From positions 1 through 29,196 of IMG/VR virus record IMGVR_UViG_3300009537_000124: 29,196 nt of DNA; one strand, given 5' to 3'. The position numbers and the translations under genes were made by a program. This document shows, piece after piece, positions 1-29,196 of this stretch. The DNA is from a virus. Under the pieces are notes generated by a model that was not told the DNA's origin, did no database searches, and saw only the letters and a program-made list of their open reading frames with translations. Every line of letters starts with the position of its first letter. Position 1 is the stretch's first letter.

Positions 1-288
1 GGCAACACAGCAGCACTGGACATGCACTTGCTTGAGTGCGATGAAATCGACGGACTCAGAGAGGCGATTGAAGCCGAAGTATGGCAAGCCCTCGCATGCG
101 ATGAGCTGGACACCTCAGACATTGAGCGCGACTGTGCGGCAGACGCCTTCCAAATTGCACTTTACGAAACCTACAAAGACGAGCTGCCTGCGCTGGCGCA
201 ATGGTTTGAGCCGCGCTGCTCATACCGCGATTTTGACGCAAATGTCCGGGCGTTGGTTGAGGCTGAAATTGATTTGAGGATGAATTGA
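1..288 (+). CDS. Acidic hypothetical protein, 5' end probably outside the window
   Basis: The reading frame is open from the first base of the window. The first ATG at 22 has no recognisable Shine-Dalgarno, so the true start may lie upstream. From ATG 22 it would give 88 residues, rich in Asp, Glu and Ala and probably mostly helical. I recognise no family. The stop (TGA 286-288) overlaps by one base the ATG of the annealing-protein gene, so it belongs to the same early operon as the recombination genes. A role in phage DNA metabolism is only a guess from context. Confidence 0.6.
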   Translation, partial: GNTAALDMHLLECDEIDGLREAIEAEVWQALACDELDTSDIERDCAADAFQIALYETYKDELPALAQWFEPRCSYRDFDANVRALVEAEIDLRMN

Positions 289-800
289 TGAACACAGAAA
301 CGGGCATTGTCAGAATACATGACAAGGATTACAAAACGGTCGCGCTCAGGGTTAAGCAGTTTCGTGCCGACCACCCCGACTGGTCAATTGTCACAGACGT
401 GGTGGATCTGAACGCCGAGGGCGCGGTTATCAAAGCAACGGTAATGGACGAACGCAAGCAGGTTATGGCAACGGGCTTGGCCGAAGAAAAGCGCGGCTCC
501 AGCGGTATCAACAAAACCAGCGCACTTGAAAACTGTGAAACCAGCGCAGTAGGCCGCGCCCTCGCGTTTTTAGGCTACTGCACTACAGACATTGCTTCGC
601 AAGAAGAAATTGAAGCTGCCAACACGCCCATATCTGATGAACGGCTGGCAGAACTTCGGGCGAACGTCGAAAAGTATGGCGTTGACCTGCCCAAGTTTTG
701 CCGCTACCTGGGCGTTGAGTCCTTGCCTGAAATTCCTGTGTATAAGTGGCCCATGGTCGAAAAGGCCATCGAATTGAAAAAGAAAAGGGCTGCTGCATGA
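288..800 (+). CDS. Putative single-strand annealing / recombination protein (Erf/Rad52-like group)
   Basis: 170 residues. The central motif NKTSALENCETSAVGRALAF followed by LGY (about residues 74-97) resembles the conserved core of small phage proteins annotated as single-strand annealing or Erf-like recombinases. The C-terminal part (DLPKFCRYLG then a Lys-rich helix) looks like the C-terminal segment common in these proteins. The next gene is a YqaJ-type exonuclease, the usual partner: the exonuclease makes 3' tails and the annealing protein pairs them. ATG 288 is chosen because GAGGA lies at 276-280 and it overlaps the previous stop; a TTG at 285 is an alternative. The family call rests on motif memory and gene context, so the exact superfamily is uncertain. 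Confidence 0.7.
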   Translation: MNTETGIVRIHDKDYKTVALRVKQFRADHPDWSIVTDVVDLNAEGAVIKATVMDERKQVMATGLAEEKRGSSGINKTSALENCETSAVGRALAFLGYCTTDIASQEEIEAANTPISDERLAELRANVEKYGVDLPKFCRYLGVESLPEIPVYKWPMVEKAIELKKKRAAA

Positions 801-1414
801 TTATCCAAACCCCAGACCAGTACACAACTGACTGGTGGGAATCACGCCGGGGGCTTCCTACAGCCTCGCGTGCCGACAAAATTCTAACCCCGACCGGCAA
901 GCTGTCCGCGCAGTCCCGCGTATACATAAACGAACTGATTGCCGATGAAATGGGCTTCGGTGATGAGCCAATAGAAACCACCGAATGGATGCAGCGCGGC
1001 ATTGACCTGGAACCCGAAGCCCGTGCCTTTTACGAACTCGCCACGGATGAAATTGTGACGCAAGTCGGGTTTATTACCAATGACGAAATAACGGCGGGCT
1101 GTTCGCCGGATGGGTTGTTAGATCGCCCGGCGGGTTGGGAAGTCAAATGCCCAAAAGCCTCAACCCATATCGGTTATCTGCTCGGCGGCGAATTACCGGC
1201 TTACTACAAGCCACAAGTGCATTTTTCGATGGCCGTAACCGGGCTAAAGGAATGGATTTTCATGTCCTATTTTCCCGGCCTTGACCCGCTGATTGTGCCG
1301 GTCACATGGGATGCCTACACAGACGCAGCGGCCGCCGCAATCCAGGGCTTTGTTGCCCAATTGCAAGCGGCCCGCGAACAACTTGGATTAACTGAAAAGA
1401 GGAAAACAGCATGA
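797..1414 (+). CDS. YqaJ/lambda-exonuclease-family viral recombinase nuclease
   Basis: 205 residues. It is predicted to resect double-stranded DNA 5' to 3' for phage recombination. The PD-(D/E)xK-type signature is visible: an acidic cluster in RGIDLEPEA (E72/E74), then SPDGL (D105) and WEVKCP (E115-x-K117), with the usual spacing and a length normal for the family. The start at 797 gives an ATGA overlap with the annealing-protein stop; a longer reading upstream would overlap that gene by 54 bases without reason. The stop overlaps the next ATG at 1411. Function is established for the family; activity here is inferred. Confidence 0.88.
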   Translation: MIIQTPDQYTTDWWESRRGLPTASRADKILTPTGKLSAQSRVYINELIADEMGFGDEPIETTEWMQRGIDLEPEARAFYELATDEIVTQVGFITNDEITAGCSPDGLLDRPAGWEVKCPKASTHIGYLLGGELPAYYKPQVHFSMAVTGLKEWIFMSYFPGLDPLIVPVTWDAYTDAAAAAIQGFVAQLQAAREQLGLTEKRKTA

Positions 1415-1623
1415 AAAAATACGACATGGTATATCCGCAAAATTACACCATAAACGGCGAAGAAAAAACCCGCTGGATAAACTGCGGTGCGGTGTTTGAA
1501 ACAGACAAAGGCATGTCTTGCAAATTGGAATCAATCCCCGTGGGCGTAGCAACAGACGACGGGGGGCTGTGGTTGCGATTTTTTGAGCCGAAAGCGCGGG
1601 AAAACAAGGAGTCGCCATTTTGA
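1411..1623 (+). CDS. Small conserved phage protein, possible ssDNA-binding accessory protein
   Basis: 70 residues, beginning MKKYDMVYPQNY and ending KESPF. The Shine-Dalgarno GAGGAAA lies just upstream and the start overlaps the exonuclease stop (ATGA). The short beta-rich body (KTRWINCGAVFE, then LWLRFFEP) and the terminal Pro-Phe recall the C-terminal tip of SSB proteins, and the gene directly follows an annealing protein and an exonuclease. The protein is too short for a full SSB and I cannot assign a family. An SSB-like or recombination-accessory role is inference from the tip and the neighbours. Confidence 0.75.
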   Translation: MKKYDMVYPQNYTINGEEKTRWINCGAVFETDKGMSCKLESIPVGVATDDGGLWLRFFEPKARENKESPF

Positions 1624-1839
1624 AACCTGAAACCAACCCGGTCAAACGATTTTTCCAAGGCGGTAAACGGGGGTGGAGACCCGCCATTAACGCCATGTGC
1701 GCAACCTGTGTGGGGTGTACGGCAGAGCTACAGGGAAAAGGCTTTGTGGACGCCATAGAAGCCAGGGTTCAGGGAAACAATCAGCCAGTGTGCCGTTTTG
1801 GGGTGCCCTATTCACCATTTGCGCCCTTACCAAGCATGA
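1620..1839 (+). pseudogene. Cys-rich putative zinc-binding protein interrupted by a +1 frameshift
   Basis: Translation starts at TTG 1620, overlapping the previous stop, with AAGGAG at 1606-1611. The N-terminal part contains MCATCVGC (three Cys). After GFVDAIE (codon 1758-1760) the starting frame loses sense. One base later, the +1 frame (from 1762) reads PGFRETI, then a C-x5-C unit CAVLGC, then PIHHLRPYQA and stops at TGA 1837-1839. The joined product of about 72 residues resembles small phage proteins with a CxxC N-terminus and a CPLxxxRPY-type end. The +1 frame has TAG just upstream (1756-1758), so it cannot be read alone. The simplest reading is one extra base near 1758-1761, from mutation or assembly error. 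Programmed frameshifting is less likely. Confidence 0.65.
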
Positions 1840-1922
1840 ACACAGGCCACGCCAGCTCCGGCGGGTTGCGCGTTTGCCGGTACGCGGGCCGATACCGGCT
1901 AACCCAATTACAAAGGCGATGA
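1836..1922 (+). CDS. Tiny basic ORF (28 residues), doubtful
   Basis: It reads MNTGHASSGGLRV and ends RLTQLQRR; Arg-rich. The only support is its fit in the overlap chain: its ATG overlaps the TGA that ends the repaired Cys-rich frame (ATGA), and its own TGA overlaps the ATG of the next small membrane peptide. It is also the distal part of the unshifted frame of the interrupted gene, so it may be only a remnant. No family recognised. Confidence 0.3.
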   Translation: MNTGHASSGGLRVCRYAGRYRLTQLQRR

Positions 1923-2011
1923 AATCCCTTTTTACAGACATCCTACTCCCCGCCCTTATCGGCGCATGTGTCGCATTGCTTATTTGTTGGCTTGTGGTGG
2001 TGTTGGTGTGA
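1919..2011 (+). CDS. Small single-span membrane peptide (30 residues)
   Basis: MKSLFTDILLPALIGACVAL followed by LICWLVVVLV: an N-terminal Lys, then one hydrophobic segment covering about residues 8-30. The start overlaps the previous TGA (ATGA at 1919-1922) and the stop overlaps the GTG of the ninB-like gene (GTGTGA). Similar tiny membrane peptides are common in phage early operons, but I recognise no specific family. The coupling at both ends and the coherent transmembrane composition argue that it is translated. Confidence 0.5.
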   Translation: MKSLFTDILLPALIGACVALLICWLVVVLV

Positions 2012-2385
2012 CAGCCCAGACCTTTGTTCTGCCAAAAGGCAAAGACGCGCTGCTGGCCTTCCTTGACCGCCTGCCAATGGCCCGAAAGTGGCGGGTCACG
2101 GTTGATATTTACAAAAAGACGCGCAGCAATGAACAGAATCGCTATCTCTGGGGAGTGGCGTACAAAGCCCTGGAAGATGCCACCGGCCAGCCAAAAGAGG
2201 ATTGGCACGAGTACATGCTTGGCGAGCACTTCGGATGGGAAGAAGTCTCGCTATTCGGCAAAAAGAAACTTCGCGCAATGAACCGCAGCAGCAAATTATC
2301 CACGCTGGAATTTATGGGCTACGTTGCTTTTATCCAGCAACGCGCAGCGGAACATGGCATTTACATTGCGGACCCGAACGAATGA
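2008..2385 (+). CDS. ninB: NinB-like recombination protein
   Basis: 125 residues from GTG 2008. Features typical of NinB: the strand KWRVTVDIYKKTRSNEQNRY, LWGVAYKALE, a WHEYM segment, and the C-terminal STLEFMGYVAFIQ block ending in GIYIADPNE. Lambda NinB (Orf) is a recombination mediator that modulates RecA/RecBCD-type pathways and binds ssDNA. The GTG start is chosen because it overlaps the stop of the small membrane peptide and leaves the normal family N-terminus; an upstream ATG at 1966 would add 14 residues copied from the overlapping gene. The place among recombination genes agrees. Confidence 0.85.
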   Translation: MTAQTFVLPKGKDALLAFLDRLPMARKWRVTVDIYKKTRSNEQNRYLWGVAYKALEDATGQPKEDWHEYMLGEHFGWEEVSLFGKKKLRAMNRSSKLSTLEFMGYVAFIQQRAAEHGIYIADPNE

Positions 2386-2681
2386 CCACAGCCGCGCAAA
2401 AAGCCGCAAAGGGTCAGCCCTGCATGTTGCGGATACCGGATATATGTAACTGGGACTGGGAGACAACGGTACTGGCGCATACCGGCAGCGGTACAGGCAA
2501 GCGGCGGGATGATGCCGATGCGGTATACGCCTGCTCAAGCTGCCACAGCGCCATTGACTACCGGAGCAGACGGTTTCTGGCGCATGACCAGGAGATTCAA
2601 AAGGTGCTACACGAGGACCGCATTTATTTTATCCAACAGGCAAAAAACAGAATGAGCGTGATGAATGGACAAAAAAACTGA
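2382..2681 (+). CDS. YbcO/DUF1364-like putative nuclease
   Basis: 99 residues. The start ATG 2382 overlaps the ninB stop (ATGA). The pattern is QPCMLRIPDIC (C14, C22), then TTVLAH (H33), then ACSSCHSAID (C51, C54, H55), which matches the DUF1364/YbcO family of small phage proteins with an HNH-like, zinc-binding fold. In lambdoid phages these genes lie in the ninB-ninG recombination region, as here. Nuclease activity is a family prediction, not shown by this sequence. Confidence 0.82.
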   Translation: MTTAAQKAAKGQPCMLRIPDICNWDWETTVLAHTGSGTGKRRDDADAVYACSSCHSAIDYRSRRFLAHDQEIQKVLHEDRIYFIQQAKNRMSVMNGQKN

Positions 2682-2820
2682 CCTGGACGAATTCGAGCGC
2701 GATTGCCGCGAGCGCCATGCGTACCAGGCTTTGGCGGCAATAGAGCGGTTTCGCCAGCGCAAAGCTGCGCGGGAAAAGGCGAAAACGGACGCACTACTGG
2801 AAAAGAGGGAACAGACATGA
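2665..2820 (+). CDS. Small highly charged helical protein (51 residues)
   Basis: ATG 2665 lies inside the end of the preceding gene, and the TGA at 2818-2820 overlaps the start of the GH5-like gene. It begins MDKKTDLDEFERDCRERHAY and is then rich in Arg, Lys, Glu and Ala through the end, suggesting one long charged helix. No family recognised. Continuous coupling to both neighbours supports translation. Confidence 0.6.
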   Translation: MDKKTDLDEFERDCRERHAYQALAAIERFRQRKAAREKAKTDALLEKREQT

Positions 2821-3833
2821 TTTTAATCAGATTGATTTTGTCAGCGATTGCCGCGCTGATGGCGCTAAGCGCATGGGCGGGTGACGTTATGCCGGCCAAC
2901 TGGCCGTGGCGCGGAGTGACGCTTGATTACCGCGCCGAAGTACCGGATTTGCAGCGATTGAAAAAGCGGCTGCCGGAACTGAACCAGATCCGCGTCACTC
3001 TCAAGCCCCAAAAGTACCGCGCCGACTATCACCGCATGACCGGGCAAGAGGCACTGGACCGGCTGCTGACAGATGCCGCGATCCTGCTGGATGAGTGCCG
3101 GGAGCTTGGTATAGTAGCCGTGCTATCGATGAGCGATTTTCCGCTGGACGGGAGCATAGACAAATCCGAGCCGAGTTTCTGGCGCGATTACCGGCAGGAG
3201 GTTATCGACACGGCTGGAGTGATGGCGGCGATATTCGCCGACCATCCTGCGGTAGTGGCCTACGAGCTAATCAGCGAGCCTTATCAGCGGGATTGGTATG
3301 GTAATAAAGAACAACCTGATGGCTGGCTGGCGTTGCAGCTTGCCGTACTGCAAGCGATCCGGCGATATAGCGGTGAACAATGGCTGGTGACGAATCCCGG
3401 TTTTGGGGGCGTTGACGCTTACGAGGATTTCCAGCCGTTGAGCGATGACAAAATCGTGTATGGCTTTCATTTTTACAAGCATATCAAGTACACACATCAA
3501 TCTGCTGATGGACACCCGTGGCCGTACCCCGGCTGGATAAAAGATTCCTTCTGGAATCACCACTCTATCCGCGCCAGTATGCGCCATGTCAGAGACTTTC
3601 AGGAACGGCACGAGGTGCCTGTGTGGATGGGGGAATTCTCTACCAAAGTTTATGCCCCCAACGCGGCCCGCTGGCTAACTGATGTGGCCGACGCGGCCAA
3701 GCGCAACCACTTTGGCTGGTCGTATCATTCTTACGGGGGTGCGAAGGACTGGAATCCAGATTATGACAGCGGCCGGATTTATCGCGGAGATCGCACGGAA
3801 AGATGGGACACACTGCGGGAGATATTTAAATGA
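2817..3833 (+). CDS. Secreted glycoside hydrolase family 5-like protein (cellulase-like TIM barrel)
   Basis: 338 residues, predicted to cleave beta-linked polysaccharide outside the cytoplasm. Residues 1-21 form a signal peptide (MILIRLILSAIAALMALSAW, cleavage near A21). GH5 landmarks visible: R59 in QIRVTL, acid/base E154 in YELISEP, H218 and Y220 in FHFYKH, nucleophile E273 in WMGEFS, and W301 in FGWSYH. Two usual GH5 residues look replaced: the Asn before the acid/base is Ser153, and the His after the third strand is not seen in VAVLSMSDFP. ATG 2817 gives an ATGA overlap; a start at 2703 would overlap the previous gene. The following gene is a lipoprotein coupled by ATGA. The substrate cannot be read from the sequence. 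Such an enzyme in an early, recombination-type operon is unusual; it may act on host exopolysaccharide or serve as a lysogenic-conversion factor. Confidence 0.85.
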   Translation: MILIRLILSAIAALMALSAWAGDVMPANWPWRGVTLDYRAEVPDLQRLKKRLPELNQIRVTLKPQKYRADYHRMTGQEALDRLLTDAAILLDECRELGIVAVLSMSDFPLDGSIDKSEPSFWRDYRQEVIDTAGVMAAIFADHPAVVAYELISEPYQRDWYGNKEQPDGWLALQLAVLQAIRRYSGEQWLVTNPGFGGVDAYEDFQPLSDDKIVYGFHFYKHIKYTHQSADGHPWPYPGWIKDSFWNHHSIRASMRHVRDFQERHEVPVWMGEFSTKVYAPNAARWLTDVADAAKRNHFGWSYHSYGGAKDWNPDYDSGRIYRGDRTERWDTLREIFK

Positions 3834-4069
3834 TTATTCGGATTGCTTTAGCGCTTTTGACTTTGGTATTTCTGGTTGGCTGCGAGAACCCCGACTGGTG
3901 GACGGCACCGCTAGACTATTATTGCACTGAAGATGAAATGGTTGTCGTTGACCGCGAGACAGCGGCTTGTGGTGAACATACGCAGTGGACGGGCAGTTTT
4001 TGTTATGGCACTGCCATAATGCGGCGGTGTAGCGTAAAGCAGACACCCCGGAGGATGAGTGATGAGTGA
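3830..4069 (+). CDS. Small Cys-rich predicted lipoprotein
   Basis: 79 residues. The N-terminus MIIRIALALLTLVFLVGC carries a lipobox (LVGC, Cys18). Residue +2 is Glu, so outer-membrane sorting is expected. The mature part has four more Cys (in DYYCTE, TAACGE, SFCYG, RRCSV), suggesting disulphides in the periplasm. The start overlaps the GH5 stop (ATGA), so the two exported proteins are translationally coupled. Known small phage lipoproteins include superinfection-exclusion proteins that block receptors; that role here is speculation. No family recognised. Confidence 0.72.
   Translation: MIIRIALALLTLVFLVGCENPDWWTAPLDYYCTEDEMVVVDRETAACGEHTQWTGSFCYGTAIMRRCSVKQTPRRMSDE
4040..4059 (+). repeat. 20-base direct repeat, copy 1 (carries Shine-Dalgarno)
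   Basis: The sequence cagacaccccggaggatgag recurs exactly at 4318-4337. It ends the lipoprotein gene and supplies GGAGG for the next start at 4062. The two copies are read in different frames, so DNA-level duplication, not protein similarity, explains the identity. Confidence 0.9.
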
Positions 4070-4343
4070 CGTTATCTGTACATACTGCAACGGTGCAACC
4101 GCTGCCGGATGCGGAATGTGTGTGCCGCGAGCCGTCAAGACATCAGATTTGCTGATTGCAAGAAAACTACAAGCACAAGCGGATCGCATTATGGAATTGG
4201 AAGCAGAGATTGAGCGGCTGGAGGGCGGCATCAAAGCGTTGATAAGCAAACATGCGATTGCAAGGGGGCAGCTTTATCACGGGGGTATTGTGAATGAGCT
4301 GAAAAACCTTTTACAAACAGACACCCCGGAGGATGAGGCATGA
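4062..4343 (+). CDS. Small CxxC / coiled-coil protein
   Basis: 93 residues from ATG 4062, with GGAGG at 4050-4054. The N-terminus has CTYC (C6, C9) and CGMC (C17, C20), a likely zinc knuckle. It is followed by a heptad-like helix (about residues 34-62, KLQAQADRIMELEAEIERLE) and a short C-terminal helix ending QTDTPEDEA. This domain order suggests a DNA- or protein-binding regulator or accessory factor. No family recognised. It overlaps the end of the lipoprotein gene by 8 bases and its stop overlaps a tiny downstream ORF. Confidence 0.65.
   Translation: MSDVICTYCNGATAAGCGMCVPRAVKTSDLLIARKLQAQADRIMELEAEIERLEGGIKALISKHAIARGQLYHGGIVNELKNLLQTDTPEDEA
4318..4337 (+). repeat. 20-base direct repeat, copy 2
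   Basis: Exact copy of the sequence at 4040-4059, 278 bases downstream, again at the end of a gene and again providing GGAGG ahead of an ATG (4340). Here it encodes TDTPEDE in a different frame from copy 1. Confidence 0.9.
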
Positions 4344-4396
4344 GCGAAATTACCGAGCGGGAATATAGTGGAGAGAAAGGCGCTAAACATGGCTGA
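4340..4396 (+). CDS. Tiny ORF (18 residues), doubtful
   Basis: MSEITEREYSGEKGAKHG. It has GGAGGATGA upstream and an ATGA overlap with the previous stop, so initiation is plausible, but nothing else supports it. It is followed by an even shorter frame (4389-4418, 9 residues, MAEFYRAGI) whose stop overlaps the xis-like ATG. Both may act only to carry ribosomes to the xis-like gene, or may be debris of a gene lost by deletion. Confidence 0.3.
   Translation: MSEITEREYSGEKGAKHG
4350..4366 (+). repeat. 17-base direct repeat, copy 1
   Basis: ttaccgagcgggaatat, repeated exactly at 4400-4416, a 50-base period. Copy 2 directly precedes and enters the xis-like start codon, so the repeat spans a translation-initiation region. 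A local tandem duplication of about 50 bases followed by divergence is the likely origin. Confidence 0.85.
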
Positions 4397-4399
4397 ATT

Positions 4400-4416
4400 T
4401 TACCGAGCGGGAATAT
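4400..4416 (+). repeat. 17-base direct repeat, copy 2
   Basis: Exact copy of 4350-4366. It ends with the first two bases of the ATG at 4415 and supplies the weak GAGCGGG ribosome-binding sequence of the xis-like gene. Confidence 0.85.
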
Positions 4417-4609
4417 GAAAAACCTCTGGGCTGTGGCTGATATATGCGAGTTTCTCGGCTATAAGCAATCCACTGTGTACAGCCGCATTATTTGCAAGCC
4501 GGATTTTCCGAAGCCGGTTCGTCCTGGCGGGTGCAAGCCGCGCTGGTTCGCTGAGGAAGTCGAGCGTTGGGTTCGTCAGCAGCGTCCAGCCGGGCCGCGA
4601 GTTCACTGA
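4415..4609 (+). CDS. AlpA/excisionase-like DNA-binding protein (candidate recombination directionality factor)
   Basis: 64 residues. A winged-helix/MerR-type HTH: DICEFLGYKQSTVYSRIICK is followed by DFPKPVRPGG and PRWFAEEVERWVRQQ, the normal layout of AlpA/Xis-like proteins. It lies at the end of the + operon and converges on the integrase gene, overlapping it by 122 bases. By position it would promote excision by binding near attP, or act as a regulator as AlpA does. AlpA-like proteins do either, so the exact role is inferred. Confidence 0.82.
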   Translation: MKNLWAVADICEFLGYKQSTVYSRIICKPDFPKPVRPGGCKPRWFAEEVERWVRQQRPAGPRVH

Positions 4610-5549
4610 CGCGGGGGTTGTAATAAATCATGAGACTGCGTAAATCCCTGTGCCCTATCATTCGTGCTAAATCCAGAACGTCCAGTTTGCGGGCTAGCCG
4701 GGTACAGGCTTCATGTCTGGAGTCGTGGAATGTCAGGTCTTTAATCTCGGCCCGGTCCCGCGCTTTGCGGAATAGCGTAGACGCGCATGCCGCCGACACG
4801 GTGAACAGCTTGGCCCCGTCACCGGGAAGCAGCCCAATCAACCTCACCGCCTCTTTAGACAGCGGCACGTCCCGCCGGTCACGGTTTTTGGTATCAATCA
4901 GCCGCACATGGCGCGGGAACACATTGGCCGGCAGAATCCCGGTCAACTCCCCCAGCCGCATTGCGGTTTCAATCGCCAGCAAAAAAGCTACGGCAACTTC
5001 GTGTGACTTGCATGTGACTTCACCATCAAAGCACAGCGCCAGGCAAATGCGCCTGATTTCATCGTCCGTAATGCGGCGGTCCCGGTGCGCGGGTTCAGCC
5101 AGTCGCTTAACGTCTTTCAGCGGGTCATCGTCAGTCCAACCCCACACTTTGCGGGCTGTGGTTAATACCGCGCCAATCAGGGAGAGTTCACGGTTCACGC
5201 TACCCGCTGAAACCGCCTGTAAGCGCGTGTCGCGCCACTTGGCGAGGTCGTTAGTGGTCAGGTCTTTAAAGCGGATATCAGCCAGTGTATCGCGCTGTAA
5301 TTTGGTTAGCCTGATTTGCTCCCATTTGCGGCCTTTTTTGTGCGGGCTGACCTCGCGGCCGTATCGCTTGAAGGCGTCCCCCAAGGTCAGGACGGACCGG
5401 CTCCCGAGCTTGCCGGTGTCAATTTCCCGCTCGACCTGGATAGCCCATTCGCGGGCCTCGGCTTTGGTGTAAAATGTCGCAGAGCGATAAACACCCTTAC
5501 GGCGTATTTCAACCCGCCACTTGTCTCCGCGTTTTCGGTATGTCGGCAT
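4488..5549 (-). CDS. int: Tyrosine-family phage integrase
   Basis: 353 residues. It catalyses site-specific recombination between attP and the host attB. An N-terminal arm-binding-type region (residues 1-50, beginning MPTYRKRGDKWRV) is followed by a core-binding domain (about 55-155) and a catalytic domain. Catalytic residues seen: R198 in AMRLGE, H275-x-x-R278 in FHDSRHE, H300 in IGHRD, and the nucleophile Y309 or Y310 in MIYYNP. After this comes a 40-residue tail whose coding DNA is antisense to the xis-like gene. A weak -10 (TATTAT, complement of 5578-5583) lies upstream; a TGGCGCA repeat overlaps the leader, so the integrase could repress itself by binding there. Confidence 0.95.
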   Translation of the reverse strand: MPTYRKRGDKWRVEIRRKGVYRSATFYTKAEAREWAIQVEREIDTGKLGSRSVLTLGDAFKRYGREVSPHKKGRKWEQIRLTKLQRDTLADIRFKDLTTNDLAKWRDTRLQAVSAGSVNRELSLIGAVLTTARKVWGWTDDDPLKDVKRLAEPAHRDRRITDDEIRRICLALCFDGEVTCKSHEVAVAFLLAIETAMRLGELTGILPANVFPRHVRLIDTKNRDRRDVPLSKEAVRLIGLLPGDGAKLFTVSAACASTLFRKARDRAEIKDLTFHDSRHEACTRLARKLDVLDLARMIGHRDLRSLMIYYNPRVSELAARLDAADEPNARLPQRTSAACTRQDEPASENPACK

Positions 5550-5566
5550 GGCGTAATTCTGGCGCA
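5548..5566. repeat. 19-base imperfect direct repeat, left copy (candidate integrase arm site)
   Basis: atggcgtaattctggcgca. It matches 5746-5764 at 17 of 19 bases. It contains TGGCGCA (5560-5566) and overlaps the integrase start codon. Together with the other TGGCGCA copies it surrounds the tRNA-like core, the layout expected of arm-type sites. Confidence 0.6.
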
Positions 5567-5618
5567 GTTCGCCGCCATAATAGCCGAAAATGGATGCAAT
5601 GGGATGGAAAATCGGATG

Positions 5619-5625
5619 TGGCGCA
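5619..5625. repeat. TGGCGCA element, second copy
   Basis: An isolated TGGCGCA between the left 19-base repeat and the tRNA-like core. Short on its own; listed because four copies in the same orientation occur within 213 bases of non-coding DNA. Confidence 0.45.
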
Positions 5626-5718
5626 ACCCGTTACAGGATGCGGAGTTGAAGATAAATGCGGGGCGTTGGGGGAAGTTGCAAAAACAGCCGAGAGTCCGAC
5701 CTCCGGCACAAAATTATC

Positions 5719-5732
5719 GTTCCACGTGAAAC
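5719..5732. promoter_or_regulatory. parS-like site (ParB-binding consensus)
   Basis: gttccacgtgaaac fits the widely conserved bacterial parS pattern GTTnCACGTGnAAC at all twelve fixed positions. It is non-coding, lies 10 bases from the tRNA-like core, and is the only such match I noticed. No parA or parB gene is in the window, so any ParB would come from the host or from unseen phage DNA. CACGTG palindromes can also bind other regulators. Confidence 0.55.
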
Positions 5733-5745
5733 ACTTAGCGCTCAC

Positions 5746-5764
5746 ATGGCGTAAATTTGGCGCA
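5746..5764. repeat. 19-base imperfect direct repeat, right copy (candidate integrase arm site)
   Basis: atggcgtaaatttggcgca, 198 bases from the left copy, same orientation, two mismatches. A further TGGCGCA follows at 5766-5772, making two adjacent heptamers 8 bases apart on this side of the core. Confidence 0.6.
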
Positions 5765-5824
5765 ATGGCGCACAACTTTGATCGATTTGCAACAGCCGGA
5801 AGGCAAGGAGGAAAGGCGAGCGGT

Positions 5825-5850
5825 GGGGGTCTTGGGTGACCCCCGCTTTT
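5825..5850 (+). terminator. GC-rich hairpin with T-run on the + strand
   Basis: GGGGGTC (5825-5831), loop TTGGGT, GACCCCC (5838-5844), then GCTTTT. The T-run faces the + strand, although no + strand gene is visible upstream apart from the att region. On the - strand it lies just after the last late gene but without a good T-run. It may work as a barrier between late transcription and the att/int region. Confidence 0.55.
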
Positions 5851-5854
5851 AATT

Positions 5855-5870
5855 GGTTATTGCAATAACC
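5855..5870. terminator. Perfect 16-base palindrome after the last late gene
   Basis: ggttattgcaataacc is fully self-complementary and begins one base beyond the - strand TAA at 5872-5874. A second small hairpin, TGCCC-CTAATT-GGGCA, overlaps the end of that gene. Placement suggests mRNA 3'-end formation for the late operon. A protein operator is an alternative, because no T-run follows on the - strand. Confidence 0.4.
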
Positions 5871-5871
5871 T

Positions 5872-6120
5872 TTATGCCCCTAATTGGGCATTATAAGCAA
5901 CACTTTTAACGCACCCCATCGGAATATGCACCTGGCCGAAGCACTGCGGCTCACTTGATGGCTGCTCCGGCGCAATGCTCGGGATGACTACCAGCCCCTC
6001 GGGGTACTGCTGTATCAGTCCGTAGGTGGTGACTTCAAGCGGCTCGTATTCGCCCGGCAGGTCCGTCCACTCGCCAGAACCACCGTGAGCGTCATACCAG
6101 ACAACCTTGCCCTCTTTCAT
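5872..6120 (-). CDS. Hypothetical phage protein, last gene of the late operon
   Basis: 82 residues from ATG 6120, which overlaps the exonuclease stop (ATGA). It begins MKEGKVVWYDAHGGSGEW, then EVTTYGLIQQYPEGLVVIPS, and ends with IPMGCVKSVAY. The pattern (VVWYDAH, W, TTYGLI, VVIPS, IPxGC) resembles short phage proteins of unknown function that I cannot name. A longer upstream reading would lie inside the exonuclease gene and is not preferred. Confidence 0.7.
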   Translation of the reverse strand: MKEGKVVWYDAHGGSGEWTDLPGEYEPLEVTTYGLIQQYPEGLVVIPSIAPEQPSSEPQCFGQVHIPMGCVKSVAYNAQLGA

Positions 6121-6869
6121 GCCGCAACCAACAAACTGCGCTTGACTTCTGGCTTCGTGTTGTTGGTGCGCTCGGAGTTCCAACTGCCACAATCTTTGCA
6201 CTTGTACTGCTGGTATGTTTGCGTTTTGGTGCGCTTCAAGCCTTGCTTGGTAAGCATGGACCCGCCGCACGTAGCACACACGGGGCGCGTCGAATCGACG
6301 TACAGCCCGTAATTCGGGTGGCTCTTTATCCACGGCAGAAGCTTGGTGTACAACCCCTCCATGATGGTTACATCACGCCGGTTGTACCGCTCCATTTGCT
6401 TCCAGGCTTTGGGGTCTTTCGCCATACACTCAGTCCATAGCTCATGGCCCTTGTGCTGCACCTTTGCCTGCATGCCAAGTTGTTTTAACACCTCATCCAG
6501 CTTGTTGCTGTGAAACCGAAACTGTGAGCGGATGGTTTTCAGCAGGTCAATTTGCTTGTATGGCTCTGGCGGCAATAGCCCCGCCTTTAGAAATTCCTTG
6601 TTTAATGTCGGCACATCAAACCGTGTGCCGTGGTAATGCACCAGTGCGTCCGCCTCATTAAGCAGATTCCATGCTCCCCGGATCATTGCTGCCGGGCCAT
6701 CCGCGAAGGTGGACATAAACATGACTTCACGCTTTTTGTACCACTTCGCCGCCCAGCAAAGCGTGTATCCGGTGGCCTGTATCTGACGCGCCCCGATGTT
6801 CTGGTTGAACATGCCCCACACATGCGCCACATTGGGCGCGGTTTCGATGTCAATCAATAGGATTTTCAT
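6117..6869 (-). CDS. DnaQ-like 3'-5' exonuclease (DEDDy) with C-terminal zinc ribbon
   Basis: 250 residues. Exo I: IDIETAP (D7, E9). Exo II: HYHGTRFDVP (D85). Exo III: YNRRD (Y162, D166), the Tyr placing it in the DEDDy class, as in family B polymerase proofreading domains and predicted phage exonucleases. Residues 196-229 add a zinc ribbon, CATCGG and CKDCGS (C198, C201, C224, C227), which probably binds DNA or RNA. GAGGATC lies upstream of ATG 6869. No polymerase is present in the window. Its place at the end of the structural operon, not with the recombination genes, is unusual. Substrate unknown. Confidence 0.82.
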   Translation of the reverse strand: MKILLIDIETAPNVAHVWGMFNQNIGARQIQATGYTLCWAAKWYKKREVMFMSTFADGPAAMIRGAWNLLNEADALVHYHGTRFDVPTLNKEFLKAGLLPPEPYKQIDLLKTIRSQFRFHSNKLDEVLKQLGMQAKVQHKGHELWTECMAKDPKAWKQMERYNRRDVTIMEGLYTKLLPWIKSHPNYGLYVDSTRPVCATCGGSMLTKQGLKRTKTQTYQQYKCKDCGSWNSERTNNTKPEVKRSLLVAA

Positions 6870-6894
6870 GCCGCTTGATCCTCTTGCTGATTAC

Positions 6895-7428
6895 TCAGGG
6901 GATTGCAGTAAGAATAGATGCTCTTTTGGTGTCTGGAATGGCGTAGACAAGCTGTACTTGAAAGTTTTTGACGGTGAATACATTGGCCTCACCGGAGGGC
7001 GTCCAGGGCTCAAACCGGAACAAAATAGCCCCGGTCCTTAGTTGAGATAAAATGGCCTGCCCGGTGCCGGTAAACCCCCAGAAAGTTGCATCACCGCTGG
7101 GTGTTTGGTAGCCGGTGCTGGTGACATAACGGTCGGCCTCATAGGTGGTGGCCCCGTTTTGCCGTGCGCGGAACGTGTAACGCCCGTTTAAAACGGTGTC
7201 TACATACGCCTTGTACTGGACCGCCATGCTGACAAACTCAGAACCAAGCTCTATATCCGCCATGTAATCGGGGATAGATACCGACAGCGTTTTGCCGTAA
7301 GTATTGGATGAGCCCACCGTACAGGTGGAGAGATTAGTAGTGCTGGTGGTCAGATTGGATATTGACCAGTCCGGTCCCTGTCCCGATGTGCTGGCAACGG
7401 TTATAAAGTCATAAGCGGCCGTGGTCAT
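6895..7428 (-). CDS. Putative virion/tail protein, beta-rich
   Basis: 177 residues from ATG 7428 (ATGA overlap with the fibre gene stop). Rich in Thr, Ser, Gly and Tyr with alternating hydrophobic residues, suggesting a beta-sandwich. It follows the fibre/spike gene directly and may be its distal subunit, a receptor-binding domain or a chaperone. No family recognised; a longer reading to 7482 lies in the fibre gene and is not preferred. Confidence 0.7.
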   Translation of the reverse strand: MTTAAYDFITVASTSGQGPDWSISNLTTSTTNLSTCTVGSSNTYGKTLSVSIPDYMADIELGSEFVSMAVQYKAYVDTVLNGRYTFRARQNGATTYEADRYVTSTGYQTPSGDATFWGFTGTGQAILSQLRTGAILFRFEPWTPSGEANVFTVKNFQVQLVYAIPDTKRASILTAIP

Positions 7429-8246
7429 GTGGCAGTAGCCACCCAGGCAAATTGCGCGTATTTGGTGCCATTGAGGTACCAATAAGTGCAGGTCAGGGTA
7501 GACATCTCCCCGCTGCCGGTGGTATGGGTACCTTCTACTTCATAATCGTCCAGGGATGACAGCATGGTAGCGTCCAGGGTTATCGTGTAAGACGCGCCCG
7601 ACCAGCGGGCAAGAATCACATCACGCTTGACCCAATTCGCGCCCAATTGGGTATCACTTGCCGCTGTCGGCCAGGTAATCGTCCAGGTCTGGTTCTGCGC
7701 TACTGTGATAAAGTGAAAATCAGTCGCAGTACCGTCAAAGGTAGGGGTGGCCCCGGACGCCACGCTCTCAACCTTGCAGGTGGTGGGGCCGTTGAGTTTG
7801 GCATGTGCGAGAGAGGATATGGACGAAAATGTCTTGATGCCGGCTACCGTCTGCGCGGTGGTCAGATCCACCCCGCCTGTACCCGCCGAAAGCCCGGAAG
7901 TATCAATATCTATTGTGGCTGAGTCCTGCAGCGTCAGGACAATCTTGTCATTACCGGAATCATACGCACCGGACGCGACCTGCTTGCCGAACGTGCCCGC
8001 GTCAGAGTTGGCGGATGCAGCAATATTGGTTAAGCGAAATCCACCTATGTTGAGGTTTGCGGTGGCTGCATTCTCGCCATTTTTTGCCAGTGCCGCGTTG
8101 ATGCCGTTCGATATGTCCGCGATTAGCAAATCAAACTCGGCGGTATGTATCACCGGGTCGCCATCGCCCTGCCATGAGTTTGCAATGGTTGGGGAGTTAT
8201 AGGTGCCATCTGTTGCCAGATATGTGCCAGAGCCGTTCCAGGTCAT
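7425..8246 (-). CDS. Putative tail fibre/spike protein
   Basis: 273 residues from ATG 8246 (ATGA overlap with the previous stop). The N-terminus, MTWNGSGTYLATDGTYNSPT then AEFDLLIADISNGINAALAK and NLNIGGFRLTNIA, has the layout of podovirus fibre/spike N-terminal regions: a short attachment segment, a helix, and a PxGGFxLTxIA-type motif. The rest is Ser/Thr/Gly-rich and ends in a beta domain (SYTITLDATMLSSL, then TYWYLNGTKYAQFAW). It is probably involved in host recognition and attached to the short tail. Confidence 0.75.
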   Translation of the reverse strand: MTWNGSGTYLATDGTYNSPTIANSWQGDGDPVIHTAEFDLLIADISNGINAALAKNGENAATANLNIGGFRLTNIAASANSDAGTFGKQVASGAYDSGNDKIVLTLQDSATIDIDTSGLSAGTGGVDLTTAQTVAGIKTFSSISSLAHAKLNGPTTCKVESVASGATPTFDGTATDFHFITVAQNQTWTITWPTAASDTQLGANWVKRDVILARWSGASYTITLDATMLSSLDDYEVEGTHTTGSGEMSTLTCTYWYLNGTKYAQFAWVATAT

Positions 8247-10069
8247 ACGATGCCCGCCTGTTTGAATAGTATCTGTGTGGCCCACCAGGTCACTCGCTGG
8301 GCCTTTGATTTAAACCGGAATACATGCGCCAGAAAGAACCCGGTGCCGCTGGCGTTCTTGCGTGCTGTCGTGGTGCCTTCCGTCCCGCCATCCCATTCGG
8401 CCACTTCCCACTCCCCGATTTCCCACTCCGAAACCGCGCCTTCTGGCGGGTCGGTCAGGTCAGGTAATGTCGTGGCGTTGAAGTCGGCAAAAAACTTATG
8501 GGAGAAATATTTGGGGTGCGCTGAGTTGGTAAATGCCTTCACCGCGGTTATGGTCTTTTGCATACCCGCCGCGCCCAATGGCGTATAAGCCTGCACCGCC
8601 TTATAGTTGATAAAATTCCCGGCATCTGAAAACCCGCCGGATAAGTACACATATCCATCGGGCGAGCAGAAATACAGCTTTTTGTCGTACACGGCGAACT
8701 GTGTGGCGTCAATGCCGGTCCACTTGCACCATGAGCCGGTAATGGTGTTACGCACATGCTGCTGTGCCTGCGTTGCCGAAATCGGCACGTTGACAATCCA
8801 CAATGAGCCGGTGTCATGGAATACGGACGACCAGCCAAAGTTCGACTGGTACCGCTGTGCTGCGTCTTTTGCCGCCTTGCCGATTTTAAAACTGAACGCC
8901 GCCTGCTCGGAATACTGGCCCTCAGTCAAAGCGGCAGAAATCGGCACATAGCCATCAACGGTCAAAATAACCAGGTCTCCGCCGATTTTGGTAGCTGCCC
9001 TGCGGCCCAGCGGAGCACCGATTTTAAAGGTTCCAACAAGGGACCAGTCGCTTGAATCGCCGGGGTCTGAGCCGGAATACACCAGCACTACGCCATCTTC
9101 CATGACAAAGACTGCGAGATCGTCCATGCCTGCCCCACCGTCCCGTGACCAGGACGCAATGAAACTCAGGTTTGCGCCTGTACCCGCAACAGTGCCTAAA
9201 GCAAACTCCGACAACTCGCCCGCGTAACTTCCCGCGCCCGCATAAAAGAACGATTGTGTATCCTTTTCGACGTAAAACACCCGCCCCTTGTGAACGGCGG
9301 GGAATATCAGGTTTTCCGATGTGCGCCCGATAATGACCGTATCAATGTCGCCGACAAAATCAAGGTCCGCCCTGATATCAAAGTCCGCGCCCGCCCCAGC
9401 GGTGATGGTTTCGATGTAGGTTCCGTCTGCGCTTCTGTCGGTTCCCTCGGTATTACCAACCACAGCGCACACATTGCCTGCCGAGTAGTTTGATATCGTA
9501 AATGTGACTATGTAATCCTGGCTGCTCACAAGCGCCGTTGTAGGCGTTTGCGTCAGGTCCGAATCCGCAACCTGCGAACCATCGCAAGACGCCACGCCTG
9601 CGGCAATCGTCCAGCCCGTTCCCTTGGTCCAGTCGGTATCAGTGGCGAACGTGCCATTAGTAACCAGATTAGGTCCGTACAGATTGGTATTTGTTAACGT
9701 GGTGGCATCCCAATCCCTGACCGTATCCGCCCCGTTGCAGAAAATCATGCGCTGGTTAAATTCTGCCGTGTACCAGCGGTCGTTGGAAAAACCCGCCCCC
9801 AGGTTGGTGCCTGTTCCCCCTGCTGTAATGTTGATAATCTTGCCGCCGGCCGCGCAGATGAGTTTTTCCGTGGTGCCGTGGTAGGTGACTAACGTTTCCA
9901 CCAAATCGGATAAATCCGATGAATGCGCGGTATATCCGGGGCGTGTGGTTACAGACTCGGCAGTCGGTATGAGATTGATTAGTTCTGTCGCATCCCCGGC
10001 CTCCATTCGGGCCAGCGAATCCCGCGCATTCCAGCCCCCTATAGGGGCGCTTATGGTGACGCTAGGCAC
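8243..10069 (-). CDS. Large beta-rich tail protein (hub/stabilisation-type)
   Basis: 608 residues. GTG 10069 is chosen because the resulting N-terminus (VTISAPIGGWNARDSLARME) matches the xxAPxGGWNARDxLAxM start common in podovirus tail proteins and just overlaps the previous TAG; a longer upstream reading overlaps the adaptor gene. The sequence has many short beta repeats (for example TEKLICAAGGKIINI and KKLYFCSPDGYVYLSG), consistent with a propeller-like tail hub or stabilisation protein that seals the head-tail channel. Near the C-terminus is a repeated Trp/Glu segment, SEWEIGEWEVAEWDGG. The function is inferred from layout and position after the adaptor gene. Confidence 0.75.
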   Translation of the reverse strand: MPSVTISAPIGGWNARDSLARMEAGDATELINLIPTAESVTTRPGYTAHSSDLSDLVETLVTYHGTTEKLICAAGGKIINITAGGTGTNLGAGFSNDRWYTAEFNQRMIFCNGADTVRDWDATTLTNTNLYGPNLVTNGTFATDTDWTKGTGWTIAAGVASCDGSQVADSDLTQTPTTALVSSQDYIVTFTISNYSAGNVCAVVGNTEGTDRSADGTYIETITAGAGADFDIRADLDFVGDIDTVIIGRTSENLIFPAVHKGRVFYVEKDTQSFFYAGAGSYAGELSEFALGTVAGTGANLSFIASWSRDGGAGMDDLAVFVMEDGVVLVYSGSDPGDSSDWSLVGTFKIGAPLGRRAATKIGGDLVILTVDGYVPISAALTEGQYSEQAAFSFKIGKAAKDAAQRYQSNFGWSSVFHDTGSLWIVNVPISATQAQQHVRNTITGSWCKWTGIDATQFAVYDKKLYFCSPDGYVYLSGGFSDAGNFINYKAVQAYTPLGAAGMQKTITAVKAFTNSAHPKYFSHKFFADFNATTLPDLTDPPEGAVSEWEIGEWEVAEWDGGTEGTTTARKNASGTGFFLAHVFRFKSKAQRVTWWATQILFKQAGIV

Positions 10070-10748
10070 TGCGCCACAGCTCGTAATAAGGCTCGCCAGT
10101 GAAGCCGTAAGCATCACCGGGAACAATCGTCTGTGCGCCCTTGTCGTGGCCCTTGGCGGCTAATTCATACGCCTTGTAACCAGCCAGGTCTATCTGCCAG
10201 TCGGTATGTCCGATGAGCTTCTTATAGCGCCACAAAACATCCTTGATAATCAGATCATCGTCCAGCCGCCAGGTGTCCGTGTCTGCGGTAAACCGCTGCT
10301 TGGCTGTGCCGACAGAATTCAGCACCGGATAAATGGACAGATACTCAAACGACACCGTGTCGCCGGAAGTGGGCTGATAGATATGGATCTCACCGTCCAG
10401 CAGGCGCATTTTTCTGCGTATGCCCGCGCCACCTGTTGCGGATACCAGATAAGACCATTCAATCGTATCGGTGGGAAAGTCCACCGTCCACGCCTGCCCG
10501 TTGACAAACATGGTGTCCGGTATAATGGCGCGGTAATCGTCCGGCAATTCTTCGGTGGTTGCCGTGGACATGGTGAATTCATAGCGGGAGCGCAACGCCT
10601 GCCACGGGTATTGGGCAAAGGTGGCGGCTGACTGATTGGCAATTGAAACCAGCCGCTTGACCGCATCCTCCGTTGCTGTGGCGTACACGGTCTCGGTGTC
10701 CATACCGGACAGCAGCATGACCTCATCCAGTATGCTTTTCAGGTTCAT
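10062..10748 (-). CDS. Putative head-tail adaptor / tail accessory protein
   Basis: 228 residues from ATG 10748, with GAGTGG upstream and an ATGA overlap with the preceding gene. Helical N-terminus (MNLKSILDEVMLLSGM, then AVKRLVSIANQSAATFAQYP) and C-terminal helices (DDLIIKDVLWRYKKLIG) around a beta core with the TTEELPDDYRAIIPDTMFVN segment. This is the usual architecture of gp4-like adaptor proteins of podoviruses, between capsid and large tail protein genes. The family call is by architecture. Confidence 0.75.
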   Translation of the reverse strand: MNLKSILDEVMLLSGMDTETVYATATEDAVKRLVSIANQSAATFAQYPWQALRSRYEFTMSTATTEELPDDYRAIIPDTMFVNGQAWTVDFPTDTIEWSYLVSATGGAGIRRKMRLLDGEIHIYQPTSGDTVSFEYLSIYPVLNSVGTAKQRFTADTDTWRLDDDLIIKDVLWRYKKLIGHTDWQIDLAGYKAYELAAKGHDKGAQTIVPGDAYGFTGEPYYELWRSA

Positions 10749-11380
10749 GCAACATTCCACTCATATTTGAAGATTACGTTTTCTTCTTTTTGACCCGTTT
10801 CTTTTTCGGTTTGGAAGTTTTCGATGATGCCGGTTTTGCCGACTCCGTAGACTTCACCGGTCCAAGGCATACTTCCCTGGCTGTGTACGGATCGCTGTAC
10901 TGCAACTGGTACATCATCCCGCCTTTGTAATAGACAGTCATTGCTAATCTCCATAATCTTTTTAGCCAATATTTTGAACTTGGCAAGGTTCCCCAGGTCA
11001 CCCTCATAATTCGCAAGAAGTTCTGAGTTGGTCAGACCCATGGCTTGTAACTCGGCATGTGCTGCGACATCCATCCCTGGCAGCGCCATGATGGGAGGCG
11101 CACGATTGGCAAGGACTTCTTTTTTCTCGCAGTACCGCTGCCACGCGGCGGCATATTCCTTCTTGTCCGTTTCCACCATTGCGCGGTGAAAGACATCGCG
11201 CCCGATACCGTCACGCGGCTTTTTCTCAAGGTAGACCATCGCCCGGTAGCGCGGCCTGCCGCTGGCTTCACTCGCTTCCTTATCCTCAACGGCATGGTCG
11301 AAAAAACAAACCAGCGGCGGTAGCTCAGTCACCCCATAACGGTTTTTTAATTGCTGTTCAAATCGCGGGTCTAAAGGCAT
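10745..11380 (-). CDS. Hypothetical protein after the capsid module; C-terminal third overlaps another frame
   Basis: 211 residues, ATG 11380 with GGGGA upstream. It begins MPLDPRFEQQLKNRYGV. The body (to about residue 147, KILAKKIMEISN) looks like a normal soluble protein. The last 64 codons are also open in another frame that has a strong ribosome-binding site (see 10774-10941). The end of this frame couples by ATGA to the adaptor gene, which favours it being translated to 10745. No family recognised. A position between capsid and adaptor genes suggests a head-completion role. Confidence 0.7.
   Translation of the reverse strand: MPLDPRFEQQLKNRYGVTELPPLVCFFDHAVEDKEASEASGRPRYRAMVYLEKKPRDGIGRDVFHRAMVETDKKEYAAAWQRYCEKKEVLANRAPPIMALPGMDVAAHAELQAMGLTNSELLANYEGDLGNLAKFKILAKKIMEISNDCLLQRRDDVPVAVQRSVHSQGSMPWTGEVYGVGKTGIIENFQTEKETGQKEENVIFKYEWNVA
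10774..10941 (-). CDS. Small Lys-rich protein, out-of-frame inside the previous gene
   Basis: 55 residues: MTVYYKGGMMYQLQYSDPYT, then AREVCLGPV, ending KPKKKRVKKKKT. ATG 10941 is preceded by GGAG with 7 bases spacing, a better signal than most neighbours have. The sequence looks protein-like: an aromatic beta start, then a strongly basic tail suited to DNA or head-interior binding. It overlaps the 211-residue frame for its whole length. Either both are made, or one is a remnant of an older gene boundary. Confidence 0.55.
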   Translation of the reverse strand: MTVYYKGGMMYQLQYSDPYTAREVCLGPVKSTESAKPASSKTSKPKKKRVKKKKT

Positions 11381-11393
11381 TTATATTCCCCAT

Positions 11394-11421
11394 AAAAAGG
11401 AAAGGCCCGCCGAAGCGGGCC
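11394..11421 (-). terminator. Intrinsic terminator after the capsid/decoration genes
   Basis: On the - strand: GGCCCGC, loop TTCG, GCGGGCC, then TTTCCTTTTT. A 7-base-pair GC stem with a stable tetraloop, 17 bases after the decoration gene stop and 14 bases before the next start. It would limit read-through into the tail genes. Confidence 0.88.
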
Positions 11422-11438
11422 AATCCGGTTTGCTGCTA

Positions 11439-11837
11439 TTACGCGATAGCAGGCCCAGCGTCACCGCTGGCTACATTGACGGTCAGGAGTGTTTCCCAAG
11501 CGGTCCCATCCCAAACGGCCCACCACAAATCGCCTACATCGGCGAACGTGATGGTCGTACCATCCCCGAAAGTGGCCGGGGTCAAAGTTCCGTCTCCACC
11601 ATCAGAAACAAGAACCACAACCTTTTGCTGGCCGATAAAAGAGCCATCTGCTAGGGTTCCTGCGTCTGCTGCCGTAGTGGTCCATTTCGTGGCAAATGAT
11701 GTTATATTCACCGCCCCCGCACCCGATAAAGACTGCTGTGCAGCGTATGGGATAAGCGGGAGGAAAATGGACTCGGTTCCAGATGCGCCCGTCAACTTGA
11801 AGATGCGCTCGTCAGAGCCATACTCAACTACTCTCAT
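11439..11837 (-). CDS. Putative capsid decoration/stabilising protein
   Basis: 132 residues, ATG 11837 with GAGGAGAGG upstream, 12 bases after the capsid stop. It contains Gly/Thr/Ala-rich beta segments (TTTAADAGTLADGSFIGQQK, then DGTTITFADVG and LWWAVWDGTAWETL). Small beta-rich proteins directly after the major capsid gene and before a terminator are usually head decoration proteins. No direct family recognition. Confidence 0.7.
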   Translation of the reverse strand: MRVVEYGSDERIFKLTGASGTESIFLPLIPYAAQQSLSGAGAVNITSFATKWTTTAADAGTLADGSFIGQQKVVVLVSDGGDGTLTPATFGDGTTITFADVGDLWWAVWDGTAWETLLTVNVASGDAGPAIA

Positions 11838-11849
11838 GATTGCCTCTCC

Positions 11850-12794
11850 TCAAGTGCCGTTAATTACAAAATGCGACTCGCGCCGAGATTGAAGCAGAGC
11901 GCCCGACCAGCTGACCGGGACCACTTCATAAAGGGCATTTGTCACGTCACGATGACTGCCAACACTCCACTTCTTGCCGGGATCGCACACGAACGTAAAA
12001 TCATTCGTGTTGATGCCGTACACCCGTTTCGTATTGCAAGTCGGGTCGAACACGATTTCCGCGTCCTGATACATCAGGCTATTGAAATCAAGCGTGTTCG
12101 CGTTTTCTCTGCTGGTGAAACGCTGCAAAGCACCCAACGCGTTCTTGTAGTACGTAAATATATCGGTGCCTGCCACCAGCAGGTCAGGACGGTCAGTACC
12201 GCGAATCGTGCTCAGCCATTGAGTATCCAAAAGAGACTCAATGTTTGAAGCGGATGCGGTTGTGCCAGTGCCGTACTGATTTCTCCACCATGAGTACGTG
12301 GCGGCATTAATGCCTCCGAGCGTTCCGGTGGTGGGGTCATCAGCAATTTGGGCTTGCAGGCCCACAACCTCGTTTGATGTCGTGCCATCGTTATAGAGAG
12401 CGGTTGACATTTGATTAGCGAGAGTCGCTTTCAGCACCTTGATCTTGTTATCAATCAAGCGCACTACTGCGGCTTCGCCACGGTTGCTCTGGCGTTCTGA
12501 CTCGGTGAAATAAATGAAACCGGCCTGGAATTTCCTTGACCATTCGCTGGCGTCGAGATTCGACTCCGTTGAAATCGCAAAACTTTCCAGCCCGCCATCG
12601 TAGAACTTCGCAGTTCCATTTTCTGCAAAGTTGATAGGCTCCAGATATGTGCGTCCACCTTCCCGCGTTTCGATCCGGCCCTTTGATTTGAGCCATGCAA
12701 GAAACGCATTGTTGTTTGTCACACTATCTGCAACCTCACTTGAGCGGTTGCGGAGCGATGCTGCTGCCGCTTGGCCCAGATTGGGATCAGCCAT
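11850..12794 (-). CDS. Major capsid protein
   Basis: 314 residues. It begins MADPNLGQAAAASL and lies between the scaffold gene and a small decoration-type gene. The body has the composition and length of HK97-fold capsid proteins; an extended segment near residues 40-100 (KGRIETREGGRTYLEPINFA) fits an E-loop, followed by a helical P-domain-like stretch (VVRLIDNKIKVLKATL). The perfect AAGGAGG at 12801-12807, 6 bases ahead of the ATG, predicts very high translation. Assigned mainly by context and composition. Confidence 0.85.
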   Translation of the reverse strand: MADPNLGQAAAASLRNRSSEVADSVTNNNAFLAWLKSKGRIETREGGRTYLEPINFAENGTAKFYDGGLESFAISTESNLDASEWSRKFQAGFIYFTESERQSNRGEAAVVRLIDNKIKVLKATLANQMSTALYNDGTTSNEVVGLQAQIADDPTTGTLGGINAATYSWWRNQYGTGTTASASNIESLLDTQWLSTIRGTDRPDLLVAGTDIFTYYKNALGALQRFTSRENANTLDFNSLMYQDAEIVFDPTCNTKRVYGINTNDFTFVCDPGKKWSVGSHRDVTNALYEVVPVSWSGALLQSRRESHFVINGT

Positions 12795-12800
12795 AATTGG

Positions 12801-12807
12801 CCTCCTT
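12801..12807 (-). promoter_or_regulatory. Consensus Shine-Dalgarno of the major capsid gene
   Basis: The - strand reads AAGGAGG, a full anti-SD match, 6 bases before ATG 12794. It is the strongest ribosome-binding site noticed in the late operon, as expected for the most abundant virion protein. Confidence 0.9.
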
Positions 12808-12808
12808 A

Positions 12809-13768
12809 TTAAGCTGCTTGTTTACGCAAGTTCTTGAGGATTTCAGCTTTAATGTCCTCCTCGCCGCTTGCATCCTTGCCGGTGTGTTTTCCGGCGACAC
12901 GTTTCGAGGCATCGGCTGCTTTCTTCGCTTCGGCTGCACGTTTAGCGGCCTCTTTTGCTTTCCGTTCACTTTCGCCGGCCTGTTCAACTTCCGGTGATAG
13001 CTTGCAGGCGCGTTCATACGCTTCCTGCATGGTCAGTGAGGCCAGCGCGGGGTTATTCCTGCGTTGTACTTCACGCCCATGTATAAGCTCCGCCATAACG
13101 GGCTGAACGGTCTCAAAGTGAGGGTGCAAAGGATTTCCGCTGTCGTCTTGCGCGGAAGCAAAGGTTCCAATCTCGTTGTTTATTTCAGCTAAGGCGCGTT
13201 GCTGAAACTCTGCCGCTTGGCGCTGTTCGCGCTGCGTTACCGAATCCCGCAGTTGCCTTAGTTCGTCCTGCAGGGCCTTGACCTGTGGATCTATATACGG
13301 CTGGTCCTGCGTAGCTTGAGCCAGGTCAACCCCGGCCCGTTGTGCGAGTCGCAATAGCGTTTCTCGCGGGTCATTCTCTAACTGGCTGGCAAGCCCCAAC
13401 GCTTGGCGAATGAACACATCCGGGGTTGCCCCGGAATTGAGTATCATTTGCTGGTAGGGCGCGATAGCCTGGTTATATACATCGGCCTGCTGCGCTCTCC
13501 TGAGTGCTTCGGCCCGTTCCTGCTCGACCTTGGTGGCATATCCCTGCTGCTCTTTGTACAGGTCATGCATGGCCTGCTGGTATTCCCTGCCGCGCTCTGG
13601 AATTGTCCCTAATTCCGAAAACACATCCTTGTACCGTTTGTCCCATTTTGGGAACGGCTCAAGCGGCGGCAGTTCTTCGGTTACTTCCTCGGCTATGTCC
13701 GGCGCTGCAAGTTCATCAGCAACCGGCTCAACGGTTCCTGACTCTTGCAGAATTTCTTCTGTGGTCAT
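12809..13768 (-). CDS. Scaffolding protein
   Basis: 319 residues. Acidic N-terminus (about residues 1-38, EEVTEELPPLEPF), a long helical Gln/Arg/Glu-rich centre (for example VKALQDELRQLRDSVTQREQ) and a basic Lys/Ala-rich C-terminal helix (ESERKAKEAAKRAAEAKK, then KAEILKNLRKQAA). This is the normal profile of phage scaffolds, whose basic C-terminal helix binds the capsid protein. It is followed directly by the major capsid gene. GGAG lies 9 bases upstream of the ATG, next to the T-run of a terminator-like hairpin. Confidence 0.88.
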   Translation of the reverse strand: MTTEEILQESGTVEPVADELAAPDIAEEVTEELPPLEPFPKWDKRYKDVFSELGTIPERGREYQQAMHDLYKEQQGYATKVEQERAEALRRAQQADVYNQAIAPYQQMILNSGATPDVFIRQALGLASQLENDPRETLLRLAQRAGVDLAQATQDQPYIDPQVKALQDELRQLRDSVTQREQRQAAEFQQRALAEINNEIGTFASAQDDSGNPLHPHFETVQPVMAELIHGREVQRRNNPALASLTMQEAYERACKLSPEVEQAGESERKAKEAAKRAAEAKKAADASKRVAGKHTGKDASGEEDIKAEILKNLRKQAA

Positions 13769-13779
13769 GGGTATGCTCC

Positions 13780-13807
13780 AAAAAAAACGCCCCCAAATCG
13801 GAGGCGT
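13780..13807 (-). terminator. Intrinsic terminator (second of a tandem pair)
   Basis: On the - strand: ACGCCTCC, loop GATTTG, GGGGGCGT (8-base stem with one G-U), then a run of 8 T. It stands only 11 bases before the scaffold start; the T-run merges into the scaffold ribosome-binding site. Confidence 0.85.
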
Positions 13808-13830
13808 AAAAAAAGCCCTGTGCAGGGCTT
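13807..13830 (-). terminator. Intrinsic terminator (first of a tandem pair)
   Basis: On the - strand: AAGCCC-TGCACA-GGGCTT followed by TTTTT. It lies about 16 bases after the FmdB-like gene stop and directly before the second hairpin. Confidence 0.85.
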
Positions 13831-13846
13831 GGGGAAAACTGTCAGG

Positions 13847-14218
13847 CTAAAGCGATGATTCAGCCCACTTGTTGACTTGTTTGGTCAGTTCTTCCGGCGG
13901 CCTGTTTGAGGCGACGATATTGTCAAGTTCTTCTTTGCGCTTCAGTTGCCGGTCGATACTCTTGTCCGTCACAATATCGTTTGCGTCAACCAGGTCATAC
14001 TTCGCCATCACGTTCAGCCGTTGCCGCTTGTTGGTGATCCCAGTCCTGGTTACAGGGCAAACGTAACGAATCTCCATAGGCATGTACGCATACGGTGCCC
14101 GAGAGATAAACAATTGCATTTTGCCGTGACATTCCGGCGCGTTGGTGTGTCGGTCGGCAATCTTGTTGATGGCTTCGGTTTGTTTGCCGCATTGCGGACA
14201 TTTATAATCGTAGAGCAT
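13847..14218 (-). CDS. FmdB-like zinc ribbon protein
   Basis: 123 residues. The N-terminus MLYDYKCPQCGKQTEAINKI has a CPxCG zinc knuckle of the FmdB/CxxC_CxxC_SSSS type; a Cys in PECHGKM follows, as in family members that have a degraded second knuckle. After MPMEIRYVCPVT comes a helical, charged C-terminal half (IDRQLKRKEELDNI). FmdB-type proteins are suspected regulators and occur in many phage structural operons just before scaffold genes. The role here is unknown. Confidence 0.78.
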   Translation of the reverse strand: MLYDYKCPQCGKQTEAINKIADRHTNAPECHGKMQLFISRAPYAYMPMEIRYVCPVTRTGITNKRQRLNVMAKYDLVDANDIVTDKSIDRQLKRKEELDNIVASNRPPEELTKQVNKWAESSL

Positions 14219-14229
14219 GGGTTCCCCTG

Positions 14230-14238
14230 TGCTATACT
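14230..14238 (+). promoter_or_regulatory. Extended -10 promoter element on the + strand
   Basis: TGCTATACT: a TGn extended -10 with hexamer TATACT, seven bases before ATG 14245. No good -35 is seen, as is allowed for extended -10 promoters. Transcription would begin at or near the ATG, giving a leaderless or nearly leaderless mRNA. Confidence 0.4.
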
Positions 14239-14244
14239 TTGCGG

Positions 14245-14379
14245 ATGGAGTGGTTGATATTAATTATTCCTGCCCTCTATGCGCTTCACGTTCTGGATAA
14301 GTGGGCAGACAATCGCGCAGCACAAAAACTGTGTGAGAAACTCAATATTTCCTGTAAAAAGGATCATCAAGACCTATAA
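14245..14379 (+). CDS. Small membrane-anchored ORF on the opposite strand of the late operon
   Basis: 44 residues: MEWLILIIPALYALHVLDKW followed by a polar tail (ADNRAAQKLCEKLNI, ending KKDHQDL). One N-terminal transmembrane segment (residues 3-17) with a charged C-terminus. It fills the only notable gap (14219-14341) in the structural operon and overlaps the 3' end of the downstream-strand gene by 38 bases. It has an extended -10 but no Shine-Dalgarno. It could be an independently expressed moron gene. The reading is short, so chance is possible. Confidence 0.4.
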   Translation: MEWLILIIPALYALHVLDKWADNRAAQKLCEKLNISCKKDHQDL

Positions 14380-15640
14380 TTCCACCTATTGCGGCAGACG
14401 GTAGATTTTGAGGTATTGTCTTTGCTGCGGCGGGCGCACCCCGCCGCATCAACTCTGCCGCTAATTGCGCGTTCTTTGATGTCATTGCCGTAGCGCCACG
14501 CCGTGCCGCAAGGCCCGCCGCTGGCAGCACAATCGCCCCGGCAGGACCACCCGCCGCATACCCTGCACCACTGCTTAACACGCTCGATACGATGCCTGTA
14601 GGTGCTGCTTTTCCGAGCATCCTTAGAGCGTTCTCTATTGCTCCGCCTTTGGCGACCATTACGATTGCAGCTTGCTCATCAGGACTGAACATACGTATTT
14701 TTTTTTCGCTCATGGCAAGTTGGCGAAATTCAGTACGTAAAGCGTTTTCAAACCCTGAACCGCTGAATTGCTGCGCCCTGATTCCAGCCCGTTCAATTAA
14801 CTTCTCTACAGTTTCACTCTTGCTCATACGTGACCACAAATTGCGGGCAGCGGATATGGCAGACGCCGCGGTTTCGGCATCCCCTGCTACGACATCCTTC
14901 GGATTTAATGAACGGACGTAATCGTCTATCTGGTGCGACATCATTTGCCCTATGCGCCGTTCATCCGCTTGTATGCTTGATGATGCGTTCTTTACAACCC
15001 GCCGCAATATTTCCAGTTGTTTGAACTCAACAGGGCCGTCGCCAACATCCCTTAGACGCTTCAATGCTGCGGTTGCTCTCGGGTGTAACGTTGCGTCTAT
15101 GCCCTCCTCTGTGACCTTGCTGTTTACCCTATTCACAAGCCCCTTAAAACTTTTAGGGGAGATGACAACGCCAGAGTCATCGGCAGCCTTGTATGCCGCA
15201 TTTGCGTAGGCTTTCAATTGTTCAGAATTTGGCGGGGCCGGTGATGGCGCGGGCGGTTTTATGCCCATCAGTTTCTCTGCACCCTTGGTCAACCCCGCCC
15301 CTGCACCTAAACTGGCTACAAAGCGCCCAGCAGTTTGAACGCCGCGCTCGATGTTGTTTTCCGGTTCTGGTACGCCTGCGCTGGTTAGCACTTCATCGGT
15401 TGCGGTTTCAATGTTTCCGATTGGGTTTCCCGGCAATACAGTATTAAACAGATAGCGCAGTGGTTCAGTAAAGGGTTCAACCGTCTGAGCAAGGCCGCCC
15501 GCTATAGCGCGGCCAGTAAGACCAGTTTGCCGTCCAATCTCAGCCGGAATAGATCGCTTCGGTTTGCCTTCATCAAGCGTAAACCCTGGCGGCAGTCCTG
15601 CCGGTTGGTCTAACGTAAACCCAGGCGGCAAGCCGCTCAT
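14342..15640 (-). CDS. Putative internal virion / DNA-ejection protein
   Basis: 432 residues from ATG 15640 (ATGA overlap). It begins with a tandem repeat of LPPGFTLD (residues 3-10 and 15-22), a motif often found at the start of phage internal proteins. It has long Ala/Gly-rich helical stretches with possible membrane-active segments (AAPTGIVSSVLSSGAGYAAG then GPAGAIVLPAAGLAARRGA). These traits fit proteins carried in the head and ejected with the DNA to form a channel. Family inference only. Confidence 0.7.
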   Translation of the reverse strand: MSGLPPGFTLDQPAGLPPGFTLDEGKPKRSIPAEIGRQTGLTGRAIAGGLAQTVEPFTEPLRYLFNTVLPGNPIGNIETATDEVLTSAGVPEPENNIERGVQTAGRFVASLGAGAGLTKGAEKLMGIKPPAPSPAPPNSEQLKAYANAAYKAADDSGVVISPKSFKGLVNRVNSKVTEEGIDATLHPRATAALKRLRDVGDGPVEFKQLEILRRVVKNASSSIQADERRIGQMMSHQIDDYVRSLNPKDVVAGDAETAASAISAARNLWSRMSKSETVEKLIERAGIRAQQFSGSGFENALRTEFRQLAMSEKKIRMFSPDEQAAIVMVAKGGAIENALRMLGKAAPTGIVSSVLSSGAGYAAGGPAGAIVLPAAGLAARRGATAMTSKNAQLAAELMRRGAPAAAKTIPQNLPSAAIGGIIGLDDPFYRKY

Positions 15641-16677
15641 AACGGCCCCCATTGGCCATTGCGATAGACAATCTTTTCACCATTCGGGCCGGTTGCGGTT
15701 TGGCCTTCCTTGAAGGGCTCGCCATCACCTGACGGGTTGCCATGCGCGTCATACCCTTGCGGCATTTTGCCGGACAGCGCATCAATAAAGTTCTGGTAAT
15801 GCGTCCGCACTTTATCCACGTTTCGCCGCAACTGGCCTGGCGGCAAGCCCGTATCCAGACTGGTCAGGCTCGATGTCAGCAAGTTCAATTCAATGTTTGA
15901 AACCTGCCCCAACGCGCCCCCCGTTTTCGACTCCTCGCGCATTTGGGTTAATCGGTCAAAGCCTAGATTGGCCTTCAATGTGTCCAGTTGTTTTGCCAGC
16001 GTGTAGGCTTGCGTACCCCTAACCTTGCCGGTACTTGCCCCAATAAAGCCAGATGTAATGGCATTGATGTTATCAAAGGCTTGGTTGGCCTCGTCCAATA
16101 TCCCTGCGTACTTGGCTGATGCCGTTGTATCCCTTTGCTGCCCCAATTCTTCCTTTTCTTTCAGATCCTGAGCTGCTGGCCCGCCAGGAATTGGCGACAG
16201 TCCCGCTCGCGGATTGTTGGGGTCTGTGTAGTAATACCCTTGTGGCGCGGAAGGTACTTGCGTTATCGTCTGCCCCGGTCCTTTGTTGCGCTCGCCAATC
16301 TGCTCCAGTTTGTACTGGTGCGCCCGTAGTGCATCCCGTTCCTCATCGCCCCGGTCACGGAAATACGTGGCTTGCTCGTCTGCCTGTGCGCTTAATGCTT
16401 CCTGCTCCTGCAAAAACGCCTCAAGTTCAGCCTGCCGCTGGTCAACGCCTCGCGCTGCACCCATTGCTGCGGTCAATGCGTCCTGATACTGCGGTTCGTA
16501 TTTTTTGCGCTGGATTGCATCAAACACCGTCTCGCCCAACGCGCCCAGCCAGCCACCCATGCGGCGGGTTTCATAATTGCGCTTACGGTCCTGTAACGGC
16601 TGTAAATCAGTTAATGATTCATCAAAACCACCCTGCGACTGTAGCAGGGCTTGCAGCAGTTCATCGTATTGGCTCAT
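15637..16677 (-). CDS. Putative internal virion protein with shared N-terminal motif
   Basis: 346 residues. It begins MSQYDELLQALLQSQGG, then has a Gln/Glu-rich helical region (AELEAFLQEQEALSAQADEQ) and a central domain with LDTLKANLGFDRLTQMREES, TGGALGQVSNIELNLL and LPPGQLRRNVDKV. The latter motif set is common in podovirus and siphovirus internal or structural proteins of unknown mechanism. It ends GEKIVYRNGQWGPL. It is coupled to both neighbours. A function in ejection or the internal core is inferred from context. Confidence 0.7.
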   Translation of the reverse strand: MSQYDELLQALLQSQGGFDESLTDLQPLQDRKRNYETRRMGGWLGALGETVFDAIQRKKYEPQYQDALTAAMGAARGVDQRQAELEAFLQEQEALSAQADEQATYFRDRGDEERDALRAHQYKLEQIGERNKGPGQTITQVPSAPQGYYYTDPNNPRAGLSPIPGGPAAQDLKEKEELGQQRDTTASAKYAGILDEANQAFDNINAITSGFIGASTGKVRGTQAYTLAKQLDTLKANLGFDRLTQMREESKTGGALGQVSNIELNLLTSSLTSLDTGLPPGQLRRNVDKVRTHYQNFIDALSGKMPQGYDAHGNPSGDGEPFKEGQTATGPNGEKIVYRNGQWGPL

Positions 16678-16679
16678 TG

Positions 16680-17966
16680 CTAGCCCTTCCCTTTCGCAGT
16701 ACCAAACGCCAGGTTAATGAAGTCCATTATGTTGCCCTGATTGGCGTTTGCCCCCGTTATCTGCGTGCTGTACGGGTTCGCCACATCAGCCGGCACAACG
16801 CCCGGAGGGGCAATGCCAAGCAACGCCATAATTAAAGCGTTGTCGTATTGCTCCGTGCCTGTTGGCCCCGCGTTGTAGGCATTCCAATAATCTTCCGTAT
16901 CCATGCCGCGCTCTGCCAGGTCAAACGCATTGCCCTGACTCCAGTAATCGAAATCCTGACCGGAGTCGAACTCGTAAGCCCGCTGCCCCAATGTGTCATA
17001 AAACGAATCGTAGTTATAGCCGAGCGTATCGCCGAACTGCTGCCCCTGTTGCGCCAGTTTTTCACGGTCAAAGCCGAGCGAATCCTGAAACTGACTGCCC
17101 TGCTGTGCCAGCTGCGCTTGACCCAATCCCACGTTAGCCATGCCCAACTGCTTCGCCATCTTCGCCTGCAGTAGCGAGTTGGCAAGCTGTGAGCGGGCGT
17201 GTTCCTGCCCGAAAGCCTGGTCCTGTGCGCCCAAACCAAAGCCCATAGCGCCAAACGCAGCATTATTCATCGCGTCAGTTTGGCCCAGATTCATTTGCGC
17301 AAAAGCCTTGTTGTAGGCATCAGACCCTACGGGTATGCCCTGGTTTGCCATGCGCTGGTTAAACTGCGAGGTCTGCTGCTGCAGGAACGGGTCCAGCCGT
17401 CCCGAAGCGTTGGCAAAGGCGGCATCTTCATATTGCTTGAAATCGCCCACCTGCGGGTTGACTGCCGATACGCCCCCTAAACTGTATTTACCGCCTTTTT
17501 TAGCCATTCCGCCCCCGCCTTTAGTGCGGGCGTTTCCGCCCACCGCGTCCCATGGCTGGTGGTTAGAAAAACCACCCTCGCCAAAACCGTGTAAATCGTC
17601 AGCAGCCGCATTAAAGAAATTAACGCCCGACTGCAGCGCCGTTAATGGATCCCCGCTGAACCCTACGTTGTCGCCCGTTTCCCACCCCTTGAGGCTCCAA
17701 CCACTGCCGAGCAGGTTATCCGCCCGCTTCGTGGCGTCCGGCACGTCCGGTATATTTGCCTCGCCGGTAGCGAGATATCGGTCCAAGGCGGATTGAAACT
17801 GCCCCGCCGCATCCGTAAATACGCCACTTGCGCCCGTGGCATACGGCGCTATGGCCCTGTTGCGGGTCGGGCTTGGGGTTGAACCCCATTGCGCCATATA
17901 AGTCGAGTTTTTGTACGGCTGGCCCGTGGCCGGGTCAACGTTATACGCTGCCACTATCTGCGCCAC
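16680..17966 (-). CDS. Putative internal virion protein, Gln/Gly/Asn-rich
   Basis: 428 residues if started at GTG 17966; a second GTG at 17954 overlaps the previous TAG and is equally possible. The centre contains SGRLDPFLQQQTSQFNQRMA and GIPVGSDAYNKAF, then repeated blocks of the form (L/G)xxQxAQQGxQFxDxLG (AQQGSQFQDSLGF and AQQGQQFGDTLGY). These blocks are typical of phage structural proteins placed in ejection or internal complexes. Function inferred. Confidence 0.7.
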   Translation of the reverse strand: MAQIVAAYNVDPATGQPYKNSTYMAQWGSTPSPTRNRAIAPYATGASGVFTDAAGQFQSALDRYLATGEANIPDVPDATKRADNLLGSGWSLKGWETGDNVGFSGDPLTALQSGVNFFNAAADDLHGFGEGGFSNHQPWDAVGGNARTKGGGGMAKKGGKYSLGGVSAVNPQVGDFKQYEDAAFANASGRLDPFLQQQTSQFNQRMANQGIPVGSDAYNKAFAQMNLGQTDAMNNAAFGAMGFGLGAQDQAFGQEHARSQLANSLLQAKMAKQLGMANVGLGQAQLAQQGSQFQDSLGFDREKLAQQGQQFGDTLGYNYDSFYDTLGQRAYEFDSGQDFDYWSQGNAFDLAERGMDTEDYWNAYNAGPTGTEQYDNALIMALLGIAPPGVVPADVANPYSTQITGANANQGNIMDFINLAFGTAKGKG

Positions 17967-18349
17967 CAGTCAGGCGGCGGACCATCCTCTATCGAGCGGT
18001 TGCCGCGTGTCTCGGGCCTCGGCCGCGCCGGAGGTCTGGGGCTTAAACCCGGACGGTTCATCATGGCTTCAAATCGTGCCTGCATGAGCGCATTGTTGCG
18101 CGGATCCTCCGTTCCCTGGTTCACCCGCCCGACAAATGAATCCACCGCGGGCTGTATTTCCGGGTTGACATATTGTGTCTGGGTAGTTTTATCGTCATCC
18201 CAATCCCACCCGCCGAATATGCCACGCTGGTTGGTTCTGTTGGCATTCAGCATCAAATTAATGATGTAGCCAAGCTCCTCCTTGTCAACCTTCGGCGCTT
18301 TGGGTTTGCCAAACAGGACCTTGGTCAGTCCGCCTAAAATCCCGCCCAT
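17954..18349 (-). CDS. Small structural protein, unknown function
   Basis: 131 residues. Glycine-rich start MGGILGGLTKVLFGKPKAPK, which looks like an amphipathic or membrane-interacting helix, a middle with EIQPAVDSFVGRVNQGTEDP and an Arg/Pro-rich C-terminus ending PPPDWWRR. Small proteins with this MGG(I/L)xGGL start are common among internal virion gene clusters. The gap to the upstream gene is one base. Confidence 0.65.
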   Translation of the reverse strand: MGGILGGLTKVLFGKPKAPKVDKEELGYIINLMLNANRTNQRGIFGGWDWDDDKTTQTQYVNPEIQPAVDSFVGRVNQGTEDPRNNALMQARFEAMMNRPGLSPRPPARPRPETRGNRSIEDGPPPDWWRR

Positions 18350-18350
18350 A

Positions 18351-18674
18351 TTAAACCCTCCTTCGTCCGGTTCTGCGACCGCGTGACATCATGGCCCGCG
18401 CCAGGTCCGGGTATTGCGGGGCCGGGTTATTTTGCAACCACTGCAACCCGCCCATACCGCGATTAGACTGCGGCGACAGGCCGAGCGTTTGGGTAAACGT
18501 CTGGTTGCGCGGCCTCAGCCCAATGGCCTGCGTAAATGTCTGCCCCGGCTGTGAGGCGGGTCCGAACGTCTGCCCCGGCTGCATTGCCACTGAAGGCCCG
18601 CCTTGAGGCGCTACCGGCCCAATCGTGTTGGGTTGTTTTGCCGCCTGTGCGCGGATTAAATCCATATAGTTCAT
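18351..18674 (-). CDS. Small repetitive structural protein with shared N-terminal motif
   Basis: 107 residues. It begins MNYMDLIRAQAAKQPN and holds internal repeats: QPGQTF twice and QTFTQxxGLxP twice (residues 32-69). The C-terminus is basic (RGRRTGRRRV). No known family. Its N-terminal motif resembles those of the genes ending at 18687 and starting at 16677. Confidence 0.65.
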   Translation of the reverse strand: MNYMDLIRAQAAKQPNTIGPVAPQGGPSVAMQPGQTFGPASQPGQTFTQAIGLRPRNQTFTQTLGLSPQSNRGMGGLQWLQNNPAPQYPDLARAMMSRGRRTGRRRV

Positions 18675-18686
18675 ATTTACGCCTCT

Positions 18687-19667
18687 TTACTGCGTGGCTT
18701 TTCTAAAAATACCTTCGCCGGGAACGTAATCAAGATCAAACAGTTTCTTTACATTTCTAAGGACTGGCTCGCCATCAGAGCCAATGCCGGAAACATCGCC
18801 AGTCACGATATACGGCCTCTCCCCTTTAAACACATAAGCAAATATAGCCCCCGGCTCAGATCCTTGTTGCGAGTAAACATAACCATCCCTTAGATGGTCG
18901 TATTCAGCCCCGAATACAGACACGCCATTTTCATGAACCCCTGTTGCGTGATTCAATGAACGCCCTGATTTGGGCAGCTTGTTAAAGCGCAAAAACACCG
19001 GCCGATCTGGCTTGTTTTGCATGTTTTTGTTTATCTTTTCTGCAACTGACTTAGCCAATTCATCCCATTCGGATAACTGCCTTTTAGACGGCTCGACAAA
19101 CGCGCCCTGCCCTTGCTTTATTCTGGCTCCATCCGCCCCATATTTTGCCCATTCCAAGGCTTTTTGATCTGGCTGCGTGAGCCTGAAAGAGCCATCTTGA
19201 TTAACCGAAATTGAGGCTTGTGCTCTATTGTTGCTTACAACCGTATACTCATACTCAGGAAACCCGGAACCCATTAATCCCCGTTCAACCTTGCGATCTA
19301 TCTTTAAGCTATCCGGCATCATAGATAGGACTTTACCAAATCTAGTAGCCTTTCCGCTAGGACTAACCATAGAGCTCAGCAAAAACGGCAGGGAATTGAC
19401 ATCAGCGCCCATCTTGCCGCCTATCCAATCCGTTGTGCCTGGTATCGACCCGTATTCACCCAGAGGATACGGATTTGGCACGCCCAACCTATCCAAGCCG
19501 GATTGCAGAAGATAGGCGGTATCCATCGGCATCCCTGCCGTGGCTGAGGCAACGCCCATCAGGGCATTTACAAGGTCTTTATTCTCCGGGCGCGGTATAT
19601 CGCCAATATCTTGCAGATTTGGGTTTTTTGTTTCAGCAAGCGCCCGCAGCAACTCCTCGTATTGCAC
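18687..19667 (-). CDS. Putative internal virion protein with a compact C-terminal domain
   Basis: 326 residues from GTG 19667, which is next to the previous TGA; a longer reading to 19697 lies in the preceding gene. It begins MQYEELLRALAETKNPN. The N-terminal third has hydrophobic helices; the C-terminal ~120 residues contain RFNKLPKSGRSLNHATG, ENGVSVFGAEYD, PYIVTGDVSG and GSDGEPVLRNVK. This block recurs in unrelated phage proteins and could be a small enzymatic domain, perhaps of the ADP-ribosyltransferase type, but I cannot confirm catalytic residues. Delivery into the host with the DNA is a possibility. Confidence 0.65.
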   Translation of the reverse strand: MQYEELLRALAETKNPNLQDIGDIPRPENKDLVNALMGVASATAGMPMDTAYLLQSGLDRLGVPNPYPLGEYGSIPGTTDWIGGKMGADVNSLPFLLSSMVSPSGKATRFGKVLSMMPDSLKIDRKVERGLMGSGFPEYEYTVVSNNRAQASISVNQDGSFRLTQPDQKALEWAKYGADGARIKQGQGAFVEPSKRQLSEWDELAKSVAEKINKNMQNKPDRPVFLRFNKLPKSGRSLNHATGVHENGVSVFGAEYDHLRDGYVYSQQGSEPGAIFAYVFKGERPYIVTGDVSGIGSDGEPVLRNVKKLFDLDYVPGEGIFRKATQ

Positions 19668-19668
19668 A

Positions 19669-19989
19669 TCAAGCCGCCTTTTCCAAAAACTCTGCAATGA
19701 CTTTCAAAATCAATTCATCCTCTGTCTTGCGCTGCCGTATCAGTCTGAGCTGTACCAGGTCTCCGGGGCGTGCATCCTCAAAGCCCGCGCCCCCACCCCC
19801 GGCAGCAGGAGCTGCCGCACCAACATCATCGTGCCAGCCATCCCATGAATGATGCAGGACATCATCCATGGTGAAATGGTCAGCATCGAACGACCATATA
19901 TCGTCTGAGGTAAGCTCCAGCCCATCCCACCAGTGATATTGTTCGTCATCGAACGTCCAACTGACGCTATCAAATGTCCAAATGCTCAT
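19669..19989 (-). CDS. Trp/Asp-rich small virion protein
   Basis: 106 residues. The N-terminal half has repeated short units of the form (I/S)W(T/S)FD: SIWTFDSVSWTFDDE, DIWSFDADHFTMDD and HHSWDGWHDD. A Gly/Ala linker (AAAPAAGGGGAG) leads to a helical C-terminus (QLRLIRQRKTEDELILKVIA). Acidic and aromatic repeats of this kind occur in phage structural clusters with unknown function. Confidence 0.65.
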   Translation of the reverse strand: MSIWTFDSVSWTFDDEQYHWWDGLELTSDDIWSFDADHFTMDDVLHHSWDGWHDDVGAAAPAAGGGGAGFEDARPGDLVQLRLIRQRKTEDELILKVIAEFLEKAA

Positions 19990-20369
19990 GGACAGGCCGC
20001 TAACCAGTCGCCGCGATAGGACCGCAGCAAATACGGGCCTGTGTGGTGGTGCGATTCAAATAGCGCATGTGCGGCCTCGTGATATGCGGTACACCGCTCG
20101 GAGTAGTAAATGTGGTATTCGTGCTGCGGGTCGGGCCATACCGGGGCCGTTGCCGGGATAGCGCAACCAGCCACTAGCCAGCCTTTGGGATAGCCGCAAA
20201 CCCGTTCCATCTTGCCGAACGTGCCGAACGTGCTGGATACAATAATGCCGGTGTGTGGTGTGCCATCAGCAACGCCAACGCCATAGGCGCGGGCCTGCGC
20301 CGGTGTCAGATTATCGAATTTCTCAGGCGCGTATGAGCAGCTAATCAGCAGAAGCGGCAGGCACTTCAT
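19986..20369 (-). CDS. Predicted lipoprotein with HExxH metallopeptidase-like motif
   Basis: 127 residues from ATG 20369. The short hydrophobic N-terminus MKCLPLLLISC carries a lipobox (LISC, Cys11). An in-frame TTG at 20402 would add RKKKRWW ahead of it, giving a more typical charged signal region. The motif YHEAAHALFE (H97, E98, H101) fits a zinc-dependent peptidase; His-rich SHHH follows. Several Cys (in RVCGY, AGCA, ERCTA, AACP) may form disulphides. Comparable HE-x-x-H proteins occur in phage tail or internal gene clusters, perhaps acting on the cell envelope. Substrate unknown. Confidence 0.65.
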   Translation of the reverse strand: MKCLPLLLISCSYAPEKFDNLTPAQARAYGVGVADGTPHTGIIVSSTFGTFGKMERVCGYPKGWLVAGCAIPATAPVWPDPQHEYHIYYSERCTAYHEAAHALFESHHHTGPYLLRSYRGDWLAACP

Positions 20370-20538
20370 GCAGCCCCACCACCTCTTTTTCTTTCGGCTC
20401 AACGTCTTGTGCCTGTTCCAGTTTGCTCAGCAGATAGGCCGCATTCTTGACGCAATTAAGGCCCAGGCTTTTAACCCCCGCATCCATCAGCCCGGCAAGA
20501 ACCTGTATTTCTTCGTTAGTCAGTTCGATGCGCTTCAT
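20341..20538 (-). CDS. Small helical hypothetical protein
   Basis: 65 residues from ATG 20538: MKRIELTNEEIQVLAGLMDA, then CVKNAAYLLSKLEQAQ and a charged end. Upstream, AAGGAG (which contains the fibre stop TAA) precedes a different ATG at 20560 that opens a 14-codon frame ending inside this gene. That frame may act as a translational leader. No family recognised. It overlaps the lipoprotein gene start by 29 bases. Confidence 0.6.
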   Translation of the reverse strand: MKRIELTNEEIQVLAGLMDAGVKSLGLNCVKNAAYLLSKLEQAQDVEPKEKEVVGLHEVPAASAD

Positions 20539-20569
20539 GACGGGTCCGTTGTATGGGCATGGTGTCTCC

Positions 20570-21976
20570 TTATGACCACGCGGGTATATAGCGTGTGTTG
20601 CCGTTAAACGTGATGGGTATCCACTCAGCGGGATTGCCTGCTGATGGTGCGTTTGCCAATGTTCCCGCGCTTGCTCCTGCGCCATCGGTCGCCACAAACC
20701 CGACAATGCCGCCATTAGTAACACTGAATTTACTCACTGATCCAACCTGCAAGTCTAGTAAATTGGCTGCTCCAGAGCCCATAGCGGTTTCGGTAACATC
20801 CAGTAATATACCCGTATATCCAGCCGTGCCAGATTGATTAATTTCTGGATGGATGCCAATGACATTCTGTGTGCCGGAGGAGGCTGTTAATTGATCACCG
20901 CTGCCATGTGTGAACTTAAACACATCCTGAGTGGTGTTATCCATGTTGTAATGAAACTGAACCCCATAACTACCATGCACTTGCAATTGCGACGCGCTCT
21001 GCACAATACCATCTGTGAAGTTGTCATTTCCAATAAGCAGCCATTGGGCTATATGCATCCTCCCATCGTTGGTGATGCTGAATTTGCTCGTTCCCCCAAC
21101 TTGTAAATCAAGTAATCTAGACGTACCCGGACTTGCAGTATCCGTCTGGTTGATAACCAATCCGGTGTCATTGCCGGATGTGGCTTTGTTGGTTGTGTAA
21201 TTGAGGGTTAGGGCAACTTCATTTCCAGTCGCCTGGTCCAGCACAATCGCCGTAGTGGGGGTGATTTGGGTATCACCATCAGCGGTAAATGCGCCACCAC
21301 CACCTGCCGCCTGAAAGGTCGGAGCCGCGCCCGCCCCATTACTGGTCAGCACTTCGCCGGACGATCCCACAGCAACCGTGGTGATAACGCCGGTTGCGTC
21401 CCACGTAATCAGCTCGCCATCTGTTCCATCCGCCAGTTTTGCGATAGCAAGGGCTTTGTCCGCAATTGCCGTGGCATTGCCCACAGACGTTACAGGGCCG
21501 GTCAGATTTGCGTTCGTGGTGACAGTCGCCGCATTGCCGGTAATATTCACCACTTCCTGCCAAGAGCAGGTATTGTCACCGTCCTCGCGTAGGAACTTTG
21601 TACCGCCCGCCTCGCCGGTTGACAGGATTGCCGTTCCCTCTGGTGTTCCAGAAGCAGCAGCCGCCCATTTGAGCCCCGTAGCTTCCGCAGAGTCAGCGGT
21701 AAGCACAAAAGTATCTGCCCCAACCGTCAGCACAGCCGGAGTAGACGCCGCAGAAGCGGCCAGCAAATCGCCCTTGGCGCTGTAGTCCGTTTCCATAACA
21801 GCGCCAGCAGCATTTACATTGGTTGCATCACATGTCACCTTGGCTGTGTTCAGGTCAACAGCGGCCTCAATCAGTGCATTGTTGGCGTTGATTGTCTGCC
21901 CGCCCGCTCGTGAGGTATCGCCTGTACCGTCACCGGCAACCGTGCCGACATTGATGTCTGTTAGGGTTAAAGCCAT
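20570..21976 (-). CDS. Putative fibre-like structural protein with repeated beta motif
   Basis: 468 residues. The N-terminus MALTLTDINVGTVAGDGTGD then INANNALIEAA resembles phage fibre and appendage proteins. The middle is Gly/Ala/Thr-rich. A motif occurs twice: RLLDLQVGGTSKFSITNDG (about residue 297) and NLLDLQVGSVSKFSVTNGG (about residue 411), a beta repeat common in trimeric fibre shafts. It ends NTRYIPAWS. No intramolecular chaperone domain is visible. It sits between the portal-side genes and the internal protein cluster. It may be a head fibre or tail appendage; host recognition is inferred. Confidence 0.72.
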   Translation of the reverse strand: MALTLTDINVGTVAGDGTGDTSRAGGQTINANNALIEAAVDLNTAKVTCDATNVNAAGAVMETDYSAKGDLLAASAASTPAVLTVGADTFVLTADSAEATGLKWAAAASGTPEGTAILSTGEAGGTKFLREDGDNTCSWQEVVNITGNAATVTTNANLTGPVTSVGNATAIADKALAIAKLADGTDGELITWDATGVITTVAVGSSGEVLTSNGAGAAPTFQAAGGGGAFTADGDTQITPTTAIVLDQATGNEVALTLNYTTNKATSGNDTGLVINQTDTASPGTSRLLDLQVGGTSKFSITNDGRMHIAQWLLIGNDNFTDGIVQSASQLQVHGSYGVQFHYNMDNTTQDVFKFTHGSGDQLTASSGTQNVIGIHPEINQSGTAGYTGILLDVTETAMGSGAANLLDLQVGSVSKFSVTNGGIVGFVATDGAGASAGTLANAPSAGNPAEWIPITFNGNTRYIPAWS

Positions 21977-21977
21977 T

Positions 21978-22487
21978 TCAATCCTCTGCCGTTGCCGTCA
22001 CGCTTTCAATCAAGCCTTTTTTGTTGCGCTTTATGTCGAACACCCATTGCAGCGGCCTTTCTTCCGGTTTCTCGCTCACCTTCGCCATAAGTGCCTTAAT
22101 CTGCTTGCTTAGGGGGGTCAAATCGACACCTCTGGCCTCAAGTCGCGCCAACTGCTCGGAATAGTCAGGGTAAGGTGGCGTTTCTGCCAAAGCCCGCATA
22201 ATCGCCCGCTGATTCGCGGTCAGTGATTCGTGCTGCTTGTTCAGGCTTTCGTGCTGTTCCACCAGCCGGTCCACGACATGCCCTGCCAACTCCTGCACCA
22301 ACTGCCGTATGGCAGGCTCAATCTTGCCCAGGGTTGATTTAACCGCGTGTAAACCCTCACCGCCGCGTGACATATCCGCTGACAGTTGAGCCTTCACACT
22401 GCCCGCAATGTGCTCGACAATCGGCTGTAACAACCCATCCATCGGCGGCGGGTTCATGCGGTCCTTGATGTGGGATAACTTACCCAT
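21978..22487 (-). CDS. Small helical structural protein downstream of portal
   Basis: 169 residues. Helical, coiled-coil-like centre (VEQHESLNKQHESLTANQRA) and a C-terminal strand block LQWVFDIKRNKKGLIESVTA. This final block is a common ending in phage proteins located near the portal. ATG 22487 overlaps the portal stop by 8 bases. Function unknown; possibly portal-associated. Confidence 0.68.
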   Translation of the reverse strand: MGKLSHIKDRMNPPPMDGLLQPIVEHIAGSVKAQLSADMSRGGEGLHAVKSTLGKIEPAIRQLVQELAGHVVDRLVEQHESLNKQHESLTANQRAIMRALAETPPYPDYSEQLARLEARGVDLTPLSKQIKALMAKVSEKPEERPLQWVFDIKRNKKGLIESVTATAED

Positions 22488-24423
22488 TAACCACGCCTAC
22501 ATAAGCCGTATCCGCACGTATCTTGTCAGTCTCCGCTTCCGTCTTTTCAACGTCCGCAATAAATTCCTGTAACCCCAGCCCAGAAGCCACAATCTGGTTT
22601 TCAATACGTTGTGCTTCTGTATCAGCAGCTTCCTTGTCCACCCGCGCCCTTGTCTCAGCATCCTTCCGCGCCTCCTCACGCTCGCTGTACTTGCCTAACG
22701 CCTGCTGCATGCCCTGGTTCTGCTGTATCAACTGCTGGCTCTGCTCGCCCACTTGCTGCAATTGCATCTGCATCTGCTGTACCTGCTGCTGGAATTGCTG
22801 CAGTTTTTCAAGGTGCGGGCCTAACTCGTGTACCGCATCCTCCAACTGCTTGCCGTGTTTGTATGAACTGATGGCGAACAAAAGCGTAGACTGTGCAAAG
22901 GCCATAGGTATCGAGCCGGACTGAACGGCGGGTATTAACTGCCCCATCAAACCAACCAGGGATTCAATCAGTTCCATCGTCTGCTGGCGATTCTCTGCGT
23001 CATCGGACTGAATTGTCGAGTCCGTTTCAATGTCAATGGCGAATGAGCGGCCAATGTCGCTCTGCATGATTTCCTGCATGCGGGGCGTGACCTCAATGCC
23101 CGTCATGAGAAATAACTGCTGCGGGTCGAAGTGCTCGCACATGACCTCGGCCATCATGCGAAATACAGCCCGCCAGATCCGCGCTACCTCACCAATTTTC
23201 TCGCTGAGCCGCACATTGGCCCACTGGCCCTTAATCTGCTGCGCCGTAGCAGTCTCCTGCTTCTCGCTGGAGCCGCGCACGATATCCGATATGCCGATAA
23301 TCTCGTATATCTGCTTGACGACCAGCTCGCGCTGTTCCTGCAATGCCTGAATGGTCTGGATTTTCTCCAGCATCGGCATATGCCCGACCACGCCCTGTAC
23401 ATTGTTCAGGCCCGAAGCGGCCAGGCTTGTCACCGGCAGCAGCGAACCATCCTCCGCATTCATCGCCGCCTTGAGCGCCTCAGCTACAGACGCATCGTAA
23501 AAACCTACATCCTTGACCTGCTTGCGGAGTTTTAACAGCCTGCCGGTAATCTCGTTAAGTTCGACCACCTGCTTTTTAATGAACTCATAATCGGGACGGG
23601 GGATGAGTTCATCATGCTTGAGATTGGCGAACAAAGGTTGGGGCGAGGGAAAGAAACCCTGCAGTTTGAGCGGGTCGGGATACTTGTCTAATACCTTGGA
23701 GTGATTGGGCGTTATCACGTAAACAGTACGGGAAGGTTTATACCAAATCTCGTACACGATAAGCTCGTTAGCATAGTCGCTGGCTTTGCGCTTCTTTTCG
23801 TCCTTTTCCTCGACGCCGCCGTTGACCTGAATACCGTATTCGTCCTCGACCTCATGGCGGGGCTTGAAGGTCTTGTACGCTACCCAGTCAACATCCTTCC
23901 ACGCCTTGCCTGGCTCCCACAAAAAATGGTTCCAGGGCACATGCTCAATCGTAACTGACTGTGCGGCAATCTGCTCCAACCCCTGCTCGTAAGTGGGCTC
24001 GCCCGCATAGCCTTCGGGCTGTACGTCTGGGGCTTTTTCGGAGATACTGTCGAATACAACCCGGGGAACACCCAGGCCCACCTCGACATAATCGCGTACA
24101 ACGCTATTGGCGGGGCTGTCGAAATCCTCAACATCAATCGAGTACTCAATGCCACGCTCGACCAGTTGTGCTAGCTGCTTCTCGTCCTGGTCTGCCCGCT
24201 GATAGCGCCTGCGTACATCCGGCCTGGGCCGGTTGGAGTAAATCGTGGCCCGTAAAATATGGGTATTCGTCCACTGAATGTTGAACGCATTGGGCTTGTC
24301 GCCAGTATCACGCGCTGCGCCTGCCGCATCGTCGGCCTCTTTGTGGAAGTCCTGCAACGCCTTCTTCGCCTTGTCAATCTTGGCGTTCCAGTAGCGGACT
24401 GTTTTCTGGTCTTTCTTTACCAT
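22480..24423 (-). CDS. Portal protein
   Basis: 647 residues, the length of large podovirus (P22-like) portals. It forms the dodecameric DNA entry channel of the head. Visible elements: N-terminal NTHILRATIYSNRPRPDVRR typical of this portal class, SVTIEHVPWNHFLWEPG, KQIYEIIGISDIVRGSS, and a long Gln-rich coiled coil at residues 530-590 (LEKLQQFQQQVQQMQMQLQQ), which may form a barrel extending into the capsid. It follows the large terminase with a 7-base overlap, the standard order. Confidence 0.9.
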   Translation of the reverse strand: MVKKDQKTVRYWNAKIDKAKKALQDFHKEADDAAGAARDTGDKPNAFNIQWTNTHILRATIYSNRPRPDVRRRYQRADQDEKQLAQLVERGIEYSIDVEDFDSPANSVVRDYVEVGLGVPRVVFDSISEKAPDVQPEGYAGEPTYEQGLEQIAAQSVTIEHVPWNHFLWEPGKAWKDVDWVAYKTFKPRHEVEDEYGIQVNGGVEEKDEKKRKASDYANELIVYEIWYKPSRTVYVITPNHSKVLDKYPDPLKLQGFFPSPQPLFANLKHDELIPRPDYEFIKKQVVELNEITGRLLKLRKQVKDVGFYDASVAEALKAAMNAEDGSLLPVTSLAASGLNNVQGVVGHMPMLEKIQTIQALQEQRELVVKQIYEIIGISDIVRGSSEKQETATAQQIKGQWANVRLSEKIGEVARIWRAVFRMMAEVMCEHFDPQQLFLMTGIEVTPRMQEIMQSDIGRSFAIDIETDSTIQSDDAENRQQTMELIESLVGLMGQLIPAVQSGSIPMAFAQSTLLFAISSYKHGKQLEDAVHELGPHLEKLQQFQQQVQQMQMQLQQVGEQSQQLIQQNQGMQQALGKYSEREEARKDAETRARVDKEAADTEAQRIENQIVASGLGLQEFIADVEKTEAETDKIRADTAYVGVVNG

Positions 24424-25883
24424 GCGTTATCTACCGGCTTGTAAAAGTCATCCACAAAGAGTTCAACCTTGTCTATGAGTAAGGGCTTTTCAGGCGGTGG
24501 CGGCTTGGCCTTGCTCCATGTCTGGTCAATAAAGCGGCCAAACAGTGAGCAGGTATCTACCGCATCGTCATAGCGCCCTGCGGGAAAGCGCAGTAACTGG
24601 TCTTTGACACGCTCGGCCAGGGGATTCTGCGGCCAGTACACCAGCCCTTGACTACATAGGGCCTGGAACGGTCGGGCAGACGCTTCCTTGTTAGCTGCGC
24701 TGTGAGGGAGCCACTCCAGCGCACACAGGGCGTTATCGTCCAGCATGCGCCTTCTGAGTATCGGTTCAATCGCACGCCGGATGGGGCCAGACTCGCCAAT
24801 AAACCATAGGGGCCTCCAAAACCGGATCCGCTCGACAATCTCGGTTATCCACACATCGGCCGTGGTTTGCCCGTACCACCAGTCGAGCAGATATATCCGC
24901 CTGTCCGGTGATACGCCCCACACGCCCAGCTCGGTAAAATCGCCACCGTTTTCGGTCACGGCAAAGTCACCCGACATGTAAATATTCAAGTGCTCGGGCG
25001 CTGTGTCGTAAGCGTTAAACCACTCGCGCTTAAAGAACGTGCCTTCGTCAGCAGTGGGCTTTTGCTGATATATCGCCAGCCAGTCCCTTGCGGTCATTGT
25101 GGCCCGCATGTTTGCAAGGAAATCTAGCGGCTTTTCCTCGGGCCATAAGGCTTCTTCGTGGTCGGTATGCTCGTGGTTAATGGCCGGCAGGTTAATCCGG
25201 TGCCACTTCTCGCCCGACTCTGCCGCCTTTTCCAGAATACGGCCGGTTAAGTCGTATTCATTCCAGCGCGTGTTGATGACAATTTTCGGCGCATCTTTCG
25301 ACAGCCGCGTCATGAACACATTGGTGTACCAGCGCCAAACTTCTTCTTGCCTTAGTTCGCTGTCGCCTTCCTTGGAGTCTTTGAACGGGTCATCAATAAT
25401 CCCAAACGTGCCGGGCCTGCCTGTTAGTGACGTGCCAACGCCAGCGGATATGTAATAACCACCTACACTGGTCTGCCACCTGTTAGCTGCCTTGCTGTCA
25501 GCGCGTAACTCAATGCCGGGAAACACGTTCTGATACCGCTCGGATATGACAATATCCCGCACTTCCCGGCCAACGTCAGACGCCAGGTCCTGGTTGTACG
25601 TGCCGGATATAATCCTCGACCCCGGCATCTTGCCCATAACATAAGCGGGCAAGCGTCTTGTGGTCAGCTCAGACTTGCCGTGCTGCGGCGGTGCCTCTAC
25701 CAGTAGATTCCTAATCTTGCCCGATACAACAGCGTCCAGGGCGTCAGCGATACATCGGTGTAACTCGGCGGCTCTATAGTCAGGCTTGGTGTACTCAGTG
25801 AATGACAGCAGGTTTGTTCGTGCTGCGTCCCGGCTTAGAATCTCCTGCGCTGCCTGCTGCGGCGATACGGAGCAATTCGTCAC
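24417..25883 (-). CDS. terL: Large terminase subunit (ATPase-nuclease)
   Basis: 488 residues. It packages DNA into the head and cuts the concatemer. The Walker A-type motif is EAPPQHGKS (residues 63-71), Walker B GIIDDP (D164, D165), and the start of the nuclease domain is IYMSGDFAVTENGGDF. Start: GTG 25883, preceded by AGAGGA at a good distance and overlapping the small terminase gene by 89 bases. The N-terminal NLLSFTEYTKPDY fits the family start, so this position is preferred to a later one. Confidence 0.93.
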   Translation of the reverse strand: MTNCSVSPQQAAQEILSRDAARTNLLSFTEYTKPDYRAAELHRCIADALDAVVSGKIRNLLVEAPPQHGKSELTTRRLPAYVMGKMPGSRIISGTYNQDLASDVGREVRDIVISERYQNVFPGIELRADSKAANRWQTSVGGYYISAGVGTSLTGRPGTFGIIDDPFKDSKEGDSELRQEEVWRWYTNVFMTRLSKDAPKIVINTRWNEYDLTGRILEKAAESGEKWHRINLPAINHEHTDHEEALWPEEKPLDFLANMRATMTARDWLAIYQQKPTADEGTFFKREWFNAYDTAPEHLNIYMSGDFAVTENGGDFTELGVWGVSPDRRIYLLDWWYGQTTADVWITEIVERIRFWRPLWFIGESGPIRRAIEPILRRRMLDDNALCALEWLPHSAANKEASARPFQALCSQGLVYWPQNPLAERVKDQLLRFPAGRYDDAVDTCSLFGRFIDQTWSKAKPPPPEKPLLIDKVELFVDDFYKPVDNAW

Positions 25884-26100
25884 GAGTCATTTCCTCTGCG
25901 GTCTTGCTGCCGATATCGCCACTGTGCTCTACAGCCTTGAGGTCGGGCAGTGCCTTGTTGAGTAATATGCGGGCCGCGTTTATCTGTGTGGCCTTGAGCT
26001 CCAGCTCTCCTTTGATATGCGCCCGCAACTTATCAATAATCATGGTTGCGTCTATCCGCTCTTTAGCTTTGGTGGGGTAAGGTTTTCTGCGTTTATCCAT
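25795..26100 (-). CDS. terS: Small terminase subunit
   Basis: 101 residues, probably the DNA-recognition subunit. The start MDKRRKPYPTKAKERIDATM is followed by KATQINAARILLNKALPDLK, a helix-turn-helix-like pattern common in small terminases, with a variable C-terminal tail. It lies directly before terL and overlaps it. Shine-Dalgarno is weak. The cleavage site or packaging strategy cannot be inferred. Confidence 0.78.
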   Translation of the reverse strand: MDKRRKPYPTKAKERIDATMIIDKLRAHIKGELELKATQINAARILLNKALPDLKAVEHSGDIGSKTAEEMTRDELLRIAAAGSAGDSKPGRSTNKPAVIH

Positions 26101-26130
26101 TTGTAATGCCGTTTAAAACCTGGTAATCAC

Positions 26131-26892
26131 TTATGCCTCGTACCCTTTAAGCTCAATCAAGAACTGGCCTGCATCGTAAGTGCCTGGAGTTCCTGCTACA
26201 CCCGCGCTCAGGTAGATGTAATCTGAGGTGGCGTCCGGCAGGTCAGTCAGAGCCGTTACGTCATTGAGCGCCCAGTTGCCGCCCTTGGCTAATAGTGCGA
26301 TATAGTCTGCTAAACCGGTAACGTCCGCGTCCTCTGCTCCGGTGGATGCGCTGGCGGCGCTGAAATCAATATCAGCAACGCCCGTAGTTGGCACTTCCAG
26401 GCAGGTCACTGACCCGCTGAATATCTGCCCGGACTCGCTGAGCTGCACCTGCCCAAAATGAGCGTTAGCTGCGTCATCATCACCGATAATATCGTTCAGC
26501 GTGGTGGACACCAGCAACCCGGCAATATCAATAAAAATATGGGTTGTGATGATTTTGCCTTGTTTGGTGATTTCACTGGAAATCGCCGCTGCACCGGCAA
26601 CGCCACTACCCTCACCAACGGCCATTGCAGCACCGCTTATATCGCCGGTAACGCCGCCTGTCACATTACCCGTTACATCGCCCGTTACATCACCTGTTAA
26701 ATTACCCGTAACATCGCCGGTAACGTCACCCGTTACGCCACCTGTGGCTGTAAGCACGCCGGTTACGGCAAGCGTTTCGGCGACCGTGGCCGCACCTCCT
26801 ACCGTTAAATCATCGACAACACTGGCACCCGTCTCGCCAGAGTTGATGATGAACTTATTTGCATAACAGTCGTAATATCTTCTGTCTGGCAT
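26131..26892 (-). CDS. Structural protein with tandem VTGD-type repeats
   Basis: 253 residues, ATG 26892 with GGAGG upstream. Residues 52-87 are a run of nine four-residue units [VLI][TS]G[DNGA] (for example VTGDVTGDVTGNLTGD), likely a beta-solenoid-like spike or shaft. The N-terminus SVVDDLTVGGAATVAETLAV and the C-terminal globular part (TDLPDATSDYIYLSAGV, FLIELKGYEA) flank it. Such repeats occur in phage appendage proteins. The position before the terminase genes is common for minor virion proteins. Role inferred. Confidence 0.7.
   Translation of the reverse strand: MPDRRYYDCYANKFIINSGETGASVVDDLTVGGAATVAETLAVTGVLTATGGVTGDVTGDVTGNLTGDVTGDVTGNVTGGVTGDISGAAMAVGEGSGVAGAAAISSEITKQGKIITTHIFIDIAGLLVSTTLNDIIGDDDAANAHFGQVQLSESGQIFSGSVTCLEVPTTGVADIDFSAASASTGAEDADVTGLADYIALLAKGGNWALNDVTALTDLPDATSDYIYLSAGVAGTPGTYDAGQFLIELKGYEA
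26632..26739 (-). repeat. Coding tandem repeat region (12-base units)
   Basis: Nine imperfect 12-base units encode [VLI][TS]G[DNGA]. On the + strand they read as repeats of the kind cccgttacatcg / ccggtaacgtca. Units differ mostly at third codon positions, indicating selection on the protein repeat and an old expansion. Confidence 0.8.
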
Positions 26893-26909
26893 TTGCCAAT
26901 CCTCCGTAG

Positions 26910-27227
26910 TTAAATTGCCCCGCCACTAAGCACCGGCGATGCCTGAACTGCAATTGCGGCCGCCCTTGCTGTGTACACCACCCGCACCGTCCCGCCTGAC
27001 CAGATGACACTTGGGCGTGTAGCACCTAGTGCTATGGCCGCCGAGCTGCCGGTGTAGTTGTCGTATACCGCCTGGTATGCGCCCGCCGCGTCTTTTACCT
27101 GCAGTGCGCCGGTATCTGACCCGTGTGTACCGTATGCGGTTATGCGCTGCGGGAACCGCTCGCAATCAATGTCCTCAGACGTTCCGGCTCCGGTGGCGCT
27201 TGCCAGGTAGATAATCTCGTTGCTCAT
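26910..27227 (-). CDS. Small beta-rich structural protein
   Basis: 105 residues. MSNEIIYLASATGAGTSEDI, then YTGSSAAIALGATRPSVIWS and VRVVYTARAAAIAVQASPVL: alternating hydrophobic, small and Gly residues suggest a beta barrel similar to decoration or minor capsid proteins. It lies between lysis and packaging genes. No family recognised. Confidence 0.65.
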   Translation of the reverse strand: MSNEIIYLASATGAGTSEDIDCERFPQRITAYGTHGSDTGALQVKDAAGAYQAVYDNYTGSSAAIALGATRPSVIWSGGTVRVVYTARAAAIAVQASPVLSGGAI

Positions 27228-27245
27228 GGTTTGGTCCCTGTTTGG

Positions 27246-27533
27246 TCAGTTTTTTTGCTGCGCATTGTCAATGGCGCGTAGTTGGTCGTTGGCTTTGCGA
27301 TTTTGCGCGGCACATTCCATCGCCCACTCCAGCAGCCCGCCGTTGGTGGTGAAAGTTGGTGTTGGGCACTCCCGCACAATCGTGTATTCGCTATCTATCT
27401 TGACCAGCTCGCGGCTGACAATGACGTCAGGTACACACTCGAAGGAGGGTCTAATTTCCGGCGGACTCGCGCACCCGGTCAGCAGTACCAGCAGGCACAG
27501 GCTCAGCGGCCCAAGTTTGTAAGGTAAGGTCAC
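27246..27533 (-). CDS. Rz1-like outer-membrane spanin lipoprotein
   Basis: 95 residues from GTG 27533. Signal peptide with lipobox LLTGC (Cys21). The mature part starts ASPPEIRPS and is followed by two Cys. The gene begins inside the 3' end of the i-spanin gene in a different frame (83-base overlap), the classic Rz/Rz1 arrangement. It would connect the outer membrane with the inner-membrane spanin and fuse membranes in the last step of lysis. It is longer than lambda Rz1. Confidence 0.82.
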   Translation of the reverse strand: MTLPYKLGPLSLCLLVLLTGCASPPEIRPSFECVPDVIVSRELVKIDSEYTIVRECPTPTFTTNGGLLEWAMECAAQNRKANDQLRAIDNAQQKN

Positions 27534-27906
27534 TCGTGCGTGCCTCTAGTAGGTTGCGCTTGGCCGTAGCCAATGCGCTGCTGGTTCTGTTGATTTCCGC
27601 CCTCAGAATGGCTGCGTTTGTCTCTGATTTGAGGACTCGTTCACGTTCTTTCGCTACCTCAGCCAGCAGCCGGTCGTTAGTGGCTTTTATTCGTTGGTTG
27701 AGTTGGGCTATTTCATCGCCTTTGGCGATATTGTCAATTTCAAGGACTTCGATTCTGCCCTGCGCTTGCCGCAAATCCGCCTTGCGTTTGGCATCGTTGC
27801 TGGTGTGAATGGCATACCCTGCCAGAGTTGATGCAACAAAGGCGCTGATGATGTACCACTTGGCCGCGATGATTGAGCTGGCGGCAAATTTAAGCAGTTT
27901 CCACAT
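27451..27906 (-). CDS. Rz-like inner-membrane spanin
   Basis: 151 residues from ATG 27906 (TAATG overlap with the preceding stop). One N-terminal transmembrane segment (about residues 18-35, YIISAFVASTLAGYAI) and then a long periplasmic coiled coil (KADLRQAQGRIEVLEIDNIA, then LNQRIKATNDRLLAEVAKER). This matches the i-spanin layout, and the Rz1-like gene is nested at its end. It acts with Rz1 in outer-membrane disruption. Confidence 0.85.
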   Translation of the reverse strand: MWKLLKFAASSIIAAKWYIISAFVASTLAGYAIHTSNDAKRKADLRQAQGRIEVLEIDNIAKGDEIAQLNQRIKATNDRLLAEVAKERERVLKSETNAAILRAEINRTSSALATAKRNLLEARTSDLTLQTWAAEPVPAGTADRVRESAGN

Positions 27907-28172
27907 TACAACTGCCGCTCGTGATTTGGACAAATAAGCCTAACTGGATGCGGGTAGATTTTATCCACCACAATCAGGTAAAGGCCGTTGCCCTTGGCTA
28001 CCAGGTCAATCTCTACGTCATGCGGCAAGTGTGGCAACTGCATGATGCGGATTAAATCTGTGTTGATGGCAACCAGGCGTGCAGTTGTAACGCGGTACGT
28101 TACACATATCGCCAGCAGGCAGGCGGAAAAGACCACCAGGATATATACCAGGGACGTTTTCAAAAGCGCCAC
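27906..28172 (-). CDS. Small membrane-anchored protein in the lysis cassette
   Basis: 88 residues. N-terminal transmembrane segment (LVYILVVFSACLLAICVTY, residues 8-26) and a soluble tail with LPHDVEIDLVAKGNGLYLIV and ending CPNHERQL. It overlaps the transglycosylase gene end by 13 bases and the spanin start by one. It may be a lysis accessory or antiholin; no family recognised. Confidence 0.68.
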   Translation of the reverse strand: MALLKTSLVYILVVFSACLLAICVTYRVTTARLVAINTDLIRIMQLPHLPHDVEIDLVAKGNGLYLIVVDKIYPHPVRLICPNHERQL

Positions 28173-28801
28173 CTGTACGCGATAAAAACCGCTCCCGGCA
28201 AGTACGCCGACTCAGCAATCAAACCCTGGTAGTGACTTGGGATAATTGCCACATAGCGGATGGTCTCCATGCTGTGGATGTGCCCCGTCACCGCCCATAA
28301 GTGCGGTGCAATGTCCGACCACAGCCGTGCGCCATTGGACCGGGCCTGAGCCTTCAGGATCCAGCCCGCCCCCGCGTTATACCCGGCCCAGCCGAGTTGC
28401 AGCCTTTGAAATCTGGTGTCTCGCGGCCACCAAACGCGGATATTACGCCGTAAAATCCACGCCCCGGCACGTACGTTTTTACGTGCGTCGAATCGGTCAG
28501 CCCATGACAGCCCGGCATCTTGCGCGGCCCCAGGCATGAGTTGTAATAGTCCGCTTGCGCCGGCAGAACTTACGGCAAACGGGTTAAGAGAAGATTCCTG
28601 GATTGCCTGCGCTTTCAGCCAGCGCCAATCATCGCCAGGAAGGTAGCCGTACAGATAGCGCGTTGTGGACTCGCGGAAGTAATCATCAAATGATTGCGCC
28701 TGCAAGCAGGGCGAAACCAATAAGCAGGCAAAAACCCAAACGAACAAGACCGAAATAAACCGCAACCGCCAGTGCTGATTTACGGATTTCCGGCCAAACA
28801 T
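28160..28801 (-). CDS. Secreted lytic transglycosylase endolysin (SLT family)
   Basis: 213 residues from ATG 28801. Residues 1-35 form a signal peptide or N-terminal anchor (RFISVLFVWVFACLLVSPCL, then QAQ). SLT-domain motifs: catalytic E69 in AIQESSLNP, SAGASGLLQLMPGAAQDAGL, and GWAGYNAG. It cleaves peptidoglycan glycan strands, acting as endolysin. Because it has its own export signal, host Sec could deliver it; the neighbouring holin-like gene would then time lysis. The signal-peptide coding region overlaps the holin-like frame by 116 bases. Confidence 0.9.
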   Translation of the reverse strand: MFGRKSVNQHWRLRFISVLFVWVFACLLVSPCLQAQSFDDYFRESTTRYLYGYLPGDDWRWLKAQAIQESSLNPFAVSSAGASGLLQLMPGAAQDAGLSWADRFDARKNVRAGAWILRRNIRVWWPRDTRFQRLQLGWAGYNAGAGWILKAQARSNGARLWSDIAPHLWAVTGHIHSMETIRYVAIIPSHYQGLIAESAYLPGAVFIAYRWRF

Positions 28802-28922
28802 CACGGCTCCAGCGCAGTCCAATCGACCACAGGTGAAAGCGCACCATGCCTATATATCCGGCGATAGCGACAAAAACAATCAGTAAGAAAAAAAAACGGG
28901 AGGTCAGAAAATCAATTAGCAT
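28686..28922 (-). CDS. Holin-like protein with two transmembrane segments
   Basis: 78 residues. TM1 about residues 9-28 (RFFFLLIVFVAIAGYIG), TM2 about residues 52-77 (AVAVYFGLVRLGFCLLIG then FALLAGAII), with a charged loop between. Length, topology and place before the endolysin fit a holin. The 3' part lies out of frame over the signal peptide of the transglycosylase. The sequence does not match a holin family I know, so the call is from topology and context. Confidence 0.7.
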   Translation of the reverse strand: MLIDFLTSRFFFLLIVFVAIAGYIGMVRFHLWSIGLRWSRDVWPEIRKSALAVAVYFGLVRLGFCLLIGFALLAGAII

Positions 28923-29172
28923 TTTTGCGGTCGATTTTACCGTCGAGTAACTCTAAGCGGCGGATAATCTCTGTGTATTGCAGATTCCGTTCGTTCCTGT
29001 CCTGGATAATCAGTTTTTCGTTTTGGTCAATCCGCACAGTGTTTACGTTGACCTTCCCGTCCAGTTGGAAAATCCAAAAAACAAGCGCGGCTGTAGCCGT
29101 AATAGACATCACCAGTGACCCGACCGATATCCGCTTGTCTATGTGCCATCCTTGGTCATCAAGTACATTCAT
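28912..29172 (-). CDS. Small membrane protein with coiled coil, first lysis gene
   Basis: 86 residues, ATG 29172 with GAAGGA upstream. One transmembrane segment (about residues 17-36, VGSLVMSITATAALVFWIF) and a C-terminal helix with heptad-like spacing (RNERNLQYTEIIRRLELLDG). Similar one-span proteins precede holin genes in many phages and may be holin partners or antiholins. Overlaps the holin-like start by 11 bases. Confidence 0.72.
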   Translation of the reverse strand: MNVLDDQGWHIDKRISVGSLVMSITATAALVFWIFQLDGKVNVNTVRIDQNEKLIIQDRNERNLQYTEIIRRLELLDGKIDRKNAN

Positions 29173-29196
29173 GAGATTCCTTCGGGCATAAAAAAA

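Follow-up and report, generated by a model that had tools for sequence, protein, structure and literature searches.

A site of the chromosomal parS type lies inside the phage attachment site (attP) of a 29,196-base IMG/VR virus record (hereafter the window, that is, the whole stretch of DNA analysed; a linear 29-kb contig that may be incomplete). With the window included, 17 records representing 11 integrase lineages carry parS beside an attP-like tRNA or tmRNA end near an integrase gene, the attP status of the recurrent cases being read from partial tRNA ends beside an integrase and not from mapped junctions. From these sequence comparisons, we propose that a chromosomal-type parS is carried as a host-factor site of the phage attachment complex, where host ParB would bind and exert an effect, a reading that we regard as an even call.

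The attachment site of the window and the candidate reader of its parS

The parS-type site GTTCCACGTGAAAC (5719..5732, unstranded; GTTTCACGTGGAAC as read on the minus strand) agrees with the parS consensus GTTNCACGTGNAAC at all twelve fixed positions and with zero mismatches, as the original prediction had stated, and its free positions are Y and R, as in the chromosomal parS palindrome GTTNCACGTGNAAC. No other such site occurs in the whole 29,196-base record, nor does a second copy with up to 2 mismatches. Under a first-order Markov model, the window is expected to contain 0.0021 sites if either free position of GTTNCACGTGNAAC may be any base (N) and 0.0004 if both follow the actual degeneracy of parS, GTTYCACGTGRAAC, while the expectation for the 350-nt attP region is about 5e-6; the earlier claim that chance would seldom supply such a match thus held (0.0004-0.002 sites per 29 kb). 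The placement in non-coding DNA was likewise confirmed, with the integrase gene (4488-5549, minus strand) on one side and an exonuclease gene on the other.

The att core suspected beside the site proved to be one by its identity to a tRNA end. The sequence GAGTCCGACCTCCGGCAC (5692..5709, plus strand) matches the 3' end of a gammaproteobacterial tRNA-Leu(CAA) gene (L341:1434-1520) at 18 of 18 positions (L341:1501-1518), a match present in 1 of 114 gammaproteobacterial genomes sampled, and a spacer of 9 nt separates this 18-nt core from parS. A 3' end similar to the window core is found in L005, in the tRNA-Leu(caa) gene next to a related integrase, and in a Halothiobacillus MAG a related integrase directly follows tRNA-Leu(caa). 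Copies of a 20-nt arm-type direct repeat (D1) flank the core: the distal one, TGCGCCAAATTTACGCCATG on the minus strand, occupies 5745..5764, and the proximal one, TGCGCCAGAATTACGCCATG (5547..5566, minus strand), overlaps the start of the integrase gene. Both are conserved in the integrase relatives: a repeat of this type immediately precedes their integrase gene, and several have another one about 240-250 nt upstream. The region thus has the anatomy of an attP, namely a core equal to a host tRNA 3' end beside an integrase gene and flanked by arm-type direct repeats, and the parS-type site falls within its 38-nt arm-core spacer (5709..5746, unstranded). A lysogen carrying this phage was not found. 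The integrase itself is a 353-aa tyrosine recombinase (4488..5549, minus strand; PF00589, E=1.2e-17) with about 50% identity to its relatives, and an AlpA-like excisionase candidate of 64 aa is encoded at 4415..4609 on the plus strand (PF05930, E=1.7e-4, just over the curated cut-off). Elsewhere in the window, an inverted repeat of high G/C content with T's behind it (GGGGGTC...GACCCCCGCTTTT), seen by eye at 5820-5850 between attP and the exonuclease gene, is a likely terminator, and a phage-borne gene of the GH5 cellulase family (2703-3833, plus strand; PF00150, E=2.8e-14) lies between recombination genes and the integrase.

The original prediction held that the window has no par genes, and for ParB this stands. 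The ParB_N profile (PF02195) was not matched in the window or in 42 of the 44 tRNA-parS records searched, and for this reason host ParB is the likely reader of the phage site. By this ParB_N profile, the parB gene of a P1-like partition system was not recognised in the window, a record that may be incomplete. The two halves of the window site are GTTCCAC and GTTTCAC, the half-sites preferred by ParB of Pseudomonas aeruginosa (PMC10419367). A chromosomal parS, GTTTCACGTGAAAC, is present in the sampled genome from which the matching tRNA-Leu comes, and the Halothiobacillus genome also has a chromosomal parS. In 398 Pseudomonadota genomes, no parS was found after a tRNA gene in the arrangement described here; host chromosomes being without parS in that position, the phage site is not a passive copy from attB, and carry-over from host tRNA loci with a downstream parS is ruled out. 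The predicted recruitment of host ParB survives as the simplest reading of a site that is of the parS type, forms part of attP, comes without a detected ParB gene and recurs in unrelated temperate phages.

Recurrence beside tRNA and tmRNA ends

A set of 2.9 million viral contigs was searched for GTTNCACGTGNAAC lying 10-40 nt behind a tRNA T-arm (GTTCRANTCC), and 63 records were recovered. An otherwise identical scan with the motif read backwards, which is a palindrome of equal composition, recovered 0 records, and a distance control with parS 71-101 nt from the T-arm recovered 16, none of them with an integrase detected within 1 kb. The T-stem is fully paired in 56 of the 65 matches of the T-arm scan, and nearly all records have Y/R at the free positions. 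Chance alone as the cause of the arrangement is ruled out by the expectation, the backwards-motif control and the distance control. A tyrosine integrase (PF00589) was detected in 12 of the 50 T-arm records searched, most with the site within about 0.6 kb, and 10 records have an integrase within about that distance. In these, the parS site lies 7 bp from the integrase stop codon (L267, L283, L309), overlaps the integrase ORF (L273), lies 230 bp (L262), 270 bp (L257), 300 bp (L261), 360 bp (L271) or 580 bp (L287) from the integrase, or adjoins a weaker integrase match (L299); L272 was excluded from the count because one of its free positions is G and its integrase is >1 kb from the site. At the integrase-adjacent sites ARAGORN detected no complete tRNA, and the tRNA ends there are therefore partial, as in attP. 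A scan in the opposite orientation gave 12 records, with an integrase beside the site in L054 and L337 (both with a tmRNA end), L328, L329, L336 and L335. In L336 (5666-5683), parS forms the last integrase codons (GTT TCA CGT GAA ACA, then TAA) and overlaps both coding sequence and attP.

By pairwise blastp, the integrases of the 17 records show mostly 22-38% pairwise identity among their 11 lineages, of which some have several members (L267/L273/L283/L287; L257/L328; L329/L336; L054/L337) and others a single record (the window; L262; L309; L299; L271; L261; L335). The four P2-like members (L267/L273/L283/L287) are 55-63% identical and form one clade, with 100/100 support, apart from 19 relatives that comprise 17 loci from the 398 Pseudomonadota genomes, most of them next to tRNA ends, and two phage isolates. 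By our reading of the anticodon arms, their tRNA targets are Val, Met, Met and Thr. Retention of a 14-nt site through such protein divergence and a switch of target is suggestive of selection; parS was itself the feature by which the four were found, but sites that arose by chance should not be expected to fall into a single exclusive clade.

Conservation beside attP in relatives had been put forward as a test, and its outcome is divided. It is seen across the 11 integrase lineages and in the clade of four, and fails in the nearest integrases and in the P2-like loci of host genomes. Specifically, parS is absent near attP in the nearest integrase relatives with attP sequence (~50% identity), for some of which the closest named relatives are in Acinetobacter phages, and exact or one-mismatch parS was found in 0 of the 17 P2-like host-genome loci. 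Because the ~50%-identity relatives have no parS by attP, the site is one gained in, or kept by, only some lineages; because it is absent from these and from the P2-like relatives in host genomes, it is not required by the integrase families whose relatives are without it. The recurrent records were found by searching for parS, and the share of attPs carrying it is small in the relatives. General enrichment of parS near integrases was not seen: 11 of 100 contigs with GTTCCACGTGAAAC have PF00589, and only L054 has the site beside attP. Among terminase relatives (L127-L163), the motif matched in 2 of 40 records searched, the G020 match lying in a small ORF and the G013 match not being of the parS type. 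The G020 site (L164:1501-1514) is the identical 14-mer GTTCCACGTGAAAC, in a record that has no PF00589 integrase and whose terminase is 39% identical to that of the window. Among isolated phages, close integrase relatives of three recurrent cases were not found, and the three isolated-phage regions fetched (L338-L340) have no parS-type site.

The viral contigs also hold parS in other settings. In many of the other hits, complete phage tRNA genes, namely tRNA-Ile(tat), tRNA-Gly(tcc) and tRNA arrays, are followed by parS in records where no integrase was found, and attP function does not explain these. The tRNA-Ile(tat) gene with parS within a few nt occurs in L251, L252, L254, L279, L280, L286, L288, L289, L295, L298 and L305, with no integrase in the records searched. 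The tRNA-Gly(tcc) gene precedes parS in L253, L258, L259, L260, L265, L291, L296 and L306, in most cases accompanied by one to three more parS sites in a stretch of about 1.6 kb. Arrays occur as well: L114 (8907-13877 of an IMG/VR contig of 116,662 bases) has twelve parS-type sites within 5 kb, and smaller ones are found in L310 (6 in 2.9 kb), L321 (5), L121 (4) and L260 (4).

IHF-like elements and the proposed role of ParB

The spacer between distal repeat and core is 38 nt long in 7 of 7 attPs compared, those of the window and of the six relatives L172, L175, L183, L196, L182 and L186. In L172, L175 and L196 a perfect IHF consensus lies inside it; the window has parS there instead, with no match to the IHF consensus WATCAANNNNTTR within 1 mismatch at 5550-5800 and a best match of 3 mismatches in the arm-core spacer. 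The P2-like integrase loci of Pseudomonadota genomes (L342-L358) mostly have an IHF-like element (ATCAANNNNTTA) near the tRNA CCA end: of 16 P2-like relatives without parS, 10 have one near the tRNA end with at most one mismatch, where shuffled sequences predict 1.1. In 7 of the 17 attP records, no more than three nt separate parS from the end of an IHF-like half, YAANNNNTTG, as opposed to 2 of 118 unselected parS records, these IHF-like elements being consensus matches noticed after the fact. On account of this abutment and of the elements in the P2-like relatives, parS appears to sit preferentially at, or directly next to, the point of IHF action in the integrase complex.

A mechanism can be sketched on this basis. 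Host ParB would load at parS, which lies between the distal integrase arm site and the crossover core at a distance of 9 nt from the latter; it would do so on the circle, excised or infecting, and, after integration, at one prophage end. Loaded ParB might then shape, gate or capture the integrase-attP complex at the position where several relatives have an IHF-like site. It could help through architecture, or as a tether between the circle and the ParA-covered nucleoid that lets attP meet attB; it could hinder by competing with IHF, or through sliding clamps that cover attP. We infer that ParB would act on recombination, or on the meeting of attP with attB, rather than elsewhere. With parS located in the arm-core spacer, which in several relatives contains an IHF-like site, a role in recombination or around it is favoured over origin-finding, a function that the original prediction had also offered. 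More tentatively, and at well short of even confidence, ParB may be a dedicated phage recombination factor, parS having taken over or fused to the IHF position of attP in several integrase lineages and thereby coupled integration or excision to the segregation protein of the host chromosome.

Alternative explanations and known systems

Among the alternatives, the one that survives best, although we consider it unlikely, is that the site serves partition or tethering only: parS would allow the circle, whether excised or newly injected, to be carried along by the ParABS of the host, and attP would merely offer convenient free non-coding space, with ParB taking no part in recombination. The integrative element SGI1 is a direct precedent, as it hijacks the IncC parABS through two parS mimics, to which the ParB of the plasmid binds and by which SGI1 is stabilised (PMC10954446). 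Phages with full tRNA genes and parS but no detected integrase exist, and a ParB reader other than that of the host is missing. Partition does not explain, however, the tight placement by the core, with 10 integrase-adjacent cases at 10-40 nt and 0 at 71-101 nt, nor does it predict the abutting IHF-like half-site. SGI1 resembles the proposed attP function in that parS-like sites on an integrative element rely on the ParABS of another genome, and the window record has parS but no detected ParB. The parS copied by SGI1 is of the plasmid type, whereas the one described here is chromosomal, would be read by the host itself and is embedded in attP.

Improbable is a role at the level of the lysogen, in which ParB (and SMC) at the prophage end beside the tRNA gene would silence or insulate the integrase and its neighbours or alter local chromosome folding. 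ParB is generally known to spread over kilobases from parS, and several records have parS right next to the stop codon of the integrase gene. The location of parS on either side of the core, and hence on different prophage ends, speaks against such a role, as does the small effect on local transcription of removing 25 half-parS sites in P. aeruginosa (PMC10419367). Quite improbable, too, is a reader encoded by the phage, that is, an unrecognised repressor or excisionase that binds GTTYCACGTGRAAC: many window proteins were scanned without a Pfam match, and the 12 copies over 5 kb in the L114 contig resemble an operator array, but the Y/R degeneracy of chromosomal parS is kept across unrelated phages with different integrases, and the window has no second copy within 2 mismatches. 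Very improbable is a match that arose in the window by chance and has no connection with the recurrent arrangement, given the expectation of 0.0004 for a window and of 5e-6 for its attP region and the recurrence in 16 other records, even though the nearest integrase relatives lack the site and a scan of this kind may cover thousands of windows.

The attP function proposed here can be set beside three further systems. With the IHF/Fis sites of lambda-type and P2-type attP it shares a short site between crossover core and arm sites and a host chromosome-architecture protein as reader; the motif in those attPs is that of IHF or Fis, and here it is a ParB centromere motif with a putative recombination role. 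Phage-plasmids with partition systems likewise carry parS on a phage genome and encode their own partition proteins. Such elements, exemplified by P1 with its parABS and by extrachromosomal mycobacterial prophages (PMC7157519), persist as plasmids, whereas here an integrase is present and no ParB was found. With chromosomal parS, the site of ParB with a widely conserved consensus, the window motif is identical at all fixed positions, but it lies on a phage record beside attP and not near oriC or parAB of a host genome, and host tRNA ends are without parS (0 of 398 genomes). No system pairing parS with attP, an integrase or a prophage was found in the open-access papers searched.

Phages with parS in attP, then, probably borrow the segregation protein of their host when joining or leaving its chromosome. 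If ParB is indeed an attP factor, temperate phages would read the host segregation machinery for where and when to integrate, two fields so far unlinked would be connected, and ParB foci might attract incoming phage genomes. Such phages would also be confined to hosts with ParABS, and their attachment sites could provide a host-dependent switch for integrase tools.
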